Translations under genes and position numbers: made by a program | Shown here: piece by piece, positions 1 through 64,000 of the stretch | Layout of the letters: each line of letters starts with the position of its first letter | Numbering within the stretch: position 1 is the first letter of the stretch | Notes under the pieces: model-generated | Database searches by the model: none | Told to the model about the DNA's origin: nothing | The model's input: the letters and a program-made list of their open reading frames with translations, nothing else | Source: a virus | IMG/VR virus record: IMGVR_UViG_3300032294_002710 | Coordinates: 62,001 to 126,000 of that record | DNA length: 64,000 nt | Reading direction: 5' to 3' (one strand)

Positions 1-118
1 CAGCAAATGATTCAAATATTTCATCTTCTGTGATAAACCAAATAGATTTTATAAAATTTTCATTTCTATCGTGTCTTCTGACGTATGTACTTTCAAAAAG
101 ATATTTTAGACTTCTCAT
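1..118 (-). CDS. Partial hypothetical protein (N-terminal 39 residues)
   Basis: An open frame starts with ATG at 118 on the minus strand and runs off the left edge of the window. The start lies 1 nt downstream of the stop of the next minus-strand gene, so the two are probably co-transcribed. The protein begins MRSLKYLFES, which fits the aromatic/basic leader with an LxE site seen in about 25 proteins here (compare the T4 capsid-targeting sequence). No domain can be recognised in the visible part. Confidence 0.6.
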   Translation of the reverse strand, partial: MRSLKYLFESTYVRRHDRNENFIKSIWFITEDEIFESFA

Positions 119-119
119 T

Positions 120-809
120 TTATTTAAGTTTTTTATCTAATATTCTAGCGATATTTGAACCTATTGTGAAGTGTATGTTTCTAAGTGTATCTGTTTCAAT
201 TGTCTCGAATTCTCCCATAAATTCAAATTGATATCTGTAAGTATCTGATTCATCATCATCAGTTTTTTTATCAATTTTATAAATTGATACAGATATTTTA
301 TAGTTATTATTTACATCAATTTCAAAATCGAAAGTCACTTCATCACAAGGTGTAGTCTTGAATTTTGGTTCATACTTAACATCAAAAATACTATAGTCTG
401 TTATTTTAGCTCTTCTCATATAGTAGTTCAAAAACATAGCTGGTGCCTCTATAAAATCTGATAAAATTTGAATATCCTCTCCAAAGTCATTTGATTGTAT
501 GATATCTTCAATTTTATTTTTCATATCAACTATTGTATTTATATCTACTTTTCTATAATTACAATTTATATCGTATAGATATATGAATGAATTATCAATT
601 AACTGTTTTTTATCTAAATCAACTTTAAATATAAATTTAGTGTGTATAATAAGTGTGTCTTCGATTGAAAGACCATGTATTGATATTACTAATTTATAGA
701 ATTTTTCATCCTCCGACATTTCATATACTGTGTCTATGGATTGTACTAATCCTTCTTCTTCCTCAAATATATCTTTAAATGTTTGTTCTATTTCTGCAAT
801 TCTTATCAT
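120..809 (-). CDS. Hypothetical protein, 229 aa
   Basis: An unrecognised, acidic soluble protein with no membrane segment or cysteine cluster. It is the middle gene of a tight minus-strand run, 1 nt from each neighbour, so it is very probably translated from the same message as the nucleotidyltransferase gene at 811-1905. Its N-terminus (MIRIAEIEQTFKDIFEEEE) has the hydrophobic/charged alternation of the leader family but lacks the usual F-x-x-F core, so I do not count it as a member. Confidence 0.7.
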   Translation of the reverse strand: MIRIAEIEQTFKDIFEEEEGLVQSIDTVYEMSEDEKFYKLVISIHGLSIEDTLIIHTKFIFKVDLDKKQLIDNSFIYLYDINCNYRKVDINTIVDMKNKIEDIIQSNDFGEDIQILSDFIEAPAMFLNYYMRRAKITDYSIFDVKYEPKFKTTPCDEVTFDFEIDVNNNYKISVSIYKIDKKTDDDESDTYRYQFEFMGEFETIETDTLRNIHFTIGSNIARILDKKLK

Positions 810-810
810 A

Positions 811-1905
811 TTAAAAATTTTCTTTTATTTCTTGTAATAATTCTTCAAACGATGAGAATTTCATATCATATTCATTTTCTCCATCACCATATGGTCCAGA
901 ATGACTCTCAGATCTTTTGACAAGTATTTCTTCTAAATCATTGAAGTCTATATTCCAATCTTCGTGAAATCCTTCTGAATATCCACTGGCACCAAAACCA
1001 ATATGAATTGTGTTATTTTCTTCATTGTATTCATAATCTAACCATTTTCCCCAACTCTCATCACTTTCCTCGTTGAGCTTTTTGGATATTTCATCCAGTT
1101 CATAGAAGAAATTTAAAAGAGTATCATCGTACCATTCATAAACTCTTTCAAATTGTTTATCATATGCGTATTTTTTTAACTCCATTACTTTACCAACATA
1201 TCCGTTTCTTCTCAATAATTTGAATACTAAGTTGCCGGTCGAATACTCACCACCTTCTTCTAATCCTGATTGTCTAGATTTTTTTATTTTCTTCCAGATT
1301 TTATCAATTTTTTCCTTAAATGCAGAATATTTATCTTCATCTACCTGAGATTCAATCTCGTCTACAACGTCCATTATTGCAGTTGCCTTTTTGGCTAGAA
1401 CTTCTTCATCTGGTACAAATTCTACTTTTTCTGGTTTCTTAATCCATTTATTTTTCATTAATGAAAATACACCACCCATTCTACCAGTTGATATACCTTC
1501 TTTAAGACTCTTAACATCTTGAAGAGCTACTTCAACTTCATATCCCTTTAGTGTGATATCGTGTTGCATATTCCATTGTTTTTTGGCATAATCGCAAAGT
1601 TTTTCTACAAGCTCTTCATTTTCATCTATTTCTTTATAATCAATAATTATATGTAGGTCATAGTCAGAATATTTTTCGGACCAGTTGTAATTACAAAGAG
1701 ATCCGCAGAATGCGATGTCTTTAACTTCACAGTTTAGTTCAACAGACTCAAAAAAATCTCTACCAATTTGAAGAAGATCTTCTCTTACTTTTGAGTCAAT
1801 TTCAAAATTGTCCCAAATTTTTGGATTTAGATCATCTTTTAAATAAAATGATTTAATTGGCTCAAGATCTTTTTGTTGAAATTCTTCAAATTTTTTGAAT
1901 CTCAT
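811..1905 (-). CDS. Nucleotidyltransferase-fold protein with capsid-targeting-like leader
   Basis: Residues 68-85 hold a pol-beta/MNT-type nucleotidyltransferase signature: G68-S69, then S80-D81-Y-D83-L. A plausible third acidic residue lies in the EVEVALQD stretch near 122-126. The family transfers nucleotides to proteins, RNA or small molecules; the substrate here is unknown. The C-terminal half (about 150-364) is not recognised. The N-terminus MRFKKFEEFQQ fits the leader seen in many genes of this window. It heads a three-gene minus-strand operon, and a TTAATATATATA element lies just upstream (1924-1935). Fold call fairly sure, function unknown. Confidence 0.7.
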   Translation of the reverse strand: MRFKKFEEFQQKDLEPIKSFYLKDDLNPKIWDNFEIDSKVREDLLQIGRDFFESVELNCEVKDIAFCGSLCNYNWSEKYSDYDLHIIIDYKEIDENEELVEKLCDYAKKQWNMQHDITLKGYEVEVALQDVKSLKEGISTGRMGGVFSLMKNKWIKKPEKVEFVPDEEVLAKKATAIMDVVDEIESQVDEDKYSAFKEKIDKIWKKIKKSRQSGLEEGGEYSTGNLVFKLLRRNGYVGKVMELKKYAYDKQFERVYEWYDDTLLNFFYELDEISKKLNEESDESWGKWLDYEYNEENNTIHIGFGASGYSEGFHEDWNIDFNDLEEILVKRSESHSGPYGDGENEYDMKFSSFEELLQEIKENF

Positions 1906-1923
1906 TATCGCAGTTCATTTTTT

Positions 1924-1935
1924 TATATATATTAA
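1924..1935 (-). promoter_or_regulatory. TTAATATATA late-like promoter element
   Basis: On the minus strand the sequence reads TTAATATATATA about 20 nt before the ATG at 1905. The same element recurs before many genes whose products carry the aromatic leader. The promoter role is inferred from this recurrence and from its likeness in position and composition to the T4 late TATAAATA box. Confidence 0.4.
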
Positions 1936-1984
1936 AAATCACTTCTGAAATTATAAGTGAATAGTTAAAAACAAAAAACTAAAA

Positions 1985-3301
1985 GTGGATTATAATAATA
2001 TTGAAATGAGTAAATTAGTTACATTAAACGGACAAGATAATAATGTTTTAGAGGAGATTCTAAATAATGATATAATCATTTATGAAGATGTTCAAGGTTC
2101 TAAAATTTGGGTTAACTGGAATGGCCAGGCTTTTATAATAAAGCCTAAGTCAATCTCAAATGAAGCGATCAACTTGGTTGATTTAGCTATGCAGAATTAT
2201 TATAATTCTTCAATTAAATACTTCAATACATTTGATAATAGAATTCGTGGATTGATGCCTAAGAACTGGTGGTTTTGTTTTGAGTATTTTCCGGATAATC
2301 AACCAGCTAATATTGAATATAATAGAGTTCCAAAAAACGGATTAGTTTTAGCTTCTATCTGTAAAAATGGAAAGTATGAATATGAAATAGATGAATTAAG
2401 AGAGTATTCTAATTTGTTTGGTGTGGATTGTTTACCTGTAATATTTGAAGGTAAACTTTCGGATCAGATGAAAGAGGCAATAAAATATTTTTTAAATACA
2501 TCTGAGAAAGATTTAGAATATGTTTTCGGTGAAAAGTCGTTTTCATTTTTCTTCTATAAAATATTAAATCCGGTTGTTGAGAATTCTTTTTTGATGGATA
2601 ATGATTTTCAAAAGAATTTACAAAAAATAGTAATAAAGACTAAAAATTCAACTTCTACATTTGAAATATTAAATCCTTTGTATCAAAGAATTAGTTCTGA
2701 AAATTCTACAGAATTTATTGAGATCTATACTCTTATTTTAATAAACTTTTTAAACTTTTGTCAATCTTTAAATATTGATCAATTGAAAATTAAAGGAAAT
2801 AGAAAAGATGAGGCCTATCTGTATCTAATTTGTAAACTATTTAATACTTACATTTCAGAAGTTAAAAATGATATTGTAAATTTTGATTTTGTAGTTCCTG
2901 AGTTTTTTGACAAAGAAAAGTTCAAGATTAACAAAGAATTGATACCAAATAAACTTACAAATGATATTATATCTGAAAACGATAAACTCGAATATACATT
3001 CAAAGTTATTTTGGGATCTTTTAATAAAAAGAGAAAAAAGGCTATTGGTATTTTTACTGACAACACAATCATATTATTTAATGGTTTTGTAGATAAAATA
3101 GATCATATAATAGATTCACATTTAAATAAATTAAGAGAAATTGACTTAACGAGAGGTGGATTGCTAGATTTTGGTGACTTTTTTGAAATAAAGTATGATC
3201 AAGATGCTGATGGTCAGGTTTATCCAGATGTCTATGATACCTTTGAGAAGGAACCAGTTTCAACTAAGAAGAAAGGTGGTAAATTTTCTTTAAAAAAGTA
3301 A
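1985..3301 (+). CDS. Hypothetical protein, possibly a degenerate ligase-like fold
   Basis: 438 aa from a GTG at 1985; an ATG at 2006 is an equally good start (431 aa). The order of features, a strand-rich N-terminus (IWVNWNGQAFIIKPKS), an aromatic WWFCFEYF segment, and a later LQKIVIKT segment, faintly recalls the nucleotidyltransferase core of RNA/DNA ligases. However, no KxDG lysine motif is present, so this is only a weak suggestion. The tail is strongly basic (KKKGGKFSLKK). It is divergent from the 811-1905 gene and followed 30 nt later by the palm-domain gene. Confidence 0.6.
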   Translation: MDYNNIEMSKLVTLNGQDNNVLEEILNNDIIIYEDVQGSKIWVNWNGQAFIIKPKSISNEAINLVDLAMQNYYNSSIKYFNTFDNRIRGLMPKNWWFCFEYFPDNQPANIEYNRVPKNGLVLASICKNGKYEYEIDELREYSNLFGVDCLPVIFEGKLSDQMKEAIKYFLNTSEKDLEYVFGEKSFSFFFYKILNPVVENSFLMDNDFQKNLQKIVIKTKNSTSTFEILNPLYQRISSENSTEFIEIYTLILINFLNFCQSLNIDQLKIKGNRKDEAYLYLICKLFNTYISEVKNDIVNFDFVVPEFFDKEKFKINKELIPNKLTNDIISENDKLEYTFKVILGSFNKKRKKAIGIFTDNTIILFNGFVDKIDHIIDSHLNKLREIDLTRGGLLDFGDFFEIKYDQDADGQVYPDVYDTFEKEPVSTKKKGGKFSLKK

Positions 3302-3331
3302 TCTAAATACTATTTACAGAATATAATCTGT

Positions 3332-4558
3332 ATGATTTTAGAAAAGAAAATTTCACCAAATGTAATGCTTAATGTTTCACCTCGTGGTAGAAAAAAATCT
3401 CTACAGTTTTTACCAGAATGCTTAATAGAATTGTCTACACAAAAGAATTTCTTTTACAAGGAAGAAAAATTAAAATCCGCCTACATAATTGATATTATAC
3501 ATAACTTACTTTTAAAGTACTACTTTAAAAAAGAGAACTCATTTACACTTTCCTCCGTTATTTTGAAGGATAAATATGGATATCTTTACAATTATTATAT
3601 TGATTTCTTAAAGGAAAAAGATATAATCAAAATGCAAAAGAACTATCTAAAGGGTTCTAACTCAAGAATATACTCAATTAACGAGTCGATAATTAATGGT
3701 AAAATATTGAGATATTCTAACGATGACAAGGTTCTAATTAAGAAATATATTACAAAACATTTACAATTTGAACTAGATAGAAACTCTATAATTGATAGAA
3801 CAATTAAGAAAAAATTGATTTCGGATCTTTATTCCGTTCAAATTCAATTTGAGAGATCGATATTCTACTTAGATTCTCTAAAAAATGAAGATATTGATAT
3901 CTATAATAGAAATAAGTATTCTGTTGAATCAATAAATGATAAACATATTTTTTATCACTTTGACTCTTATGGTAGAATGCATACAAATTTTACAATTTTA
4001 AAATCGTTTATAAGAAAAAATTGCCTACTTATTGACGGTGAGGAGACATTTGAAATTGATATTCAGAATAGTCAACCTTTATTTTTATCAAAATTAATTG
4101 AGGAATCTGATTCAAGATGGATAAATGAGGATGAGTTTAGATTATTTTCTATACTTGTTCAATCCGGAAATTACTATCAATATTTAATTGATAATTTATT
4201 TTTAAAAGATAAATCACAGGCTAAGGACTTAACATATAAGGTTTTATTTGGTCAAAATAGAGTAAATTCGAAATCAGATAAATTGTTTTCTAAGCTATTT
4301 CCAACTATACATAACTTTATCAAGTTATATAAAGGTGAAAAAAAAGATTATAAAATATTAGCTCACGACTTGCAAAAAGCTGAATCTAATTTAGTGTTTA
4401 ATAAAATAATTAGGAAGATAATGAAACACGATTCTAATATAAAGCTTATAACTGTTCATGATTCCATAATTGCGCCTAGAAAATATAAAGATACTATTTC
4501 AGAAATATTCTTTAATGAGATATTTGAACACTTTAATAATAAAGTAAGTGTTAAATAA
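3332..4558 (+). CDS. PolA/single-subunit polymerase-like palm protein
   Basis: 408 aa. Four motifs occur in the order found in family A polymerases: GRMHTN near residue 213 (compare the TGR-x-S motif), DIQNSQP near 243 (motif A aspartate), K-x-L-FG near 302 (motif B lysine plus aromatic-glycine), and VHDSI near 374 (motif C). To my knowledge similar palm proteins with D-I-x-N-S-Q-P and H-D-S occur as hypothetical proteins in Bacteroidetes mobile elements. No exonuclease domain is visible. It could be a DNA polymerase, primase or RNA polymerase. The palm assignment is inferred from motifs only. The upstream gene is unknown and 30 nt away. Confidence 0.6.
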   Translation: MILEKKISPNVMLNVSPRGRKKSLQFLPECLIELSTQKNFFYKEEKLKSAYIIDIIHNLLLKYYFKKENSFTLSSVILKDKYGYLYNYYIDFLKEKDIIKMQKNYLKGSNSRIYSINESIINGKILRYSNDDKVLIKKYITKHLQFELDRNSIIDRTIKKKLISDLYSVQIQFERSIFYLDSLKNEDIDIYNRNKYSVESINDKHIFYHFDSYGRMHTNFTILKSFIRKNCLLIDGEETFEIDIQNSQPLFLSKLIEESDSRWINEDEFRLFSILVQSGNYYQYLIDNLFLKDKSQAKDLTYKVLFGQNRVNSKSDKLFSKLFPTIHNFIKLYKGEKKDYKILAHDLQKAESNLVFNKIIRKIMKHDSNIKLITVHDSIIAPRKYKDTISEIFFNEIFEHFNNKVSVK

Positions 4559-4595
4559 ATTAACACAGTGATATTTTATAGTTAATATATACCAT

Positions 4596-5132
4596 ATGTT
4601 AGACCTCAAAAATCCAAAATTATCTTACATATTAGTTTCATCTGGTGATATTAGAACACTTACCTCATATTTGTATTCAAGAGAATACTATCTAGTAGAT
4701 ATTAAGGGTTATTATGAAGGTAAGTTTGAAGATTCTCTATTGGCTTTTACCGAGCTTCCACCAAATGAATTAAAGAGAGATTGTTTGCATATAATGGAAT
4801 TCTTTAATCAGGATTGTGTTATAGTTAAATACAAGGATGATAACTCTGCAAAGAAGTTATTTAATGATGGTCAGGAAAAACCATTAGGTATTCTACTTTA
4901 TAATACAGATTCTAATAATAAATCTTATATACATGATGGTTTATCATTCTCATTTGTAGAACAACAACTATATTATTTTCCAAATAAAAAAGAAGATTTT
5001 AAATCTGGAATGATCGTTGAATGTTTTTCCAACAATAAGTGGATAGAGAAAAAAGTTCAAGATCCTGATGCTGAATTTTTAAAGATGTATAATTTATTGA
5101 TTAAGTATAATAAAATAAGAATACCTGTTTAA
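4596..5132 (+). CDS. Hypothetical protein, 178 aa
   Basis: Not recognised. A soluble, mixed alpha/beta-looking protein without cysteine clusters or membrane segments. It follows the palm-domain gene by 37 nt on the same strand. Its stop codon interlocks with that of the convergent cysteine synthase gene inside a TTTAAA. Confidence 0.65.
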   Translation: MLDLKNPKLSYILVSSGDIRTLTSYLYSREYYLVDIKGYYEGKFEDSLLAFTELPPNELKRDCLHIMEFFNQDCVIVKYKDDNSAKKLFNDGQEKPLGILLYNTDSNNKSYIHDGLSFSFVEQQLYYFPNKKEDFKSGMIVECFSNNKWIEKKVQDPDAEFLKMYNLLIKYNKIRIPV

Positions 5133-5140
5133 AAACAGGT
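5123..5140. terminator. Inverted repeat at convergent gene ends
   Basis: ACCTGTTT and AAACAGGT form a perfect 8-bp inverted repeat around AA, overlapping the stop codons of the genes at 4596 and 5129. The position between convergent genes suggests a bidirectional terminator, although neither side has a long T run. Confidence 0.4.
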
Positions 5141-6010
5141 TAGGTATCTATCTCCTCTATCACAGAGTATTGTTACTACTACACCTTCGGGATTGAATTC
5201 CTCTACAAATTTTTCAGCTGCTATTAAATTAGCGCCACTTGATATCCCAACAAATAATCCATTTTCAGATGCCAATCTTTTAGCTCTACATATTGAGTCA
5301 CTTGTTGATACTGTATAGATTTTATCTACCAATTTAAGATCAACTAAAAACTTAGATCCATCTCCTATGCCTTGTATACCATGTAATCCAGGACATCCAC
5401 CGGACATAACTGGTGATTCTGATGGTTCTACTGCTATTATTTTCACACCTTTTAAACTTTCTGAAAATCTTTTTTGACAACCCATTATTGTACCACCGGT
5501 GCCCGTTCCACTAATGAAAGCTTCTAATTTTTGTTCTGATGTTTGATTTATTATCTCAATTGATGTATTTAAATAGTGAGCTTCGATATTTAATTGATTA
5601 TCAAACTGGTTAGTATTAAACCAATTATTTTCTAATGAGAGTTTGTTTCTTAATTTTATAGCGCCATCAAAATCACCCGCATCTACTTCTATCAATTCAG
5701 CCCCATAAAATTTTAGTATTTGTTTTCTTTCTTGTGACATATTACTCGGCATTATAATTTTAATTTTATAACCTCTTTCGGATGCTAACCAAGCAAGTGA
5801 TATTCCGGCATTTCCTGATGTTGCCTCTACTATAGTGTCTCCTTTTTTAAGGAGATTATTTTTTTCAGCATGATTTATAATGTTAACCGCCATTCTGTCT
5901 TTTATTGAGCCACTTGGATTCATAAACTCAGCTTTGGCCCAAATTTTATCTGTTATTTTTAACATTGGTGTATTACCAACAAGGCAGGATAGTAAAGAGT
6001 TATTTGTCAT
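5129..6010 (-). CDS. cysK: Cysteine synthase (O-acetylserine sulfhydrylase)
   Basis: A full-length PLP fold-type II enzyme of 293 aa (family about 300). The PLP lysine is K37 in NPSGSIKDR. The substrate loop EATSGNAGIS, the phosphate-binding SGTGTGG and a C-terminal GISSGAN motif are all present. It should make cysteine from O-acetylserine and sulfide in the host cytoplasm. The start overlaps the end of the glycosyltransferase gene by 11 nt, so the two form a minus-strand operon. CysM or a cystathionine-beta-synthase-like activity cannot be excluded. Such a gene is unusual on a phage and may act as an auxiliary metabolic gene or supply a modification. Confidence 0.88.
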   Translation of the reverse strand: MTNNSLLSCLVGNTPMLKITDKIWAKAEFMNPSGSIKDRMAVNIINHAEKNNLLKKGDTIVEATSGNAGISLAWLASERGYKIKIIMPSNMSQERKQILKFYGAELIEVDAGDFDGAIKLRNKLSLENNWFNTNQFDNQLNIEAHYLNTSIEIINQTSEQKLEAFISGTGTGGTIMGCQKRFSESLKGVKIIAVEPSESPVMSGGCPGLHGIQGIGDGSKFLVDLKLVDKIYTVSTSDSICRAKRLASENGLFVGISSGANLIAAEKFVEEFNPEGVVVTILCDRGDRYLTCF

Positions 6011-6761
6011 ATTTGTTCTTCATTCCCATTTTTTGAGCACCGTTCTGACTATGTTTCATTATATCATCGTATGGTAGAGCAACTAACTTATTTAATAGTT
6101 CTAAATTCCTTTGGTAAGGTACAGGATCTGGTGCTCCTCTTTCATGCCATAGATGATAACAAGTTGTTGACATTTGCTCATACCAATTCAAAAATATCTT
6201 TGACTTGTGTGATTGATAGTCATCTTCACCTCCCCATCCTATGAAATCTTCACACCATCCACCAATTTTGTAGATTGCGTCTTTTCTATACATTATTATA
6301 CCACCGGCTAAACATATTTTTTGAATATCTGTCTCACCTCTTCCAGCTCTTTCTATTTTATATAATTCTTCTAATGGATAATTAACCTCATTTGGATTTA
6401 AATCTATTACTCTACTATATGGTGATACACATTCGTATTGTTCTAACAATTTTAGACCTGAAATAAACTTTTGAGGATTCATTATTAAATCACAGTCACC
6501 AAATACTATCACATCCGTAGTTGCGTGCTTAAGACCTACATTAAATGCCCAGGATTTATTGAAGGGCATTGTTGATTTAGTAAAATAATATTTTATCCCT
6601 TTTAGTGAAAAAGATGGTAGTTTAGGTGATTTATCTTGTTCTACAATTATGATCTCTATTCCTCCGAATCCTGATGCCCAATCAAGAACCCTTCTTAAAT
6701 TATGTATTCTATCATTTCTGTGTTTATATGCAATGATAAATGTGAAAAGATGTGACTTCAT
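6000..6761 (-). CDS. Family 2/GT7C-type glycosyltransferase
   Basis: 253 aa. The N-terminus (TFIIAYKHRNDR) is the start of a GT-A fold. A D-x-D-like VFGDCDL lies near residue 90. The galactosyltransferase-type acceptor motif GWCEDFIGWGGEDDY lies near 165-180. It probably adds a sugar to host surface polysaccharide, phage DNA or a virion protein. It is the first gene of a two-gene minus-strand operon with cysteine synthase. It diverges from the peptidase gene at 6831, with only AT-rich DNA between. Confidence 0.82.
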   Translation of the reverse strand: MKSHLFTFIIAYKHRNDRIHNLRRVLDWASGFGGIEIIIVEQDKSPKLPSFSLKGIKYYFTKSTMPFNKSWAFNVGLKHATTDVIVFGDCDLIMNPQKFISGLKLLEQYECVSPYSRVIDLNPNEVNYPLEELYKIERAGRGETDIQKICLAGGIIMYRKDAIYKIGGWCEDFIGWGGEDDYQSHKSKIFLNWYEQMSTTCYHLWHERGAPDPVPYQRNLELLNKLVALPYDDIMKHSQNGAQKMGMKNKYDK

Positions 6762-6818
6762 TAAATAACTTTTTTTTAATTATACTTAATAATTAATTTT
6801 TTGTTTGTAAATTTTACC

Positions 6819-6826
6819 TATATTTG
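6819..6826 (+). promoter_or_regulatory. TAnnTTTG promoter, peptidase gene
   Basis: TATATTTG matches the Bacteroidetes sigma-A -7 element. The G is followed by 4 nt and then the ATG at 6831, so the transcript should start at or next to the start codon. A TTTG lies upstream but closer than the usual -33 spacing. Confidence 0.65.
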
Positions 6827-6830
6827 TACT

Positions 6831-7880
6831 ATGAATGTTAAAAAGACCTTTATAAATCTAACTAAATTTACCTATACACACGGTACTGAAAGACTACTTG
6901 AACACCACTTACCCACTGGGTTTGAAAAAGACAAGTTTGATAACTATTTTATCAAAATTGGAGAGAGTGAAACAATGTTCACCTGTCACCTCGACACCGC
7001 AACATCTAAGTTTGAAAAAGTAAAACATGTATTTGAAAATAACTTCATAAAAACCGATGGTTCTACAATATTAGGTGCAGACGATAAAGCAGGAATGACT
7101 ATTATGTTATCTATGATTGATAAAGAGGTTCCTGGACTATATTATTTTTTCTTGGGAGAAGAAGTTGGATGTATTGGATCTGGTAATGCTTCTAAGTTAG
7201 ATTTTTCAAAATATAAAAGATGTATATCATTTGATAGAAGAGGATATGGATCAGTTATTACACACCAATTAAGAGGTCGTTGTTGTTCACAAGAATTTGC
7301 AAATAAATTAAGTGATAAACTTACAGATCTTGGTCTCACTTACCAACCAGATTCTACCGGTATTGTTACTGACTCCGCAATGTTTGTCGAACAAATACCA
7401 GAATGTACAAATTTATCAGTTGGATATTTTAATGAACACACACGAAAAGAATCACAAGATATCTCATATTTGAAAAAACTATGTCAGATATGTATTGAAC
7501 TTGATTGGGAGAACTTACCAACTGTTAGAGATCCAAAACTTTATGATATAAGACAATATGGCCCGGCTGATGAAGAAGAATATGAGTATGATTCGGGTAT
7601 TGAGTCTGCTAAATTGAAAGTTTGGATAGATGATGCACTTTATTTGGTAAAGTTAAATCAGTCTCGAGTTATTGAAGAGAGAAGTTTAATACATGATTGG
7701 ATATATAGAACCGGATCTTATACAGGATTTAGATCTGTAAATTGGAATGGTAAAGATTTTTATTTAGAGTACGATACCCACCAAGAATATGTTTGTGATA
7801 GAGATGAATTAATACTTGTTATTGATAAGTTAAATTATATACCGGTAGAAGATATGAATATCCTAAAGAAGATAAAATAA
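6831..7880 (+). CDS. M20/M28/M42-like metallopeptidase
   Basis: 349 aa from the ATG at 6831, chosen because the TATATTTG promoter ends 4 nt before it; an in-frame upstream TTG lies inside the promoter. The two-metal exopeptidase pattern is visible: FTCHLDTATS (metal H and catalytic D), LGADDKAG (bridging D), FFLGEEVGCIGS (catalytic and metal E), ISFDRRG (metal D) and a late YFNEHTRKE histidine. It should cleave amino-terminal residues or small peptides in the cytoplasm. The C-terminal third (about 240-349) is an extra region I do not recognise. It ends at a strong bidirectional terminator. Confidence 0.75.
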   Translation: MNVKKTFINLTKFTYTHGTERLLEHHLPTGFEKDKFDNYFIKIGESETMFTCHLDTATSKFEKVKHVFENNFIKTDGSTILGADDKAGMTIMLSMIDKEVPGLYYFFLGEEVGCIGSGNASKLDFSKYKRCISFDRRGYGSVITHQLRGRCCSQEFANKLSDKLTDLGLTYQPDSTGIVTDSAMFVEQIPECTNLSVGYFNEHTRKESQDISYLKKLCQICIELDWENLPTVRDPKLYDIRQYGPADEEEYEYDSGIESAKLKVWIDDALYLVKLNQSRVIEERSLIHDWIYRTGSYTGFRSVNWNGKDFYLEYDTHQEYVCDRDELILVIDKLNYIPVEDMNILKKIK

Positions 7881-7904
7881 AAAAAGACCCTTTCGGGTCT
7901 TTTT
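7881..7904. terminator. Bidirectional intrinsic terminator
   Basis: AAAAAGACCC-TTTC-GGGTCTTTTT: a compact GC stem with an A run before and a T run after. It can end both the plus-strand peptidase transcript and the minus-strand small gene at 7908-8090. Confidence 0.85.
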
Positions 7905-7907
7905 AAT

Positions 7908-8090
7908 TTATCCGAGAATTATTCCAGGATTTTTATACTCTTTTTGAGTGGCTATTTCCAACATTTGAGTAGAACTTAACTCTTTAGGATTCCATCCCTT
8001 TTTCTTAGAGTACTCAGCGATGAACTTCTCTCTTAATAGTAAAACTTCATCTTCTGATAAAACACTTTTCTTTACATCGTTTTCTAACAT
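7908..8090 (-). CDS. Small conserved-looking phage protein, 60 aa
   Basis: A short soluble protein with two likely helices; the C-terminal part contains KKGWNPKELSS and KNPGI, a pattern I associate with small proteins of T4-like phages, without a known function. It is supported by tight packing between a terminator and a divergent promoter region, where a TTTTTATATATAAAA element precedes its ATG on the minus strand. The function is unknown. Confidence 0.6.
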   Translation of the reverse strand: MLENDVKKSVLSEDEVLLLREKFIAEYSKKKGWNPKELSSTQMLEIATQKEYKNPGIILG

Positions 8091-8125
8091 AGTATTGAAT
8101 TTTTGTTTTTATATATAAAAATTCT

Positions 8126-8133
8126 TATATTTG
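8126..8133 (+). promoter_or_regulatory. TAnnTTTG promoter, acb1 gene
   Basis: TATATTTG ends 4 nt before the ATG at 8138, which predicts a leaderless message for the anti-CBASS gene and probably the following genes. Use of a host-type promoter suggests early expression, as expected for a counter-defence gene. Confidence 0.65.
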
Positions 8134-8137
8134 TATT

Positions 8138-8656
8138 ATGTTAATCAAGGTAAAAGGCATATTAGAGTTTAGCCCTGAGGATGTTACTAAAAAGCACAAG
8201 AACCAATCCTCTTGGAAGCGTGTCGCTATGATTCGTACAGATTGTGACATGGATCGATACTATGCTTGGTTTCTAAGGAAAAGATTCAACCTTGAATTGA
8301 ACAAGAATTTGAGAGGATCTCACGTTACTTTCATCTCTGACAAATTAGAAAAGTCTATTTTTGACGAGGCTTCAAGAATATTTAACGGTAAGGAGATTGA
8401 TTTCTATATTGAAACTGAACCAAGAAGTAATGGAGAGCACTGGTGGTTGAGAGTTCACTGTCCAGATGCTGAGAGTATCCGAGAAGCTCTTGGATTATCA
8501 AGAGATCCATACTTTGGATTGCACTTAACTATTGGTCACGCTAATGAAAGAAATATCGAGCACTCTGAATACATTGTTAGACAATGTAAGATGTTTGAGT
8601 TGATTTCAAATGAACCAAGAAAATCATTTAACGAACATGATATTAAAGAGTTCTAA
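8138..8656 (+). CDS. acb1: Acb1-like anti-CBASS cyclic-nucleotide phosphodiesterase
   Basis: 172 aa, a 2H-phosphoesterase with two catalytic H-x-T motifs: H62-V-T64 in RGSHVTFIS and H129-L-T131 in FGLHLTIGHA. The N-terminus (VKGILEFSPEDV, then W-K-R-V-A-M-I-R-T-D-C-D) and the spacing of the motifs match T4 gp57B, which is Acb1 and hydrolyses the cyclic di- and trinucleotides that activate CBASS defence. The T4-like length and layout make this a closer fit than other 2H enzymes. The gene has its own host-type promoter and overlaps the next gene by 20 nt. Confidence 0.82.
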   Translation: MLIKVKGILEFSPEDVTKKHKNQSSWKRVAMIRTDCDMDRYYAWFLRKRFNLELNKNLRGSHVTFISDKLEKSIFDEASRIFNGKEIDFYIETEPRSNGEHWWLRVHCPDAESIREALGLSRDPYFGLHLTIGHANERNIEHSEYIVRQCKMFELISNEPRKSFNEHDIKEF

Positions 8657-9002
8657 ACCTAACATCTTTGGTACTAAGATTAGTACTATAAATGCGAGGC
8701 TCGTTGCTAATCAAAATATTAGTACCGATGATGTTACTAAAATTAATAATCTCCATAAGTTGAGAAATTGTTATCTCTCTCTTATGGAGATTAATGATGA
8801 TAAAGATGATTTGAAATACCTGTCTGGTATAATTACTCAAATTGATTTTCAATTGCAAAAACTTTGGAAATTTAAAGAAGATTCTCTTTATCACAGATTT
8901 TGGGAACTTCCTAAGTGTGAATGTCCTAAGTCGGACAATCGTGATGTCTATGGTACAGGTCATAGATATATCAATCCGAATTGTAAATTACACGGTGACT
9001 AA
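8637..9002 (+). CDS. Hypothetical protein with Cys/His C-terminus, 121 aa
   Basis: I prefer the ATG at 8637, which overlaps the end of acb1 by 20 nt, over an upstream ATG at 8610. The C-terminus holds C-E-C-P, an NRD-x-x-GTGHR stretch and N-C-K-L-H-G, a likely zinc-binding tail that I recall from other phage proteins of unknown function. It sits between the anti-CBASS gene and a DNA glycosylase and is probably co-transcribed with acb1. Confidence 0.6.
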   Translation: MILKSSKPNIFGTKISTINARLVANQNISTDDVTKINNLHKLRNCYLSLMEINDDKDDLKYLSGIITQIDFQLQKLWKFKEDSLYHRFWELPKCECPKSDNRDVYGTGHRYINPNCKLHGD

Positions 9003-9064
9003 ATTATCCTAAACATTAAAACAATTTCTGGGGTTTTCTGTATAACCTTTAGTAAAATAAAGTT

Positions 9065-9874
9065 ATGCCAGAAGCTCCAGAAATTCGTATTATGTCTGAT
9101 TTTATAAATCAGAATTCTAAAAATTTTAGATTTAAAAAACTTTTTCACGTAGAAAAGGGAAATAATCCTATTGACTCCAATTATGATCAGTATAATGTTT
9201 CTGCTGATTTTTATGGAAAACAACTTCAATTAAATTTTTATAATCGACTTGGTGAATCTATGAATATTTCGGTATTCATGGGTATGTCGGGAAATTGGAA
9301 ATTAGTATCAACCGAGTCTTGGTCTGATACTAAATTTACTCGTATGCGTCTTGATAGAGAAGATGGTATGAGTCTTCTTTTGTATGGTGGGTATATGGGT
9401 CCAAAGTATAAAATAGGTGGTTTCAATACAAAAAGGGGATTTGATATCGTAAAAGATTTTGATAAGTTTAAGAGTAATGTTTTAGATAACCTATCTACCA
9501 AAGTATTTGATAAACCTATTTGTGAAATGCTTTTAGACCAACGATACTTTGACGGTGTTGGTAATTATATAAGAAGTACAATACTTTATTATTTAGATGT
9601 TAATCCATTTGAATCAGCCAGATCTGTTATTAAAAACAATCCACGCATTTTTGATATGTGTAAGGAGGTTATTGAAAAATCTTACAGTTTAAATGGTGGT
9701 CAGTTAAGAGATTGGCAGAATCCAAATCCAAATTTAAGCTCTACTGAATTTCTTGATTGGGTTTTTTATCAAAAAGGAATTTCTTGTGAAGATAAGACTG
9801 GAAGAACATTCTGGTTTAGTGAAAAATGGGCAGATGAGTGTCCATATAAAATCAAACAACTATTATGGAATTAA
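9065..9874 (+). CDS. Fpg/Nei-family DNA glycosylase
   Basis: 269 aa. The mature N-terminus is P-E-A-P-E, with the catalytic Pro and Glu of the family. A lysine in YGKQLQL matches the conserved beta-turn lysine, and FDGVGNYIRSTILY is the helix-two-turn-helix signature. The C-terminal hairpin has TGRTFWF with one upstream and one downstream cysteine rather than four, so it looks like a zincless finger of the NEIL1/plant Fpg kind. It should excise oxidised bases and nick the strand. The gene overlaps the thioesterase gene by 10 nt. Confidence 0.85.
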   Translation: MPEAPEIRIMSDFINQNSKNFRFKKLFHVEKGNNPIDSNYDQYNVSADFYGKQLQLNFYNRLGESMNISVFMGMSGNWKLVSTESWSDTKFTRMRLDREDGMSLLLYGGYMGPKYKIGGFNTKRGFDIVKDFDKFKSNVLDNLSTKVFDKPICEMLLDQRYFDGVGNYIRSTILYYLDVNPFESARSVIKNNPRIFDMCKEVIEKSYSLNGGQLRDWQNPNPNLSSTEFLDWVFYQKGISCEDKTGRTFWFSEKWADECPYKIKQLLWN

Positions 9875-10320
9875 TAACAACTTACATTTGTAAAAAAGGT
9901 GATATTGGTGTGCATGACAATATGTTTGGTGGTACATTAATGTCACTAATTGATGATGCTGCGGCTTCTTATGCGGCTCAAATATGTGATACACCAAGAA
10001 TTGTTACTATTAAAATTGATGAATTAGTTTTTAAAAGACCAGTTAAGGTCGGTAGTTTAATTAAAATCTATGGAAAGGTTGTAGAGTTTGGTAGAACTTC
10101 TGTTTCTTTATATATCGAGGTTAGGAAACATAATGTTTATACTGGAGAACAAGAAGTTGTGACACATACAAATATAAAATTTGTTCGCATAGACGAAGAA
10201 GGAAATTCTATTCCTATTTCTGAAAGAGTTAAGGTTAGATATTCTGATAGAGTTAAACAATTTGGTAAAGGACTTATTTCAAATGAAGAAAAAAATTGTT
10301 TAAATGAAATCACAAATTAA
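9865..10320 (+). CDS. Hotdog-fold acyl-CoA thioesterase (YciA-like)
   Basis: 151 aa. The N-terminal segment GVHDNMFGGTLMSLIDDAAASYA is the hotdog helix with the catalytic Asp, as in YciA-type acyl-CoA thioesterases, followed by beta strands (VTIKIDELVFKRPVKVGSLI). It should release CoA from acyl-CoA in the cytoplasm. It is translationally coupled on both sides (10-nt overlap with the glycosylase, 17-nt overlap with the next small gene). Why it sits in a DNA metabolism run is unclear. Confidence 0.78.
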   Translation: MELITTYICKKGDIGVHDNMFGGTLMSLIDDAAASYAAQICDTPRIVTIKIDELVFKRPVKVGSLIKIYGKVVEFGRTSVSLYIEVRKHNVYTGEQEVVTHTNIKFVRIDEEGNSIPISERVKVRYSDRVKQFGKGLISNEEKNCLNEITN

Positions 10321-10510
10321 TAAAAAAAATGTTCAAAATATTGGTGAACATTATGGATTAGATATTGAGGCAGAATTAACATCAATGCTATCTGATGAAT
10401 TGGCTAAATCAATAGATGCTGAAATTATGAAGAATCTATTTGGTAGTGATAAGAAGAAGGATAAAATTAATAGAATATTAGAAAAAATTAAAAAATTTGA
10501 AAATGATTAA
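10304..10510 (+). CDS. Small helical protein, 68 aa
   Basis: Not recognised. It is predicted to be all-helical, with an acidic middle (LDIEAELTSMLSDELAKSID) and a basic tail ending in KINRILEKIKKFEND. The tail matches those of two other small proteins here (26178-26462 and 40625-40822). It overlaps both neighbours, so it is part of the operon ending in thyA. Confidence 0.6.
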   Translation: MKSQINKKNVQNIGEHYGLDIEAELTSMLSDELAKSIDAEIMKNLFGSDKKKDKINRILEKIKKFEND

Positions 10511-11333
10511 AGCTGATAAGTATTATATAAATAATCTTGTAAATATTATGAGTGGGGGATCTTTTGATGAGAATCCAAGACCAAAATGGTCGGATGGTAT
10601 CTCAGCACACTCAAAATTTATCACACAAGTATTTGAAGAGTATGATATATCTAAAGGTGAATTTCCAATTACTACACTGAGAAATACAGCTATTAAAACC
10701 GGAATTAAAGAAGTTCTTTGGATTTATCAGAAACAAACCAGTTCATTAAAAGTGGCTCGTGAGATGGGTATTAATTGGTGGGATGAGTGGAATATAGGTG
10801 ATGATACTATCGGTCAACGATATGGCGCTACAATTCAAAGATATGACTTAATGAATAAGTTATTAAAAAGTCTTAAAGAAGATCCGTTTTCTAGAAGACA
10901 TATTATTAATATGTATCAAGAGTCTGATATGAACGAGACAAAAGGATTACATCCTTGTGCATTTGAGACCCTATGGTCTGTTAGAAAAATTGATGGTAAT
11001 TTTTATCTTGATTTAACTCTTAATCAAAGAAGTAATGATTATATAATGGCTGGATATATAAATAAGATACAATATGTTGCCTTACAAATGATGGTCGCTT
11101 CTCATTTAGGATATAAACCAGGTAAATTCTGTCACTTTGTTCAGAATTTACACATTTATGATAGACATTTTGAGGCGGCTAATGAGATATTAGATAGGAG
11201 ATCAACAAATAAACAACCAAGTATATCATTAAAATCAGATAAGAACTTCTATGATTTTACAATAGAAGACTTTGAAATACATAATACAGATGGTATTAAA
11301 AAGCTAAGTTTTGATTTAGAAATAGCTGTTTAA
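10503..11333 (+). CDS. thyA: Thymidylate synthase (ThyA)
   Basis: 276 aa from the ATG at 10503, which overlaps the previous stop by 8 nt. Family signatures are visible: the catalytic cysteine in LHPCAFETLW, NQRSNDYIMAG (nucleotide-binding Arg/Ser/Asn-Asp), and a C-terminal HIYDRH. It methylates dUMP to dTMP with methylene-tetrahydrofolate in the cytoplasm. The usual P-C-H is P-C-A here, a common variant in phage-like ThyA. Together with NrdA/NrdB and MazG-like and NUDIX proteins it supplies deoxynucleotides for replication. Confidence 0.93.
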   Translation: MIKADKYYINNLVNIMSGGSFDENPRPKWSDGISAHSKFITQVFEEYDISKGEFPITTLRNTAIKTGIKEVLWIYQKQTSSLKVAREMGINWWDEWNIGDDTIGQRYGATIQRYDLMNKLLKSLKEDPFSRRHIINMYQESDMNETKGLHPCAFETLWSVRKIDGNFYLDLTLNQRSNDYIMAGYINKIQYVALQMMVASHLGYKPGKFCHFVQNLHIYDRHFEAANEILDRRSTNKQPSISLKSDKNFYDFTIEDFEIHNTDGIKKLSFDLEIAV

Positions 11334-11351
11334 AAAAATTAATAAAACAAT

Positions 11352-11843
11352 ATGCAAGAAGAATTAGACCCAATTTATGAACTTATAGTTTCACAGGTTA
11401 AAAATATAGACCGTGATGATTTAACAGATGATGTTGATCAAGGTCCAAAATCTAATCAAGTTGAAAAACAAATGGTTTATATCTGGATTAGGCTTTATAT
11501 AAAAGAAGAATTGTCTGATATAAAAGAAGGTGATGACTTTAGTATTAAGTATTTACCATCTGGTGAGAAATTGATGACAAAGTTTATTTGTTTCGGAAAA
11601 AAGAACTCATTTAAAGATGCTGAAGACTTCAATCAAATTCAAATTACAACTGAGGATGATACTAAATGTTTGTGTTTAATGGTTAATGAAGATGAAATTC
11701 AAACTGGTGAACATATTCCATTTATTAGATCGCTATTTAAAGTTTCAAAACACTTTGAATATCAAGTTTATTTGAGAGAAGAATTGGAATTTAAAAACGA
11801 GAGAACTGGTCAATCTGTTGAATATATTGATTGTGATTTCTAA
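11352..11843 (+). CDS. Hypothetical acidic protein, 163 aa
   Basis: Not recognised. Acidic and soluble, with an internal strand-rich segment (FSIKYLPSGEKLMTKFICFG). It follows thyA by 18 nt and is probably co-transcribed with it. There is no signal peptide or metal motif. Confidence 0.62.
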   Translation: MQEELDPIYELIVSQVKNIDRDDLTDDVDQGPKSNQVEKQMVYIWIRLYIKEELSDIKEGDDFSIKYLPSGEKLMTKFICFGKKNSFKDAEDFNQIQITTEDDTKCLCLMVNEDEIQTGEHIPFIRSLFKVSKHFEYQVYLREELEFKNERTGQSVEYIDCDF

Positions 11844-11882
11844 TTACAGAGTATAGATTGAAGAAAAAATAAATCAATTTTT

Positions 11883-12077
11883 ATGATACAATGTAAAATA
11901 AAAGAACTTAAAGAAATTAACAAATTGATTGACCTGAGAAGCTCAAGTGATATATCAATTGAAAGTCATAAGGAAAAAAGAGACCAATTGATTTCTGAAC
12001 TTGAAGAGGAGTTGATGAAATTAAATGACTTTGATAACTGGAAAGAATGGAAAAACTTTCAAATTTTTGATTTTTAG
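11883..12077 (+). CDS. Short coiled-coil protein, 64 aa
   Basis: Predicted to be a helical hairpin rich in Lys/Glu with a heptad-like pattern of Ile/Leu, and an aromatic tail (WKEWKNFQIFDF). Not recognised. It converges with the minus-strand gene at 12074, with overlapping stops. Confidence 0.5.
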   Translation: MIQCKIKELKEINKLIDLRSSSDISIESHKEKRDQLISELEEELMKLNDFDNWKEWKNFQIFDF

Positions 12078-12484
12078 TCTCTAAAAACAAAAACAAATCT
12101 TGATGTTCCTATTCCGAATGATTGTAAATATTGATTTCCGTAGGCTGTTAATAATTCACAATTAAATTCGGATTGAAATCTTTTTAATAAATCTTCACAA
12201 TCTTGATTAAATTCATACAATGTTGTATAGAAGTCATTTGGTCCAGATAGGTCGCAGTGTATTATTAAATTGACATCTTTAATGTTTTTAATATGCTTTC
12301 CTATATTTATCCTACTATGATAGTCTCTAACGTTATAAGATTTAATAAACGAGTATCTAATATCGTTTGAATCTATTGAGTTTTCAACCATATCCCATTT
12401 ATCAACAAGATCTTGAAATATATCTTTTATTTCTTCGATGTTTGGATTATTTGAGAAACTTTCAAATTTTGAAATAATATACAT
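12074..12484 (-). CDS. Hypothetical protein with aromatic leader, 136 aa
   Basis: A soluble alpha/beta protein without recognised domain. The N-terminus MYIISKFESFSNN fits the capsid-targeting-like leader family, and a TATATATA-rich element lies directly upstream on the minus strand (12487-12502). It may therefore be a virion-packaged protein expressed late. Confidence 0.62.
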   Translation of the reverse strand: MYIISKFESFSNNPNIEEIKDIFQDLVDKWDMVENSIDSNDIRYSFIKSYNVRDYHSRINIGKHIKNIKDVNLIIHCDLSGPNDFYTTLYEFNQDCEDLLKRFQSEFNCELLTAYGNQYLQSFGIGTSRFVFVFRD

Positions 12485-12486
12485 GA

Positions 12487-12502
12487 CATATATATAAAAT
12501 TA
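12487..12502 (-). promoter_or_regulatory. TATATATA late-like promoter element
   Basis: The AT-only element lies 3-18 nt before the minus-strand ATG at 12484. It is the same general element as before other leader-bearing genes. The promoter role is inferred from position. Confidence 0.3.
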
Positions 12503-12512
12503 AAAAGCAAAC

Positions 12513-14054
12513 GTGTTAGTAGATACTCAATATTTAATAAATCATAGAAAACTAGTTGTTAGTTATGTTGATAAGTCAGGTGATATTAAGTTAAAATATT
12601 TTGATTGGCAAACTCCTCTTAAATATGTAACTTGTGAGGATAACGATCCCCAGAGACATCCAGATTATAAATCTTGGGATGGAAAGCATGTTAAGCAGAT
12701 AGAGGTAAATCATCCAGATCGATATGCAGTTTATGAATTTCTTGATGCTCTTCCAGAAAAAGAGAAAGAGGAAATTTTTGAATTTAATCTTCCTAAGATA
12801 TTTTTTATAGATATCGAGACTGAGATAATTGATGGATTTCCAGAGGCTGCTGATATAAAAGATGCCGCTGGAAATGTTATTAAAGAAGGTGCCTCTACAC
12901 AAGTTTTATCTATATCTATTGTTTATGACGATAAAATAATTCTTTTGGGGTTGAAAGATATGCCTCAAGATATGCAGGATCGTATAATAAACAATAGTAA
13001 TAAATATTTTGAAAAGTCAAAAGTTGAATACAAATTCAAATATGTTAGATATGAAAGTGAATTTGATATGATGTATGACTTTTTTCATAAGATGGTTCCA
13101 AAAATGCCACTTATAACCGGTTGGAACTTCTTAAACTATGACTGGTTATACTTAGTAAATAGATCTAGAAAGATATCAAAATGGGTAAATGGAAAAGAGA
13201 TAAAAATAGACCCAGCCGTTTCATCTCCAACTAAAAGATTAAATAAAGTTTGGTCAACTGATTATGAAGTTCCAGCTCATAGAATGATATTCGACTACAT
13301 GCAACTGTATGAAATTTGTGACACATCTATTAAGGTTAAAGAAAGCTCATCATTGGATTTTGTTTCAAATAAGTTAGTTGGTGTGGATAAAATTAAATAT
13401 TCCGGCTCTCTCCAAAAACTTTATGAAGACGACTTTGAAACTTTTATGTATTATAACGCTGTTGACTCCGTTTTGGTGCAAAAGATACATGAAGCCAGAA
13501 ATTATATTTCTATTATTTTCGCTATTTCTGCCCTTGCTAGAATTCGTGTTGTAGATATTGTGTCTCAGATGAATAATGCTCTTGGTTCACTTGCTATCAC
13601 TGAAGGTGTGCTCAGAAATAGATTCCGAGATATGGAAAACATTATCTTATTTAAAGACGAAAATGCTGTTCGTGGTGGTGAATCAGGAATTGCTGGTGGT
13701 TGGGTAAAAGATCCAGTTGTTGGTATGAATAAGTGGTGTGTTATTTATGACTTTGCCTCACTTTATCCTACAACTCAACTTCAGTTCTTTATCGCACCAG
13801 AAACATTTGTTGGTGTTAAAACTGAACAAGAAGCTGACTACTGTTTCAATGGTAATCAGAGAATTAAAATTGATTTAGATAAACACGTTGTCTGTGTAAA
13901 TGGTGTTGTCTTCGAGAAGAGATATTCACCAACACTGAAGATGTTGGATGATGTCTACGCTGACCGTAAAAAGAATAAGAAAATCATGATGGCTAAAAAA
14001 GAAGAGTATAAAGCTGTTATGGATGAAATAAAAAAATTAGAAGCCGAATTATAA
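12513..14054 (+). CDS. Family B DNA polymerase, N-terminal half (split polymerase)
   Basis: 513 aa from a GTG. The order is that of T4 gp43: an N-terminal domain, exonuclease motif I (FFIDIETE near residue 98), Exo II (NFLNYD near 204), Exo III (YNAVD near 314) and polymerase motif A (YDFASLYP near 412). The protein then ends in a helical KK-x-E-rich tail near the fingers. Motif B (K-x3-N-S-x-Y-G) and motif C (D-T-D) are missing, against a usual length near 900. The following DNA encodes a different helicase gene, so the second half must be elsewhere. This recalls the split gene 43 of some Aeromonas T4-like phages. Confidence 0.88.
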   Translation: MLVDTQYLINHRKLVVSYVDKSGDIKLKYFDWQTPLKYVTCEDNDPQRHPDYKSWDGKHVKQIEVNHPDRYAVYEFLDALPEKEKEEIFEFNLPKIFFIDIETEIIDGFPEAADIKDAAGNVIKEGASTQVLSISIVYDDKIILLGLKDMPQDMQDRIINNSNKYFEKSKVEYKFKYVRYESEFDMMYDFFHKMVPKMPLITGWNFLNYDWLYLVNRSRKISKWVNGKEIKIDPAVSSPTKRLNKVWSTDYEVPAHRMIFDYMQLYEICDTSIKVKESSSLDFVSNKLVGVDKIKYSGSLQKLYEDDFETFMYYNAVDSVLVQKIHEARNYISIIFAISALARIRVVDIVSQMNNALGSLAITEGVLRNRFRDMENIILFKDENAVRGGESGIAGGWVKDPVVGMNKWCVIYDFASLYPTTQLQFFIAPETFVGVKTEQEADYCFNGNQRIKIDLDKHVVCVNGVVFEKRYSPTLKMLDDVYADRKKNKKIMMAKKEEYKAVMDEIKKLEAEL

Positions 14055-14058
14055 TTCG

Positions 14059-14066
14059 TATATTTG
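14059..14066 (+). promoter_or_regulatory. TAnnTTTG promoter, DinG-like helicase gene
   Basis: TATATTTG begins 4 nt after the polymerase stop codon and ends 6 nt before the ATG at 14073, giving a near-leaderless transcript. Confidence 0.65.
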
Positions 14067-14072
14067 TAAAAT

Positions 14073-15740
14073 ATGTCACTAAAAAAAGATTTACTTAAAT
14101 ATCAGCCTCGCAAAGAGCAACAAGAATGTATCGATTTTATCGATTCTGAATATAAAAAGAATAAGGAAAATAAATTCTTCCTTCTTAATCTACCGGTGGG
14201 TACTGGAAAATCACACTTAGCATTGATGATTGCTGATTGGTATTTGAAAAATGTCAATGGTAATGCTAAATTTGACGTTATTACAAATAGTAAGATTCTT
14301 CAAGATCAATATGTAGAGACATATGATTCTATTAACGATTTAAAAGGTAAAGAAAATTATGAGTGTGCTCAGTATTCTTGTTCTTGTGCACAAGGTAATG
14401 AATTTAATAGACTAAATAAGTCAAGTTGTGAATTTTGTCCACATTCATCTGCTAGAGATGGATATGTATCAGGTAGAATGTCTTTGACCAATTTTTATCT
14501 TTACATTCTTTTCCAACTCTATATGACAAAAATGATGGACGCTAGAGGTGGTAATGTATTGATAGTAGATGAAGCACATGATTTTGATGATGTGATGTCT
14601 GATTTCATCACGATTAAAATAACAGAAACGGTTGTTAAGAGATTAAAGTTCTCTAATGAAGATAAGATTATAAAAGAACTTAAAAAAATCACTACTATTA
14701 GTGGTTATATTGATTTTCTAAAAGAGCTGCAAGGTGAGATTGCCACCACTATATCAGATGTTGAGAGAACACTGAATGCTGAGAAGAGAAATGTTAAGTC
14801 GGTTAAAAGAGAAAATGCTGTTAATAAGGTCTTGGGTGGTAAGAACTCAGATATTAAGTTAATGCAAGTTATTACAGATCTACAACAATATCAGTCTAAA
14901 ATTGAAATTTTCTTAAATGAGTATAAGGCAAATCCTAATAATTGGGTATTAGAGTCAAATTATAATGAAAAGACTAAACAGAAGGAACTATCATTAGAAC
15001 CAATTTGGGCGTTTGACTACCTTGATAAGTATGTTTTCTCTAAGTATGATATGGTATTTCTAATGTCTGGAACTATTTTAGATAAAAGTCTATTTTGTCA
15101 ACTTAATGGTTTAGATGTTGAAAAGGCTGTTTATTACTCAATTGAATCTCCTTTCCCTGTTAAAAATAGACCAATATACTATATGCCATTAGGAAAGATG
15201 TCATATAAATCGAAAGAAGAGACTTTTAAAAACTATGTTCCCTTTCTTCAGAAGATATTGAATAAATATCCTGATAAGAAAGGTATAATTCATAGTAACT
15301 CTTTTGAACTAGCCAGTTGGATTGCTCGTGATGTTAAAGATCCAAGATTGGTATATCACGACTCTTCTAATAAAGATTTAGTTCTACAAGAACATTACGC
15401 TACTGACAAACCAACTGTTATAGTATCTCCGAGTATGGATACAGGCGTGAGTTTTGATGATGATAAGGCTAGATTTCAAGTGATTGCTAAAATTCCTTAT
15501 CCAAGTTTGGCTTCTCAAAAGAATAAATTAAGACAGAAGAATAACCCAGAGTGGTATACTTGGAAAACAATTTCTGGACTTATTCAAATGACAGGAAGAG
15601 CAGTTAGATCAAGTGAGGATTATGCTGATACTATTATAATTGATGGATCTTTTTCAGACCTATTGAAATACTCTGGTCAATATTTTCCACATTGGTTTCA
15701 AGAGGCGATTAAAAAGGTTAATGTTAAGATTAATGTCTAA
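14073..15740 (+). CDS. DinG/XPD-like SF2 DNA helicase
   Basis: 555 aa. Walker A PVGTGKSH lies near residue 41. A four-cysteine iron-sulfur cluster region spans about 97-122 (C-x4-C-x-C, later C-x2-C). The DEAH box VDEAHDF lies near 165, and motif VI QMTGRAVRS near 506. These are the marks of the XPD/DinG family of 5'-3' helicases with a 4Fe-4S domain. It probably unwinds D-loops or R-loops during phage replication and recombination. It has its own host-type promoter directly behind the split polymerase gene. Confidence 0.87.
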   Translation: MSLKKDLLKYQPRKEQQECIDFIDSEYKKNKENKFFLLNLPVGTGKSHLALMIADWYLKNVNGNAKFDVITNSKILQDQYVETYDSINDLKGKENYECAQYSCSCAQGNEFNRLNKSSCEFCPHSSARDGYVSGRMSLTNFYLYILFQLYMTKMMDARGGNVLIVDEAHDFDDVMSDFITIKITETVVKRLKFSNEDKIIKELKKITTISGYIDFLKELQGEIATTISDVERTLNAEKRNVKSVKRENAVNKVLGGKNSDIKLMQVITDLQQYQSKIEIFLNEYKANPNNWVLESNYNEKTKQKELSLEPIWAFDYLDKYVFSKYDMVFLMSGTILDKSLFCQLNGLDVEKAVYYSIESPFPVKNRPIYYMPLGKMSYKSKEETFKNYVPFLQKILNKYPDKKGIIHSNSFELASWIARDVKDPRLVYHDSSNKDLVLQEHYATDKPTVIVSPSMDTGVSFDDDKARFQVIAKIPYPSLASQKNKLRQKNNPEWYTWKTISGLIQMTGRAVRSSEDYADTIIIDGSFSDLLKYSGQYFPHWFQEAIKKVNVKINV

Positions 15741-16470
15741 GTGATTTAAATATAGTCACACATTTTTCAATAGCTTCTATACCTTTTTGGTCAAATTTAA
15801 ATTGTTTAGATTTAGCACTTTCAACTAAATTTGAGTCTTGATATTTTGATTTTTCACTATCAGGTATTGACCATAAATTCACAACAGCCCATTCATCCTG
15901 AGACATTACTATTGCTGATAGTTCTTTTTTATGTGTGGATATAAAATCATCTAATGATCCTTTTTCAAAGGTTATTGTAAATCCTGCTGGAATACTTCCT
16001 TGTTGTTCTTTATTGATGTCTAATTTTAGAATTGTTCTTAAATTTCGATATTCACTACTATTTTCAATACTGGGTATCATAGATTCAGTGTCCCACTCAT
16101 AAAACTGTAGACCTAAAACTTTTTCTACATACTCTTTAAACTCTTCAAATGACTTTACATCTTTATTAGATGGTGCCTCATTATCTCTGAATTTTAACAT
16201 AAATTGACAATAGTGCTTACCATCCAATATACCCATATAAACATGTAGTTTATCATTTATAGATTCATATCCAATTGATGTCATTCTATTATTCAATTCA
16301 ATAACATCTTTCATGAATTGAATTCTATCTGTTTCAAATATTCTACCTGTTATTGTTATAAATCCTTGAAATACATCAGAATCCATTTCATATCCTGAAT
16401 CTTTAAGGTCTAATAAAAGGTCATCAATTTCTTGTTTAGAAAGTGACTCATTGAATTTTATAATTCTCAT
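15730..16470 (-). CDS. Hypothetical protein with aromatic leader, 246 aa
   Basis: Not recognised. The N-terminus MRIIKFNESLSKQE fits the leader family (FNE site). A TTAATATATA element lies 5 nt before the start. It is convergent with the DinG-like helicase gene and overlaps its end by 11 nt. Soluble, with no metal or catalytic motif visible. Confidence 0.65.
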   Translation of the reverse strand: MRIIKFNESLSKQEIDDLLLDLKDSGYEMDSDVFQGFITITGRIFETDRIQFMKDVIELNNRMTSIGYESINDKLHVYMGILDGKHYCQFMLKFRDNEAPSNKDVKSFEEFKEYVEKVLGLQFYEWDTESMIPSIENSSEYRNLRTILKLDINKEQQGSIPAGFTITFEKGSLDDFISTHKKELSAIVMSQDEWAVVNLWSIPDSEKSKYQDSNLVESAKSKQFKFDQKGIEAIEKCVTIFKSLRH

Positions 16471-16474
16471 AGAG

Positions 16475-16484
16475 TATATATTAA
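16475..16484 (-). promoter_or_regulatory. TTAATATATA late-like promoter element
   Basis: Minus-strand TTAATATATA between the ATG at 16470 and the terminator at 16491. This is a clear case of the element standing alone in an intergenic gap of about 50 nt. Confidence 0.45.
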
Positions 16485-16490
16485 AACAAA

Positions 16491-16515
16491 AAACCCACTC
16501 ATTTGAGTGGGTTTT
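16491..16515. terminator. Intrinsic terminator
   Basis: AAACCCACTC-ATTT-GAGTGGGTTTT, a 9-bp stem. It lies just after the minus-strand gene at 16519-17037 and probably ends that transcript. Confidence 0.8.
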
Positions 16516-16518
16516 GAT

Positions 16519-17037
16519 TTATTTCTTTTTAGCTTCAATCGCTTTTCTTAAACCTTCTGGTAGTTTTTTCTGTGCTGCTGTGAGACCTTTTCCTTCTTTC
16601 TTATCTTCTTTAGCATCTTTAGCTGCTTTTTTCATAGATTCTTCTTTATCTCCGTCTTTGTCTAAATCTAAGAAATCTGGTTTAGATTTCTTTTTACCTT
16701 TTTTATATGAATTATTTTTAGCCTCGAAACTCATAATATGTCTTCCTTCTTCTGAAAATGATGGTACATCACCTTCCTCTTCTTCTGAAGAGTCATAAAG
16801 ATCTTCTCTATTAAAATCACCTTCTTCTTCGTCTGAAGCAAATGCGTCTTCACGATCCCAATCTCCTTCTTCCGAAGAAATTTCATCAGGCATAACATCT
16901 GACAATTCTTCATCAGAATCAAAATCAGTTTCCATTTCTCCTGATCTCATTTTTTTAGCGTAGTCAATAAATTCTTGCTCATCAGAATCAACATCTGGAG
17001 AAAGATAAAAGTTTTCGAATTTTTTTAAGTGTTTCAT
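16519..17037 (-). CDS. Acidic/basic low-complexity virion-type protein, 172 aa
   Basis: The N-terminus MKHLKKFENF is the aromatic leader, nearly identical to that of the gene at 59448. Residues about 20-105 are extremely rich in Asp/Glu. The C-terminus is basic and holds an EF-hand-like DLDKDGDK followed by MKKAAKDAKE and LTAAQKKLPEGL, a tail I recall from proteins of T4-like marine phages. The charge pattern suits a scaffold or internal core protein. A terminator follows, and a TTAATATATA element lies about 30 nt upstream. Confidence 0.65.
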   Translation of the reverse strand: MKHLKKFENFYLSPDVDSDEQEFIDYAKKMRSGEMETDFDSDEELSDVMPDEISSEEGDWDREDAFASDEEEGDFNREDLYDSSEEEEGDVPSFSEEGRHIMSFEAKNNSYKKGKKKSKPDFLDLDKDGDKEESMKKAAKDAKEDKKEGKGLTAAQKKLPEGLRKAIEAKKK

Positions 17038-17058
17038 ATAAAGGTTTTTTATTTTAAT

Positions 17059-17068
17059 TATATATTAA
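17059..17068 (-). promoter_or_regulatory. TTAATATATA late-like promoter element
   Basis: Minus-strand TTAATATATA about 22-31 nt upstream of the ATG at 17037. Confidence 0.4.
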
Positions 17069-17107
17069 ACAATTTATTTCAAATTATTGATTTTTATATA
17101 TAATAAG

Positions 17108-18289
17108 ATGAAAATCCTAAACTTTTTTGACTTTATTTTTGAAAACTTCAAGAAGATTGAAGTTCCCTTTCAATTTTGCACAGAATTTGACTATGTTATA
17201 AGAGAGATTGATAGTCCTATATCAAAAGCTTTTTTTGATCTAAGACTAAAAAACTGTGATATATCATTAATTAATATTGGTGATGAGACTGATACTGCTA
17301 CTTTTACAACTTCAACTAAGCTATCTCAACATTTTAATACAGAAAGTGAAAAGCAATTAACTACTTTAATACAGCCTTTAACCAGAAATACTGAAATATA
17401 TTCTAAGAATAGAACAACTATTAAAATAGGAAGGCTTATTCGTAAATTATTTGGTACAAAGTTTAGTGATGTTGAGATTGAGAAATTTGTAAATCAATAC
17501 AAATCAAGTTTAGATTCTAAGATTACAAATTTTGAAATTTGGGAAGGTTCTAGAATAAAAGAAGGATATATGTCTAAGAACTACACATATGATGGTGCTA
17601 GTTCAAATCCATTAATAAATTCTTGCATGAATGATGAAATTGAACTTGTCGATTTCTATAATTATGTTCCCGTAAAATTACTTGTTATGTTGAATAACGA
17701 GAGGCATATCTTTGGAAGATCTTTGATTTGGAAAACTGATAGAGGTCTTTTTATGGATAGAGTTTATTGTGCTTTTGACTCGGACTATTATAAGTTTATT
17801 GACTATGCTAAAAAGAATAATATAATTTATAAGGCTGAAAATAAAAGTGGATGTCAGACAAAATATGTAAAGGGTGATGTTACTTCTTGGTTTCCGATGA
17901 TTGTTAGTTTAAAATTTGAGGTTGAGACTTATAATCAAGAAGATTTCACAGAAGATCCTAAGGACTTTCCATATATGGATACTTTTATTTATGGCCAGAA
18001 AAATAGATTAAGTAATTATGAACCACTTGATGATAGTTATTATGTCTTGACAGATACTGATGGTGGCTTTTTGGAAGTTACTCCTGTTTATGATATAAAT
18101 GGTCAAAGAATTGAGACTGATCAAATTGAAAATTATGAATGGTCAAATACTCAAAATGGTTGGATTTATAATAAAGATGTTGTTTACGTATCTTCGGTCC
18201 AAGATTATTTATCTCTTGATTACTTAAAAGATCCTGAAAATGGTTTCACTTGGTCATCAAAAACAGGATGGATTAAAAATGGAAAATAA
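17108..18289 (+). CDS. Paralogue pair protein 1 with aromatic leader, 393 aa
   Basis: I place the start at ATG 17108 (MKILNFFDFIFEN), which gives the leader with an IFE site; the in-frame TTG at 17087 lies inside the TATATATAA promoter-like stretch. The middle shares a domain with the gene at 19139: an IGR-x-(I/V)R start, a central NSCM, then GR-(S/A)-L-(I/L)-WK, and DR(V/I)Y-x-x-FDSD, with a later MDTF-Y/A and W-x-(Y/L) segment. I do not know this domain. The pair flanks a membrane protein gene and may be a virion-packaged enzyme or effector. Confidence 0.7.
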   Translation: MKILNFFDFIFENFKKIEVPFQFCTEFDYVIREIDSPISKAFFDLRLKNCDISLINIGDETDTATFTTSTKLSQHFNTESEKQLTTLIQPLTRNTEIYSKNRTTIKIGRLIRKLFGTKFSDVEIEKFVNQYKSSLDSKITNFEIWEGSRIKEGYMSKNYTYDGASSNPLINSCMNDEIELVDFYNYVPVKLLVMLNNERHIFGRSLIWKTDRGLFMDRVYCAFDSDYYKFIDYAKKNNIIYKAENKSGCQTKYVKGDVTSWFPMIVSLKFEVETYNQEDFTEDPKDFPYMDTFIYGQKNRLSNYEPLDDSYYVLTDTDGGFLEVTPVYDINGQRIETDQIENYEWSNTQNGWIYNKDVVYVSSVQDYLSLDYLKDPENGFTWSSKTGWIKNGK

Positions 18290-18296
18290 TATATAA
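18287..18296 (+). promoter_or_regulatory. TAATATATAA late-like promoter element
   Basis: The element overlaps the TAA stop of the previous gene and ends 3 nt before the ATG at 18300. A late-promoter role is inferred, and the location could also be chance in such AT-rich DNA. Confidence 0.3.
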
Positions 18297-18299
18297 CTA

Positions 18300-19142
18300 A
18301 TGAAAGTTTTAAATTTTGAAAAGTATCAATTGGCTGAAGATTTATCTAATTTTATAGCAAATCCAACTATTAATGAATCTGATAATAAAGATTCACAAAT
18401 TAATGGTATTTTAAAGAAGTTATCTCAAGATTTAAAATTTAACTACGGATTAGTTTTCACTTTCGGTGTTGGTGTTAGAGTAATGTATCCAATTGTTGAG
18501 GGATTAATAACAAATGGTAGTTTAAAGGTGGAACCCACTATGGAGAATATTGTATTAGTTAGTATCGCTGCATTAACAATTACATACTTGGAAGAGTCAA
18601 AGAATAAAGCAGGTGATGCTGAAGTACCTTGTAATTGTAAAAATAAATCTAAGGATTGTGAAAAATGTAGTGGTACCGGTATGATTAAAAGTATTGTCAC
18701 TAAACAAGATGCTAGAACAATTCTTGAAGAACTTAAATTAAGAGGAATTGGTAATGGAATTGTTAGGAAAATGGTTGAATGTTTTAAATTTTTAGGTTCA
18801 GTATTGAAGGCATTGTTCAAAAATACACCATATGTTGTAAATGGACTTATAGATATGTTAGCATATACATCAGTTTTAATACCTGCGATGAATGGAATCA
18901 GTGCAATAGTTGGTAAGTATGATCTTAACATTGATACTTTAATTGGTAACTCGGCGGCAATTGCCTTGGGTATTTCTACATTTTTAACAAAATATGGATT
19001 TGATTGGTTAGTTAAGAAATTCAAAAATAAATTTGGATTTGATACTAAAAATCTTGATGTTCCTACAGTTATTAAACCTTATGATATTGGTGACGCTGAG
19101 AGTGATAACTTAGGTGATAACAAATTAATTAAAGAACAGTGA
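18300..19142 (+). CDS. Membrane protein with DnaJ-like Cys cluster and leader
   Basis: 280 aa. The leader MKVLNFEKYQLAE carries an LAE site. About four hydrophobic segments are visible (near 52-72, 82-98, 178-200, 207-225). Between them is a cysteine cluster, C-x-C-x6-C-x2-C-x-GTG near 108-121, like half of a DnaJ zinc finger. Its stop overlaps the GTG start of the next gene by 4 nt, so the two are coupled. Combining a packaging leader with membrane segments suggests a protein placed in or passed through the host membrane during entry. The function is unknown. Confidence 0.68.
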   Translation: MKVLNFEKYQLAEDLSNFIANPTINESDNKDSQINGILKKLSQDLKFNYGLVFTFGVGVRVMYPIVEGLITNGSLKVEPTMENIVLVSIAALTITYLEESKNKAGDAEVPCNCKNKSKDCEKCSGTGMIKSIVTKQDARTILEELKLRGIGNGIVRKMVECFKFLGSVLKALFKNTPYVVNGLIDMLAYTSVLIPAMNGISAIVGKYDLNIDTLIGNSAAIALGISTFLTKYGFDWLVKKFKNKFGFDTKNLDVPTVIKPYDIGDAESDNLGDNKLIKEQ

Positions 19143-21448
19143 TAAGAAAATATTCAAATTTTAGATACTTTTTTTTATTGGAATCACTTTTAAAAGTGGA
19201 TCCTGAATTTCTTAATTTATTGAAAGATACTTCCTCAAAAGATCCAATCGCTAAAATGTTATTAGGATTAATTGATCAGGATATCACTACAAATGTTAAT
19301 TACTTAAAACCATCTGATAAGAATGATGATGTTAAATTTGTTAATGATACACAAGTAAAAAGATTTTTAGATGCTGGTCAAGATCCTTTTGATAGAGCTA
19401 CAAATAGTGCTAAAATTGGTAGAACAGTTAGACAAATATTAACCGCTAATAAAATAAGTTTCACAGACCAGCAAATTGAAAAGTTTGTAAACACTTATAA
19501 AAATTCTTGGGATAGAAAATATAAAAAAACAGGTGAAGGTCTTCACTTAATATCAGGTGAGGAAATTAGACATTGGTATCTTGAAAGTACATATGTTCCA
19601 GGTGGTGGGACTCTCAATAACTCTTGTATGAGATATCAAGAAACTCAGGAATTTTTAAATATTTATACTGAGAATCCAGATACTTGTCAATTACTAATTC
19701 TCGTTGATGATAAGAATAGATTATTAGGTAGAGCACTACTTTGGAAGTTAATAGATGGTACTGGTAAGTCACCTTACTTTTTGGACAGAATCTATACAAG
19801 ATTTGATAGTGACGCTGAAAAATTTGCTGATTGGTTTAGAGATTTTATAAAGGCAAAAGATGACAATTTTAGCGCACATTTTCTTGGTAGAACACACGGC
19901 TGTAGAGTTCAATTGAAAAAATGGAAATTTAAACTTTATCCATATATGGATACCTTTGCTATATTAGACTACAATGACGGTATTTTACTTACATATGATG
20001 GTGAGGATAGAAAAAGGATTCAATATCATATTCAAAATACTGGTGGTTATCCAAATGTACCAGGTCATAATTGGTCAGAAAAACATCAAATGTGGATTCT
20101 TTCTAGTGAGGCTATTTGGATTGGTGATTTAGATGATTATGTCCTAAAATCAGATTGTGTTAAGAATTATAAAGATGAATTTATTTATAAAGAATTTGCG
20201 GTTTATTCTGAATTCTACAAATCCTATATTAATAAGATTACTGCTGTTGAAGAAGAAGGATTTGGATTAGTTGATAGTGATGATGTTTGCTATGTTTATG
20301 ATAGTATTGAGAATGGAAAACCCGCTAAAAAGAAAAAGTATTTGTACTCACTTTTAGGAGATTCTGAGTATGGGAAAGTAGAAAGTGGATGGATTGATTA
20401 TTGGATAAATAAAAAATATTTAACTTATGACTGCTATTCAAATGAGTTTTTAATTTTAAAAGATGATATGTTTGAAGAGTATGAGAAATTATATCCTATT
20501 AAAAAGCAAGATTTTGATAAAATTGATGAAGAAAGTAAATGGTTTAAGGGTGTTGATCTATACTATGACTCATTTGGTATAAGTGATCTTTATACTAGAA
20601 CACCATTAGTTCTGCATTTCTATGACTCTACTAAAGAAGAAAGAAGATATCTTTTACCAGAATCATTTATGAATGCCTTTGAATTTAAAAAAGTGGATAA
20701 TTTTTTGGTGATAAGAAAATCTACCTTTTTAACAGGATTTAAGCAAATGTGTTATGACTACACTTTAGATTTTTTAAAGAAGATAGGAGTGAGTAGTCCG
20801 GAAATGTTAGATAAGTTAAAAGATATCAATGATGAGTTAACTAGTAGGTCTAGTGATTATCGAACTTTAAATAAAAATTATATGGAAATGAAAAAGTGTG
20901 GCAGTTACAAGGAGCTTTTTAACTCTAAGATTGCTGAACTATTTAATAGAAATAAAATTTTAGAAAATTTAGGAAGTGAAGAATCTATAAATAAATTTAT
21001 TACATTTTTAAAAGAAAATCGACACAGTTTTTCATTTTACACTAACTATGAGGGGTCTGATTCGCGAGTACGAGATGAACTAATTGAGGTCAATTATATA
21101 GATGAGGATATTAGTCAAAAAATTTCTAAGTTCATTGAAACATTTAAAAAACAAATAATTTTCTCTGCATATTGGTATGTACTTATAAATGATATGGATT
21201 ATGTTCAAGAATTATTGAGTAGATATTGTGAACAGAATAAATTGCAACAATCTCCTACGTTAGTTAAGTATTATGTTAGGTATGATGATGTTGGTGCAAA
21301 TTTCGCGGAAAGTGTCGCTTCTGCTAGAAGTGATTTTGGTGATATGTATGATTACAGAAAGATTTGTACTGAACAAAATATAAGCAGGAATACTTGGACT
21401 AAAAATAGCGAAGATGTTTATAATGATTTTCTATCGAGGTTAAAATAA
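19139..21448 (+). CDS. Large paralogue pair protein 2 with leader, 769 aa
   Basis: GTG start overlapping the previous stop. The N-terminus MIRKYSNFRYFFLLES carries the leader with an LLE site. Residues about 90-280 match the gene at 17108 (IGRTVRQI, NNSCMR, GRALLWK, DRIYTRFDSD, MDTFA), showing a shared domain. The remaining 490 residues are unrecognised and rich in aromatic residues. A long protein with a packaging leader next to its paralogue is a good candidate for an ejected effector. No catalytic residues can be named. Confidence 0.7.
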   Translation: MIRKYSNFRYFFLLESLLKVDPEFLNLLKDTSSKDPIAKMLLGLIDQDITTNVNYLKPSDKNDDVKFVNDTQVKRFLDAGQDPFDRATNSAKIGRTVRQILTANKISFTDQQIEKFVNTYKNSWDRKYKKTGEGLHLISGEEIRHWYLESTYVPGGGTLNNSCMRYQETQEFLNIYTENPDTCQLLILVDDKNRLLGRALLWKLIDGTGKSPYFLDRIYTRFDSDAEKFADWFRDFIKAKDDNFSAHFLGRTHGCRVQLKKWKFKLYPYMDTFAILDYNDGILLTYDGEDRKRIQYHIQNTGGYPNVPGHNWSEKHQMWILSSEAIWIGDLDDYVLKSDCVKNYKDEFIYKEFAVYSEFYKSYINKITAVEEEGFGLVDSDDVCYVYDSIENGKPAKKKKYLYSLLGDSEYGKVESGWIDYWINKKYLTYDCYSNEFLILKDDMFEEYEKLYPIKKQDFDKIDEESKWFKGVDLYYDSFGISDLYTRTPLVLHFYDSTKEERRYLLPESFMNAFEFKKVDNFLVIRKSTFLTGFKQMCYDYTLDFLKKIGVSSPEMLDKLKDINDELTSRSSDYRTLNKNYMEMKKCGSYKELFNSKIAELFNRNKILENLGSEESINKFITFLKENRHSFSFYTNYEGSDSRVRDELIEVNYIDEDISQKISKFIETFKKQIIFSAYWYVLINDMDYVQELLSRYCEQNKLQQSPTLVKYYVRYDDVGANFAESVASARSDFGDMYDYRKICTEQNISRNTWTKNSEDVYNDFLSRLK

Positions 21449-21508
21449 GAAAAAAGTAGCAAACAATAAAATATATTTTCACTATAAAATCAAAATATAT
21501 TAAACTGT

Positions 21509-22837
21509 ATGACCTCGTCATTAGAAAAAGTTTTTTTTAACTACATATTAAAGAATAAGAAGTATTTTGAAATTATAAGACCGTATTTTTTTAGGAATTC
21601 TGAAATTCAATTTGTATTCGGTATAATCCGTGAATACATGACTAAAAATTCAGATGCTCAAATACCAACACCGAGACAAATTCTCGATATGGTTACTCTC
21701 GAAGATAAAGAAGGAATAATAACAAAAGAAATTTTAAAGTCTCTATTAACAGATAATCTAAAAGATTATGATGAAAAGAATTTCATTGAACCTAAGTTTA
21801 ACGCCTGGATTCTATCAAATAGAATTAAAGCAGGTACTGTAGATATTATCGATGAAACAAGAAATTTTGATAATATATCTGATTTTGAATCTGCTATAGA
21901 AAGAGCAAATAAAATAAGAGCAATCGTTGATGAGATGTCATCAACAAATTTTGTTGATGATGATGATTTAGGATCTGATTTTGATGAACCTGAACTTCAC
22001 GTACAAGATAGTTCAAGGTTTAAAGTTAAGTCCGGGTTCGAAACTATTGATCATATTTTAGGTGGTGGATGGGATATTGGTACACTAAATTGTGTAATGG
22101 CTGAGACTAATAATGGTAAATCACTATGGATGCAAAACTTTGCAGTAAAAACTGCTGATGCTGGTGCTAATGTCTTATACATCACTCTTGAAATGAGTGA
22201 GAGAAAAGTTCTTAAAAGATTGGGTTCAATGCGTTTAAGAATTCCAATTAATGATTATGATACAGTCAGTAAAGATACTGAATTAATAAGAAAAAAGATT
22301 AAGTCTCTCGGTTCGATGAAAGAAGGTGGTGATTTATTTTCTAATAAAGTTGGTAAAATTTATACAAAGTTCTGGGCCGCTGGAACTGCTACTATAAATG
22401 AATTTGATAATTATGTTCAAAAAATTAATCAAAAAAAGGGAATTAAATTTGACATGATTATTGTTGATTATATCACACTTGTTGCACCGGTTAAAGGTGC
22501 TGGTGATAATCTCTATACAAAAGGTAAACACTTGGCTGAGGGTCTAAGAGCTTTAGGTGCTAAATATAAATGTCCAATTATTACGGGAGTACAGGTGGCA
22601 AAGGATGCATGGAATGCATCTGATATAACTTTAGAAAGTGTGCCAGAATCTAAAGCAATTGCTGAAACTGCGGACACTTTTTTTGCTATAATAAGAACTG
22701 AGGAAATGAAACGATTAAATCTCTACAGATTTAAGTTATTAAAGCAAAGAGATGGAGACTTTCTAAAGAGTCAAATAAAACTGACTCTCAACCCTACATA
22801 CTTGACATTGGAAAATGATCAATTTGTAGATTCTTAA
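21509..22837 (+). CDS. DnaB-family replicative helicase (T4 gp41-like)
   Basis: 442 aa. An N-terminal helical domain is followed by a RecA-like ATPase with Walker A AETNNGKS near residue 197, an LGGGW substrate loop just before, Walker B IIVDYITL near 319, and a GVQVAK sensor-like segment. It is shorter than DnaB and close to T4 gp41 (475 aa). It should unwind the fork 5'-3' on the lagging strand. No primase gene is identified nearby. The gene is followed 15 nt later by an acidic protein that might be a helicase partner. Confidence 0.88.
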   Translation: MTSSLEKVFFNYILKNKKYFEIIRPYFFRNSEIQFVFGIIREYMTKNSDAQIPTPRQILDMVTLEDKEGIITKEILKSLLTDNLKDYDEKNFIEPKFNAWILSNRIKAGTVDIIDETRNFDNISDFESAIERANKIRAIVDEMSSTNFVDDDDLGSDFDEPELHVQDSSRFKVKSGFETIDHILGGGWDIGTLNCVMAETNNGKSLWMQNFAVKTADAGANVLYITLEMSERKVLKRLGSMRLRIPINDYDTVSKDTELIRKKIKSLGSMKEGGDLFSNKVGKIYTKFWAAGTATINEFDNYVQKINQKKGIKFDMIIVDYITLVAPVKGAGDNLYTKGKHLAEGLRALGAKYKCPIITGVQVAKDAWNASDITLESVPESKAIAETADTFFAIIRTEEMKRLNLYRFKLLKQRDGDFLKSQIKLTLNPTYLTLENDQFVDS

Positions 22838-22852
22838 AAAATAATTATAAAG

Positions 22853-23788
22853 ATGCCAAAGAAGAAAAAATATGAAGAAGAAGAAGATTTTGAAAACTTT
22901 GATGAGTTGGAAAATGAATCTAGCTTTGATGAAGTTGTAGATGATGATAAGTCTGATGATCTTGATAGCTCAGAAGTAGAGGACATTTTAGGTGATGATG
23001 ACGGTGACTTAGATATAGTAATTGAGATATCTGAAGATCCTATTGATGAAGAAGCACCTAAAGATGAAGATGTTGTTTTATCAAAGCACAAGGTACAAGG
23101 CAAGCACTCCTTAAAGTATGACTCTATTTTTAAGGGTAAAAAAGAGGAAAAGCCAGATGAAGATGGTGGAGATCAAACAGCTATGTATTTCAATGAAAAA
23201 TTTGAAGTAGATAAGTCATCATTTTTCTATGTTGAGTCTTATGATAACGAGTATTATATTAGACAAAAAAATGTTAAAGAGAAGGTTTATAATGTTCTTC
23301 TTCAACATACTAATATAAATTTTCTTAATAATAGAAGAAAACCATCAAAATCGGATTTTAATCACTACTATTATTTACTCAAGGCGAATTTAGACCAAGA
23401 TGGTTTTACTAATATTGAATTATTTAATGAATTATCTGTTTATTTTTCTGATAACCTATTCAACATGTTTAAGCTATTGGATAATAAGTGGAGAAATTTA
23501 ATAATTATTGAATTACAAGATCACATAGGCAAAAATACAAATGCTAAAGATATAACTAATAGAAATATTTATGTTGGTACCGAGTTAGAGTTTTTACAAT
23601 TAGACGCACTTGGAAACCAGAAGACATTTACTGGCGTTGTACTTGAAGCATACTATTCCGAATCTGTTTTTAAAATAGATTCTTATGAGAATGTGTATGA
23701 AGTTCATATATCTTCAATAACAAGAATATTAAATAATTCAAAATTTAAGTATAATTTAAATAAATTAAATAATATTGATTTTTTATAA
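22853..23788 (+). CDS. Acidic N-terminal protein, possible helicase partner, 311 aa
   Basis: Residues 1-90 are almost continuous Asp/Glu after a short basic start (MPKKKKYEEEED). The rest is a mixed domain without recognised motifs. The position directly after the replicative helicase suggests a loader or structural partner, but this is context only. Confidence 0.65.
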   Translation: MPKKKKYEEEEDFENFDELENESSFDEVVDDDKSDDLDSSEVEDILGDDDGDLDIVIEISEDPIDEEAPKDEDVVLSKHKVQGKHSLKYDSIFKGKKEEKPDEDGGDQTAMYFNEKFEVDKSSFFYVESYDNEYYIRQKNVKEKVYNVLLQHTNINFLNNRRKPSKSDFNHYYYLLKANLDQDGFTNIELFNELSVYFSDNLFNMFKLLDNKWRNLIIIELQDHIGKNTNAKDITNRNIYVGTELEFLQLDALGNQKTFTGVVLEAYYSESVFKIDSYENVYEVHISSITRILNNSKFKYNLNKLNNIDFL

Positions 23789-23862
23789 TTTTCCAAAAAA
23801 GGTATTTTAATATGAAAAGTCATAACAATATATAAATTTCTAAAAAATAAAAACATACTAAT

Positions 23863-26181
23863 ATGCAAGAAATGATATCGAAAGATGTTAAAAGATCCAC
23901 TCGTAGCAATGAGTTGAGTGTCAAGAAGAGAAATGGTCAAACTGAAGTTTTTGAAGCTGAAAAAATTAATAAAGTATTAATTTGGGCAACATCAGGAATA
24001 AGTGGTGTTTCCGCATCTGATGTGGCGATGAATTCACATCTACAATTCTATCCAGGAATAAAGACATCTGAAATACACAAAGTCTTGATTCAATCAGCAG
24101 TTGATTTGATTTCAGACAAAAATCCAAACTATCAATATGTTGCTTCAAATCTATTGAATTACTTACTTCGTAAAGAAGTTTTTGAAACAAAGAAGGAACT
24201 ACCTTCTCTATTTGAATGTATTAATAGAAATATTAAAGTGGATTTATATGACTCTTTGATACTTGATAAGTACACTCAAGAAGAAATTGCTAAGTGTGAT
24301 TCGTATATCAAACATGAAAGAGATTATGATTTGACATATGCTGGTCTTCAACAATTGATTGATAAATATCTTGTTAAAGATAGAAGCACCGGTAAATCTT
24401 ATGAGACTCCACAGTTTTGTTTTATGATGATTGCTATGACTGTTTTTGCAGATTATGATAAATCTACAAGAATGGATTTTGTAAAAGAATTATATGATAT
24501 GATTTCTGAACATAAGATTTCTTTACCAACACCAATTATGGCTGGTATTAGAACACCAAATCGTCAGTTTTCAAGTTGTACACTAATCGAAGTTGGTGAT
24601 TCATTAGATTCTATATTTCATGGTAATGTTGCAATTGGTCAGTATGTTGCTAAAAGAGCTGGTATTGGAATTAATGCTGGTCAAATTAGAGCACTTGGCT
24701 CAAAGGTTCGTAATGGTGAAGTAGTACACACTGGGGTTATTCCATTTTTTAAGATGTTTCAATCAACTTTACACTCTTGTTCCCAAGGTGGTATTCGCAA
24801 AGGGTCGGCAACTCTTTATTTTCCTTGGTGGCATAAAGAAATCGAGGATGTTCTTGTATTGAAAAACAATAAAGGCACTGACGATAATCGTGTAAGACAC
24901 ATGGACTATGGAATTCAATTTGAGAAAACTTTTTACAGTCGATTTATTTCAAATGGTGATATTGCACTTTTTTCACCTTCTGATGTTCCTGGACTTTATG
25001 ATGTATTTGGTCTCCCAGAATTTGAAGAGCTATATTTAAAATATGAGGCAGATAAAAAAATCCCTAAGACGATTATTAAAGCGAGAGATTTAATGAACTC
25101 TTTTGCACAAGAAAGAATCGGAACTGGTCGTATGTATGTTATGAACATAGATAACGCTAATACTAATTCACCTTTTATTGAAAGATTGAAAATGTCTAAC
25201 TTGTGTGTTGAAATTGTTTTACCAACAGCACCAGTTGAAAATATCTATGATATCGATAATAAGAAAGAAACCGAACAATACTCAGATGCTGAGATTGCAC
25301 TCTGTACATTAGCTGCCTTTAACTTGGGTAATATTAAATCCTGGGCAGAACTTCATAGAGTTGCTGAGTATATTGTTAGAATTCTTGAATATGTAATCGA
25401 GAATCAAGATTATCCAATTAATGCGGCTAAGAAAATGTTAAAGCGTCGATCAGTTGGAGTCGGTGTAACAAACTTTGCATATTGGTTAGCGAAACAAGGA
25501 GTTAAATATTCTGATAAAGAAGCACTTTTCTATGTTGATGAGTTGTTTGAAAACATTCAGTATTCGTTATTGAAAGCTTCAAATAAATTGGCACAAGAAC
25601 TTGGAAAATGTGAGTGGTATGATAAGACTACATATTCTCAAGGTGTTTTACCAATTGATCGTTATAATAAAAATGTTGATGAGTTAGTTAAGAGAGATTA
25701 CTCTTGTGATTGGGACACATTAAGAAAGGACATTGAAGAATTTGGTTTAAGAAATTCTGTATTAACAGCTATTATGCCAGCAGAATCTTCAGCAGTTGTT
25801 CAAAATGCTACTAATGGAATTGAACCAATTCGTTCACTTGTTATCACTAAGAAGTCTAAATCTGGACTTGTTAAACAAGTAGCACCTGAATGTATTAAGT
25901 TGAAGAATAAGTATGAGATGGCATTTGAAATGCCGGATAATCGTGGATATACTAATATCTGTGCTATTATTCAAAAGTGGATCGATCAATCTATATCAGC
26001 TAATCATTACTATCAATATTCATCAGATGGTATTTCAATCGGTGGTGTTATTAAAGATGTGTTATACGCTTATAAGTACGGATTGAAAACATTGTATTAC
26101 GCTAATACAGATGATAAAAAGACAGACGATCTTTCTCAAATGGGTATGGATGGTTGTGAATCAGGAGCTTGTTCGATATGA
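23863..26181 (+). CDS. nrdA: Ribonucleotide reductase class Ia large subunit
   Basis: 772 aa. An N-terminal ATP-cone (VKKRNGQTEVFEAEKINK) is followed by the catalytic domain with FSSCTLIEVGDS (first active-site Cys), MSNLCVEI (N-x-C-x-E, radical cysteine and glutamate), and the C-terminal redox pair CESGACSI. It reduces ribonucleoside diphosphates to deoxy forms together with NrdB. The ATP-cone implies dATP feedback control. It overlaps the next small gene by 4 nt, and nrdB follows. Confidence 0.95.
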   Translation: MQEMISKDVKRSTRSNELSVKKRNGQTEVFEAEKINKVLIWATSGISGVSASDVAMNSHLQFYPGIKTSEIHKVLIQSAVDLISDKNPNYQYVASNLLNYLLRKEVFETKKELPSLFECINRNIKVDLYDSLILDKYTQEEIAKCDSYIKHERDYDLTYAGLQQLIDKYLVKDRSTGKSYETPQFCFMMIAMTVFADYDKSTRMDFVKELYDMISEHKISLPTPIMAGIRTPNRQFSSCTLIEVGDSLDSIFHGNVAIGQYVAKRAGIGINAGQIRALGSKVRNGEVVHTGVIPFFKMFQSTLHSCSQGGIRKGSATLYFPWWHKEIEDVLVLKNNKGTDDNRVRHMDYGIQFEKTFYSRFISNGDIALFSPSDVPGLYDVFGLPEFEELYLKYEADKKIPKTIIKARDLMNSFAQERIGTGRMYVMNIDNANTNSPFIERLKMSNLCVEIVLPTAPVENIYDIDNKKETEQYSDAEIALCTLAAFNLGNIKSWAELHRVAEYIVRILEYVIENQDYPINAAKKMLKRRSVGVGVTNFAYWLAKQGVKYSDKEALFYVDELFENIQYSLLKASNKLAQELGKCEWYDKTTYSQGVLPIDRYNKNVDELVKRDYSCDWDTLRKDIEEFGLRNSVLTAIMPAESSAVVQNATNGIEPIRSLVITKKSKSGLVKQVAPECIKLKNKYEMAFEMPDNRGYTNICAIIQKWIDQSISANHYYQYSSDGISIGGVIKDVLYAYKYGLKTLYYANTDDKKTDDLSQMGMDGCESGACSI

Positions 26182-26462
26182 TAAACTGGATTAAAAACTT
26201 ATTTAAAAGGAAAGAGGAACCAATTGATCCTCTTTCTCCAAACAATTGGTCAGTTAGTAGAACTAATGGTAGAGTTATTTATAAAATACCAGTTGGTGAC
26301 CTGAATCCGAAATATGCTCAAAAAACATTAAAAGAATTAATGAATAAATATAACGCCCAGATGCCGATTTCAACCAATTACTGGTTTCCAAGTCCTGATA
26401 TGACTAAAGCTGAAAAGATTGAAAGAATTTTGAATAAAATTCAACCTAAAGAGGAAAATTAA
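26178..26462 (+). CDS. Small protein between nrdA and nrdB, 94 aa
   Basis: The ATG at 26178 overlaps the nrdA stop as ATGA. The N-terminus (MINWIKNLFKRKEEP) could be an amphipathic membrane anchor. The C-terminus EKIERILNKIQPKEEN matches the tails of the small proteins at 10304 and 40625. Placed inside the reductase operon it might modulate NrdAB, but this is only context. Confidence 0.65.
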   Translation: MINWIKNLFKRKEEPIDPLSPNNWSVSRTNGRVIYKIPVGDLNPKYAQKTLKELMNKYNAQMPISTNYWFPSPDMTKAEKIERILNKIQPKEEN

Positions 26463-26489
26463 TATAATAAAGACAATAAAATTAAAAAT

Positions 26490-27566
26490 ATGAAATCAAT
26501 AATTAACTTAAATACAGATTTAGATTTTACAAAAGCACCATTATTCTTTGGTGGCGATCTATCTTTACAAAGATATGATAAATTCAGATATGAGAAGATT
26601 TTCAATATGTTCAAGCAACATATCTCTTATTTCTGGAGGCCTGAAGAAATTAACTTATCAAAAGATAAAGCAGATTTTCAGTCATTAACTGAACATGAGA
26701 AGTTTATCTTTACTAAAAATTTAGGATATCAAATTCTATTGGACTCTGTTCAAAGTCGTGGTATTTCTAATCTTTTAGAAGATTGCTCTAACCAAGAAGT
26801 AGAATTGTTTGCAAAGACTTGGGAATTCTTTGAGACTATTCACTCTTACTCTTATACTTATATTATTAAGAATATCTACTCAAATCCAAGTGAAGTATTT
26901 GATAATATTTTAAAAGATGAAGAGATTGTAAAAAGAACGACTTCTGTTACACATTACTATGATGAGTTGATTAATTCTATTCCAGATGAATCAGAACACG
27001 ATAAGAAGAAGAAATTATATTTAACCCTTGTGTCTATTAATATTCTTGAAGGTATTAGATTTTATGTTTCTTTTGCTTGTTCATACTGTTTTGCACAGAA
27101 CAAGAAGATGGAAGGTAACGCTAAGATTATCTCATTAATTAATCGTGATGAAAACTTACACATGGGATTCACTTCTTTCTTATTGAAGACTTTAAAAGAA
27201 GAGTGGTCAGAAGGGTTCCAACAAATCGCAACTGAGTGTGAACCTCTTGTTATTAAAATGTATGAGGATGCTGCTAAAGAAGAATTAGAGTGGGCTGAGT
27301 ATTTATTTAAAGATGGTTCAATGATTGGATTGAATGCTGAGATTTTAACTCAATATATGAAGTGGTTAACAAATAATCGTATGAAGATTATTGGTTTAGA
27401 GCCTCTTTTTGATAAAGTTCAAAATCCAATTTCTTGGATTAATAACTGGACATCAGGTTCTACATCTGTTCAAAATGCTCCACAGGAAACAGAAATTGAA
27501 ACTTATGTAGTTGGTGCTTATAAGCAAGACATTGATGATGAAAGTTATGATGAATTTAGTTTTTAA
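26490..27566 (+). CDS. nrdB: Ribonucleotide reductase class Ia small subunit
   Basis: 358 aa. The di-iron ligands are in order: D in KADFQSLTEHEK, E and H in WEFFETIHSYSY (with the radical tyrosine nearby), E in ILEGIRFYVSF, and E-x2-H in NRDENLHMGF. It generates the tyrosyl radical used by NrdA. The C-terminal tail (DDESYDEFSF) is the acidic-aromatic peptide that docks on NrdA. Its stop overlaps the next start (TAATG). Confidence 0.94.
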   Translation: MKSIINLNTDLDFTKAPLFFGGDLSLQRYDKFRYEKIFNMFKQHISYFWRPEEINLSKDKADFQSLTEHEKFIFTKNLGYQILLDSVQSRGISNLLEDCSNQEVELFAKTWEFFETIHSYSYTYIIKNIYSNPSEVFDNILKDEEIVKRTTSVTHYYDELINSIPDESEHDKKKKLYLTLVSINILEGIRFYVSFACSYCFAQNKKMEGNAKIISLINRDENLHMGFTSFLLKTLKEEWSEGFQQIATECEPLVIKMYEDAAKEELEWAEYLFKDGSMIGLNAEILTQYMKWLTNNRMKIIGLEPLFDKVQNPISWINNWTSGSTSVQNAPQETEIETYVVGAYKQDIDDESYDEFSF

Positions 27567-27916
27567 TGAATAAGCAAGAATTAATTAAATATTACAACTA
27601 TCTCAATACTAATAAAACAGAACTTTTCAATTCTTTTCATAAATTAAAAAATGATAGAGAATTGAAATTTTCTGTTTTATTAGAGTCCTTTTACTGTGGT
27701 AAAATTGGTGATCTTTCAGATGAATACCTTAATTTGGTCTCAAATATTGAGGATGTTGAGTGTCAGATCAATAGTAAGATAGAAAAAATTGATTTAAACT
27801 CAGATGATTTTAATCTTCTTAAAGAACAGCTGGAAGATTATGGTGAGTTACTTGATGAATCTATCGCTTACTGTGAGTATTTAAAATCTGAAGTCGAAAA
27901 AATAATAAATACATAA
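27566..27916 (+). CDS. Helical hypothetical protein, 116 aa
   Basis: Predicted to be mostly helical and acidic; coupled to nrdB (TAATG) and to the membrane protein gene after it (TAATG). Not recognised. Confidence 0.62.
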   Translation: MNKQELIKYYNYLNTNKTELFNSFHKLKNDRELKFSVLLESFYCGKIGDLSDEYLNLVSNIEDVECQINSKIEKIDLNSDDFNLLKEQLEDYGELLDESIAYCEYLKSEVEKIINT

Positions 27917-29427
27917 TGGAAAAAAAGTTATTACCTTATTTAGTAGTCATTTCCGCTCTTTCAGTATCTTTATCAGCGGCATTCTACTCTGTTACTGGTC
28001 TTGGTAAAATGTTTTCAGGTGCCAGTATGCAGGTTATGATTATGATGGCATCTTTAGAGATAGCCAAGTTAGTATTGGCCTCTTTACTTTATCAATATTG
28101 GAGTAAATTAAATAGAGCATTAAAGACATATTACTTTGTAGCACTTTTCGTGTTGATGTCTATTACATCTGCCGGTATATACGGATATCTTTCATCAGCC
28201 TATTCTGATACTTTAAATAAAGTTGAAAATATTGATAAACAAGTTAAAGTTCTTGAAACTAAGAGAGAAATGTTTCAAACTCAGTTAAATGATGCTAGAT
28301 CTGAAAAAGAACGATTAAATGAAAATATTGCAGAGTTAACAAAAGGCGTATCTAATAACTTTGTGCAGTCTAAGGATAGAAATGGTAATATTATTACTAC
28401 TACTTCGGCCGCTAATAGAAAAGTGTATGAAGAACAATTAAAATCATCTCAGAAAAGACGAGATGATATTCTTCTGGTAGAAACAGCATTAAATGATTCC
28501 ATAACTAAAATCGATTTGAAAAAATTAGATTTGGAAACAAATACTGATATAGCCGGTGAGATAGGTCCTTTGAAGTATATTGCTAAGTTAACTGGTAAAT
28601 CAATGGATGAAGTTATAAACTGGTTTATAATTGCCTTGATGTTAGTATTCGATCCTTTAGCTGTTTCACTTGTTGTTGGTGCCAATGTTATTTTTAGAGA
28701 TAAGAATAAAGAAAAAGAGAAATTAAAACTAAGTGAAGAGATTGATCAAAAGGTTATAGAGTTTGAGAAGAGAAAGGAAGAAATAAAAGAACTAGAAAGT
28801 GATTTTGAGTCAAAGTTATCAGATTTATCTAAGAGGGAAGAGGATATTAATGAGTTGGAAAAAGTTAGATTGGTAGAATATCAGAGTAAGTTTGATTCTT
28901 TAAAGTCTGAATTTGATAATAAAAATCAACAATTAGACGATAGAAGTATTGAATTAGATGAATTGGAAAAACAAATGAGCTCTAATTATGAGAACATTTT
29001 TAAAGATTTAAAATTAAAACAAGATTCATTTGATTCTTATGTTAAAGAAGAAAAGGATAAAATTAAATCTTTAAATAAATCCATATCTGAAAAAGAATCG
29101 GAATTAAAAGAGTTAGAAAAATCTATAGACGATAGAGTAAACAAAGAGATTGAAAATGCAAAATTAAAAATGCAAGAAAAGATTAAGGAGATTAATCTTG
29201 AAAAGCAAAAAGTTACCGAGATGAAAAAACAGATCTCAAAAGATAAAAAAGAATTTGAGGTTGAAAAGGCTAAATTAGAAAAAATGAAAAGTGATGTCAA
29301 TGAGTCTATTCAGGAACTAATATCATTAGATCAAGAGATAAAATCTTGGGAAGATGCACATTGGCAAATGAAGAGAACCAAGGGGTATAATGGACCACCA
29401 CCTCCGCCACCTTCTGCTATTGTGTAA
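27916..29427 (+). CDS. Membrane-anchored coiled-coil protein, 503 aa
   Basis: Three membrane segments near the N-terminus (about 8-28, 36-58, 74-93), a coiled coil (about 95-185), a fourth membrane segment near 233-255, then a very long Lys/Glu coiled coil to about 480. It ends in PPPPPPPSAIV. The layout suggests an inner-membrane protein with a cytoplasmic rod that might organise replication or superinfection exclusion. The proline run could dock a partner or be at the surface. The function is unknown. Confidence 0.75.
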   Translation: MEKKLLPYLVVISALSVSLSAAFYSVTGLGKMFSGASMQVMIMMASLEIAKLVLASLLYQYWSKLNRALKTYYFVALFVLMSITSAGIYGYLSSAYSDTLNKVENIDKQVKVLETKREMFQTQLNDARSEKERLNENIAELTKGVSNNFVQSKDRNGNIITTTSAANRKVYEEQLKSSQKRRDDILLVETALNDSITKIDLKKLDLETNTDIAGEIGPLKYIAKLTGKSMDEVINWFIIALMLVFDPLAVSLVVGANVIFRDKNKEKEKLKLSEEIDQKVIEFEKRKEEIKELESDFESKLSDLSKREEDINELEKVRLVEYQSKFDSLKSEFDNKNQQLDDRSIELDELEKQMSSNYENIFKDLKLKQDSFDSYVKEEKDKIKSLNKSISEKESELKELEKSIDDRVNKEIENAKLKMQEKIKEINLEKQKVTEMKKQISKDKKEFEVEKAKLEKMKSDVNESIQELISLDQEIKSWEDAHWQMKRTKGYNGPPPPPPSAIV

Positions 29428-29559
29428 AAAATCCACACTTAAAAAAATTCAAATTTTTGACATCATATATAATAACATCTGAATAATTAAAAATTTTAAA
29501 AAATTTTAAACATCAATTTAAACTTTTTAATTTTTAGTTATAAAAGATAAACAATCAAA

Positions 29560-29972
29560 AATAATCCAGTAGTGATTTTGAGGGTTACTTCGTATGGTTA
29601 ATGAAAAAAACACTCTTGAAAAGTTATCTCTGGTCAATTATATATTGAATGTTAATAGCAAACATAGCGATAGGTTGAGTTACTTCGAAATACAATTCAA
29701 TTTAACACAGATCGACTGAGAGCTAATCCAAGCAATCAGGTTTATAGTGAAACAATAAGATATAGACAAAAAAGGATAGAATAGTTCACTTAATGGACTC
29801 AAGAATTTACTACTTCTTGTAACTAAAGGGTAGGATAAGATGTAAATCCTAAAGAACATCGGTCCCAGACCTCGAGATGAGGTCCGGACGACACCTCAGT
29901 CTAGATTTCCTTGTTTGCGACATTTATATATCAATGACCAGATTTACCAAAAGTAAATCTGGTCTTTTTTTT
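29560..29972 (+). ncRNA. Large structured RNA upstream of the Ro60/TROVE gene
   Basis: The 566-base gap before the TROVE gene has no open frame but holds a run of helices: ATTGAAT 29644-29650 with ATTCAAT 29695-29701; CAAGAA/TTCTTG around 29800-29820; TAGGAT 29831-29836 with ATCCTA 29846-29851; a GC-rich double stem at 29862-29889 (GACCTC-GAGAT-GAGGTC extended by GTCC/GGAC); and a terminator stem of 12 bp with T8. A 9-nt repeat GTTACTTCG occurs at 29584 and 29678. The 5' end is a guess. Bacterial Ro genes often sit beside Y RNAs, but this RNA is longer than known Y RNAs. Confidence 0.6.
29936..29972 (+). terminator. Strong terminator after the structured RNA
   Basis: A perfect 12-bp stem (GACCAGATTTAC / GTAAATCTGGTC), a CAAAA loop and eight Ts. 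It lies before the TROVE start, so the RNA and the protein should be separate transcripts, or the RNA should be read through only partly. Confidence 0.9.
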
Positions 29973-29993
29973 GAACAAAATTAAAATTAATAT

Positions 29994-31442
29994 ATGGCAA
30001 AGTTTAACACAACAGTACCAAAACAAAAAACACTAACTACTAATTTAGCTGGTGGACAGGCTTATCAACAATCAAGTGAGTTGGAATTGGTTTCAATCCT
30101 TTTAACTTCATTTGTTAGTGACCAATTTTATCGTCAATCTGGTGATACTTTAGAAAGAGTTAAAACTCTTTTAGATAAAGTTAATCCTAAATTTGCGGCT
30201 AAGACTGCAATTTTTGCTCGTGATAAGTTTGGAATGAGAAGTATTACACACGCTTTAGCTGGTGAGCTAACCTCAAAACTTGGTGGTCATGAGTGGTCAA
30301 AGGACTTCTATGATAAAGTTGTTGTTCGTGTTGATGATATGACTGAAATTATGTCTTACTATCTTGAGAATAAAACAGATAAGTCTAAACCAAAGTTTCC
30401 AAATGCTTTGAAGAAAGGATTTGCATCAGCTTTTGATAAATTTGATAACTATCAAATTGCTAAGTATAAGAATGAAAATAAAGAAGTAAAACTTGTTGAT
30501 ATTGTGAATTTGGTTCACCCAGTTCCTACTACTTCAAATAAGGATGCTCTTTCAAAACTTGTTGCTGGTAATCTGAAGTCTACAGATACTTGGGAATCTA
30601 AACTTTCTAAGGCTGGTCAAGAAGCATCTAATGATGAAGAATTGACACAATTGAAGTCTGATGCTTGGGGAGAACTTCTTACTACAAGAAAAATTGGATA
30701 CTTTGCACTTCTTAGAAACCTAAGAAATATTATTAATCAAGCTCCACAATTTGTTGGACTTGCTTGTGACCTATTGGTTGATGAAAAAATGATTAAGTCA
30801 AGTCGTGTTCTTCCATTCAGATTTGCAACTGCTTATGAAGAGATTTCTAAATTAGGATCTTCTTCTGATGTTAGAAAGGTTATGACTGCATTACACCAGG
30901 CTTTGGACATTTCATCTGTAAATATTCCTAAGTTCGATGGTGAGACATTAGTAGTACTTGATGTATCAGGATCTATGAGTGGTAAACCATCTGAGATAGC
31001 TTCTCTTTTTGGAGCTATGTTGGCTAAGGCTAATAACTGTGATGTTATGACATTTGCTACAAGTGCTAGTTATAAGTCTTATAACCCAATGGACTCAATA
31101 CTTACTATTAGAAATGGATTCCGCTTCTCTGGTGGTGGTACGAACTTTAAGGATATATTCTTAAAGGCTAATAAGAAATATGACCGTGTTATTATCTTAT
31201 CAGATATGCAAGGTTGGATGGGTTATACAACACCAGCTTCTGAATTTAATCTTTATAAGAAGAAATTCAACTGTAATCCTTATGTTTACTCTTGGGATTT
31301 GGCTGGACTTGGTACAATGCAACTTCCAGAAAGTAATGTATTTGCATTAGCTGGATTTAGTGATAAGGTATTTGATATTATGAAGTGGCTTGAAACAGAT
31401 AGAAATACACTTTATAAAATGATAAATGATATAGAAATCTAA
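29994..31442 (+). CDS. rsr: Ro60-like TROVE and vWA domain protein (Rsr)
   Basis: 482 aa. The N-terminal 300 residues are the helical-repeat TROVE ring (for example KFAAKTAIFARDKFGMRS, TRKIGYFALLRNLRNI). The C-terminal vWA domain has an intact MIDAS, VLDVSGSMSG, near residue 323. Length and order match bacterial Ro60/Rsr, which binds misfolded RNAs and Y RNAs and can guide exonucleases. The gene lies just after a roughly 400-nt structured RNA and ends at a strong terminator. I expect an RNA chaperone or RNA quality-control role during infection. Confidence 0.92.
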   Translation: MAKFNTTVPKQKTLTTNLAGGQAYQQSSELELVSILLTSFVSDQFYRQSGDTLERVKTLLDKVNPKFAAKTAIFARDKFGMRSITHALAGELTSKLGGHEWSKDFYDKVVVRVDDMTEIMSYYLENKTDKSKPKFPNALKKGFASAFDKFDNYQIAKYKNENKEVKLVDIVNLVHPVPTTSNKDALSKLVAGNLKSTDTWESKLSKAGQEASNDEELTQLKSDAWGELLTTRKIGYFALLRNLRNIINQAPQFVGLACDLLVDEKMIKSSRVLPFRFATAYEEISKLGSSSDVRKVMTALHQALDISSVNIPKFDGETLVVLDVSGSMSGKPSEIASLFGAMLAKANNCDVMTFATSASYKSYNPMDSILTIRNGFRFSGGGTNFKDIFLKANKKYDRVIILSDMQGWMGYTTPASEFNLYKKKFNCNPYVYSWDLAGLGTMQLPESNVFALAGFSDKVFDIMKWLETDRNTLYKMINDIEI

Positions 31443-31443
31443 T

Positions 31444-31471
31444 AAAAAAACCCTCATTTGAGGGTTTTTTT
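31444..31471. terminator. Bidirectional intrinsic terminator
   Basis: AAAACCCTC-ATTT-GAGGGTTTT between the convergent TROVE gene and the minus-strand gene at 31470. The A and T runs allow use from both sides. Confidence 0.85.
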
Positions 31472-32219
31472 ATTTTCCTAATATTTCATTACAATAGCCA
31501 TCTTCATAAGCAGATATTGCATCTGATAGTTCTTGTTTATTATAACTTAGTCTACCATCACTATAAGTAGCTACTACTATTATTTCATCATCAGTTACGA
31601 ATCCGATAACTGTAGTATCATCGATATTTTGAGTATCTATTAAGATTTTTGCTTCTACAACTCCATAACCTTCAAGTTTTTTAATAACATCTTCTACTGC
31701 CTTTCTAGTCGGATTATCTTTTTTATTAAATTCTTCTTTTGCTAATCTATAATCATCAGTTGATATCTCTTGCGTTACCTGTATCGTTTGTGATATTTCT
31801 CTAAAATCTTTAGAATTATTTCCAGCTCCCCAGAATGGTACTTGAGTAATACTATTGAAGTTTATCTGAATATCTTCCGCATTTTTAAATCTGTCAAGAC
31901 AAATATTAAATTGTGTTATAAAATTTGTTTGATCTTCTAGAAATTTTAAGTAAGATGATGTTGATATTTTGTGTTTTTCAAAGTTATAAGGATTTTTAAT
32001 ATTTTTTAATATTTGAATGTTGTAATATAATTTAATTCCACCTTTTATCTCATTAATAAAATGACATTCGCTTTTAAATTCTGATCCTTCATCTAATAAC
32101 TCCAAGAAATAGTCTTTAATTACCTCATCCGGTATTTTATGTTTATTCTTAACCTCCTCACATTCCTCACTATCTGAGAAATTTAGAGCTTCAAAAAATT
32201 TATGAAATTTCTTAATCAT
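31470..32219 (-). CDS. Hypothetical protein with aromatic leader, 249 aa
   Basis: The leader MIKKFHKFFEALN (FFE). The rest is unrecognised; a CC-rich NKHKIPDEVIKDYF region and a C-terminal strand-rich part (VIGFVTDDEIIVVATYSDGR) are visible. The start overlaps the stop of the methyltransferase gene (4 nt), so they form an operon. Confidence 0.65.
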   Translation of the reverse strand: MIKKFHKFFEALNFSDSEECEEVKNKHKIPDEVIKDYFLELLDEGSEFKSECHFINEIKGGIKLYYNIQILKNIKNPYNFEKHKISTSSYLKFLEDQTNFITQFNICLDRFKNAEDIQINFNSITQVPFWGAGNNSKDFREISQTIQVTQEISTDDYRLAKEEFNKKDNPTRKAVEDVIKKLEGYGVVEAKILIDTQNIDDTTVIGFVTDDEIIVVATYSDGRLSYNKQELSDAISAYEDGYCNEILGK

Positions 32220-33049
32220 TTAAATTTTCTGTTTTTAATAATCATTTTAGTGTGTGTTGAATGATTTAGTTCAACATTGAAGTCTTTCTTAACTTGTTGC
32301 TTTAGGAATGGTAATAGGAAATCTTCTTCATAAACAATCTTATATTCAGATGGTATTTTAGATTTTACCGTTTCTAAAGATACTGGAAGATAGTTCTCAT
32401 TAACCTCTCTATCCCAGTTATCTGTAAACCTATATTTCATCAAGTAGTGTACAAATGTTCTATAATTATCACTAATAGTTCCCCATTTTTTTTCAAATGA
32501 GTCTAAATAAAATTTATCAGATTTGGATCTGACTTTTCTAACATCATCTTTGAATTGACTAATCTCTTGTCTGTCTATTTCTAAAGATGGGATCATATCT
32601 CTAATTGTGATATATTTAAAATCACCACCAAAGACCTGTTCGTTCCAAAATTTAGAAATAACATTTGGTCTTGAATATGAGTATACCTCATGAATTACAG
32701 AGCTTAAATTTAACAAAGGATTTTTAAATCCAGTTGTTAGTCTAACCGCTTCGTTCCAATTATTAGTGAATAGTCCTTTTTTGCCTAATCTTGACTTGGC
32801 TTTGGATAACATTGTGTCATCTAAATCATATCCTACTAATTTAACACCAGGATTTATTTTTGATAACTCTTCTAAAAATGTTCCATCTGCACATCCAAAG
32901 TCGACAATTACATCAAAGTTCAACATCTCAGTGAAGAATAATTTATCCCTCATCGAGTAATTCATTCCATCGATGTATGATTGTAAATTTGATATTGGTT
33001 TTTCACCAACTAACTCTTCTAAAAATAACTTCCAATTGAGTATATTCAT
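32216..33049 (-). CDS. SAM-dependent methyltransferase with leader, 277 aa
   Basis: Class I Rossmann methyltransferase: motif I VIVDFGCADGTF near residues 47-58, an acidic end of strand 2 in VGYDLDD, and a downstream LNLSSVIHEVYSYS segment. The substrate is unknown. The N-terminus MNILNWKLFLEEL carries the aromatic leader with an LEE site, so this enzyme may be packaged in the capsid. It lies between the leader-bearing 31470 gene and the possible baseplate gene at 33069. Confidence 0.75.
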   Translation of the reverse strand: MNILNWKLFLEELVGEKPISNLQSYIDGMNYSMRDKLFFTEMLNFDVIVDFGCADGTFLEELSKINPGVKLVGYDLDDTMLSKAKSRLGKKGLFTNNWNEAVRLTTGFKNPLLNLSSVIHEVYSYSRPNVISKFWNEQVFGGDFKYITIRDMIPSLEIDRQEISQFKDDVRKVRSKSDKFYLDSFEKKWGTISDNYRTFVHYLMKYRFTDNWDREVNENYLPVSLETVKSKIPSEYKIVYEEDFLLPFLKQQVKKDFNVELNHSTHTKMIIKNRKFK

Positions 33050-33068
33050 AATATTATATATTATGAAA

Positions 33069-33839
33069 TTATTTCCAAATAGTGCCTAGATCTATTTTAG
33101 CAGTTACATCTATTATTTGTGAATCCTTTCTAAGTGAATATTTACCGATGATTGAGAGCCTTTTGATAATTTTTCTAATTTTATTTTTATCGGAATCTTC
33201 CATATCGTGATTGAAAATTTGAATTAGATTTTCAATTTCATCAAATGTTAAATATGATTTATGTCCTAAAAAATATAAAAAATCATAAGAGTAGTTATTA
33301 TAAACTTCAGATCCTGATTTATTAGACATACTAATCAAAAATTGAGTAAGTGAGTTTTCTACACCGATAGATGGTACTGAATATTTATATCCATCAAAAT
33401 TAAATTCACGACTTTTTTCATCATATTTTTCAATGATATCTTCATCTAATTTACAATAATTAAATGTCGATGATTCAAATTTAATTTGTTCTTCTTTACC
33501 AATTGTGTCATTGAAAAAGTTTAATGTGACTGGTTTATTGTTAGTAAACTTAACAATTTCTAAAAACAGATATACAACATCTATGCTTTTAATGTCGTTG
33601 TAAGAATATCCATTAGATAATATAACATTTTTTTCAACAATTTTTTTAAGTCTTGTTACTACAATTCCTAAATCTTCTTTATCGTATTTGTGTTCATATT
33701 CTATTATATCTTCTAAATCAGCTTTTTTAATATAAACTTCGAAATCACTCTTGTAGAAAAACCCCTGAGATGGTAATTGAAAAGTTTCTATTTTTTTCTG
33801 AATATTTAATATTCCTTTTATTATGTTAAATAGGCTCAT
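33069..33839 (-). CDS. Possible T4 baseplate-hub-type protein, 256 aa
   Basis: The segment TFQLPSQGFFYKSDFEVYIKK resembles the LPS-x-G-x-x-Y start of the T4 gp26/gp51-type baseplate hub family, followed by helical acidic segments (DLEDIIEYEHKYDKEDL). This is a weak match from memory. No leader is present. It sits 11 nt from the next minus-strand gene. Confidence 0.45.
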   Translation of the reverse strand: MSLFNIIKGILNIQKKIETFQLPSQGFFYKSDFEVYIKKADLEDIIEYEHKYDKEDLGIVVTRLKKIVEKNVILSNGYSYNDIKSIDVVYLFLEIVKFTNNKPVTLNFFNDTIGKEEQIKFESSTFNYCKLDEDIIEKYDEKSREFNFDGYKYSVPSIGVENSLTQFLISMSNKSGSEVYNNYSYDFLYFLGHKSYLTFDEIENLIQIFNHDMEDSDKNKIRKIIKRLSIIGKYSLRKDSQIIDVTAKIDLGTIWK

Positions 33840-33849
33840 GTTTTTAATT

Positions 33850-34983
33850 TTAATTTTCTTCTAGAAATAAATAAATAGTGTCACAAAAATCTTCAATTTT
33901 TACCTCATCTGATAAGTTATTTGGGTGAAGCATGTGAATTTTTATTAAATCTTTTTTAATATCGTATTTAATATTTATTATATAATGTTCTCCTCTGTAA
34001 TTTATATCAAATAAGTAAAAATAGTTTCCTTGATGTTGCCAAACAACATCGATATTGTATTCTTTTAGTCTATTAAACTGGTTATATAGTTCTTTTAACC
34101 TATTAGATTCTTCATTTGAAAGTATTGGGAATACTTTTTCCCTAATCATATTAATAAATCTCTCAGCTTCTTTATTAGAATCTAAATCTAAATCTAAATC
34201 AAAAGTTAAATCTAAAGAATTTATCTTTTTTTCAATTTCTTTTAACTTGGACATTATATCCCATTTTGTTGGATGTAAGTTCTTTTTAATCCAGTCTTTT
34301 ATATTTAAATCTGATTTGTGTTTACCTTCTGGTTTGTCTAAGTCTAAATCTTGTATCCATCTACCATTTAGATCTCTTGAACTATTGAAGAAAAAACTTG
34401 TTGATATTTTATAATTTAAATTATTTGATACAATCTTATCTCTGTTTAACTTTAAGTTTATTCCAAATTTACTAGAATATTCTCTTAACCAAATTGTTAA
34501 TGATTTTTTATTATCAAAGTCATCTGTTGTTAAGTCTATTACTGATGTGTATTCATTATCTTTTATTTCATAAATCTCATTTTCTATTGAGTATTCAAAT
34601 TCATTTATTGATTCCAATATCGAATATTCATCTATATTACAAATTACAAATTCATTTATTGGGAAAAATTGTAAAGCCACGCATTTTATATTCTCATCAA
34701 ACTCTTGGGATAGTGTCGAGTTTATTCTTGGTGATATATTATCAAATGTTTCTTTATCCATTCTTTGATTAAATGCTACAAGATAGCTTCTAAATTCTAA
34801 GTCACTTGACCATTCACTTCTTTCCAAGTCGTGACAAGTTATTTCACAATCACTAATTGTAATTACAGATTTATGTACATGTACATTTACAGACTCATCT
34901 ATTTCAGATAGAAATGTATCGTTTACTATATCTCTAACAAAGTTAAGTTCGTTATAGTCTTTAAATTCTAATAGAAGCTTCAT
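33850..34983 (-). CDS. Hypothetical protein with leader-like start, 377 aa
   Basis: The N-terminus MKLLLEFKDYNELNF is leader-like with an LLE site. The rest is soluble and acidic, with a repetitive Asp-Leu stretch (LDLTFDLDLDLDSN) near 255-270. Not recognised. A TATATATAA element lies just upstream, shared with the divergent DNA methylase gene. Confidence 0.65.
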   Translation of the reverse strand: MKLLLEFKDYNELNFVRDIVNDTFLSEIDESVNVHVHKSVITISDCEITCHDLERSEWSSDLEFRSYLVAFNQRMDKETFDNISPRINSTLSQEFDENIKCVALQFFPINEFVICNIDEYSILESINEFEYSIENEIYEIKDNEYTSVIDLTTDDFDNKKSLTIWLREYSSKFGINLKLNRDKIVSNNLNYKISTSFFFNSSRDLNGRWIQDLDLDKPEGKHKSDLNIKDWIKKNLHPTKWDIMSKLKEIEKKINSLDLTFDLDLDLDSNKEAERFINMIREKVFPILSNEESNRLKELYNQFNRLKEYNIDVVWQHQGNYFYLFDINYRGEHYIINIKYDIKKDLIKIHMLHPNNLSDEVKIEDFCDTIYLFLEEN

Positions 34984-34989
34984 GTTAGA

Positions 34990-35000
34990 GTATATATAAT
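34990..35000 (-). promoter_or_regulatory. TATATA late-like element, divergent region
   Basis: GTATATATAAT lies between the ATG at 34983 and the GTG at 35018. It is close to the element seen before other leader genes and could serve either direction. Confidence 0.3.
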
Positions 35001-35017
35001 TAAAATTAAATTTATAA

Positions 35018-35719
35018 GTGTTAATTTTAGATGATTGTTTTAATTATTTAAGTAAAATTGAAGATAATTCAATAGACTTAATACTTACAGATCCACCATA
35101 TGATATTTCAAAGAAGTCTGGATTTAGTTCTGGTAAGCTATCTAAATTTAATCAAATATCAATAGACTTTGGATATTGGGACACTGAAATAGATTTAGAT
35201 AAATTATTTAGAGAATATTATAGAGTTCTAAGAAAAGGAGGAACATTAGTTTTATTTTATGATATTTGGAAGTCTGCTATGATTAAAGAATTTGCAATTA
35301 AATATAAATTTAAACAACCAAGAATAGGACAATGGTTAAAGAATAATCCTGTTCCTGTTAATTCAAAGATAAATTACTTATCAAATTGTTCAGAATATTT
35401 TTTCACTTTTGTTAAGGACAAAAATCCCACTTTTAACTCTGAGTATGATAACGGTATTTATAATTTTCCTCTTTGTCATGGTAAAGAAAGGTTGGAACAT
35501 CCTACTCAAAAACCATTGGGACTTATTAAAAATTTAATAATGAAACATTCAAATACTGGTGACTTGGTATTAGATACTTTTAGTGGAACTGGTACAACAG
35601 CTGAGGCCTGTTTAGAAACAGAGAGAAGGTATATTTGTATTGAAAGAGATGAGAATTATTATCAATTATCAAAATTGAGAATAGATTCAATAAAACAAAC
35701 GAAAATACCAGAAATATAA
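35018..35719 (+). CDS. Solitary DNA N6-adenine/N4-cytosine methylase
   Basis: 233 aa from a GTG. Motif IV DPPY near residue 25 precedes the SAM-binding motif I FSGTGTTAEACL near 190, the order of the beta class, and a TQKP segment lies between. It should methylate DNA at A or C. No restriction nuclease gene is adjacent, so the enzyme is probably protective or regulatory. It is followed 15 nt later by an unknown gene. Confidence 0.86.
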   Translation: MLILDDCFNYLSKIEDNSIDLILTDPPYDISKKSGFSSGKLSKFNQISIDFGYWDTEIDLDKLFREYYRVLRKGGTLVLFYDIWKSAMIKEFAIKYKFKQPRIGQWLKNNPVPVNSKINYLSNCSEYFFTFVKDKNPTFNSEYDNGIYNFPLCHGKERLEHPTQKPLGLIKNLIMKHSNTGDLVLDTFSGTGTTAEACLETERRYICIERDENYYQLSKLRIDSIKQTKIPEI

Positions 35720-35734
35720 AAATAAAAAAAAGTT

Positions 35735-36148
35735 ATGTCTTTTATTGTTAAAAACTCACAATTATCTAATGACTCCTTACAAGCATTGAATGAATTAATT
35801 GAAAAAGATATTAGTGCTAAACATGCATTTAAAATATTAAGAATTATTAAACATATAAGTTCTATTGTTGAAGATAGAGTTAAGATGGAGAAAAAAATAT
35901 TTGATAAATGGGTTCAGAGAGATGAGAATGGTAATCCAGTTTTGGCAAAGGATGATAATGGTGAGTTTATTTCCGGTGCTGTGGTGATAACTAATGTTGA
36001 TGAATTTAGCAAAGAAATGTCTGAGTTATTAAATATTGAAAATGAAGTACCTTTTGATAAAATTGACTTTGAAGAATTAGGACTTGATACTATAAAAATA
36101 AAAGATCTTATTAAGATTGACTTCTTATTTAAGGATTCTGAAAACTAA
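35735..36148 (+). CDS. Hypothetical acidic protein, 137 aa
   Basis: Helical N-terminus (LQALNELIEKDISAKHAFKILRIIKHI) and an acidic C-terminus. Not recognised. It overlaps the convergent gene at 36125 by 24 nt. Confidence 0.6.
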   Translation: MSFIVKNSQLSNDSLQALNELIEKDISAKHAFKILRIIKHISSIVEDRVKMEKKIFDKWVQRDENGNPVLAKDDNGEFISGAVVITNVDEFSKEMSELLNIENEVPFDKIDFEELGLDTIKIKDLIKIDFLFKDSEN

Positions 36149-36475
36149 TATAAAATCACCTAATCTATTAACACATACGGATTGCCTTTTTAAATAAGCT
36201 TCACAAATATCCATCCATCTTTTTTTATCGATTCTATCATTATTATTAAATTGTAAAAATATATCATGGATTTCTGGTTTTTCATTGGTATAAATTCTAA
36301 CTATATCTCTTATGTCGTTTAGAACACTAAATAGATTTACCTTTTCCTTGTTTTCAGTTTCACGATCTAGAGAAAATGCACAGTGGTGCCATAAAAATTT
36401 CTCTATTTTAATTGATAGTTGTTCACCACCCTCGTCAATTAAAAAATAATTTTCATTTATTCTTTTGAAACTCAT
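36125..36475 (-). CDS. Hypothetical protein with INE leader site, 116 aa
   Basis: The N-terminus MSFKRINENYFLIDE has an INE site like the T4 prohead-protease consensus. The rest is unrecognised and soluble. It is divergent from the tail-fibre-like gene at 36526 across a short region with TTAATATATA. Confidence 0.6.
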   Translation of the reverse strand: MSFKRINENYFLIDEGGEQLSIKIEKFLWHHCAFSLDRETENKEKVNLFSVLNDIRDIVRIYTNEKPEIHDIFLQFNNNDRIDKKRWMDICEAYLKRQSVCVNRLGDFILVFRILK

Positions 36476-36493
36476 TTTGACGGTATATTATTT

Positions 36494-36505
36494 TTAATAT
36501 ATATA
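36494..36505 (+). promoter_or_regulatory. TTAATATATATA late-like promoter element
   Basis: 20 nt upstream of the ATG at 36526, the start of two large structural genes. A structural gene is where a late promoter would be expected, which supports the assignment. Confidence 0.5.
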
Positions 36506-36525
36506 CTAAAATTCATTCTTTGTAA

Positions 36526-38076
36526 ATGGCAATAGCAACCTTTAGTGAGGGTACCGGTGTAACAGAAGCTATAAGTAAAAATACTATTAGTGATGTTTTA
36601 TCATTGTTACCAGATAATACAGTCAAGGAAATAACACCAAGAGATGTGAGAGATGCTGTTCTATCTACTTGGGAAAATTCAGTAATTAGATATACTACAG
36701 ATGGTAGTACTGATTACATTGGTATAGATAGACAAGGCATAAAAGATATTAAATTGTTCTTAGGTAAGAAACAAATGTCTGGAAATAATATAATGTCATC
36801 AACTTTACTTGGAAGTGACACTGACATATTCCTCTATAATACTAAATCCGATTCAGCAATCACTCAAGATTTTAAACTCTCTATATTAGCTGGAACATCG
36901 TCAGCTATATTTACATCAGCTCCTTACATTAAAGGTACATTTGTATCGGGTGTTCAAGAATACATATCATTAGATATAGTAAATCCGGCAGTTTATGGTA
37001 CTATCAATATTGAAAGTGGATCTTCAGCGAGTGTTACTATCAATAATTTAATTTTTCCATCACAGGGATATATTGATTATGTGACATTGAATCCAGGTGT
37101 TGCATCTGCATCAACAAATACTGACCTATTTTTGGCGGTAAGTCCTGGTAATAATACTGTTGAACTAAAAACATATCAATCCAGTGGTGGTGTTTTAGGT
37201 AATGTTTCATTGCCTACAAACATTTATGGTAGTATGGTTTATGTTAATGGTGATCCATTAACTTTTACAAATACCACACCAACTGGAGCAACAGTTGGTG
37301 GTATACAGTTCGGATCTACATTTAATAATGTTTCAATTGTTGATATGTTAAGTCAACTATTATATCCATATCTTCCACCTTCTGCAAAGATTTCTATATC
37401 AGGTTTGAGTTTTAATGACACTTTTGAAAGAGATCATTCATCTGGATATACTGTTAATTATACATATACACTTACAAAAACTACTGATAATATAGTTTCT
37501 ACTTCATTGAGACTAATTAGACAGTCAACTGTTATTGCTTCAATATCTGGTGCTGCTCTTTCAGGAACAGGATTGGTTAGTCAAACATATACAGGTGCAT
37601 ATACTATTGATGGAACAACAGTGGCTGGTGGTGGAACATCTATAAGAAACTATTATACTTTTTCTTGTACACCATTTGATGGTACATCATATGGAACTGC
37701 CTCTACATTATTTGAGGGTGTTTTTCCATATTTTTACGGATTCTCAACAACAAATACTGATTCTCAAATAACTTTAAATGGTACTGTTCTACCAGCATTG
37801 ACTAAGAGAGTTGATGCGAAAATTGGATTAACACTATCATTGGCAGGAACGGGCTATTTATACTTTTGTTATCCAGCTATATATGGAACTTTATCAAATA
37901 TAAAAGATGGAAATGATTATATAGAATATACAGATGGATTAAGTGGTGCTTGGACATACTCTAATACTAATTTGAATAGTCCTTCTGGCAAATGGTCTGC
38001 CGTTCCTTACTATATCTATCGAAAGTATTTGGCATCTACTATACCACCTTCACAAAATTATAAATTTAATTTCTAA
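36526..38076 (+). CDS. Tail-fibre-like structural protein, 516 aa
   Basis: Ser/Thr/Gly/Asn-rich, few cysteines and charged residues, strand-rich composition with repeated short hydrophobic strands. This is the usual look of phage tail-fibre or appendage proteins. The N-terminal 60 residues (VTEAISKNTISDVLSLLPDN) form a small helical part likely to attach to the virion. It is followed by a second such gene 2 nt later. No specific family can be named. Confidence 0.7.
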   Translation: MAIATFSEGTGVTEAISKNTISDVLSLLPDNTVKEITPRDVRDAVLSTWENSVIRYTTDGSTDYIGIDRQGIKDIKLFLGKKQMSGNNIMSSTLLGSDTDIFLYNTKSDSAITQDFKLSILAGTSSAIFTSAPYIKGTFVSGVQEYISLDIVNPAVYGTINIESGSSASVTINNLIFPSQGYIDYVTLNPGVASASTNTDLFLAVSPGNNTVELKTYQSSGGVLGNVSLPTNIYGSMVYVNGDPLTFTNTTPTGATVGGIQFGSTFNNVSIVDMLSQLLYPYLPPSAKISISGLSFNDTFERDHSSGYTVNYTYTLTKTTDNIVSTSLRLIRQSTVIASISGAALSGTGLVSQTYTGAYTIDGTTVAGGGTSIRNYYTFSCTPFDGTSYGTASTLFEGVFPYFYGFSTTNTDSQITLNGTVLPALTKRVDAKIGLTLSLAGTGYLYFCYPAIYGTLSNIKDGNDYIEYTDGLSGAWTYSNTNLNSPSGKWSAVPYYIYRKYLASTIPPSQNYKFNF

Positions 38077-38078
38077 AT

Positions 38079-39596
38079 ATGGCTATTAATATACAAGAAC
38101 AATTTAATGTTAATATAGGTCTTCCAATCGACTCAAGAATAGTTGCCAGTGGTTCAACTGCTAGAAATGCTATAACTTATAAATATGATGGATTAGTTGT
38201 CTATGATACTAGTGATAGGAAGACATATGTGTGGAATGCTAATAATAGTAGTTGGACTTTAACAGATATAAGTGGTGCTGGTACTACTAATGCTCTACCT
38301 AAATGGTCCTCCTCTACTGGGTTGACATCTTCTGGTGTTTACATGATTGCATCCTCTGGCGTTAATGGAAGGGTAGGTATAAATACAGCTACGCCAAATG
38401 AAGTTTTACAAATAAATTCTATAAGTGGTGGATCACAACCATTTGTTATCCACAAAGGAAGTTTTAATAACATTATTGGTAGCAACTGGTATAATACTGG
38501 TTCAGACGCCTTTTTTTCAGGAACTGATGGATCAGCTATAGTTAAATTTAGACCAAATGGTGAAATTGTTATCCACAACAGAGCCAATTCTAATTTTGTA
38601 CCTTTAAACTCAGCAGACTCATTTAACTCTTTTACAAGTTTATCCATAGGTCCAGATCGTATAGGTTTACATAGAAATACATATTTTAGTAATAATGGAT
38701 TAACTATAACATCTGCTGCATACATAAGAGCATTAAATAATTTCTCTACAAAAACTACACCTGACTACACCTGGTGGAATGATGACATGACTGGTATTTA
38801 CCACCCATCAGATAATAAAATTGGATTCTCAGTGGAAGGTGAGCAAAAGGCTTTAATAACAATTAACGGGTTGGCAATAACTGCAACTGATAATGTAACA
38901 TCACCATCTTCAAGAATACATGTTGATAGTGGAAATTCTGTTGGTAGTAATATACAATTCACTGCTGGAACACTAACTGGAGTTGGTTCATCACAGGGTG
39001 TATTATTTGGAATTGGTTCAAATGGTGCAGCTGTTTTTCAATCTAGGTTTAATAATAGTCCATACCTTTTTGTATTTACTAGTGGTAATAGTCATCACGC
39101 TATAAGAAGAAATAAGTTTGTAACATATTCTGGAAGTAATGGTGAGAATTCAGCATCTGTTTTTGCCGCAAGCGGTGGATCAGGATCTAGAAGTGAGAGA
39201 ATTAGTTGGGAATGGGTAGCTGGAAGTTTAGGTGGATCTACCACAACCACAACAATTTATAATTTGGATATACCAAATGATTCAGTTGTTTCAATTGAGG
39301 CCACATTTAACACATCAATTGATCCCAATTCTGGATCTAATCAGTATAAAACTCAGAAAGTAATTGCCTTGTTAAGATGTGACTCATCTGGTAATGTTAT
39401 TAATATATCAAGTTCTACATCATTTACTTTAAATAGTAGTTCATCTACAGGTATAGGATCTGTTGCTGTACAAGCATCTGCGTCACAAAACCTTATCGAG
39501 TTTAGACAAACCCACGGATCGGGTATTTCATCTTCATATACCGTGTGGTCTATTTTAGATATAGTTGCAGTATTTAATGTGAATGTTGGTAGTTAA
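38079..39596 (+). CDS. Tail-fibre-like structural protein with GIGT-type repeat, 505 aa
   Basis: Rich in Ser, Gly, Thr and Asn. A stretch GRVGINTATPNEVLQI near residue 110 resembles the G-x-G-T-x-x-P-x-x-x-L-x-V segments of trimeric tail-fibre and adhesin shafts. It is cotranscribed with the preceding fibre-like gene. It probably takes part in host recognition. Confidence 0.7.
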   Translation: MAINIQEQFNVNIGLPIDSRIVASGSTARNAITYKYDGLVVYDTSDRKTYVWNANNSSWTLTDISGAGTTNALPKWSSSTGLTSSGVYMIASSGVNGRVGINTATPNEVLQINSISGGSQPFVIHKGSFNNIIGSNWYNTGSDAFFSGTDGSAIVKFRPNGEIVIHNRANSNFVPLNSADSFNSFTSLSIGPDRIGLHRNTYFSNNGLTITSAAYIRALNNFSTKTTPDYTWWNDDMTGIYHPSDNKIGFSVEGEQKALITINGLAITATDNVTSPSSRIHVDSGNSVGSNIQFTAGTLTGVGSSQGVLFGIGSNGAAVFQSRFNNSPYLFVFTSGNSHHAIRRNKFVTYSGSNGENSASVFAASGGSGSRSERISWEWVAGSLGGSTTTTTIYNLDIPNDSVVSIEATFNTSIDPNSGSNQYKTQKVIALLRCDSSGNVINISSSTSFTLNSSSSTGIGSVAVQASASQNLIEFRQTHGSGISSSYTVWSILDIVAVFNVNVGS

Positions 39597-40282
39597 TCAT
39601 TAACGGATTCAAACCACCAATTGAAGTAAATAAAATTATCACCTGTTAGTGTGTATTGGTCATTATCATATTCAAATATTATCTTATCATTATAAGATTT
39701 TAATACTTCAATGATTGAGTTTTTTGGTAAAATAACAAGTTTTCCTGTTTTGTTTGAGTAGCAATTTACTTCTTCTTTTAATAGTTTAAACTTACCAAAT
39801 TGTGGTTTTAACCAATTTAATATTTGCTTAATGATTAATCCTTTGGTCTTTATGATCCACTCTTTTGTTTGAAGTAATGTATGATCTCTAAATACTTCAG
39901 ATTTTACTTCAGGTGAGTTTAATATATCTTTTACCACACCCCAGTATTCATCTTCCTCTTCAGCTTTTAATTTGAAAGATATATACACATCGTATTTTAA
40001 GGATGTTGATTTTACAATTTTAATAATTTTTAAAGATGATAGTTCTTGTTCTTCTAATCCTAATTTAGATTTTATTGATTGGTAAGTTCCTGAGTTTTGT
40101 AGTGATTTAGATAATACTCCTAATTTTGATATTGCATTTCTAACGATATCATCATGTTTATCAAACGCATTAATTGATAATTGTGGATCATCAACATGTA
40201 TTGATGCCTGTACTGAATCGGGATTTAATCTTTGAAGGTTAAATTCAGTAAATTCAAGTATTAGATGTTTTGGTCTTTTCAT
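39593..40282 (-). CDS. Hypothetical protein with leader-like start, 229 aa
   Basis: The N-terminus MKRPKHLILEFTEFNLQR carries an ILE site and an F-x-x-F element. The rest is unrecognised, soluble and basic. It is convergent with the fibre gene (4-nt overlap) and divergent from the gene at 40316 over a TTAATATATATA region. Confidence 0.62.
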   Translation of the reverse strand: MKRPKHLILEFTEFNLQRLNPDSVQASIHVDDPQLSINAFDKHDDIVRNAISKLGVLSKSLQNSGTYQSIKSKLGLEEQELSSLKIIKIVKSTSLKYDVYISFKLKAEEEDEYWGVVKDILNSPEVKSEVFRDHTLLQTKEWIIKTKGLIIKQILNWLKPQFGKFKLLKEEVNCYSNKTGKLVILPKNSIIEVLKSYNDKIIFEYDNDQYTLTGDNFIYFNWWFESVND

Positions 40283-40288
40283 ACTGAA

Positions 40289-40300
40289 TATATATATTAA
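40289..40300. promoter_or_regulatory. TTAATATATATA late-like promoter, divergent
   Basis: The element TATATATATTAA lies between two leader-bearing genes read in opposite directions (40282 and 40316). Its near-palindromic form may serve both. Confidence 0.4.
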
Positions 40301-40315
40301 AATATAAAATTACTT

Positions 40316-40621
40316 ATGAGAATAAGAAAGTTTAATGAGAATGAAATTCAGAATTTATCTAATGAGAGATGTGATGAAATAATTAATAATTTAACAGAAT
40401 TAGCATCTAACATCAATCAAAAGAATGAAATGATTGATTCTCTTATTAATGAGTTAAATAATTTTATTAATAATTCTGATTCCAAAGTAGATCAAATTGA
40501 TGACTCTGTTTCTAATTTACAACAAATACGCGGTTATTTTTCTGACTCAATTGATAAAATTGATAATGTTGTAAATTCTATAAAGGATTACAACAAATCA
40601 GGTAGAAAATACATATACTAA
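40316..40621 (+). CDS. Helical coiled-coil protein with leader, 101 aa
   Basis: MRIRKFNENEIQNLSNE at the N-terminus fits the leader family. The rest is a Ile/Leu/Asn heptad-like helix, probably a coiled-coil. Not recognised. It is followed 3 nt later by the next small gene. Confidence 0.6.
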   Translation: MRIRKFNENEIQNLSNERCDEIINNLTELASNINQKNEMIDSLINELNNFINNSDSKVDQIDDSVSNLQQIRGYFSDSIDKIDNVVNSIKDYNKSGRKYIY

Positions 40622-40624
40622 TTA

Positions 40625-40822
40625 ATGAGTGATTTAATTGGTAAAAAAGGTGAAAATTTAGAACCGGGTTATGTATGGGCGCCTTATATAATGGTAACTG
40701 ATATAGTTTCAAGTCCAGGTTTTCCAAGTGCTACAATGAGATCTCGATATAAAAATCCTAAAATAGAAAAGATAAAAAAAATCCTCGAAAAAATCGAGGA
40801 TTCTAATTTTACTTCAAGTTAG
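40625..40822 (+). CDS. Small protein, 65 aa
   Basis: A short protein with a Gly/Pro-rich N-terminal half (ENLEPGYVWAPYIM) and a basic C-terminus ending in KIEKIKKILEKIEDSN, like the tails at 10304 and 26178. The last codons include a hairpin that acts as terminator for the opposite strand. Not recognised. Confidence 0.6.
   Translation: MSDLIGKKGENLEPGYVWAPYIMVTDIVSSPGFPSATMRSRYKNPKIEKIKKILEKIEDSNFTSS
40781..40802 (-). terminator. Terminator for the minus strand, inside a coding end
   Basis: ATCCTCG-AAAAAA-CGAGGAT-type stem; on the minus strand it is followed by a T-rich run, so it ends the 40809-41321 transcript. It is encoded within the last codons of the convergent gene at 40625. Confidence 0.6.
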
Positions 40823-41321
40823 TTAACTTGTATATCGTTTTATAGAAAAGAGCGATTATCTCATCAATTACGTTGTGTAGATGTGTATCTTCTTCTTTGA
40901 TTGACTTTCTTTCTGCTCTGATAAAATCAACTGTTTGTTTAATATATTCAAGTGATTTCATTTGACCTGTTGCTGATGTATCAATTGTTTCATATCCTTC
41001 AACAATTCCGTATTGACCTTGGTAAGTCTCAATTAAGTCATCTGTAAATTCTAAAATTTCATCATAGAATGTATTTAACGCATCGTGTTCCCATCCTGAA
41101 CCCATTTCAGACTTTACTTGTAGATGAAAAATGTGAGCCATTTGTCTAGCTTCAAATAACTTTGAGAAGAATTTAACAGGAGTAGACTCACCACTTTGCT
41201 GTGGCTCTGGTTGTTCCTGTTTAGTAGTTTCTTCAGGTTTTGTATCTGTATTTTGTGGCAAAGTTAATTCTTGCTCATTTATTCTTTTTGTTTTCTTTTG
41301 AAAATCTGAAAATCTTTTCAT
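40809..41321 (-). CDS. Hypothetical protein with INE leader site, 170 aa
   Basis: MKRFSDFQKKTKRINEQE at the N-terminus is a leader with INE. A Gln/Pro/Thr-rich linker (about 25-45) precedes a helical domain (AHIFHLQVKSEMGSGWEHDAL). Not recognised, but the layout of leader, linker and compact helical domain suits an internal virion protein. Confidence 0.65.
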   Translation of the reverse strand: MKRFSDFQKKTKRINEQELTLPQNTDTKPEETTKQEQPEPQQSGESTPVKFFSKLFEARQMAHIFHLQVKSEMGSGWEHDALNTFYDEILEFTDDLIETYQGQYGIVEGYETIDTSATGQMKSLEYIKQTVDFIRAERKSIKEEDTHLHNVIDEIIALFYKTIYKLTNLK

Positions 41322-41339
41322 AGTAGATTTTTATTTTTT

Positions 41340-41349
41340 TATATATTAA
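41340..41349 (-). promoter_or_regulatory. TTAATATATA late-like promoter element
   Basis: Minus-strand TTAATATATA about 20 nt upstream of the ATG at 41321, overlapping the end of the previous minus-strand gene. Confidence 0.4.
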
Positions 41350-41552
41350 GATTCTAACTCAGTATTATTACCTTTTTCTTCAATATTAAGTATTGTGTAG
41401 TCAGACTGATCTTCAATCGAACCTAATATAGAGTCACTTAGATAACCAGCTTCTCCCTCATTTTCTGCTTTGATTAAGAGTTTTAATTCTACTGAAACCT
41501 CGTAGAATCTTTCGTTGTTTTGATTTTCTAATATTTTAGTAAATTTTTTCAT
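41346..41552 (-). CDS. Small acidic protein with leader-like start, 68 aa
   Basis: I place the start at the ATG at 41552, overlapping the stop of the zincin gene as ATGA. This gives MKKFTKILENQNN, a leader with ILE. An upstream in-frame start would add 30 residues lying inside the zincin coding region. Acidic C-terminus, no domain known. Confidence 0.6.
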   Translation of the reverse strand: MKKFTKILENQNNERFYEVSVELKLLIKAENEGEAGYLSDSILGSIEDQSDYTILNIEEKGNNTELES

Positions 41553-42613
41553 AAGCTTGCTTTTATACTGTGTGCTTTTCTTTTTATTCTTTGACCAGCA
41601 AAGTTTATTCTTTTTTGCCAATATTTGAAGAATTCTAAACAATCCATTTTTCTTAATGTTGAAAAACTTATAAGTGGCTTTGTATTGTGTACTTTACACT
41701 CTTTTTCATAAGTTCTTATCCACATTTCTTTTATTCTCTCAGCTACTAATTTTTCAGATCCTTTATAAGGTTCATGCTCTGAAATAACCTGTAATAACTT
41801 ATCATAGAATGTTTGATAGTTGAAATTCTCCATATCATCAGCTATTTGGTAGATTTTAAATTTTTTAAGGTCTGTATCAGGATGTTCAGTTATGAAATAG
41901 TATATTTCCTGAACATTGGCTCTTATCTCATGATATTCAGAAATATAAAGGTAATAGTTAAATTTATTCCAAAATTTCCATATTTTTTTAGGAAAATTCC
42001 AAATGTTATTTCCAGTGAAAGATAGTGATGGATTAAAACTTCTATTCTCTGGTCTCATTATATCTGTATACTTAATTACTCTTAGGTAATGCTCATAGCA
42101 GTGATTTAACTCGTGATAGAATGTAGAAGCCACATCATCTACTAGGACATTAACGTCTTCTTTTTTATTAATATCAAATGATGGCTTTACATCTATTGTT
42201 ATTCCTAAACTTACAACAATACTATGTTCTGTTATTTGTTTTATAGGTTCTACTATCTTTGAATATCCTGACCAGTTTTTATTTCCAAAATATGATGCAA
42301 CTCCACCTGTTGCTAATTTTTTTGTAAATTCTGGATATTTTTTATCCCATTCTTTTTGAGTTAGTTTTTTATAATCTATATCTAATTCAAATTTAGTAAC
42401 GGGAAATTTTGAATATAATTCTACATCTTTAATATATGGTCTTAGAATTATGTAGTTAATATCTTCTTTAATTTTTAAAGACTTATCTTCCGAATTTAAA
42501 AATTCTTTAAAAATACCCAGCGATCTAGATTCAAGAATACTTACAAAAAGTAAAGATGCCTCAGAAACACCGAGTTTTTCATTGACAAAATCATAAAAAG
42601 AAAAAATCCCCAT
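41549..42613 (-). CDS. Zincin-type metalloprotease with leader, 354 aa
   Basis: The HExxH motif is HELNH in FYHELNHCYEHYL near residue 168, with further conserved-looking aromatic residues. An EIRANVQEIYYF helix near 230 could supply the third zinc ligand (Glu). The N-terminus MGIFSFYDFVNEK carries the aromatic leader with VNE. A protease that may be packaged in the virion and act on entry, or act in the particle, fits. The family is not named. Confidence 0.68.
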   Translation of the reverse strand: MGIFSFYDFVNEKLGVSEASLLFVSILESRSLGIFKEFLNSEDKSLKIKEDINYIILRPYIKDVELYSKFPVTKFELDIDYKKLTQKEWDKKYPEFTKKLATGGVASYFGNKNWSGYSKIVEPIKQITEHSIVVSLGITIDVKPSFDINKKEDVNVLVDDVASTFYHELNHCYEHYLRVIKYTDIMRPENRSFNPSLSFTGNNIWNFPKKIWKFWNKFNYYLYISEYHEIRANVQEIYYFITEHPDTDLKKFKIYQIADDMENFNYQTFYDKLLQVISEHEPYKGSEKLVAERIKEMWIRTYEKECKVHNTKPLISFSTLRKMDCLEFFKYWQKRINFAGQRIKRKAHSIKASL

Positions 42614-42659
42614 AATGTATATATTATTATAGGGATTTCTTTTTTATCATGGAGTAAAA

Positions 42660-43088
42660 TTATATTAACTCTTGTAGTTTAGATTCTCTTAAATCTTGTT
42701 GATCAACTTCAACTTGAACCATTTCGTAGAAGTTTATATCTACCATACTAGCATATTTTTTAGATTCTTCATCACTTGCCATTTGGTGTAGTCTGTATTC
42801 ATCTGGCTGTGACCATCGATCTTTAGACTCAATTTTACCATATTTTTCATTTAGAGAGTTGCAAAAATTTAGTAATTCATCCGGATCATCACAAATATCT
42901 TCAATATCGTAAGAATACTCAGAGATATTAGTATTTTTAAATTCACTAATATTCATCTTTTCAACCTCTTCTCTTGCTCCTTCTTGTGTGAAGAAAATCT
43001 TATGTGGATGTCCACCACCACTTTCCGCTTGTGAATACACTTCATCATTGTACTCAAATCCCTTTTGTAAAACTACATACGCTATCAT
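42660..43088 (-). CDS. Hypothetical protein, 142 aa
   Basis: An acidic soluble protein starting MIAYVVLQKGFEYNDEVYS, with a GGGHPHK segment. Not recognised. It lies 1 nt from the MazG-like gene that precedes it in transcription order, so it is co-transcribed with it. Confidence 0.6.
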   Translation of the reverse strand: MIAYVVLQKGFEYNDEVYSQAESGGGHPHKIFFTQEGAREEVEKMNISEFKNTNISEYSYDIEDICDDPDELLNFCNSLNEKYGKIESKDRWSQPDEYRLHQMASDEESKKYASMVDINFYEMVQVEVDQQDLRESKLQELI

Positions 43089-43089
43089 A

Positions 43090-43578
43090 TTATACTGTTT
43101 TTAAATTGTTTACCCATTTATTTATCTGTGAATCAGCCATTTTGATTATCTCATCTTTACTATAACCTTGAGTTGATAAAATATCCATTGACATTATTAA
43201 ACAGTCAACTGATTCAAGTAAAATATTTTCTTTTATTTGTTCTTTTGTTAGATTGGAATTTTTAAATCCAATCATTTTTAAGGTTTCTGCTGAAAGTTCA
43301 CCAACTTCTTCTTGTAATTTACAAACTCTTTCGATTAAACTATATCCTTCTAATTCAGATACATTTTGTATTAACTCATAAATATAGTCAAAATCCTCTC
43401 TATTTTCTTCATTTAAAGAAACTTTTGACATATTATTTTGTTCATAATGTTCCAAAAGTTGTTGAATTATAAGAATTTCATTAGTTTGTTCTTCAGTTAG
43501 TTCGACTCCATATAGACTATCTAAATATTCATTAAATTTTTTATAGTCTTCTTTTGTTTTTATTGGCTTTAATTTCAT
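43090..43578 (-). CDS. MazG-like nucleotide pyrophosphohydrolase, 162 aa
   Basis: The C-terminal half has the MazG/all-alpha NTP-PPase pattern: LQEEVGELSAE (E-E-x-x-E, metal ligands), then ESVDCLIMSMDIL (E-x-x-D). About 80 residues at the N-terminus are extra and unrecognised. It should hydrolyse nucleoside triphosphates to monophosphates, either for nucleotide pool cleaning or to counter alarmone signals. A TTAATATATAA element lies upstream. Confidence 0.75.
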   Translation of the reverse strand: MKLKPIKTKEDYKKFNEYLDSLYGVELTEEQTNEILIIQQLLEHYEQNNMSKVSLNEENREDFDYIYELIQNVSELEGYSLIERVCKLQEEVGELSAETLKMIGFKNSNLTKEQIKENILLESVDCLIMSMDILSTQGYSKDEIIKMADSQINKWVNNLKTV

Positions 43579-43594
43579 AAATGAAATTTTAAAA

Positions 43595-43605
43595 TTAATA
43601 TATAA
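43595..43605 (+). promoter_or_regulatory. TTAATATATAA late-like promoter element
   Basis: Plus-strand element about 20 nt before the ATG at 43626, between two divergent genes. Confidence 0.45.
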
Positions 43606-43625
43606 GTAAAATTCAAAGCTTATAT

Positions 43626-43934
43626 ATGAAGCATATTAAAATGTTTGAAAGATTTAGAAAAGGTTCTAAAATTTCTAAAAAAAATGAAGAGTTTATAATG
43701 GGTGGTGATACCGAAACTGCTCCAGTTATTGCACCGCCTGCTACTCCAACTACAACACCAAGACCTTGGAGACCGGTTCCAACTCAAGTTCCAAAACCTG
43801 GCACTGAGGAAAAACCAATGGGTACTTTTCAAGAAGTTATGGATATTTTTATGACAGAATTAGATAAAATTAAAGATACTCCAGAGGGTCAAGAAATTAT
43901 AAAAAATTTACAAGCTAAATATGGGAATATTTAA
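43626..43934 (+). CDS. Small Pro-rich protein with leader, 102 aa
   Basis: MKHIKMFERFRKG, the leader, then a Pro/Thr-rich linker (about 35-65) and a short helical C-terminus. It overlaps the next gene by 14 nt. It looks like a virion-associated small protein of no known family. Confidence 0.6.
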   Translation: MKHIKMFERFRKGSKISKKNEEFIMGGDTETAPVIAPPATPTTTPRPWRPVPTQVPKPGTEEKPMGTFQEVMDIFMTELDKIKDTPEGQEIIKNLQAKYGNI

Positions 43935-45366
43935 AAAATATAATGACTTCCTCAATGAGGCCTCTTTAAAGAACAATATTGGTGTGCCTGGTGAAGGTGG
44001 TACTGAAGGATCTTGGTTAGAAAATGTTAACCGTGAACAAAGAGAAAAGGTAAGAGAGTTTGAGAGAACTAATATGGGTTTATTGCAAAATTTTCCTCGT
44101 ATTATTCAAGACTCACAAAGACTTCAAAGTGGAAGAGAAAGACAACTTTCTGAACTTTGCGAGAAGGCATTCTATCAGTTATTTGGAACCTTATTGGATG
44201 ATGTTACTCTTGATTTAAAAATAGGTGGTGAGGCTCGTCAAATGATGAGTGAAACTCCTGAGAAATCAAGACAAAAGATTGAGGATATTGTTGATGAAAG
44301 AGTTTTGAATGAAATAATGAAAAGAAAAATATTAAGAACTATTCAACAAGGTAAAGGTCTTAATTCTAAATCTTTATTAAATTTACCACTTTTTAAAGAT
44401 GGTGTAAAAGAAATTCTTGGAGAAAGAAATGCTCAACAGTATATTGATAGCTTGAATAATATTGTTAAAGTTATGGCATTTTTTGATGCTACTTTATCTG
44501 AAGCTCAAATAACTCAAGCTGTTAAAAACTCTGCACAGGGTGCTTGTGATATTGAAATTGAAGAGGTTGAGGCTCAAGATGAAGATAAACAAGAGAAAAG
44601 TGCAGAAGATCTAATTAAAGACTTAGAAAACGGTATAGATTTAACTGAAACAGATTCAGATATATTAAGTAATATAAGAGTTACTATTAAGGCAAGAGGA
44701 GTTGATTTGGGTATATTAATTCACGAATCACTAAAAGGTATTTATAAATTAGCAACTCAAATGAGTCTTGAACACTTACCAGAAGAAATTGCTCAACAAG
44801 TATTGCAAAATACTGAAACTTTATCAGACGAGCCACAAGAATTTAAATATGGACCTTCTATGCAGAAGCATTTTGAAAAAGTTATTAATACACATCCTAA
44901 AGTTAAGTCAATTATTGATAACTTAACAAGAAATATTTTAAGAGGTGAGAAAGAAGAAATTGCATCAGCTGAGAATGATTTAGCTGCTTTTCAAGAGCAA
45001 TTATTCTTTTTTGTTTTTGGATATTTAGCAGCGCTTGGTAAAGATGATCCAAAAGAGATGTTAAAGGTTGTTTACGCAGTTTTAGCTGATAAGAAAGATG
45101 ATATTGAGAGATTATTTTTCCCAATAGTTTCTAGCTCAGTTGCTTCTTTAGAACAAGAATTTAGTTATCAACAAAGTAAAAATCAGCCAAAAGCTGAACC
45201 AAAACAAGAAGAGCCTAAAGATGAACAACCTAAAGTTGAACCTAAAAAATCTGAAACAACTTTATCTGATTTACAGGAAGAATTGGATGATGCACTTGAT
45301 AGTGAAGATTATGAAAAGGCTGCAAAAATAAGAGATGAGATAAGTAGGAGATTTCCAAATAAATAA
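43921..45366 (+). CDS. Leader protein with UVR-like C-terminal motif, 481 aa
   Basis: The N-terminus MGIFKKYNDFLNEAS is the closest match, with LNE, to the T4 YQEFI-x-E leader. The main body is a mostly helical protein without recognised catalytic residues. A Lys/Glu/Gln/Pro-rich linker (about 420-445) is followed by a UvrB/C-like motif, DLQEELDDALDSEDYEKAAK. It is a candidate internal head protein. Confidence 0.7.
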   Translation: MGIFKKYNDFLNEASLKNNIGVPGEGGTEGSWLENVNREQREKVREFERTNMGLLQNFPRIIQDSQRLQSGRERQLSELCEKAFYQLFGTLLDDVTLDLKIGGEARQMMSETPEKSRQKIEDIVDERVLNEIMKRKILRTIQQGKGLNSKSLLNLPLFKDGVKEILGERNAQQYIDSLNNIVKVMAFFDATLSEAQITQAVKNSAQGACDIEIEEVEAQDEDKQEKSAEDLIKDLENGIDLTETDSDILSNIRVTIKARGVDLGILIHESLKGIYKLATQMSLEHLPEEIAQQVLQNTETLSDEPQEFKYGPSMQKHFEKVINTHPKVKSIIDNLTRNILRGEKEEIASAENDLAAFQEQLFFFVFGYLAALGKDDPKEMLKVVYAVLADKKDDIERLFFPIVSSSVASLEQEFSYQQSKNQPKAEPKQEEPKDEQPKVEPKKSETTLSDLQEELDDALDSEDYEKAAKIRDEISRRFPNK

Positions 45367-45377
45367 TTAATAAACAT

Positions 45378-47378
45378 ATGTTATTTAGATATTCAGAATT
45401 TAATAGTAATTTAAAAGTAAACGAAAATATAGCAGGTGCTAAAAAAGTACTAAAAGATACTTTTGTATTAAATAAAGCATTAGTAGGATTAGAACTTGGT
45501 TATAAAACTGATCCAAGTGGTATGTTTGTAACAGATAAATCCGGTGCTCCTGTAGACTTCAATAACTTACCTGAAGAAACTAAAGCTGAGGCTAAAAAGA
45601 AACTTAGAGAGATCAAAGTAAGTGAAGAAGAACAAAGACAAATCGATAGACATCCTAAATTTCAAGAAATTAGAGAATTTTTAGGTGATAAGTTAGGTTG
45701 GGCGCAATTATTTACCTATTTATATTTTAAAGAAAAGGTTGAGGTAAATGAACTCAAAGCTATATTTAATGATCTGAATACATATCATGATCTTCTTGCC
45801 AAATTGAGAAGACCAATTTCTAATTATATTGATCCGAATATTACAAATAATGCTGAACAATTAATAGATGACTTGGAAGATGTTAAGAGATATAGAAAAC
45901 TTAAAAAGTTCATTGATGAGTTTAACAGAGATTTAAAAACTGACTATGCTCAAGCTCCTAAATACTTTAAAGATCGTTTAGTTGATATTGCGGCAGCTTT
46001 TGATGAATTGGGAAAAGATGATGAAACTGGTAAAATAGATCCAGAGAAACAAAGAAATATTCAAAAAAGATTCTTTGATAAAATCGGAAGATATAAAACA
46101 GTTAGAGAATTGACTGCTGGTGCTGACTCGTTCTTAAAAGCTGAGTCAAATGCTGGTACTGCTAAGTTTTATCAAGCTATTGATAAGTGTAATAAGAAGT
46201 ATGGTGATTATGGTGTTAAGGTTTTATACGATGAAGGTGGTCTAATGGTTATGGAAATTAAATCATTTGCCGCTTGTAAAGATTTATTCTCAAATACATC
46301 TTGGTGTATTGCACAATATTTAAATCAGTGGAATAGCTATGTTGGTGGTGATGATGTTTATAATAAACAATATGCTATATTAAACTTCAATTTAGCACCA
46401 TCTAATAATGAGTCAATTATTGGAATAACGATTGAGCCAAGACAAGCTGTTAGAGCTTGTCACTTGAAAAATGATGCTGGTGTTAGAGATAGATTTCATG
46501 CTATTTTTAATAAATTTGAGGCGGAATTGGGACTGAAGAAAGGATTTATATGGGAAGGTTTAGTGCCAATGACAGATAAAGAAATCGACGAGAAGAGAAG
46601 AAGAATAGTTGCTAATAGAGAAGTTATTAAGAAAGGACTAACATTAGACCAAGTTAAAAAATATGTAGTTGAAGATGGTGCTGATGTTAATGCTGGAAAT
46701 GGTGCGGCACTTGATAATGCTGTTGCTGAAGATGATCTTGCAAAAGTTGAATTCCTATTAGACTATGGTGCATCTGCTAACCTTCGTAGTAGACAAGAAG
46801 CTACTGTAAATAAGGTTAAGTCTTTTGAAATTTTAAAATTGTTAATCAGTAAAGGTGCTGAAATCACACCACAAGTGTTTAAATCTCTTGTTGAAGATGA
46901 GGATGCAGTTAGATTCTGTTTAGATAATGGATTAGATCCTAACTTTAACGATAACATGCCGATGAGAATAGCTATTAAGAACGGTAAGTTTAACTTGGTT
47001 AAAATGTTAGAGGAGTATAATGTTGATAGCGATAATAAGCGTCAAATGAATACTAAACACGCTGCTGAGTATAATCACTGGGATATATTAGAGTACTTTA
47101 TTTCTAAAGGTGGTGGATATACTAAAGGCTTCCAAGAAGTATTGAAATGGATTGGACATACTCAGAAATATAATAACACTAAAGATCCAATTGGTCATAA
47201 ATTTGAAGTTTTAAATAGACTTCAGAAATATATTGATGATGGTAAAGTTGAGTGTGATGAAAGACCATATAAGATTGGTGCTGATAGAAACTGTACACTT
47301 GAACAAGTTTTGGATAAATATGGTAGTGTTAAAGATTGGGTAATTGCGTCACATCCAGATTTATCTAAAAGAGCTTAA
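45378..47378 (+). CDS. Ankyrin-repeat protein with leader, 666 aa
   Basis: The leader is MLFRYSEFNSNLKVNENI (VNE). The N-terminal 300 residues are helical, and a segment with SWCIAQYLNQWNSY near 305-320 recalls a domain of the 17108/19139 kind, but the relation is weak. C-terminal residues about 430-640 show ankyrin-like repeats (ADVNAGNGAALDNAVAEDD, VEFLLDYGASANLRS, AEITPQVFKSLVEDED). Ankyrin domains bind host proteins, so this may be an ejected host-interaction protein. No catalytic site is apparent. Confidence 0.72.
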   Translation: MLFRYSEFNSNLKVNENIAGAKKVLKDTFVLNKALVGLELGYKTDPSGMFVTDKSGAPVDFNNLPEETKAEAKKKLREIKVSEEEQRQIDRHPKFQEIREFLGDKLGWAQLFTYLYFKEKVEVNELKAIFNDLNTYHDLLAKLRRPISNYIDPNITNNAEQLIDDLEDVKRYRKLKKFIDEFNRDLKTDYAQAPKYFKDRLVDIAAAFDELGKDDETGKIDPEKQRNIQKRFFDKIGRYKTVRELTAGADSFLKAESNAGTAKFYQAIDKCNKKYGDYGVKVLYDEGGLMVMEIKSFAACKDLFSNTSWCIAQYLNQWNSYVGGDDVYNKQYAILNFNLAPSNNESIIGITIEPRQAVRACHLKNDAGVRDRFHAIFNKFEAELGLKKGFIWEGLVPMTDKEIDEKRRRIVANREVIKKGLTLDQVKKYVVEDGADVNAGNGAALDNAVAEDDLAKVEFLLDYGASANLRSRQEATVNKVKSFEILKLLISKGAEITPQVFKSLVEDEDAVRFCLDNGLDPNFNDNMPMRIAIKNGKFNLVKMLEEYNVDSDNKRQMNTKHAAEYNHWDILEYFISKGGGYTKGFQEVLKWIGHTQKYNNTKDPIGHKFEVLNRLQKYIDDGKVECDERPYKIGADRNCTLEQVLDKYGSVKDWVIASHPDLSKRA

Positions 47379-47908
47379 CCTTTTAACAGGTCATCTAAGT
47401 TAGATTCTCTTGCGAGTCCAGATTCAACCATTATATCATTATAAAGATCTGTGAAGTTATCAGTATTTAATTCTTTAAATATTTCTGTTACTTTAGATAC
47501 AGTATCATCATAGAGAGTAGTGTCTTTAAATGCTACTCTTTTATCTTTATATGTTAGAATGTATCCAGTTTCTTTTATTATTTCAAGATTGAAGTATTCA
47601 GATGAGTTATAAGATTGATTATAATTCAGATTTGATTTTTTTAATCCGTAATCAGAAGAGATATTTATAGATTTTTCGTGAATATTTATACTCAAATTAT
47701 CTCTAAGCTTTAAGAGTCTAAATATCATATTTCTTGTCTTCTCTTTCGTGTTATCGTCAGATTCCGAAAACATATAATCATTAAATTGATTGTGAGCAGG
47801 TTCTATTGCATATTTTACTTTTTCAGATTTAATTTTATTTCTATCTACTTTATTTTTAAAATTATTTAGAGATTTTTCAAATATTTTTTTCAATTTCTTC
47901 TTTTTCAT
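47375..47908 (-). CDS. Hypothetical basic protein, 177 aa
   Basis: I prefer the ATG at 47908 (MKKKKLKKIFEKSLNN, an IFE leader-like start) to the ATG at 47956, but both are open. The rest is mixed, unrecognised. It is convergent with the ankyrin gene (4-nt overlap). Confidence 0.55.
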   Translation of the reverse strand: MKKKKLKKIFEKSLNNFKNKVDRNKIKSEKVKYAIEPAHNQFNDYMFSESDDNTKEKTRNMIFRLLKLRDNLSINIHEKSINISSDYGLKKSNLNYNQSYNSSEYFNLEIIKETGYILTYKDKRVAFKDTTLYDDTVSKVTEIFKELNTDNFTDLYNDIMVESGLARESNLDDLLKG

Positions 47909-47972
47909 AAAATTTATATTTAAAATCATGGGATAGTTTAAATTAGATATATACATAAAATATTGAAATTTT

Positions 47973-48680
47973 GTGAATTTTATAGGAATTGACCCGTCAT
48001 TAATATCAACCGCAGTTGTAGTAAATGGAAAAATTTTAAACTATTGTAGAGAGTCTAAAGTTATGTTAAAGAGTGGAATGTCTAAATGGTTTAAATCAGC
48101 TGAACAATACTGCACTTACAGATTTATATCATATAGAGATTTTAATAACTATTCTGATGGTGAGCTTACAAAACTTAAAGACTATGACTTTATAACTGAA
48201 ATGATTATTGAAGATATACTATCGAATATAAATCCTAACGAAGAATCTAAAATAGGAATAGAAGGGTATAACTTTGGTGCTACTGTTGGTGACCTAATAG
48301 ATCTTGTAACATTTTCAACATTATTGAGAAAGAAATTATTTGATAGAGTAAGTGAAGATATTATAGTTATGTCACCATCTACTTTAAAGTTAGAAGCTTG
48401 TAAATTAACTTATGATCCAATCGTTAAAGAAGTTGGTAAAAAAGTTAAGAGAATTGAATATGAATATAGAAATAAATTAGGAATCTCTGGTGGTAAATTT
48501 ACTAAAAGAGATATGGCACTTGCTATTATGGATAATGATAAAATTGATGACACTTGGTTTAAATATTTGAAATCAATTAGAACCGAGATTTTAGAAGTTA
48601 AGGATATTCAAAAGCCGCACGAGGATGTTAATGATGCAGTTTTGATTTATCACATACTTAAAAGTGGAAATATAAGTTAA
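47973..48680 (+). CDS. RuvC-like RNase H-fold nuclease, 235 aa
   Basis: GTG start. The fold pattern is FIGIDPS (catalytic Asp 7) at the N-terminus, an E in IGIEGYNFGA near 87, and HEDVNDAVL (Asp near 222) at the C-terminus. This matches RuvC/RNase H-like Holliday-junction resolvases and phage relatives. It should cut branched DNA during recombination or packaging. No leader. It has a 12-nt gap to the next gene, with a TTAAATATATAA element. Confidence 0.72.
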   Translation: MNFIGIDPSLISTAVVVNGKILNYCRESKVMLKSGMSKWFKSAEQYCTYRFISYRDFNNYSDGELTKLKDYDFITEMIIEDILSNINPNEESKIGIEGYNFGATVGDLIDLVTFSTLLRKKLFDRVSEDIIVMSPSTLKLEACKLTYDPIVKEVGKKVKRIEYEYRNKLGISGGKFTKRDMALAIMDNDKIDDTWFKYLKSIRTEILEVKDIQKPHEDVNDAVLIYHILKSGNIS

Positions 48681-48688
48681 ATATATAA
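48677..48688 (+). promoter_or_regulatory. TTAAATATATAA late-like element
   Basis: Between the RuvC-like gene stop and the ATG at 48692. It deviates by one extra A from the consensus. Confidence 0.35.
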
Positions 48689-48691
48689 CTC

Positions 48692-49012
48692 ATGAATAGA
48701 ACAAACTTTGAGGACATATTTGGTGAAGATTCAAAAGATTATTTTGATAAAATCATAGAAAGATATGGTTTAAAACCGCAATATAATGTCTACCAAAATG
48801 AACAAAATGAGGTTATAGTTGATGAGGCTTGGATATCTCCAGACAGTGAAAGTGTTAAAGCTAACAGAATATTTAAACTTGATGTGTTTTTTTTAGATTT
48901 AATAAAAGAAGAATCAAGAATGGATGTTCTTAAAAAAGCATTAGATCTATATGTCTCTGTTGAAGACTATGAAAACGCCGCTTTAGTAAGAGATATTATT
49001 CAGATTTATTAA
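48692..49012 (+). CDS. Small protein with UVR-like tail, 106 aa
   Basis: Acidic N-terminus, then VLKKALDLYVSVEDYENAAL near 75-95, a UvrB/C-like helical hairpin motif like those in 43921 and 53164. The function is unknown. It overlaps the convergent 49009 gene by 4 nt. Confidence 0.6.
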   Translation: MNRTNFEDIFGEDSKDYFDKIIERYGLKPQYNVYQNEQNEVIVDEAWISPDSESVKANRIFKLDVFFLDLIKEESRMDVLKKALDLYVSVEDYENAALVRDIIQIY

Positions 49013-49488
49013 TCCTTATACTTACCGCCACTTCTTTTCCTCTTACAATATTGTTTTTGACTAAACCCTTTAGGATTATTGCAGTCTATTGATCTTTTAT
49101 ATTTAACAGACCATCTACTTTTCATACCTTTTCTAGGATTATTGGATTCTTTAATTAACTGATGAATAGTCAATACAATCTTGTTAGATTTCTCATCTAA
49201 TTCACAACTTTTTATCTTAAAATTCATCACATCAAAGTGTGCCTCAACTTGAGTATAGATTTCTTTTTTCTTTAAGAAGTTAAACTCTTCTTTTAAATCA
49301 TTCGGTTTATTATCTTCTTCTTTGTCAAAAAGTTCAACTTTAAAGTTTTCCTCATCAACCTCAGCTAATTGTATTCCAATAAATGGATATCTGTCTAATA
49401 AGTCAGCAAATACGAATGATAATACATCTTCGTCAATATCAAAGTGTTTATCAAAATCAAAAAATTCAAAAGTCTTTAAGTATTTCAT
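49009..49488 (-). CDS. Hypothetical protein with leader and basic tail, 159 aa
   Basis: The leader is MKYLKTFEFFDFDKHFDIDE (IDE). The C-terminus, DCNNPKGFSQKQYCKRK, is a two-cysteine basic tail that I recall as a recurring end in T4-like phage proteins. Middle unrecognised. Possibly a structural or internal protein. Confidence 0.65.
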   Translation of the reverse strand: MKYLKTFEFFDFDKHFDIDEDVLSFVFADLLDRYPFIGIQLAEVDEENFKVELFDKEEDNKPNDLKEEFNFLKKKEIYTQVEAHFDVMNFKIKSCELDEKSNKIVLTIHQLIKESNNPRKGMKSRWSVKYKRSIDCNNPKGFSQKQYCKRKRSGGKYKD

Positions 49489-49529
49489 AGTAATGTATAT
49501 ATTTATTTGATAAGTTCAAAAAATATACT

Positions 49530-49537
49530 TATATTTG
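49530..49537 (+). promoter_or_regulatory. TAnnTTTG promoter, zinc-motif gene
   Basis: TATATTTG, with the G followed by 5 nt and then the ATG at 49543. A predicted near-leaderless message. Confidence 0.65.
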
Positions 49538-49542
49538 TAATT

Positions 49543-49956
49543 ATGAAGTCACACAAACTAGAACACTCAAAAGCAATTGATTTCTTACTTGGTGGTAAGT
49601 CAGTATTTACATTTGTAAATACTAAAACTGAAAATCGTTTTACTTTTAAGGTAAAGAAACATAAGACTGATGATGTTTTTTTTGTTAGTGTGTTGACCAA
49701 TCCAGAGGTTTACCAATTTATTGGTTCGTTAAAGAACAAATCTTTTACACACTCTAAAAAATCTAAAATATCTAAAGATGCTCAATCTGTTAGAGTTTTT
49801 GATTATGTTTTTTCAAATTTGTGTAAAGGTACATTGCCGGAGTTTATTGAAATTTGGCATGAAGGTAGGTGTGGTAAGTGTGGTAGAACCTTGACAGTAC
49901 CATCAAGTATTGAAAGTGGTTTTGGTCCAGAATGTTCTAAACGAGTTAAAAATTAA
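49543..49956 (+). CDS. DUF6011-like zinc-ribbon protein, 137 aa
   Basis: Start at ATG 49543, 5 nt after the promoter; an upstream in-frame start would lie in the promoter. The C-terminus has GRCGKCGRTLTVPSSIESGFGPEC, with three or four cysteines like the DUF6011 zinc motif. Cargo unknown; the N-terminal half is a short strand-rich domain. Confidence 0.7.
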   Translation: MKSHKLEHSKAIDFLLGGKSVFTFVNTKTENRFTFKVKKHKTDDVFFVSVLTNPEVYQFIGSLKNKSFTHSKKSKISKDAQSVRVFDYVFSNLCKGTLPEFIEIWHEGRCGKCGRTLTVPSSIESGFGPECSKRVKN

Positions 49957-49959
49957 AAT

Positions 49960-50430
49960 ATGATTTCCTTTATTATTTCACTTATTCCATTTAGTATGAT
50001 TTGTTACTACCTTATCATTATAAAGAGGAGTGGTGGCGTTAAAGATTATGTGTCTAATTTGGGTGATAAAAAACGAGGACAGAATTGTTACGAGTGTTAT
50101 ATACCTCTCAATTCTCAAATCGACTACGCAAATCTTGATAAGTGTGATCCTAAATTGTGCCTTTCTTGTGAAAGAGATCGCGCTGTAAAATCTCTTTTTA
50201 ATCCATTCAAGAGTAAAATTTATAAATTTAACAAGTTTTTCTTCACTAAAAAGTTTGAAAAATATCAGTTTGTTATTCTAATGTTGAGTTTGGGTGTAAT
50301 AATATCCAATATAGTGTTATCGTTTTTTGAAATAAAGATTACAAGTATACCAGGTAATCTATTATTGAGCCTTTACTGGTTCTTGATGGTATATCGTGTT
50401 AGGATTGTAAATAAAAAATCCTCTCAATAA
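49960..50430 (+). CDS. Membrane protein with cysteine-rich loop, 156 aa
   Basis: One N-terminal membrane segment (about 1-21) and two near the C-terminus (about 105-125 and 130-148). In between are C-x2-C in NCYECYIPL and three more cysteines in CDPKLCLSC, a probable zinc site. Its stop codon lies inside the loop of the minus-strand terminator hairpin. It is 3 nt from the DUF6011-like gene. Confidence 0.65.
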   Translation: MISFIISLIPFSMICYYLIIIKRSGGVKDYVSNLGDKKRGQNCYECYIPLNSQIDYANLDKCDPKLCLSCERDRAVKSLFNPFKSKIYKFNKFFFTKKFEKYQFVILMLSLGVIISNIVLSFFEIKITSIPGNLLLSLYWFLMVYRVRIVNKKSSQ

Positions 50431-50500
50431 TTTGAGAGGATTAGGGCCGACTCTCGCCGGGTTCCACCACTTTGTTTTTACTCAAACAAAGAAACATAAT
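50412..50500 (-). ncRNA. Candidate minus-strand small RNA
   Basis: On the minus strand this region reads: a hairpin CTTTGTTT-GAGTAA-AAACAAAG, a GC-rich element with CCGGC-GAGA-GTCGG (GNRA tetraloop), then a stem AATCCTCTCAA / TTGAGAGGATT followed by six Ts. No minus-strand gene lies upstream of it. The GC content contrasts with the rest of the window. The role is unknown and expression is not shown. Confidence 0.45.
50417..50442 (-). terminator. Terminator of the candidate small RNA
   Basis: An 11-bp stem AATCCTCTCAA / TTGAGAGGATT with a T run on the minus strand only (TTTTTTATTT). It overlaps the last codons of the plus-strand membrane protein gene. Confidence 0.7.
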
Positions 50501-50532
50501 TCTTATATAATTAAAAAATAAAATGTTTTTAA

Positions 50533-51435
50533 ATGGATTTAAACTCACTATACAATTTTGACGGTGATTTTACAGTTAGATTGGTTGAAGAGACTGATCA
50601 CTTGTTTGAAGAGGTTCGTCAAGGTAAAAGAGTTATAGGAACATACGATTATAATCGTGTTCCAAAAGAAGATGAAATAGTTATAATTATCGGTGACTAT
50701 CCTGTTAGTAAAGATTCTTTAGTGATAAGTAATCCAATGCGTAGAAACTACCGATGGGCTCTTAAATTTCAATATGATCATTTTGAAGGACATGAGTGTT
50801 GGGATAATATTGATATTATTAATGTTATTAATAGTGATAATAGACCAGATAGACTCTTTGATATTCTAAAAGAGTTTAAAAAGATGGGAGTTCCACTTAA
50901 TAAGGTGTACAGACAATCTGCTATTACTGATTCTTCAACCGGTAATCCATATGTTAATGGATTGGTTGGTTGTTTTAAATCACATTTATCTATTCTTAAT
51001 AGACTTAAAGATGTCGATTTTAATAATATAGCAGTGTTTGAAGATGATTTTACATTCTCTGAACCAATTGAAGAAAATCAAAACTCACTAATTAAATTTT
51101 TTAATGTTCATTACGGGCACGAAGTTCTGTTACTATCAACAAGTGCTGAGGGATCTATAGTTAAAAGAGACGAACTAGTTAGTAATTCTTATCAACCTTG
51201 TACAACTACTTCTGGATTTATCCTATCTAAGAAGGGATTAGAAAGAGTTTTACCACTGTGGCAGAAAGCAAACGATATGTTAATTGCAACTTGGAATTTT
51301 AATGTTTATGCTTGTGATAGATATTGGGCTTTAATTCAAGGAGATAATACTATGTTTACATTCAATAGAAAATTGGGGTATCAAAGACCATCTTTTAGTC
51401 AGACATCAAATACTTTAGCATATAATTTGGATTAA
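50533..51435 (+). CDS. Glycosyltransferase family 25-like protein
   Basis: 300 aa. Residues about 95-190 have the GT25 layout: INVINSDNRPDRL, a KMGVPLNKVYR segment, GCFKSHLSIL and the acidic AVFEDDFTF. GT25 enzymes add galactose or similar to LPS or protein. The roughly 90 N-terminal residues are extra. It could alter host surface sugars to block superinfection or modify virion parts. A second glycosyltransferase is at 6000-6761. Confidence 0.78.
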   Translation: MDLNSLYNFDGDFTVRLVEETDHLFEEVRQGKRVIGTYDYNRVPKEDEIVIIIGDYPVSKDSLVISNPMRRNYRWALKFQYDHFEGHECWDNIDIINVINSDNRPDRLFDILKEFKKMGVPLNKVYRQSAITDSSTGNPYVNGLVGCFKSHLSILNRLKDVDFNNIAVFEDDFTFSEPIEENQNSLIKFFNVHYGHEVLLLSTSAEGSIVKRDELVSNSYQPCTTTSGFILSKKGLERVLPLWQKANDMLIATWNFNVYACDRYWALIQGDNTMFTFNRKLGYQRPSFSQTSNTLAYNLD

Positions 51436-51447
51436 TAAAATATTTAG

Positions 51448-51455
51448 TATATTTG
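51448..51455 (+). promoter_or_regulatory. TAnnTTTG promoter, nucleotidyltransferase gene
   Basis: TATATTTG with 6 nt between the G and the ATG at 51462. A near-leaderless start of the 51462-53409 overlapping gene set. Confidence 0.65.
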
Positions 51456-51461
51456 TAAAAT

Positions 51462-52604
51462 ATGAAAAATGAACTTATTCAGCTAATTGAATCTAAATCA
51501 CCAGGAAGTATTCCACTTTACCTTGTGATTCGAGGTTCTCATGCTTATGGAACTAGTCTACCTACTTCCGATACTGATTATTCTGGAGTTTTTGTCCAGA
51601 ATCTTGACTCCATTCTTGGTATGTCATATGTTGAGCAAATAAATGATGATAAGAATGACATTGTAATCTATGAATTGCGTAGATTCCTTGAACTTCTTGC
51701 AAAGAATAACCCTACTATTCTTGAACTTCTTAATACACCAGAGGATTGTATTGTCTATAAACATCCACTTTTTGATAGGATTCTTGATAATAAAGATAAA
51801 TTCTTAACTAAGATCTGTGCCAATTCTTTTGGTGGTTATGCCAAGGAGCAGATTGGTAAGGCAAAAGGTCAAAATAAGAAACAAAACTGGGAAAAGGATA
51901 AAGTGACTCGTAAGACACCACTTGATTTTTGTTATCTTCATCAAGGCGAGAAATCAATTTCTTTAGTAGAATACATGAACTCTAAAGGTTTAGATCAAAG
52001 ATTCGCTGGTTTGTCAAAAATCCCACACTCTAAAGAGACCTATGCTCTTTTCTATGATTTTAAATCAGAAGAAACTGATGGTAGTATTGATTATCCAAGT
52101 ATGGGTTTTAAGGGAATCGCATTTGAAGATTCGAATGATATTCGTTTGAGTTCAATTCCATTTGATTGTCCTAAACGATACTTTATAGGTCATATATCCT
52201 ACAATAAAGATGGATATATGCAACATTGTAAAGATTATAAATCATATGAAACTTGGTTAGAACAACGAAATGAACAGCGTTGGGTTGATGTTGAGTCTCA
52301 TGGTCAGAAGATTGATGGTAAGAATATGATGCACTGTAGAAGATTGATGGATATGGCTCGTGAAATTGCCGAGGGTAAAGGGATTGTTGTTAGACGACCA
52401 AATGCTCAAGAGTTAATTGATATTCGTCAGGGTAAAGTAGATCTTCAAACTTTGATCGATCATGTTGAAAATGAAATCAAAGAGATTGATCTTCTTTATA
52501 AAAATTCAACTTTGCCTGATAAAGTTGATATGAGTTTAGTTGAAGATATTTTGATTGAAATTAGAAAGGAAATTTATACACTTGAAATTGGAATAAACAT
52601 ATGA
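51462..52604 (+). CDS. RlaP-type nucleotidyltransferase
   Basis: 380 aa. GSHAYGT at 25-31 and S36-D37-T-D39 give the nucleotidyltransferase catalytic core (G-S and D-x-D) of the PF10127/RlaP group, which is often linked to RNA ligases. It should add a nucleotide to an RNA or protein substrate, possibly in RNA repair. No RNA ligase can be recognised with confidence in this window; the gene at 1985 is only a weak candidate. It overlaps the next gene by 4 nt. Confidence 0.78.
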   Translation: MKNELIQLIESKSPGSIPLYLVIRGSHAYGTSLPTSDTDYSGVFVQNLDSILGMSYVEQINDDKNDIVIYELRRFLELLAKNNPTILELLNTPEDCIVYKHPLFDRILDNKDKFLTKICANSFGGYAKEQIGKAKGQNKKQNWEKDKVTRKTPLDFCYLHQGEKSISLVEYMNSKGLDQRFAGLSKIPHSKETYALFYDFKSEETDGSIDYPSMGFKGIAFEDSNDIRLSSIPFDCPKRYFIGHISYNKDGYMQHCKDYKSYETWLEQRNEQRWVDVESHGQKIDGKNMMHCRRLMDMAREIAEGKGIVVRRPNAQELIDIRQGKVDLQTLIDHVENEIKEIDLLYKNSTLPDKVDMSLVEDILIEIRKEIYTLEIGINI

Positions 52605-53167
52605 TTAGCATTATACTTTTACTGATTGGTTTTGCAGCAGGTGTGCTACTTACATTTAGCACACTTGTTTACCTTTCTAAGAGAGACGAGAAGAGACTTA
52701 AAAAGAAACATTCTGATATATTTACAGATATATTAAAACAATTGACTTCTAATAATGTTGAATTTACCTCAAGGATTAATAACACTGTTCAGTTAAATAC
52801 AAAAATTGATGTTGAGGGAGATATTCAAATTATGTATTTTCTTGATAGACAAGATATTTCTATATTTCGTGATGGTGATTGTATCTATACAAGTAATCTA
52901 ATTGAGAAGGAGTTAATAGAAAAGATTTTAAAAACTATCTGGTCGAAGTTTTCCATTCAAATTAATGATGTTGTTCAATTAATGAGTAATACATTTGATA
53001 AGAAAACATTTATGGTTATATCTGGTCTTTCTAATCCTAATGCTCAAGAATCAACAACTGAGGATGTTCAGTACAACCTTGATGATATTTTGGATAAAAT
53101 AAATGAAGTAGGATATAATAATTTAACAGAATCAGAAAAACAATTTCTTAAAAATCTAAATAAATGA
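52601..53167 (+). CDS. Membrane-anchored protein with Bacteroidetes C-terminal motif
   Basis: 188 aa. Membrane segment at residues about 3-22, then a helical cytoplasmic part. The last 30 residues, DDILDKINEVGYNNLTESEKQF, match the short C-terminal motif (DUF6576-like, ILDKI...LT-x-x-E) common in Bacteroidetes proteins and also found in the 59952 gene. It overlaps both neighbours by 4 nt. Confidence 0.65.
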   Translation: MISIILLLIGFAAGVLLTFSTLVYLSKRDEKRLKKKHSDIFTDILKQLTSNNVEFTSRINNTVQLNTKIDVEGDIQIMYFLDRQDISIFRDGDCIYTSNLIEKELIEKILKTIWSKFSIQINDVVQLMSNTFDKKTFMVISGLSNPNAQESTTEDVQYNLDDILDKINEVGYNNLTESEKQFLKNLNK

Positions 53168-53409
53168 GCCTCCATTCAACAAAATTTAAGGTAAAGTCAT
53201 ACGATAATCTGATGATTTCCTCATATCAGAGGATTGTAAAGGGTTTTGCAATTGATGAAAAACTTAAACCTTATTCTAAAGAGTTTTTAAATAAAGTTTT
53301 AAACTATTTTGAAGAAAAGGAAATGTATGAGGAGTGTGCATTTATTAGTAACTTTATAAAACAACGATTTGATCACGATTTAAACTATAATAGATATGAA
53401 TTACATTGA
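53164..53409 (+). CDS. Small protein with UVR-like hairpin, 81 aa
   Basis: Helical, with YFEEKEMYEECAFISNFIKQ near 55-75, like the UvrB/C-type helical hairpin motifs in the 43921 and 48692 proteins. It is coupled to the previous gene by a 4-nt overlap and overlaps the following micro-gene by 14 nt. The function is unknown. Confidence 0.6.
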   Translation: MSLHSTKFKVKSYDNLMISSYQRIVKGFAIDEKLKPYSKEFLNKVLNYFEEKEMYEECAFISNFIKQRFDHDLNYNRYELH

Positions 53410-53554
53410 TGAATTAAAACCAATTTCCTTTTTACCAGAGTCTTTTTTAAAGGAACTTAATTATTTTCTAATAAATACAAATCTCTCTAAAGACGAGAGA
53501 TCTAAACTAGTTGATATAATTCAAAAAAATCTTATAACTACGGTTTCTAAATAA
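53396..53554 (+). CDS. Small helical protein, 52 aa
   Basis: An ATG-started frame with stop at 53554, overlapping the preceding gene by 14 nt and ending before the promoter at 53563. It starts MNYIDELKPISFL and looks helical and amphipathic. The overlap and the lack of spare DNA support it, but it is short. Confidence 0.5.
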   Translation: MNYIDELKPISFLPESFLKELNYFLINTNLSKDERSKLVDIIQKNLITTVSK

Positions 53555-53562
53555 TTTTTTAT

Positions 53563-53570
53563 TATATTTG
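53563..53570 (+). promoter_or_regulatory. TAnnTTTG promoter, NUDIX region
   Basis: TATATTTG with the G only 4 nt before the ATG at 53575, predicting a leaderless message for the 53575-55993 cluster. Confidence 0.65.
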
Positions 53571-53574
53571 TGTA

Positions 53575-53811
53575 ATGGAAAATGAAGATTTGAAATTAAA
53601 ACCTTATGATAGGTTACAAGCCATTTTGTCTGAAAAAGACTCTGGTAAACTAACAAAAAATGGTGAGTCTAAGTTAGATGAACTACTTGGTAACACCAAA
53701 AAGAAGACATTTCTTGACAAGATTAAAGACTTTTTCTTAAAAATTGACAGTAAGATTTTTAAATCACCTTCAAGAATGTTTAACACTACTTATTACAAAA
53801 GGAGGAAATAA
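53575..53811 (+). CDS. Small basic protein, 78 aa
   Basis: A Lys-rich soluble protein (MENEDLKLKPYDRLQAIL... KRRK). Not recognised. It overlaps the NUDIX start by 1 nt (TAATG). Confidence 0.6.
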   Translation: MENEDLKLKPYDRLQAILSEKDSGKLTKNGESKLDELLGNTKKKTFLDKIKDFFLKIDSKIFKSPSRMFNTTYYKRRK

Positions 53812-54293
53812 TGTTTAATAATAAGCCAAATCAACTCGTTAGAGACGAAAAAGGAAAGGCACACTGGATATCTCGTTCAGTAGCTGTTGTTGCTGTTGTT
53901 AAATGGCAAGACAAATTTTTAATTGTTAAGAGAGGTCCCGCTGTATCTAATCCTAATAAATGGTGTGTTCCTTGTGGATATCTTGACTGGAATGAGTCAG
54001 CATCAGAGTGTGTTGTTCGAGAAGTTTACGAAGAGTCTGGTCTTAATCTTAAAAACTACAAAACATCTGGGTTGGAATTACCGTATGAGTTAGTGACAGA
54101 GCCAAGTGTTAACTGGAAGCAAGATATTGCAATTCATTTCTCTGTGGAGATTGAATCTGAAACAGAGCCGGTAACTGATTACTCAATGGTTAATGACGAA
54201 GAGACTTTAGACATCAAGTGGGTATCAGTAGATCAGTTATCAGAGTTTAAATTCGCATTTAATCACGATAAGAGAATTGTAAAATGTCACTAA
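53811..54293 (+). CDS. NUDIX hydrolase
   Basis: 160 aa. The Nudix box is present and complete: G-YLDWN-E-SASECVV-RE-VY-EE-SG-L. It should cleave a nucleoside diphosphate linked to another moiety, for example oxidised or damaged dNTP, NADH or ADP-ribose. It sits in a tightly overlapping run with genes of unknown function and overlaps the next by 10 nt. Confidence 0.88.
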   Translation: MFNNKPNQLVRDEKGKAHWISRSVAVVAVVKWQDKFLIVKRGPAVSNPNKWCVPCGYLDWNESASECVVREVYEESGLNLKNYKTSGLELPYELVTEPSVNWKQDIAIHFSVEIESETEPVTDYSMVNDEETLDIKWVSVDQLSEFKFAFNHDKRIVKCH

Positions 54294-54520
54294 TAAAAAA
54301 GACCAGAACTGAAAAAGTTCTTGATTATAGAAAACATAATTATCAAGAATTCCTTGAAATTCTTATAGAGGAATTACTTGATTTTTGTAAAGATGATGAT
54401 GTACTACTTACAGAGTTAATATCACATCTTGATAGTACTGAAATTAGAGATGATGTCAAGTATGTGATCTCTAAAATGAGAGATGATAAAATTAATTCAA
54501 TTTTAGATGAAAGACCCTAA
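54284..54520 (+). CDS. Small helical acidic protein, 78 aa
   Basis: Helical, with EFLEILIEELLDFCKDDD near 22-40. Not recognised. It overlaps the NUDIX gene by 10 nt and the next gene by 14 nt. Confidence 0.6.
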   Translation: MSLIKKTRTEKVLDYRKHNYQEFLEILIEELLDFCKDDDVLLTELISHLDSTEIRDDVKYVISKMRDDKINSILDERP

Positions 54521-55376
54521 AAGTTTTGTAAAATTATTTGATCTAAATGTTCCTGTATTGGAACATTTAGATTACTATATTGATCAGATGTCTAAGACAC
54601 AAAAGTATAAAGACATTCGAGAATTTGCTGCTCTCTATAAAGAATGTGAGGGTGAGATTGATGATGCTTATGAATTTCGTAAAAATAAATCAGATGAAAT
54701 TATTGAGTTTATAAAAGGTACTAATGCCTATAATGAACTCTGTTATGATAAAAATCTAATTGATTTTCCAACAAATAAGTCACTTGAATATGTTGAGGGT
54801 GTTAAATATCTCTCAATTGATTTAAGAAGTGCTAACTGGGTTTCACTAAAGAAGTATGATCCAGAACATATTAACGAGCTTGGTAGTACTTATTCTGAGT
54901 TTTTATCTAAATTTAACTTACCTAAAGTTTTTATTCATTCTAAATATCTTCGTCAGTTTATATTTGGAAATGTAAATCCAAAAAGGCTTATAAAAGTTCA
55001 GAGAAATCTTATACAAAATGTTGTTAGACAATATCAAGATATTCTTCAAATAGAAGGTGTTAGAAATGATGAAGTAATTTTCTCTTTTAAAGACTTTACT
55101 GAAATCAAAGACATCTATAATGAGTTAGATCATGATAGATATAAAACAAAAATATTTACAATTAATAGAGTTGAGGATTTTAGAATCGATAACATACATG
55201 ATATCGATGGGAATCTAGTTTATCGTGAAATGATGGGTGTTGATGGTACTCTTTTCTTTATTAAGTTGAAGCAGTATATAACTGGAGAAAAATTAGATAT
55301 TCGAGACCTTTATTTTAAAAGTAATGGTAAAACAGCAATTTGGGCAATTGATAATTTAAAAGTTGAATTATGTTAA
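54507..55376 (+). CDS. Hypothetical protein, 289 aa
   Basis: A long soluble protein, mixed helix and strand, no recognised motif (starts MKDPKSFVKLFDLNVPV). It overlaps the SLOG-like gene by 7 nt, so the two are co-translated. Context suggests a nucleotide or stress-signalling role, but this is guesswork. Confidence 0.6.
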   Translation: MKDPKSFVKLFDLNVPVLEHLDYYIDQMSKTQKYKDIREFAALYKECEGEIDDAYEFRKNKSDEIIEFIKGTNAYNELCYDKNLIDFPTNKSLEYVEGVKYLSIDLRSANWVSLKKYDPEHINELGSTYSEFLSKFNLPKVFIHSKYLRQFIFGNVNPKRLIKVQRNLIQNVVRQYQDILQIEGVRNDEVIFSFKDFTEIKDIYNELDHDRYKTKIFTINRVEDFRIDNIHDIDGNLVYREMMGVDGTLFFIKLKQYITGEKLDIRDLYFKSNGKTAIWAIDNLKVELC

Positions 55377-55993
55377 ACGATTTATTTGATACACCAAGTA
55401 TTGATCTTGGTAATGTAACTTGCCATTCTGGTGGTGCACAAGGTGCTGATACCTATTGGGATCAATTAGGAGAGACTTTTGGTGTTAAGACCAAGGCTTA
55501 TTCGTATAAAACCTCTTATCATACTGGTAAAAATAAAGTTGAGATTACTGATAGTGATTATCAAGAAGGTGTTGATGAAATAAATAAGGCAAATAAGGTT
55601 TTAGGTCGATATGGTATTCAAAAATACATGAGTCTCCTGGCAAGAAATTGGTCACAAGTAAAGTATTCACATCAAATATTTGCGATTGGGTATATTGTTG
55701 AACCAGGTAAAAAGTCACCTAAAGGATACTATTCTAAATCGAAGTATCAAACTGTTGATGGTGGAACTGGATATGCAGTTCAAATGGGAGTAAATCATCA
55801 AAAAGATATATATGTCTTTGATCAATCAATAAAATCTTGGTTTAGATGGTCATACTCTACTATGACTTTTATTAAACTTAGTGAGGTACCGGTAATTAGT
55901 ACGCAGGATTTTGCCGGTATCGGTACTCGTGAGATTACAGAAGATGGTATTAATGCGATTAAGGATGTTTATAGTAAAACATTTAAAAAATAA
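55370..55993 (+). CDS. SLOG/DprA-like Rossmann protein, 207 aa
   Basis: HSGGAQGADTYWD near residue 20 is the nucleotide-binding loop of the SLOG superfamily (GG-x-x-G-A-D). The rest shows YPS-type elements (GGTGYAVQMGVN) and a final GIGTRE-x-T motif. SLOG domains bind nucleotide-derived signals or modified nucleotides. The target here is unknown. It is coupled to the previous gene. Confidence 0.7.
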   Translation: MLNDLFDTPSIDLGNVTCHSGGAQGADTYWDQLGETFGVKTKAYSYKTSYHTGKNKVEITDSDYQEGVDEINKANKVLGRYGIQKYMSLLARNWSQVKYSHQIFAIGYIVEPGKKSPKGYYSKSKYQTVDGGTGYAVQMGVNHQKDIYVFDQSIKSWFRWSYSTMTFIKLSEVPVISTQDFAGIGTREITEDGINAIKDVYSKTFKK

Positions 55994-56044
55994 ACTTTTT
56001 ATAAAAAAATCCTATAAAGTCCTATTAAAAAATATTTTAAAAAA

Positions 56045-56509
56045 ATGAAAAATTATACAACAAAAAGTGGAATGCAACTGATGCAAGATGAACTACGCCA
56101 CTTAAGCACAGTTGAATATAAAAATGCTATTGAGATGTTACAAGAAGCTCGTGATAAGGGTGATCTTTCTGAGAATGCTGAATATGAAGCTGCTAAAGAA
56201 TATCACGCTAATCTCTTAAATAAAATTTCAGCACTAAAAGAGAAGATTAGAACTTCTGAAGTTATTGAAAGTGCACAACTAGCAACTAATGAAGTTAATA
56301 TGTTATCAACCGTGGAGATTAAAAATCATAAACTTAATGTTAATCAGACTTGGAGATTGGTATCAGAGAGCGAAATTGATACTAAGAATGGTAAAATATC
56401 GTTTAATTCACCTATTGGTATGGCATTAATAGGTCACAAAGTTGGAGAGGTTGTTGAAGTTAATGTACCATCTGGCGTTATGAAGTTAGAAATTTTAAGT
56501 ATTAAATAA
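56045..56509 (+). CDS. greA: GreA-family transcript cleavage factor
   Basis: 154 aa, close to the 158 of GreA. The N-terminal coiled coil has the acidic tip loop GDLSENAEY (catalytic Asp/Glu), and the C-terminal domain has the GreA-type SPIGMALIGHKVGEVVEV. It should enter the RNA polymerase secondary channel and stimulate cleavage of backtracked RNA. A phage GreA could rescue the host polymerase on the very AT-rich genome or change promoter choice. It overlaps the next gene (TAATG). Confidence 0.88.
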   Translation: MKNYTTKSGMQLMQDELRHLSTVEYKNAIEMLQEARDKGDLSENAEYEAAKEYHANLLNKISALKEKIRTSEVIESAQLATNEVNMLSTVEIKNHKLNVNQTWRLVSESEIDTKNGKISFNSPIGMALIGHKVGEVVEVNVPSGVMKLEILSIK

Positions 56510-56907
56510 TGAAAGTGAGTTTTGATTTTGATGGTACTTTGGATGATGAATTTGGTGGAGTTTATAATCCACAGAAATTAGAAATTCAAAAAATTGCCAA
56601 AAAATATTTAGAAGAAGGACATCAGGTCTGTATTATAACTAAACGATATGGACCTGAAATGTCTAATATGGGATTAGGCAATGAGCATTCAGTTGTACTT
56701 TCTTTAGCAAAAGAATTGGGTATTAAAGAGGTACATTTTACAAATAGAGAAATGAAGTTTTCACACATCTTAACTCTAAAAATAGATAGGCATTTTGAAA
56801 ACTCCGACTACGAGGTTAAGCTGATTAATCAGGCTTGTGGTGAAAAAGGACATAACTGTTTAGTTGTCCATGTAGAAGATCCTTATTGGAGAGATTTGGT
56901 TTATTAA
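56509..56907 (+). CDS. HAD-family phosphatase, 132 aa
   Basis: Motif I VSFDFDGTLDD at the N-terminus gives the catalytic D-x-D and T. ITKRYG near 45-50 may carry motif II. Substrate unknown; small cap-less phage HAD enzymes dephosphorylate nucleotides or DNA ends. Coupled to greA. Confidence 0.75.
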   Translation: MKVSFDFDGTLDDEFGGVYNPQKLEIQKIAKKYLEEGHQVCIITKRYGPEMSNMGLGNEHSVVLSLAKELGIKEVHFTNREMKFSHILTLKIDRHFENSDYEVKLINQACGEKGHNCLVVHVEDPYWRDLVY

Positions 56908-56908
56908 C

Positions 56909-56919
56909 TTAATATATAA
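56909..56919 (+). promoter_or_regulatory. TTAATATATAA late-like promoter element
   Basis: The consensus TTAATATATAA lies 4 nt before the ATG at 56924, immediately after the previous stop. Together with the leader in the following protein, this is a clean example of the pairing of element and leader. Confidence 0.5.
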
Positions 56920-56923
56920 TTTT

Positions 56924-57406
56924 ATGATAAGTAAATTTTCAAAATTAACAGAATCTAATGATTCTACGAAGTTTAAGGTTGGTCTTGATTTACACGGTGT
57001 TATAGATGCACTTCCAGATTTTTTCGCATTTTTGACTGACTCAATTGTTAAAAATGGTGGAGAAGTTCATATAATCACTGGTGGTTCTTGGACTAAAGAA
57101 CTTGAAGACCAAGTAAATTCAATGAATATTAAATGGACTCATAATTTTTCAGTCTATGACCATCTTATTGAGATAGGAACACCAACTTCTGGTGAGTATG
57201 TTTTTCCAGATGGAACTGTTCAGAAGAAATTTTTAGGAGATGCTTGGGATAAGGCAAAGTCTGATTATTGTAGAGAAAATAATATTAGTTTTCACATTGA
57301 TGATACTCTAATCTACAATAACTTTTTTACTACACCATTTTGTAGACTTTGGACACATAATAATAAACCAAAGTCTCCACATAAAGATGTGAGACATTTG
57401 GACTAA
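56924..57406 (+). CDS. HAD-like protein with leader, 160 aa
   Basis: The leader is MISKFSKLTESND with an LTE site; the HAD motif follows at once: KVGLDLHGVIDALPDF (D-x-x-x-V-x-D). A later HIITGGSW and HIDD segment complete a small HAD fold. Paralogous in fold to the 56509 gene but with a packaging leader, so it may be a virion-carried phosphatase or nucleotidase. Convergent with the 57403 gene (4-nt overlap). Confidence 0.7.
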   Translation: MISKFSKLTESNDSTKFKVGLDLHGVIDALPDFFAFLTDSIVKNGGEVHIITGGSWTKELEDQVNSMNIKWTHNFSVYDHLIEIGTPTSGEYVFPDGTVQKKFLGDAWDKAKSDYCRENNISFHIDDTLIYNNFFTTPFCRLWTHNNKPKSPHKDVRHLD

Positions 57407-58530
57407 TCTAGTTGTTCTAATATTATTACAATTTTATAACCCATATAGATTTTAAAGAATTTTAATGAGTCTTCATAGGAAGGATCCCCAATAGTACATA
57501 GTTTGAATTTACTATTTTTTTGAAATCTTTCATCTTGTGATATTGAGTATTCTGTTTCTAAAAATTTTTCAATTTTTTCAAAGTTTATATGACCGCCATC
57601 ATGATCATCTTCATCTTCATCAAAATTTGGAAGCATTGAATATTCTAAGATGTAGTATATTTTATCTTGTCTGAAAAAATCAGGTATATTTTTAAACATA
57701 AAATTTGAATAAAATTTATCAAATATTCTTGACTTTATACCAACTACATCATTAATACGAGTTGATATACTTACACTTAACTTTGAATTGAACATTTCTT
57801 TTGCAAGGTCAGTAAGATCTATAAAATAATCTTCAACCTCATCAATAGTATTAGAAGCATTTTTATCAATTATTTCATTGAACTTTACTTCTAAATCTTT
57901 TTTATTATCCTCATATTCTTTTCTTTTAGATTCGTATCTATCTTTTAGTTTTTTCTGTAAGTCTTTATCTATTTCTAAAACTCTCATGTAATTAAAAGCT
58001 TTGAAACCACTCATTTCTGGGTATTTTTTAATATACTCTTTTTTGAAAAACTCTATTAATTTATCTACTTGAGATTGTGAGATATTAATATAGCTATAAA
58101 CATCATTATCATTTAGTCCAGTCTCTGATGTTAGAACCTTATTGGTTTTCATATCTCTACCAATTAATCTTTTACTCGGTCCGGATCCATTTTTCTCAAC
58201 TTCTATTCTGGCTCTTGTTATATCATTATCCCAACCAGATTCTCGTATTGATGTTAGATTAACTTCGATGTATTCTGGATATTCACCACCAGCTGTTCCA
58301 GCTTGTGCATATGGGTCTTCAGATATCTTGTATATTAAGGTGCACTGTGATCCATTATCAAAGATTTTTGCCGCCATAACATTTTTATGTTTGTTATAGT
58401 TTTGATAAATCATATCTATATACTTTTTAGCGATTTTATCATTCTCTTTAACCGTTTTATAGTTAAGTAATTCTAATCCTTTAGATATAATACCTTCGTT
58501 AATAAATTCTTGATATTTTTGTAGTTTCAT
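57403..58530 (-). CDS. Hypothetical protein with T4-like CTS, 375 aa
   Basis: I place the start at ATG 58530, giving MKLQKYQEFINEG, the best single match in the window to the T4 internal-protein leader (K-T-Y-Q-E-F-I-A-E). The start at 58563 would add 11 unrelated residues. The body is soluble, mixed and unrecognised. It likely is an internal head protein. Confidence 0.72.
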   Translation of the reverse strand: MKLQKYQEFINEGIISKGLELLNYKTVKENDKIAKKYIDMIYQNYNKHKNVMAAKIFDNGSQCTLIYKISEDPYAQAGTAGGEYPEYIEVNLTSIRESGWDNDITRARIEVEKNGSGPSKRLIGRDMKTNKVLTSETGLNDNDVYSYINISQSQVDKLIEFFKKEYIKKYPEMSGFKAFNYMRVLEIDKDLQKKLKDRYESKRKEYEDNKKDLEVKFNEIIDKNASNTIDEVEDYFIDLTDLAKEMFNSKLSVSISTRINDVVGIKSRIFDKFYSNFMFKNIPDFFRQDKIYYILEYSMLPNFDEDEDDHDGGHINFEKIEKFLETEYSISQDERFQKNSKFKLCTIGDPSYEDSLKFFKIYMGYKIVIILEQLD

Positions 58531-58531
58531 T

Positions 58532-58888
58532 TTAGTGATTTCTTTTTGGCAGAGGCATATCACTTACTATTTTTACTTTAAAAGTAAATCCATCATCTGT
58601 TCCATAAACTGTGTCGGCGTCGTAATTACCACCAAATGTATATGGTTTTGGACCATTTGCCTTCATCATTTGTTCGTGTAGTTGTTGCCTTAACTTTTCA
58701 TCTTCTAACCTACACATTTCCTCATATGGAAGATCCCTTGTTGGATTAAATGTAGGTTCCTGATAAGTTTGTGGGTTATTTTTATAACCATACTTAGCAA
58801 GTAACATCTCAGCCTCATTTTGAGATATATCAGCTGGTTTAATATCTTCTTGTTGATCTTGTACTATTCTAACTTCTGGTCTATTCAT
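58532..58888 (-). CDS. Hypothetical protein, 118 aa
   Basis: A soluble acidic/Pro-Gln protein (MNRPEVRIVQDQQED). Unrecognised, no leader. It lies 1 nt from the leader gene at 57403 and is co-transcribed with it. Confidence 0.62.
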   Translation of the reverse strand: MNRPEVRIVQDQQEDIKPADISQNEAEMLLAKYGYKNNPQTYQEPTFNPTRDLPYEEMCRLEDEKLRQQLHEQMMKANGPKPYTFGGNYDADTVYGTDDGFTFKVKIVSDMPLPKRNH

Positions 58889-58891
58889 AAC

Positions 58892-59374
58892 TTATTTATT
58901 AATTCTTGTAAGTGTAATAGTGTTATTTCCATAATTGGTCATTTTAAAGTTAGGAATTGGATTTTTTTGAAGATACCTTAAATACATTTTAGTTCTTTGT
59001 GTCATATAATCTTTTTCATTTTTTTTGGCTAATCCTTCAAACTGAATTTTATTACATAAAAAAGACTTACTTTTAACAAACTCATTAAGTATTGTTCCAA
59101 GAACCGTGTCTACAATTCTAAGAGGATTTGATTCAATTAATTTTGATACTGACCAATCATTAATATCATTGTCCCACACAAAATAAGACATCGTGTAATG
59201 TTTACTAAGTGTGTTTCTACCAGTGGTTATGTTTTTGAATTGTACTAAGAACTTGTTACTATTTTGATCTTCAAAAGTATACTCCACATAGTAGTTATCA
59301 TCTTTAGTCATTTTCACAGTATCACTAAAAGAATTTGATTCAGTGAATGAAATATAATTGTGAATATGTCTCAT
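58892..59374 (-). CDS. Hypothetical protein with leader, 160 aa
   Basis: MRHIHNYISFTESNSF is the leader (FTE). The rest is a strand-rich soluble domain without motif. Its promoter region has an ATATATATA element (about 59385-59395). Heads the minus-strand run ending at 57403. Confidence 0.62.
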   Translation of the reverse strand: MRHIHNYISFTESNSFSDTVKMTKDDNYYVEYTFEDQNSNKFLVQFKNITTGRNTLSKHYTMSYFVWDNDINDWSVSKLIESNPLRIVDTVLGTILNEFVKSKSFLCNKIQFEGLAKKNEKDYMTQRTKMYLRYLQKNPIPNFKMTNYGNNTITLTRINK

Positions 59375-59411
59375 AATAATATAATATATATAAAAAAGTG
59401 ATTTAAAAAAC

Positions 59412-59420
59412 TAATATATA
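59412..59420 (+). promoter_or_regulatory. TAATATATA late-like promoter element
   Basis: Element 27-35 nt before the ATG at 59448, in the divergent region between two leader genes. Confidence 0.4.
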
Positions 59421-59447
59421 CACTATAAAAAAATAATTAAAATTATT

Positions 59448-59900
59448 ATGAAACACTTAAAAAAGTTTGAAAACTTTTCTATAAATGAAGAAGAAGAAGC
59501 TCTATTTGGTTTAGTACAGACAAATAAAGAGGCTAATAGTAAAATATCTGAATATACTCAAGATATTTTGTCTGGTAAGTTTGAAAAAACTGAAGATCTT
59601 AAAAAATCTATGAAAAAATATGTTGATGCTAAGCCGGTACAAGGTCTTGGTTCATCAATGGGTCAATGGATGGGTTACATAAGTAATGTTAATGACCTTT
59701 TAAAGGCTCCTAAGAAACCAGAAGGACAATTAGAAGATGCTTTTGGTAAAATGAAGCCAGCTACTGAAGTAATTGAAGAAGAGATAGCAAGAATCGTTCT
59801 TAAAGACAGATTAGTTGCTAAGAATGATGGTAAGTGGAATGTTGAAAGTAAAGGTAGAAGCTTTGGTGCAACTCAACACACTTTTGGTGGTGGTGCGTAA
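59448..59900 (+). CDS. Hypothetical helical protein with leader, 150 aa
   Basis: MKHLKKFENFSINEEEEA: the leader with INE, its first 10 residues identical to the protein at 16519-17037, although the two bodies differ. The rest is helical (KISEYTQDILSGKFEKTEDL) with a Gly-rich end. It is followed by a strong terminator. Good internal-protein candidate. Confidence 0.68.
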   Translation: MKHLKKFENFSINEEEEALFGLVQTNKEANSKISEYTQDILSGKFEKTEDLKKSMKKYVDAKPVQGLGSSMGQWMGYISNVNDLLKAPKKPEGQLEDAFGKMKPATEVIEEEIARIVLKDRLVAKNDGKWNVESKGRSFGATQHTFGGGA

Positions 59901-59920
59901 TATATTATTTTTTTATAAAA

Positions 59921-59949
59921 AAAACCCAGTCAATTTGACTGGGTTTTTT
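59921..59949. terminator. Intrinsic terminator with CCCAGTCA stem
   Basis: AAAACCCAGTCA-ATT-TGACTGGGTTTTTT. The same CCCAGTCA/TGACTGGG stem is used at 61290 and 62553 in the tRNA region. Bidirectional A/T runs serve the convergent genes. Confidence 0.88.
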
Positions 59950-59951
59950 AT

Positions 59952-60350
59952 TTAATTATTTTCCAATTTTTTTCTATCACTATCTGTTAGTGATTCAATT
60001 CCAAATTGATTTATTTTATCAAGAATGTGATCTACTGTAATGTTTTCATTAATAAAGTCGTCGATGTTTTTATTAAAATCATCATCATGAAATTTGATTT
60101 GACTAAATAATACATCATCTGTAATATCTTCGTAAGTAAAATCCAAGTTCTTTTGTCGAAAGAATAAGATAATTCTGGTTAGAACATACCTAGTTGTGAT
60201 AACATATGAGGACATTTTACCATTAATCTCAAAATCATATGCTTTCATATCATAACTTTCCAAATCTTCAATTTCTTGAAATGTTAGATTTTTATAAAGC
60301 TCTTCAGCTTCATTTTTTGTTAATTCTGTGTTTATCTTATAAACAAACAT
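59952..60350 (-). CDS. Protein with DUF6576-like C-terminus, 132 aa
   Basis: Start at ATG 60350, the first ATG downstream of a minus-strand TATATTTG promoter at 60369-60376. The C-terminus VDHILDKINQFGIESLTDSDRKK carries the Bacteroidetes C-terminal motif also seen at 52601. The rest is unrecognised. It diverges from the 60472 gene. Confidence 0.65.
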   Translation of the reverse strand: MFVYKINTELTKNEAEELYKNLTFQEIEDLESYDMKAYDFEINGKMSSYVITTRYVLTRIILFFRQKNLDFTYEDITDDVLFSQIKFHDDDFNKNIDDFINENITVDHILDKINQFGIESLTDSDRKKLENN

Positions 60351-60368
60351 ATTTGTGTATTGTGTTTT

Positions 60369-60376
60369 CAAATATA
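60369..60376 (-). promoter_or_regulatory. TAnnTTTG promoter, minus strand
   Basis: Minus-strand TATATTTG followed by AAAACACAATA, the same initial transcribed sequence as the divergent plus-strand promoter at 60443. The ATG at 60350 lies 18 nt downstream, so a short leader is made. Confidence 0.65.
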
Positions 60377-60442
60377 GTCAATAATTTTAAAAAAACAAGG
60401 ATTTTATTTTACTATTTTATTTTTTTATTCAGAAAATGTTTG

Positions 60443-60450
60443 TATATTTG
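60443..60450 (+). promoter_or_regulatory. TAnnTTTG promoter, protease gene
   Basis: TATATTTG followed by AAAAACACAATA. The ATG at 60472 lies 21 nt downstream. It is the partner of the minus-strand promoter at 60369. Confidence 0.65.
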
Positions 60451-60471
60451 AAAAACACAATAAGGCAGACG

Positions 60472-60822
60472 ATGTTTAAGAAGTTTTACAAAAATATTTA
60501 TTCACTACCAGCTTTGGTTCTTCACGAACTTTCTCACATTATTGTTTCATTACTCTTTGGTGGTAAACTCAATAATGTTATTATTAAGAGCTGTAGTTCA
60601 GTAGATTTGAAAATTTCAAATCTTAAAAATATGACACAAGTTAGAATTGTTGCTATGGCACCATTGATTGTACCACTTGTGTTTATCGGACTTAGTTTTG
60701 TGAATACTGATTTTGTGGTATGTGTTATGTATTCTTTGTCAGTTTTCAAGACTACATTACCAAGCCCAACAGACTTTACAACAAGTAAGTTTACCGTACC
60801 AAAATTTTTGGCAAAAAAATAA
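60472..60822 (+). CDS. Small membrane zincin (HELSH) protein, 116 aa
   Basis: Start at ATG 60472, the first ATG after the promoter. ALVLHELSHIIVSLLFGG near residue 20 is an HExxH zinc-binding helix in a hydrophobic setting, like the site-2/M50-type small membrane peptidases. Two further hydrophobic segments follow (about 62-78, 82-100). The third metal ligand is not obvious, and activity is uncertain. It lies just before the tRNA array. Confidence 0.62.
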   Translation: MFKKFYKNIYSLPALVLHELSHIIVSLLFGGKLNNVIIKSCSSVDLKISNLKNMTQVRIVAMAPLIVPLVFIGLSFVNTDFVVCVMYSLSVFKTTLPSPTDFTTSKFTVPKFLAKK

Positions 60823-60861
60823 ACAAAGGGAACATAGAGTATATAATATATACTCTTACAT

Positions 60862-60933
60862 TGCGGGGTAGAGCAGAGGTAGCTCGTCAGGCTCATAACC
60901 TGAAGGCCGGTGGTTCGATTCCACCCCCCGCTA
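60862..60933 (+). tRNA. tRNA-Met(CAT), initiator-like
   Basis: Cloverleaf with anticodon CAT in stem TCAGG/CCTGA and T-arm GGTGG-TTCGATT-CCACC. The first acceptor pair T1:T72 is not a Watson-Crick pair (GCGGGG/CCCCGC below it), and D-stem pair 11:24 is A:T, both initiator marks. Only two of the three G:C pairs at 29-31:39-41 are present. No CCA is encoded. Most likely an fMet-type tRNA. Confidence 0.8.
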
Positions 60934-61018
60934 CATGAAAAAGAAAATTTGTATTTTTATACAGAAAATAACTCTAAACAAGATTTGCTTAGGTTATTGT
61001 AAAAATTAATACTCACAC

Positions 61019-61093
61019 TGCGGGTGGGTGAAACGGAAAATCATTCCAGGCTCATAACCTGTGAGATACTTGGTTCGACTCCAGGACCCGCTA
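61019..61093 (+). tRNA. tRNA with CAT anticodon (elongator Met or Ile2)
   Basis: Anticodon CAT in a loop CTCATAA, acceptor GCGGGT/ACCCGC with unpaired T1:T72, D-stem GTGA/TCAT (T11:A24, elongator type) and T-arm CTTGG-TTCGACT-CCAGG. The phage encodes TilS at 63499, so this may be a tRNA-Ile2 that is converted to lysidine to read AUA. Elongator Met is the alternative. No CCA encoded. Confidence 0.75.
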
Positions 61094-61135
61094 CAAAAAA
61101 ATTAAAAAAATATTTGGAGATTTAAAAAATCTTCG

Positions 61136-61143
61136 TATATTTG
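61136..61143 (+). promoter_or_regulatory. TAnnTTTG promoter with -33 TTTG
   Basis: TATATTTG preceded by TTTG at 61113-61116 with a spacing of 19 nt, the best full match to the Bacteroidetes promoter here. It drives the short ORF at 61178. Confidence 0.75.
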
Positions 61144-61177
61144 TAAAACAAAACAGAACAATTTAAAAATAGAAATC

Positions 61178-61258
61178 ATGGCAACTTTTGAAACATATTA
61201 TTATGAAGCGTATGAGGAACACTCAGCGACTGGAGATACTATGTCTGTGAAAAGTTGA
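61178..61258 (+). CDS. Micro-ORF, 26 aa, in the tRNA array
   Basis: MATFETYYYEAYEEH... to a TGA at 61258, an acidic Tyr-rich peptide. A promoter, 34-nt leader and a terminator (61290) frame it as its own transcription unit. The function is unknown; the RNA itself could be the product. Confidence 0.45.
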   Translation: MATFETYYYEAYEEHSATGDTMSVKS

Positions 61259-61289
61259 TATGTAAGATATTAACTAAAAACACAAGTTA

Positions 61290-61323
61290 ACCCAGTCAAA
61301 ATCAAAATTGACTGGGTTTTTTG
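61290..61323 (+). terminator. Intrinsic terminator with CCCAGTCA stem
   Basis: ACCCAGTCA-containing stem with TGACTGGGTTTTTT after the 61178 micro-ORF. Same stem as at 59921. Confidence 0.85.
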
Positions 61324-61336
61324 TTTTAAAATATAT

Positions 61337-61430
61337 TGGGGTATAACGGTAGGGCATAGTAAGCGCCCGACAGAGTATATAAAACGCCGTATGGACTACC
61401 TGTGAGGAGGTTCGATTCCTTCTACTCCAA
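61337..61430 (+). ncRNA. Atypical tRNA-like RNA (94 nt)
   Basis: Acceptor TGGGGTA/TACTCCA plus discriminator A and a normal T-arm GGAGG-TTCGATT-CCTTC. Between them there is no D-arm; instead GGTAG (61348-61352 region) pairs with CTACC, enclosing a GGGC...GCCC hairpin and a 26-nt linker. The acceptor resembles that of tRNA-Gln, but no Gln anticodon is found. A putative GTA in the hairpin loop lacks U33. Class unknown. Confidence 0.5.
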
Positions 61431-61438
61431 CTAAATAT

Positions 61439-61510
61439 GGTCCCATCATCTAATGGTTAGGATACAAGACTTTCAATCTTGAAATGCGGGTTCGATCCCC
61501 GTTGGGACTA
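61439..61510 (+). tRNA. tRNA-Glu(TTC)
   Basis: Acceptor GGTCCCA/TGGGACT with a G1:T72 pair, D-stem ATC/GAT, anticodon stem CAAGA/TCTTG with loop CTTTCAA (TTC), T-loop TTCGATC. Discriminator A, no CCA. Confidence 0.88.
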
Positions 61511-61519
61511 CAAAAATAT

Positions 61520-61603
61520 GGGAGAGTAACCGGTAACTGGTAGCCGCGCGGACTGTAAATCCGCTCTCATTCGAGACTGGGGGTTCGAGTCCCTCCTCTC
61601 CCA
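61520..61603 (+). tRNA. tRNA-Tyr(GTA), class II
   Basis: Acceptor GGGAGAG/CTCTCCC, anticodon stem GCGGA/TCCGC with loop CTGTAAA (GTA), a long variable arm and T-arm GGGGG-TTCGAGT-CCCTC. 84 nt, discriminator A, no CCA. Confidence 0.9.
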
Positions 61604-61608
61604 CAAAT

Positions 61609-61682
61609 GCTCTTGTCGTCTAACGGTAGGACTCCTGTTTTTCAAACAGATGTAGATGCGGGTTCGATTCCCGTCAAGAGTA
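61609..61682 (+). tRNA. tRNA-Glu(TTC), second copy type
   Basis: Acceptor GCTCTTG/CAAGAGT, D-stem GTC/GAC, anticodon loop TTTTCAA (TTC) on a stem with one C:A mismatch, T-loop TTCGATT. Discriminator A, no CCA. A different body from the 61439 tRNA. Confidence 0.78.
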
Positions 61683-61690
61683 CTAAATAT

Positions 61691-61784
61691 GGGATGTGTT
61701 GTCACAAGGGGTCTGTAAAACCCCTCTCCGTTAACAAAATTGTGACTGGTTTGGAGTTTAGAGGTTCGATTCCTTCATATCCCA
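61691..61784 (+). ncRNA. Atypical tRNA-like RNA with Tyr-type anticodon hairpin
   Basis: Acceptor GGGATGT/ATATCCC and T-arm (TTCGATT) are tRNA-like. The anticodon hairpin is GGGGT-CTGTAAA-ACCCC, a perfect Tyr(GTA) type arm. But the D-arm is missing; GTCACAA at about 61701 pairs with TTGTGAC at about 61740, enclosing the anticodon hairpin. It could be a variant tRNA-Tyr or a decoy. Confidence 0.55.
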
Positions 61785-61792
61785 CTAAATAT

Positions 61793-61867
61793 GGTCCGTT
61801 CGTCTAGCCAGGTCTAGGACATCTCCCTTTCACGGAGAAGACACGGGTTCGAATCCCGTACGGACTA
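61793..61867 (+). tRNA. tRNA-Glu(TTC), third
   Basis: Acceptor GGTCCGT/ACGGACT, D-stem GTC/GAC, anticodon stem TCTCC/GGAGA with loop CTTTCAC (TTC), T-loop TTCGAAT. Discriminator A. Confidence 0.87.
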
Positions 61868-61873
61868 CAATAT

Positions 61874-61947
61874 GGCCCTGTCGTCTACGATGGCTAGGAC
61901 ATCACCCTCTCAAGGTGAAGAAGGCGGATCGACACCGCTCAGGGCTA
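61874..61947 (+). tRNA. tRNA-Glu(CTC)
   Basis: Acceptor GGCCCTG/CAGGGCT, D-stem GTC/GAC, anticodon stem TCACC/GGTGA with loop CTCTCAA (CTC). The T-loop reads ATCGACA in place of TTCGANT, so position 54 is A, which may weaken folding or modification. Confidence 0.78.
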
Positions 61948-61949
61948 CA

Positions 61950-62091
61950 AAAATATCAGGAGTACCTGTCGTAGAAAGTTAATTACTTTCCCTGATATTT
62001 ATACAACTCAATGATGTAAGTGATTTTGGCAGTACCGACAGGAGGGTGAATTTAATTAGATTCTTTGGGGTTCGATTCCCACCATTGAGTT
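61950..62091 (+). ncRNA. tRNA-like RNA with pseudoknot (about 140 nt)
   Basis: A 5' domain: AAATATCAGG (61951-61960) pairs perfectly with CCTGATATTT (61991-62000), enclosing the GAAAGT/ACTTTC hairpin. Inside it, CCTGTCG (61965-61971) is complementary to CGACAGG (62036-62042) in the 3' domain, forming a pseudoknot. The 3' domain has an acceptor-like AACTCAATG/CATTGAGTT and a T-loop GTTCGATT on a TGGG/CCCA stem. No anticodon is recognised. Confidence 0.5.
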
Positions 62092-62098
62092 ATTTTAT

Positions 62099-62184
62099 TG
62101 GAAGGTGGCCGAGTGGTTAATGGCGGCAGACTGTAAATCTGCTCTCTTCGGAGTACGGGGGTTCGAATCCCTCCCTTCCAACCA
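62099..62184 (+). tRNA. tRNA-Tyr(GTA), class II, CCA encoded
   Basis: Acceptor TGGAAGG/CCTTCCA, anticodon loop CTGTAAA (GTA), long variable arm, T-arm GGGGG-TTCGAAT-CCCTC. It is followed directly by discriminator A and CCA, unlike the other tRNAs here. A second tRNA-Tyr. Confidence 0.88.
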
Positions 62185-62223
62185 AGAAATTATAAAAAAT
62201 TTCCTAAAATAAGAAATTTTTTA

Positions 62224-62231
62224 TATATTTG
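62224..62231 (+). promoter_or_regulatory. TAnnTTTG promoter inside the tRNA array
   Basis: TATATTTG; about 60 nt before the class II tRNA-like RNA at 62292. A likely second start for the array. Confidence 0.6.
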
Positions 62232-62291
62232 TAAAGTAAATCAAATGTGGCTAAGTCCTATATGGCAAAAAGTTCATATTTTGATTTTTAT

Positions 62292-62378
62292 GGGAAAGTA
62301 CCGAAGTGGTCAAACGGGCCTCAGTCGTAACTGGGGTGGCCTTAGGGTCTTCAGCGGTTCGAATCCGACTCTTTCCCA
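62292..62378 (+). tRNA. Class II tRNA with unclear anticodon
   Basis: Acceptor GGGAAAG/CTTTCCC, D-stem CCG/CGG, variable arm GGCC-TTAG-GGTC. The anticodon loop is 8 nt (GTCGTAAC) between CCTCA and TGGGG, giving CGT, or GTA with C at position 33. The T-stem is imperfect (bulged A). Could be a degenerate Tyr-like tRNA or a frameshift-type tRNA. Confidence 0.5.
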
Positions 62379-62408
62379 CTAAAATATTTATTAGGAGAGA
62401 AAAACTTT

Positions 62409-62418
62409 TTAATATATA
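62409..62418 (+). promoter_or_regulatory. TTAATATATA late-like promoter element
   Basis: About 30 nt upstream of the micro-ORF at 62446. Confidence 0.4.
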
Positions 62419-62445
62419 TTTATATAACTTAAAATAAAGATAAAA

Positions 62446-62523
62446 ATGAAAGCAGTTAATAACATATCAATCATAGGGAACGGCGCGATAGCGGGCGGTG
62501 GGCCCATTATGCTGATTGGATAA
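62446..62523 (+). CDS. Micro-ORF, 25 aa, Gly-rich hydrophobic
   Basis: Starts MKAVNNISIIGNG and continues with GGGP; stop TAA at 62523. The codons are far more GC-rich (GGCGCGATAGCGGG) than the rest. The late-like element lies before it, and a terminator (62553) lies after. Perhaps a membrane peptide or a structured RNA. Confidence 0.45.
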   Translation: MKAVNNISIIGNGAIAGGGPIMLIG

Positions 62524-62552
62524 GTTTTAACTCTTTCATTAAAGATACGAAC

Positions 62553-62581
62553 CCAGTCAGTAAATTGACTGGGTTTTTTTA
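62553..62581 (+). terminator. Intrinsic terminator with CCCAGTCA stem
   Basis: CCCAGTCAGTAAATTGACTGGG then seven Ts, after the 62446 micro-ORF. Third use of the same stem. Confidence 0.85.
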
Positions 62582-62585
62582 TTAT

Positions 62586-62666
62586 CGGCAGGTACCGTTG
62601 GATGCTTATATCATCTATACACGTAGCGGGAAGTTGAAAACGTGGGTTCGAATCCCACCCTGCCGA
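62586..62666 (+). ncRNA. Atypical tRNA-like RNA with TAT loop (81 nt)
   Basis: Acceptor CGGCAGG/CCTGCCG, perfect T-arm GTGGG-TTCGAAT-CCCAC. No D-arm: CCGTT pairs with AGCGG, enclosing the hairpin GGATG-CTTATAT-CATCT whose loop would give anticodon TAT (Ile, AUA codon). Same layout as the RNAs at 61337 and 61691. Confidence 0.55.
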
Positions 62667-62667
62667 C

Positions 62668-62742
62668 AAACTCAAACTTGTGTTAACTCCTTGAGAGTGA
62701 AGTTGTGTACACAACAGGTTTATTCCCATAAGTCCCTGAGTT
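62668..62742 (+). other. tRNA-sized structured stretch without T-loop
   Basis: AACTCA pairs with TGAGTT at the ends; inside, AAACTTGTGT and ACACAACAGGTTT roughly pair, and the 14-nt palindrome GTTGTGTACACAAC lies at 62702-62715. No T-loop or anticodon is recognisable. It could be a decayed tRNA or a separate RNA. Confidence 0.3.
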
Positions 62743-62745
62743 ATT

Positions 62746-62819
62746 GCAGAAGTGGTGTTTAATGGTTAGCATGTGAGACTTCCACTCTCAAGGTGCCGGT
62801 TCGAATCCGGTCTTCTGCT
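62746..62819 (+). tRNA. tRNA-Gly(TCC)
   Basis: Acceptor GCAGAAG/CTTCTGC, anticodon stem TGAGA/TCTCA with loop CTTCCAC (TCC), T-arm GCCGG-TTCGAAT-CCGGT. Discriminator T. Confidence 0.88.
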
Positions 62820-62826
62820 CAGATAT

Positions 62827-62900
62827 GTCGATGACGCATAAATGGTGGTGCACCTGATTGCCAATCAGGAATAGAGCCGGTTCGATCCCGGTTATCGACT
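62827..62900 (+). tRNA. tRNA-Gly(GCC)
   Basis: Acceptor GTCGATG/TATCGAC, D-stem GCA/TGC, anticodon stem CCTGA/TCAGG with loop TTGCCAA (GCC), T-arm GCCGG-TTCGATC-CCGGT. Discriminator T. Confidence 0.88.
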
Positions 62901-62915
62901 CAGACTTTTCAATAT

Positions 62916-62953
62916 GCCGGAGGACTCCCTGTTAGTCCCAGGGTCCGGCTCCA
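62916..62953 (+). other. Compact GC-rich hairpin ending in CCA
   Basis: GCCGGA/TCCGGC closes a 38-nt element; inside, CCCTG/CAGGG with loop TTAGTCC (or alternatively GGACT/AGTCC) forms a second stem. It ends T-CCA, directly before tRNA-Ala. This looks like an acceptor minihelix plus one hairpin. Confidence 0.35.
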
Positions 62954-63027
62954 GGGGCAGCATGTACCAAGGCTGGCGAAGATTTCTGGCAGAAATCTTG
63001 TGATGGATTCAATTTCCATCTGCTCCA
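62954..63027 (+). tRNA. tRNA-Ala(GGC)
   Basis: Acceptor GGGGCAG/CTGCTCC with the Ala identity pair G3:T70. Anticodon stem GATTT/AAATC, loop CTGGCAG (GGC). Short D-arm CCA/TGG, T-arm ATGGA-TTCAATT-TCCAT. Discriminator A. Confidence 0.82.
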
Positions 63028-63036
63028 CAAAAATTA

Positions 63037-63111
63037 GGGGATGCATGTACTGAGGCTAAGCGAAAAGCACTTGCAATGCTTTTGATGTGATTTCGACTAT
63101 CACCATCTCCA
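63037..63111 (+). tRNA. tRNA-Ala(TGC)
   Basis: Acceptor GGGGATG/CATCTCC with G3:T70, anticodon stem AAGCA/TGCTT with loop CTTGCAA (TGC), T-arm GTGAT-TTCGACT-ATCAC. Discriminator A. Confidence 0.88.
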
Positions 63112-63139
63112 CGAGTTCGATAGAGAAACTCTCCACTTT

Positions 63140-63214
63140 ATGAATGATTTTGAAAATGTTTTACAAAGGAAGAAGAGTATTAGAAATCAAAAATATCTTG
63201 AAAGTCTTAAATAA
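63140..63214 (+). CDS. Micro-ORF, 24 aa
   Basis: MNDFENVLQRKK... to a TAA at 63214, a basic helical peptide. It follows the last tRNA by 28 nt and precedes a promoter. Short, so weakly supported. Confidence 0.35.
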   Translation: MNDFENVLQRKKSIRNQKYLESLK

Positions 63215-63219
63215 TTTCA

Positions 63220-63227
63220 TATATTTG
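63220..63227 (+). promoter_or_regulatory. TAnnTTTG promoter, tilS region
   Basis: TATATTTG 16-23 nt before a frame that has no standard start codon; it probably drives this frame and tilS. Confidence 0.6.
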
Positions 63228-63242
63228 TAAAAATTAAATCTT

Positions 63243-63506
63243 ATTGCCGCAGAAACAAATAGTAAATTACCTGGTCAATACTGGGAACAATTAAATAAAC
63301 ACGGATTACCTAACTATCTTTACTTAGGGGATGAATTAGTAATCGTTGACAGTATTGAGAAAAGAAAGAGAAAAAATGGCGCGAAAGTCGATCAGATATA
63401 TTATATTCTGAGTGATGGTAGAGTAAAGCACGCATCTTTTTTCAAAAAGATTGATATAAAAGTAATAAAAAGAGATTATCTATTAAATAGTATCTTAAAT
63501 GATTAA
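63243..63506 (+). CDS. Frame of about 87 aa without a standard start
   Basis: The frame runs to a TAA at 63506 and reads as a real protein (PGQYWEQLNKHGLPNY, YLGDELVIVDSIEKRKR, VDQIYYILSDGRVKHASFF). But upstream of it there is a stop and no ATG, GTG or TTG; an ATT at 63243 is the first possible start, 15 nt after the promoter. It overlaps the tilS start. Either a rare ATT start or a 5'-lost gene. Confidence 0.5.
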   Translation: MAAETNSKLPGQYWEQLNKHGLPNYLYLGDELVIVDSIEKRKRKNGAKVDQIYYILSDGRVKHASFFKKIDIKVIKRDYLLNSILND

Positions 63507-64000
63507 AGTCTTAGGTAAAATTCCTAAAGGTGAATTTGGACTTGCCTGTTCAGGTGGGGTTGATTCGATGGCTATTGCTAACTTTTTAGTTAATGGTGGT
63601 TACAATCCACATATTCTATACTTTAATCATAATACTGAACACGGAGATCTTGCCGAGAAGTTTGTAACTGAATATTGTCAGAGACATAATCTAAAACTCA
63701 CAATTGGTAGAACTGATCTTAAACCTCAATCAAATAAAGAAAAGATTTGGAGTGATTTGAGATATGAGTTTTTCTCAAAATTTGATTTTCCTGTTATTAC
63801 TTGCCATCATTTAGATGATTGTGTTGAGACTTACATTTTCTCTTGTCTTAGAGGATTTCAATCGGTTATTCCTTATTCTAAGGGTAATGTAATTCGCCCA
63901 TTCCTATTGAATGAAAAATCACAATTTTATAAGTGGTGTGAGAATAAAGGAGTGCCTTTTATTGAGGATGAATCAAATTCATGTGTAGATTATTCAAGAA
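63499..64000 (+). CDS. tilS: tRNA(Ile)-lysidine synthetase TilS (partial)
   Basis: The first 167 residues of TilS, cut by the window end. The N-type ATP pyrophosphatase loop ACSGGVDSMA is near 17-26. HHLDDCVET, an RGFQ segment and the signature F-x-x-N-E-K-x-Q-F, EDESNSCVDYSR follow as in TilS. It should replace C34 of tRNA-Ile(CAU) by lysidine so that it reads AUA. The gene overlaps the upstream frame by 8 nt. It lies right after the tRNA array that has two CAU-anticodon tRNAs. Confidence 0.85.
   Translation, partial: MIKVLGKIPKGEFGLACSGGVDSMAIANFLVNGGYNPHILYFNHNTEHGDLAEKFVTEYCQRHNLKLTIGRTDLKPQSNKEKIWSDLRYEFFSKFDFPVITCHHLDDCVETYIFSCLRGFQSVIPYSKGNVIRPFLLNEKSQFYKWCENKGVPFIEDESNSCVDYSR

What the first reader, a model, noticed from the sequence alone, without database searches (positions are those of the whole stretch)
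29560..31442. Phage Ro60/TROVE protein next to a large structured RNA
A full-length Rsr with intact MIDAS lies 22 nt after a strong terminator that ends a roughly 400-nt region dense with helices and lacking any ORF. Bacterial Ro proteins work with Y RNAs encoded beside them, but this RNA is several times longer than the Y RNAs I know. A phage RNP of Ro plus a new RNA could sequester or sort host or phage RNA.
Basis: partly seen in the sequence, partly recalled or inferred. Interest (0 to 1): 0.82.

Follow-up and report, generated by a model that had tools for sequence, protein, structure and literature searches.

The report
Two-headed phage Y RNA beside Ro60
Large bacterial viruses carry, directly in front of their gene for the Ro60-like RNA-binding protein, a 400-letter Y RNA with two Ro-binding heads and a new folded domain in place of the usual tRNA mimic, and its shape suggests that it also works as a switch that turns the Ro gene off when enough Ro protein is present.

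Summary
An intact TROVE/vWA Ro60 gene (rsr, 29994-31442) follows, 21 nt after a terminator, a structured non-coding RNA (about 29559-29972). The RNA is no known Rfam family. It is conserved upstream of rsr in about 30 related phage contigs (up to 634,780 b) with strong compensatory base changes (0/500 shuffles). It is a composite Y RNA. Module A (29566-29633) and module B (29658-29687 with 29895-29918) each carry the bulged Ro-binding stem signature; covariance models of each recognise Y RNAs beside rsr or in tRNA arrays of unrelated phages and in Bacteroidota. Module B encloses about 200 nt with a covarying pseudoknot, where a more distant phage (L128) has the usual tRNA mimic. Unexpectedly, the 3' arm of module A is complementary to the 5' arm of the rsr terminator, also in lineages whose letters differ completely. 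Folding predicts that the arm pairs with the terminator until the terminator's 3' arm is made, and with module A afterwards. Best reading: a two-headed Y RNA that binds Rsr and also acts as an Rsr-sensing transcription attenuator of rsr. The Y RNA identity is well supported; binding and attenuation are inferred. New variant of a known kind.

The parts
29520..29545 (+). promoter-like block AAACTTTTTAATTTTTAGTTATAAAA (putative)
   Evidence: Conserved 20-45 nt upstream of module A in most relatives; in the window 4 matches at up to 3 mismatches against 0.6 expected; no start site known.
29559..29972 (+). whole structured RNA, module A to terminator T-run (5' end approximate)
   Evidence: Alignment of 19 homologues: 93.6% of cells paired, 24 of 67 pairs changed on both sides, covariation 0.270 against 0.131 +/- 0.008 shuffled; fold z-score -4.5 for 29545-29980.
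29566..29633 (+). Module A: Y-RNA hairpin with Ro-binding lower stem CCAG[U]AG/CUCUGG, UGA internal loop, 10-bp upper helix, GUUACUUCG
   Evidence: 25 sequences: 98.2% paired, 10 of 16 pairs with double changes, 0/500 shuffles; its covariance model finds Y RNAs of other phages and bacteria, E 1e-9 to 1e-4.
29628..29635 (+). 3' arm of module A (CUCUGGUC); pairs either with module A 5' arm or with terminator 5' arm
29658..29687 (+). Module B 5' half: GCAAACA[U]AGCGAUAGGUUGAGUUACUUCG
   Evidence: Same bulge, AG/CU step, YGA loop and UACUUCG as module A; 18 model pairs kept in 99.1% of cells, 6 pairs with double changes; model R2 finds Y RNAs elsewhere.
29688..29894 (+). Domain carried by module B (about 207 nt), not tRNA-like, several covarying stems
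   Evidence: Covarying stems; no tRNA or YrlA match although the same search finds YrlA in L016.
29831..29860 (+). Pseudoknot: hairpin 29831-29836/29846-29851, loop GAUGU 29839-29843 pairs with ACAUC 29856-29860
   Evidence: Loop pairs change together: G-C 14, U-A 3, A-U 1 and G-C 11, U-A 5, A-U 1.
29868..29884 (+). Hairpin GACCUC/GAGGUC
   Evidence: Homologous hairpin CAAAG..CUUUG or UUGGAG..CUUCAA in relatives.
29895..29918 (+). Module B 3' half: CUCAGUCUAGAUUUCCUUGUUUGC
   Evidence: Closes module B.
29936..29972 (+). rsr leader terminator; 5' arm GACCAGAUUUAC 29936-29947 is also the partner of module A 3' arm
   Evidence: Terminator stem 98.8% paired; antiterminator pairing.
29994..31442 (+). 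rsr: Ro60/TROVE + vWA protein, 482 aa
   Evidence: Pfam; AlphaFold2 pLDDT 84; Foldseek: Thermus phage phiLo Ro60, human and Xenopus Ro60, Deinococcus Rsr.

Best explanation
The RNA is a composite Y RNA. SHOWN by comparison: two Ro-binding-type bulged stems (A and B) in one transcript; module B carries a conserved, pseudoknotted domain of about 200 nt at the place where other Y RNAs carry a tRNA mimic; the RNA lies directly upstream of rsr in the relatives with Rsr at least 64% identical whose upstream DNA was examined; the module A 3' arm and the terminator 5' arm are complementary, with concerted changes between lineages. INFERRED: Rsr binds A and B (very likely). With the terminator made, the released RNA is an Rsr-bound RNP whose B domain is the effector, replacing the tRNA mimic. 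INFERRED, about even odds: the same RNA is the leader of rsr and a transcription attenuator. When free Rsr is scarce the A 3' arm pairs with the incoming terminator 5' arm, RNA polymerase reads through and makes rsr mRNA. When Rsr holds module A closed, the terminator forms and only the Y RNA is released. This would match Rsr to Y RNA by negative feedback.
For: Covariation of A, B and pseudoknot. Models of A and of B each find Y RNAs beside TROVE genes or in tRNA arrays of unrelated phages and beside bacterial rsr (Hymenobacter, Saprospiraceae, a Chloroflexi MAG). L016 has three copies of the motif; two are fused to domains matching Rfam YrlA, E 8e-8 and 3e-7. L128 has the same order hairpin Y - Y with insert - terminator - rsr, with a permuted tRNA-like insert. 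Vertebrate Ro60 sites are a helix with a single bulged pyrimidine and an opposite-strand bulge (PMC4726728). Switch: matched arms -14.1 kcal/mol, mismatched lineages -8.2 (permutation p about 1e-5), shuffled -4.8. Without the terminator 3' arm P(A3:terminator)=1.00, with it P(A3:A5)=0.86-1.00 in 8 of 8. Pairing with the terminator is favoured by 3.6 to 10.2 kcal/mol before, module A plus terminator by 2.4 to 9.9 after, in 10 of 10. The pattern persists in L124, L126, L120 and L128, with unrelated letters in L128. Only 21 nt separate terminator and ATG.
Against: No RNA or protein experiment exists; the transcript, its ends and Rsr binding are not shown. The module A model does not detect module B because of the long insert; B rests on shared motif, own covariation and model R2. 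Permutation tests ignore shared ancestry. Terminator arms could resemble module A because the hairpin was copied (less likely in L128 and L131, where most of the complementary stretch lies upstream of the terminator stem). In L131 module A wins only partly in the full transcript (0.24), and in Hymenobacter the prefix probability is only 0.55. The function of the B domain is unknown.
Confidence: 0.7

Rival explanations
1. Two-headed Y RNA acting only in trans: both modules bind Rsr and the B domain recruits a partner; the terminator is a plain terminator and its likeness to module A arose by duplication or chance.
For: Stand-alone module A with its own terminator and no rsr detected in the locus (L043); Y RNAs without rsr in tRNA arrays of the same phages.
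Against: Arm complementarity is kept through large sequence change in L036, L124, L128 and L131, and shuffled terminator arms pair in only 4 of 150 trials.
Confidence: 0.3
2. Pure cis-regulatory leader of rsr (riboswitch-like), with no stable released RNA.
For: Position directly upstream of rsr, terminator/antiterminator folding.
Against: Both modules belong to the Y RNA family that elsewhere occurs away from rsr; Y RNAs form RNPs in bacteria (PMC4726728, PMC8394870).
Confidence: 0.08
3. The transcript is a precursor cut in the A/U-rich spacer into a 70-nt Y RNA (A) and a 260-300-nt Y RNA (B), each binding one Rsr. This is compatible with the best explanation.
For: Module A exists alone in L043; tandem separate Y RNAs in L128, L131 and Hymenobacter.
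Against: The spacer is short (about 25 nt) and no processing site is known; not testable by sequence.
Confidence: 0.35
4. The B domain is a mobile or catalytic RNA (intron, ribozyme) inserted into a Y RNA by chance.
For: Large, self-contained, pseudoknotted.
Against: No Rfam intron or ribozyme match; kept in the same place in about 30 phage contigs together with both Y stems.
Confidence: 0.07

Closest known systems
YrlA / bacterial Y RNAs (Rfam RF02553; Chen et al. 2014, RNA 20:1715, cited in PMC7790460 and PMC12282133)
   Same: Encoded beside rsr; Ro-binding bulged basal stem; insert at the distal end of the stem; the same phages also carry ordinary Y RNAs in tRNA arrays, one with a permuted tRNA-like insert.
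   Different: 414 nt against 90-150; two Ro-binding modules in one transcript; the insert is a pseudoknotted domain and not a tRNA mimic; no match to RF02553.
Deinococcus RYPER (Rsr + Y RNA + PNPase; PMC4726728, PMC8394870)
   Same: Rsr fold and adjacent Y RNA.
   Different: No PNPase/RNase PH gene in 8 phage records, some of them fragments; the PNPase-binding tRNA-like domain is absent, so another partner (or the host's PNPase by another contact) is expected.
rsr-yrlBA-rtcBA RNA repair operon of Salmonella (PMC7790460)
   Same: rsr with Y RNAs.
   Different: No RtcB in 8 phage records.
Protein-sensing transcription attenuators (general class, from own knowledge: e.g. ribosomal-protein leaders, TRAP, PyrR)
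   Same: Mutually exclusive antiterminator and terminator, with a protein-binding stem that competes with the antiterminator.
   Different: Here the sensor stem would be a Y RNA head and the regulated gene Ro60; I know of no such report, and searches of the held papers gave none.
Thermus phage phiLo Ro60 (PDB 9l5y, 9kop)
   Same: Closest solved structures, E 6e-24 by sequence and 8e-15/2.5e-14 by fold; 9l5y is deposited as a dimer.
   Different: 22-24% identical in the fold alignment; its RNA partner was not examined here beyond a motif scan, which found no strict motif.

Membership tests
Y RNA | Encoded next to a Ro60/Rsr gene | tested here: met
   Relatives with upstream DNA
Y RNA | Basal stem with a single bulged pyrimidine and an asymmetric internal loop, conserved in sequence | tested here: met
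   Both modules: bulged U, AG/CU, YGA loop against A/U-rich 3' loop
Y RNA | Sequence/structure homology to accepted Y RNAs | tested here: met
   R1 and R2 hit Y RNAs of phages and bacteria, some with YrlA-type inserts
Y RNA | Binding to Ro60/Rsr | not testable with these tools
   Needs pulldown or gel shift
YrlA (RF02553) | tRNA-like domain | tested here: not met
   No tRNA/YrlA match in window RNA or L010; positive control L016
YrlA (RF02553) | Score above gathering threshold, length 90-150 nt | tested here: not met
   length 414
Ro60/Rsr | TROVE HEAT-repeat ring plus vWA domain | tested here: met
   Pfam, AlphaFold2/Foldseek
Ro60/Rsr | Intact MIDAS (DxSxS...T...D) | tested here: met
   D323, S325, S327, T383, D404 invariant
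Transcription attenuator | Mutually exclusive antiterminator and terminator, conserved | tested here: met
   (prediction only)
Transcription attenuator | Ligand- or protein-dependent read-through into the gene | not testable with these tools
   Needs transcription assay

The most novel reading that the evidence does not exclude
A Y RNA head doubles as the protein sensor of a transcription attenuator: Ro60/Rsr bound to the nascent Y RNA closes the terminator in front of its own gene. The switch is older than the two-headed RNA (it is seen with unrelated letters in L128 and L131 and weakly in Hymenobacter), and would explain why Y RNAs so often lie just upstream of rsr. In the big phages the tRNA-mimic effector has been replaced by a new pseudoknotted effector domain.
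Probability: 0.45. Interest if true: 0.85.

Novelty: new variant of a known kind. Interest (0 to 1): 0.74.

Why it matters
Y RNAs are thought to choose what Ro60 does through an exchangeable effector domain; a natural domain swap, kept in about 30 phage contigs and with two Ro-binding heads, is a direct test of that idea and may reveal a phage-specific partner in place of PNPase. If the attenuator reading holds, it gives a mechanism for matching Ro60 to Y RNA levels, testable in a tube with purified Rsr, and it may extend to bacteria.

Tried and rejected
Known Rfam family, intron, ribozyme: none; likeness of GAGGUCCGGAC to an RNase P motif seen by eye was not borne out. Hidden tRNA mimic in the B domain: none. 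RYPER-like or repair-operon partner in the phage: no PNPase/RNase PH, no RtcB. Module B pattern in 84,980 cellular genomes: 0 exact matches, so apparently phage-borne, but an exact pattern is a narrow test. Intron in the split rsr genes: no Rfam intron; an HNH ORF splits the gene. Promoter element: suggestive only. Terminator swaps between close lineages do not test the switch because they share GACCAGA; only distant ones do. Some pattern hits from the viral scan (L037, L038, L044, L049, L054) look like chance matches. Paper searches found no earlier report of this RNA or of rsr attenuation in the held library; the key 2014 Y RNA paper is not held, and the 2020 Annual Review on bacterial Ro60 was not looked up.

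Full report
Observation. The window is bases 62001-126000 of a 134,852-base virus record. The ORF 29994-31442 encodes a 482-residue TROVE + vWA protein with an invariant MIDAS; its AlphaFold2 model (pLDDT 84) matches Ro60 of Thermus phage phiLo, human and Xenopus Ro60 and Deinococcus Rsr. Upstream lies a region without a credible ORF whose transcript folds 4.5 sd below shuffles and ends in a strong terminator 21 nt before the ATG. No Rfam family matches.

Homologues. Searches with Rsr and with RNA motifs gave about 30 distinct phage contigs, up to the 634,780-base LR745206.1, with Rsr 64-87% identical and the same RNA directly upstream. More distant Rsr proteins (29-60%) lack the long RNA; those examined have ordinary Y RNAs or single motifs instead. 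The exact module B pattern is absent from 84,980 cellular genomes.

Structure. In module A (25 sequences) 98.2% of pair cells are standard and 10 of 16 pairs show double changes; the covariation score is 0.440 against 0.141 shuffled and at most 0.106 when slid. In the whole RNA (19 sequences) 24 of 67 pairs show double changes, 0.270 against 0.131 +/- 0.008, and RNAalifold independently finds 25 compensated pairs. A pseudoknot between the loop of one hairpin and a downstream strand covaries (GAUGU/ACAUC here, GAUGG/CUAUC in most others, GGUCA/UGACC in L124; the last read by eye).

What it is. Modules A and B have the same build: a lower helix, a single bulged U, an AG/CU step, YGA opposite an A/U-rich strand, a 9-10 bp helix and then UACUUCG. 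This resembles the described Ro60 site (bulged pyrimidine plus opposite bulge; PMC4726728). A covariance model of A finds Y RNAs near TROVE genes or in tRNA arrays of unrelated phages (E 1e-6 to 1e-4), extra Y RNAs in the same big phages (this virus at record position 132503-132595, E 7e-7; LR745206.1 at three places, one with a permuted tRNA-like insert), and Y RNAs just upstream of bacterial rsr. A model of B, built without its insert, finds such Y RNAs too (best E 1.6e-7). In L016 the same motif precedes YrlA-like domains (E 8e-8). So the RNA is a Y RNA with two heads. In L128 the same layout has a tRNA-like insert in the second head; in the window family that insert is the 200-nt pseudoknotted domain, with no tRNA likeness.

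How it may work. The module A 3' arm (UCUGGUC) is complementary to the terminator 5' arm (GACCAGA). In L036 the pair is CUCUGAUUACA/UGUAAUCAGAG, in L128 CCUUGUAAA/UUUACAAGG, in L131 a different 12-bp helix. Matched arms average -14.1 kcal/mol, arms crossed between 12 lineages -8.2 (permutation p about 1e-5, not corrected for phylogeny), shuffled arms -4.8. Folding a transcript that ends before the terminator 3' arm puts the A arm on the terminator arm (P = 1.00 in 8 of 8); folding the full transcript restores module A (0.86-1.00) and the terminator, with energy differences of 3.6 to 10.2 and 2.4 to 9.9 kcal/mol in opposite directions. The switch is predicted also in L124, L126, L120 and L128, partly in L131 and weakly in Hymenobacter. 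Since Rsr is expected to bind exactly the stem that competes with the antiterminator, the simplest reading is negative feedback: Rsr on module A lets the terminator form. Shown: the conserved, mutually exclusive predicted pairings. Inferred: Rsr binding, read-through control, and the effector role of the B domain. Terminator and start codon lie 21 nt apart, leaving little room for a separate rsr promoter.

Comparison. Bacterial Y RNAs are 90-150 nt with a tRNA-like domain that contacts PNPase (PMC8394870). Here length and domain differ, and neither PNPase/RNase PH nor RtcB is found in eight phage records. A Listeria phage with a predicted Rsr has three very abundant transcripts nearby that its authors suggest may be Y RNAs (PMC12282133), so expression of phage Y RNAs is plausible. 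Jumbo phages are known to carry TROVE proteins (PMC7824862).

Verdict. Real, known in family (Y RNA), unusual in build (two heads, swapped effector domain), and possibly a new kind of Ro60 autoregulation. Scored 0.74; the attenuator reading, at 0.45, would deserve 0.85.

Noticed in passing
L014 5001-7133 (same in L015, L018); L017 3699-5951: rsr is split in two ORFs by an HNH endonuclease ORF at the same place, just before KLVDVVNLVHPVP, with the upstream RNA kept; Rsr may work as two chains.
   Followed up: partly
record position 132503-132595 of the window's virus (outside the window; L082 1501-1593): A further Y RNA (E 7e-7) sits between tRNA genes of an array with 17 predicted tRNAs.
   Followed up: yes
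L071 1501-1648 (LR745206.1 369028-369175): Y RNA with a circularly permuted tRNA-like insert in a huge phage.
   Followed up: partly
L062 2313-2380 and L057 2166-2384: Annotated 'tRNA' genes (Xanthomonas phage 10KY502B tRNA-Thr; phage csAssE-Sib tRNA-Tyr and tRNA-Lys) carry or adjoin the Y RNA motif and may be parts of Y RNAs, hence misannotated.
   Followed up: no
L100 2100-2480 (Hymenobacter glacieicola): Three tandem Y RNAs and a terminator in front of rsr, with a possible version of the same antiterminator switch.
   Followed up: partly
L131 2195-2325: Between two Y hairpins another structured stretch (GUGCGAGGAAAGUGAGACUG...CUUCGCAC) of unknown kind.
   Followed up: no
window 29428-29519: A second conserved block, AATCCAC...ATATATAA, lies roughly 90-140 nt upstream of module A in most relatives; perhaps a second promoter.
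   Followed up: partly
window 60862-63112: Array of 11 predicted tRNA genes (Met, Glu, Tyr, Gly, Ala), including three Glu-TTC copies; no Y RNA motif inside.
   Followed up: partly
L013 4885-5000: Extra structured-looking stretch between terminator and rsr in this relative.
   Followed up: no

What the first reader, a model, noticed from the sequence alone, without database searches (positions are those of the whole stretch)
61019..64000. Phage TilS paired with CAU-anticodon tRNAs
TilS is essential for AUA decoding and rarely phage-borne. It lies just after an array that holds two tRNAs with anticodon CAT, one with elongator-type D-stem. The genome uses AUA heavily. The phage may bring its own AUA-decoding system, perhaps against host tRNA-Ile2 depletion.
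Basis: partly seen in the sequence, partly recalled or inferred. Interest (0 to 1): 0.72.

Follow-up and report, generated by a model that had tools for sequence, protein, structure and literature searches.

The report
Phage tRNA operons with leader-peptide attenuators

Summary
TilS is real: 195 aa, equivalog score above cut-off, TilS fold. It is a conserved catalytic-domain-only form, while all 80 Bacteroidota TilS checked have frames of at least 323 aa. Phage TilS is not rare and is published. The two CAU tRNAs named are initiator-class, not tRNA-Ile2, and no Ile2 was found in this 135-kb fragment. Related huge phages do encode Ile2 and tRNA-Ile(UAU) genes. AUA use (39.7% of Ile codons) is what AT bias predicts (40.5%).

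The larger result lies inside the given coordinates. Each tRNA sub-array is preceded by a short ORF and an intrinsic terminator. The leader codons match the tRNAs downstream: YYYEAYEE before Glu/Tyr, ISIIGNGAIAGGG before Ile/Gly/Ala, QQQQQQQ before Gln, SSRSRSS before Arg/Ser. A segment just after these codons pairs with the terminator's 5' arm, as an antiterminator would. This holds for 37 units in about ten phage genomes. The true pairing is the best of 362,880 permutations, and a held-out phage gives 1 in 5,040. This is the architecture of trp/his/pheST attenuation, applied to tRNA genes. I found no published precedent in the library available. Regulation itself is inferred, not measured.

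The parts
61113..61143 (+). Bacteroidetes-type promoter-like motif (TTG..TAnnTTTG) before leader 1
   Evidence: motif match; sequence only, function inferred
61178..61258 (+). leader peptide 1, MATFETYYYEAYEEHSATGDTMSVKS; Tyr/Glu control codons
   Evidence: conserved in L007 (MTTVTTYYYEAYEEHSATGDTMSVKS), L008, L087, L088, L288
61227..61234 (+). antiterminator segment of leader 1 (CGACTGGA), pairs with CCAGTC of the terminator 5' arm
   Evidence: duplex z -1.5; pairing 0.57 against 0.30 in shuffles; fold z -4.3, 0 of 200 shuffles
61289..61318 (+). intrinsic terminator 1 (attenuator)
   Evidence: -16.3 kcal/mol, z -4.2, followed by T-run
61439..62184 (+). tRNA sub-array 1: Glu, Tyr, Glu, Glu, Glu, Tyr (plus tRNA-like elements ARAGORN does not call)
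   Evidence: Rfam
62446..62523 (+). leader peptide 2, MKAVNNISIIGNGAIAGGGPIMLIG; Ile(AUA)/Gly/Ala control codons
   Evidence: homologous leaders in L007, L008, L087, L088, L288, L290
62509..62520 (+). antiterminator segment of leader 2 (ATGCTGATTGGA)
   Evidence: z -2.3, p 0.045; 0.67 against 0.24; z -1.9
62549..62576 (+). intrinsic terminator 2 (attenuator)
   Evidence: -17.1 kcal/mol, z -6.4
62584..62668 (+). aberrant tRNA-like element with anticodon hairpin GATG-CTTATAT-CATC (UAU = Ile), at the position of tRNA-Ile(UAU) in relatives
   Evidence: not called by ARAGORN
62746..63112 (+). tRNA sub-array 2: Gly(UCC), Gly(GCC), Ala(UGC), and an uncalled Ala(GGC)-like element at about 62963-63030
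   Evidence: direct reading of sequence for the GGC element
60862..60934 (+). initiator-class tRNA-fMet(CAU), outside any leader unit
61019..61094 (+). CAU tRNA with U1:U72 and initiator-like anticodon stem; not Ile2
63499..64000 (+). tilS, N-terminal-domain-only lysidine synthetase (195 aa, continues to record 126086)

Best explanation
This stretch is a tRNA-supply island of a Mahaphage-like huge phage. Its tRNA operons are controlled by ribosome-mediated transcription attenuation, and a minimal phage TilS sits beside them. In each unit, RNA polymerase first transcribes a 15-38-residue leader ORF whose control codons are those decoded by the tRNAs that follow, then an intrinsic terminator, then the tRNAs. 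If the matching charged tRNAs are plentiful, the ribosome runs through the leader, the segment behind the control codons is covered or passed, the terminator forms, and the tRNAs are not made. If they are scarce (codon mismatch with the host, or host tRNA cleavage), the ribosome stalls on the control codons, that segment pairs with the terminator's 5' arm, and the tRNA operon is transcribed until supply recovers. The initiator tRNA has no such leader, as expected, because elongating ribosomes cannot sense it. TilS most likely lysidinylates a phage or host tRNA-Ile2(CAU) for AUA decoding, alongside tRNA-Ile(UAU) genes in the AUA-sensing operon. Shown here: the architecture, the codon match, the complementarity, its recurrence in other phages, and the TilS family and fold. 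Inferred: transcription and translation of the leaders, stalling-dependent antitermination, the depletion trigger, and TilS activity.
For: The codon match was predicted from three units (note) before the other clusters were read. The remaining clusters then gave QQQQQQQ before Gln tRNAs, SSRSRSS before Arg/Ser, KHKHF..KWF before Phe/His/Lys(/Trp), and DQDQPD before Pro/Asp. More distant phages: GCDWQQE before Gly/Trp/Cys/Gln/Glu/Asp, and CWPPGC before Trp/Pro/Cys. Permutation tests: best of 362,880 over nine operon types, 1 of 5,040 in LR745206 and 1 of 720 in LR756502; a held-out 476-kb phage gave 1 of 5,040. Codon level: 264 of 294 control codons are readable by the downstream tRNAs against 233 expected, z 6.1. 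AUA makes up 21 of 32 Ile codons in leaders of Ile/Gly/Ala operons and 0 of 11 in leaders of operons with tRNA-Ile(GAU). Antiterminator: the leader pairs with the terminator arm better than shuffles (mean z -2.85; 23 of 32 units p<=0.05), and its co-transcriptional pairing probability is 0.73 against 0.28 shuffled, above the shuffle mean in 32 of 32 units. Homologous leaders L292 and L298 show coordinated change (GGACGGGATT with AATCCCGTC; GGACAGGATT with AATCCTGTTC). TilS.
Against: No expression or ribosome data exist. At equilibrium most full-length leaders favour the terminator even with the ribosome stalled, so switching would have to be kinetic. The complementarity alone is not significant for several units (9 of 32 have p>0.05, window leader 1 among them). 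In some leaders the antiterminator segment ends 20-30 nt before the stop codon, so a ribosome parked at the stop would not fully cover it. Transcription-translation coupling in Bacteroidetes is not established here. Three other tRNA-rich huge phages (LR745208, LR756511, G100) lack leaders by the same rule. Homologous units are not independent. In the window, two sub-array openings contain tRNA-like elements that cannot be typed with confidence.
Confidence: 0.83

Rival explanations
1. One reading: TilS and the two adjacent CAU tRNAs form a dedicated AUA-decoding pair.
For: TilS and CAU tRNAs are neighbours. In L009/L010 an Ile2-class CAU tRNA lies about 70 bp after tilS. A TilS without C-terminal domains may not read the acceptor stem at all, which would relax its substrate choice.
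Against: Both window tRNAs are initiator-class with U1:U72 and G4-C69/G5-C68; 23 of 25 and 21 of 25 Bacteroidota Ile2 references have C4-G69 and C5-G68. tilS has its own promoter-like motif (63198) and is not in the tRNA operon.
Confidence: 0.06
2. The hairpins are ordinary terminators or RNA-processing boundaries and the short ORFs are incidental or encode unrelated peptides.
For: tRNA arrays often have terminators and promoters between them; most leaders thermodynamically favour the terminator.
Against: The leader-to-tRNA match is the best of 362,880 permutations and was predicted before the other clusters were read. It recurs in a held-out genome and at codon level. Leader-terminator complementarity exceeds the shuffle mean in every unit.
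Confidence: 0.07
3. The match is regulatory but works differently: the leader titrates or senses uncharged tRNA directly, as a T-box does, or the stalled leader ribosome protects or recruits factors, without an antiterminator.
For: Codon content matches without proof of translation; antiterminators of a few units are weak.
Against: Rfam finds no T-box match in the window, even at permissive threshold over the array. Complementarity is always placed behind the control codons. Codon runs in an ORF are expected only if it is translated.
Confidence: 0.06

Closest known systems
Ribosome-mediated leader-peptide attenuators (E. coli trp, his, leu, thr, ilv; pheM-pheST for an aminoacyl-tRNA synthetase operon); from general knowledge
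   Same: Short ORF with runs of control codons, segment behind them that can pair with the terminator 5' arm, intrinsic terminator before the structural genes.
   Different: Structural genes are tRNA genes, not biosynthetic or synthetase genes. Carried by phages, with many parallel units per genome, each with codons for its own tRNA set. Response inferred only.
T-box riboswitches
   Same: Couple tRNA status to terminator/antiterminator choice.
   Different: No T-box family match; control sits in an ORF.
Bacterial TilS, type I (>400 aa) and type II (>300 aa) (PMC12514573)
   Same: PP-loop SGGxDS, HHLDDxxET and RNxIR motifs; fold matches 2e21/1ni5.
   Different: 195-205 aa; ends after the catalytic domain and lacks CTD1 and CTD2. 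All 80 Bacteroidota TilS checked have frames of 323 aa or more.
Phage TilS of MIJ3/PA5oct (PMC6892783) and RsoM2USA (PMC8504454)
   Same: Phage-borne TilS near tRNA arrays with several CAU tRNAs; MIJ3's is also short.
   Different: The MIJ3 passages read did not note the missing domains or type the CAU tRNAs. RsoM2USA's is 349 aa.
Mahaphages LR756502 and LR745206 (Al-Shayeb et al. 2020, PMC7162821)
   Same: Same TilS (82 and 79% identity), similar array order, same attenuator units.
   Different: The main-text passages read report many tRNAs and tRNA-modification genes; no leader peptides or attenuation are mentioned there.

Membership tests
Leader-peptide (ribosome-mediated) attenuator | Short leader ORF with codons for the limiting aminoacyl-tRNA | tested here: met
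Leader-peptide (ribosome-mediated) attenuator | Intrinsic terminator between leader and structural genes | tested here: met
Leader-peptide (ribosome-mediated) attenuator | Antiterminator segment behind the control codons, complementary to the terminator 5' arm | tested here: met
   23 of 32 units significant singly, 32 of 32 above shuffle mean; equilibrium folding favours the terminator in most
Leader-peptide (ribosome-mediated) attenuator | Read-through rises when the cognate charged tRNA is scarce | not testable with these tools
   needs a reporter or infection transcriptome
T-box riboswitch | Match to a T-box family | tested here: not met
   no T-box match in Rfam scans of the window
TilS | Equivalog N-terminal domain above curated cut-off | tested here: met
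   TIGR02432 112.3 bits, cut-off 93.6
TilS | PP-loop SGGxDS, HHxDDxxET and RNxIR motifs and fold | tested here: met
   invariant in 31 phage sequences; TM 0.81 to 2e21
TilS | C-terminal tRNA-binding domain(s) CTD1/CTD2 (types I and II) | tested here: not met
   ORF ends at the catalytic domain; so do the phage relatives examined, 195-205 aa
TilS | Lysidine formation on tRNA-Ile2 | not testable with these tools
   biochemical assay needed
tRNA-Ile2(CAU) (for 60862 and 61019) | C4-G69/C5-G68 and A31-U39, normal 1:72 pair | tested here: not met
   G4-C69, G5-C68, G31-C39, U1:U72; class scores favour fMet

The most novel reading that the evidence does not exclude
The units form a phage-encoded bank of codon-specific sensors of tRNA shortage. 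Each operon is held off by its own attenuator and switches on replacement tRNAs only when host tRNAs of that set run out, for example when a host anticodon nuclease cuts them. This would be the first known attenuation of tRNA genes and a demand-driven counter to tRNA-targeting defence, with an AUA/Ile branch backed by a catalytic-domain-only TilS.
Probability: 0.5. Interest if true: 0.92.

Novelty: new variant of a known kind. Interest (0 to 1): 0.85.

Why it matters
Phage tRNAs are usually explained by codon-usage compensation or replacement of cleaved tRNAs, with little known about when they are made. A leader that spells out the codons its operon serves makes that testable: it says what shortage the phage expects and predicts which stress turns on which tRNA set. 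It would also extend classical attenuation from amino-acid and synthetase operons to tRNA genes, and the codon runs give a sequence signature for finding such switches. The short TilS offers a natural test of what the catalytic domain can do without tRNA-binding domains.

Tried and rejected
TilS with tRNAs 60862/61019 as the AUA pair: rejected on tRNA class. Special AUA preference: rejected, equals the AT-bias expectation. Ile(UAU) lost in the window: revised after finding the UAU hairpin in the aberrant element. Search of genome contigs with the phage TilS found no near cellular relative. The first CAU pattern search used too wide a gap and gave only chance hits, repeated correctly. Thg1-like gene as something rare: rejected, 127 phage records have it. 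Attenuators as universal in huge phages: rejected, absent by the same rule in LR745208, LR756511 and G100. Equilibrium folding alone as proof of switching: rejected, it favours the terminator in most units, so the co-transcriptional test was used.
Full report
What was checked first. The window is record positions 62001-126000 of a 134,852-bp virus contig. A TilS ORF starts at window 63499 and is complete in the record (195 aa). It scores 112.3 bits against TIGR02432 with a cut-off of 93.6. A profile of 31 phage relatives matches only TilS chains in the PDB (A. aeolicus, G. kaustophilus, E. coli). The AlphaFold model of the 86%-identical L007 protein (pLDDT 88, pTM 0.84) has TilS 2e21 as its best structural match, TM 0.81. 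The PP-loop, HHLDDxxET and RNxIR motifs are invariant across the 31 phage sequences.

Where it comes from. The nearest named phages are the 642- and 634-kb genomes LR756502 and LR745206 (82% and 79% TilS identity). Their lengths match two of the complete genomes of Al-Shayeb et al. 2020, whose Mahaphage clade has predicted Bacteroidetes hosts (PMC7162821). The window is therefore most likely part of a contig that holds about a fifth of a Mahaphage-like genome (inference). TilS is common in phages: 244 IMG/VR contigs passed confirmation. It is published for MIJ3/PA5oct (PMC6892783) and RsoM2USA (PMC8504454).

A short TilS. Published TilS proteins are type I (>400 aa, two C-terminal domains) or type II (>300 aa, one) (PMC12514573). 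The best TilS match in each of 80 Bacteroidota genomes lies in an open frame of at least 323 aa. The phage proteins examined end at about 195-205 aa, just after the catalytic domain, with a conserved VNPG..KK end. This is a stable phage form, not decay. What replaces the acceptor-stem contacts of the missing domains is unknown.

The CAU tRNAs. CAU tRNAs from Bacteroidota genomes fall into three clear classes (10 fMet, 17 elongator Met, 25 Ile2). A position-weight classifier assigned 51 of 52 correctly with each left out in turn. Window tRNA 60862 is initiator class (75.9 against -1.0 for Ile2). The third, at record 133723, is not Ile2 either (33.6 against -9.2). The scan of the whole record found no other tRNA cluster. 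Relatives with the same TilS do encode Ile2: LR756502 (68.3), LR745206 (51.2 and 33.9, the latter inside the array before tilS), L009 (59.4, about 70 bp after tilS), L011/L012 (47.1), L056's contig (80.8), MIJ3 (57.8), and L052's contig less clearly (39.1 against 31.6 for elongator Met). tRNA-Ile(UAU) is in the arrays of LR756502, LR745206, L007 and L008. AUA is 39.7% of Ile codons, against 40.5% expected from four-fold third-base composition.

The unexpected part. Upstream of the window's tRNA sub-arrays lie a Bacteroidetes-like promoter motif, a short ORF and an intrinsic terminator. Leader 1 (61178-61258) reads MATFETYYYEAYEEHSATGDTMSVKS and precedes Glu and Tyr tRNAs. Leader 2 (62446-62523) reads MKAVNNISIIGNGAIAGGGPIMLIG and precedes Gly, Ala and a UAU element. 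Leader 3 (L002:13516) reads MRTMNLNITNLNLTMVVNNTLCIRTAGSGCAKFGFIS and precedes Leu, Arg, Asn, Thr, Cys, Val, Ile and Met tRNAs. The hypothesis of attenuation was written down with its test, namely the other tRNA clusters of the two complete Mahaphages, before those were read for leaders.

The test. The other clusters gave MTTSFQQQQQQQINRTD and MTTTQQIQQQQINQTD before Gln tRNAs; MKTTIKNTSSRSRSSKSGEVRLYS and MKTINNTSKSSSRSSSMSEIRLYS before Arg/Ser; MRTINKHKHFSKLNKWFSNHRFEAKAFC and MTTNSTHKNFSKSHKWFSNQSFGTESVLSLN before Phe/His/Lys and Trp; and DQDQPD / PQPQDQDP stretches before Pro/Asp. More distant TilS phages gave GFNGCDWQQEPPC before Gly/Trp/Cys/Gln/Glu/Asp (L009, L012) and CWPPGC before Trp/Pro/Cys (L056). 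With one leader per operon chosen by position and length only, the true pairing of leaders and tRNA sets was the best of all 362,880 permutations over nine types, 1 of 5,040 within LR745206 and 1 of 720 within LR756502. A held-out 476-kb phage, five of whose seven units were read only afterwards, gave 1 of 5,040.

Codons, not only amino acids. 264 of 294 control codons can be read by the downstream anticodons under simple wobble rules, against 233 expected from phage codon use (z 6.1). AUA is 21 of 32 Ile codons in leaders of Ile/Gly/Ala operons but 0 of 11 in leaders of operons carrying tRNA-Ile(GAU) (Fisher p 2e-4; homologous leaders are not independent). Leader 3 uses CUA, UUG, CUC and UUA before the four Leu anticodon types UAG, CAA, AAG and UAA.

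The switch. In every unit a segment behind the control codons is complementary to the terminator's 5' arm (mean z -2.85, 23 of 32 singly significant). In leader 3 it is a 10-of-10 match (GGTTCGGGTT with AACCCGAACC). In transcripts cut before the terminator's 3' arm, with the ribosome placed on the control codons, the arm pairs with the leader with probability 0.73 against 0.28 in shuffles (32 of 32 units above the shuffle mean). For window leader 1 this RNA folds at -19.9 kcal/mol, z -4.3, none of 200 shuffles as good. With the whole terminator present, the terminator wins in most units, so control would depend on timing. Terminator and leader segment change together between homologous units (L292/L298).

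What is shown and what is not. Architecture, codon match, complementarity, recurrence and prediction are computed results. Translation of the leaders, stalling-dependent read-through, and the condition that causes stalling are inferred. Three further tRNA-rich huge phages lack the units by the same rule, so the system is widespread in one group but not universal. Searches of the open-access library found no description of attenuation of phage or bacterial tRNA operons; subscription papers and preprints were not searched.

Verdict. The stronger finding is the set of leader-peptide attenuators that appear to control the tRNA arrays in the same stretch.

Noticed in passing
window 62584-62668; L002:14336-14419; L087:8677-8765; L087:19425-19512; L288:~5470-5555: Homologous tRNA-like elements without a normal D-arm, with seven-base anticodon loops reading UAU in the Ile/Gly/Ala operon and GAU in the Leu/Asn operon: a non-canonical tRNA-Ile form or an anticodon decoy.
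   Followed up: partly
window 61337-61432, 61690-61784, 61998-62092, 62293-62379, 62963-63030: Further tRNA-like elements missed by ARAGORN; 61690-61784 and 62292-62377 show weak tRNA-Sec family scores and GUA-like loops with long variable arms.
   Followed up: partly
L002:11253-12074 (record 129253-130074): Thg1-like reverse polymerase between tilS and the second tRNA array; several phage tRNAs have U1:U72 or G1.U72 ends, so 5'-end repair is conceivable. Thg1 is common in phages (127 records).
   Followed up: partly
window 57403-58563 (-), 59448-59900; L002:8076-10725 (-), 12448-12822: Many ORFs share an N-terminus like MKYLKxFExFxxxxE, resembling the T4 capsid-targeting sequence of packaged internal proteins.
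   Followed up: no
window ~63240-63508: About 86 codons open without a standard start codon, ending in an ATGA overlap with the tilS start: a likely coupled upstream gene behind the promoter-like motif at 63198.
   Followed up: no
window 60862-60934; L007:7973; L088:4866; L286:939: Phage-encoded initiator-class tRNA-fMet genes of Bacteroidota type, outside the leader-controlled operons.
   Followed up: partly
LR745208, LR756511 and G100 (L316-L331): Other tRNA-rich huge phages with Thg1 but without leader/terminator units by the same rule.
   Followed up: partly
window 56045-56509: Phage GreA homologue (NF001263, 159 bits).
   Followed up: no
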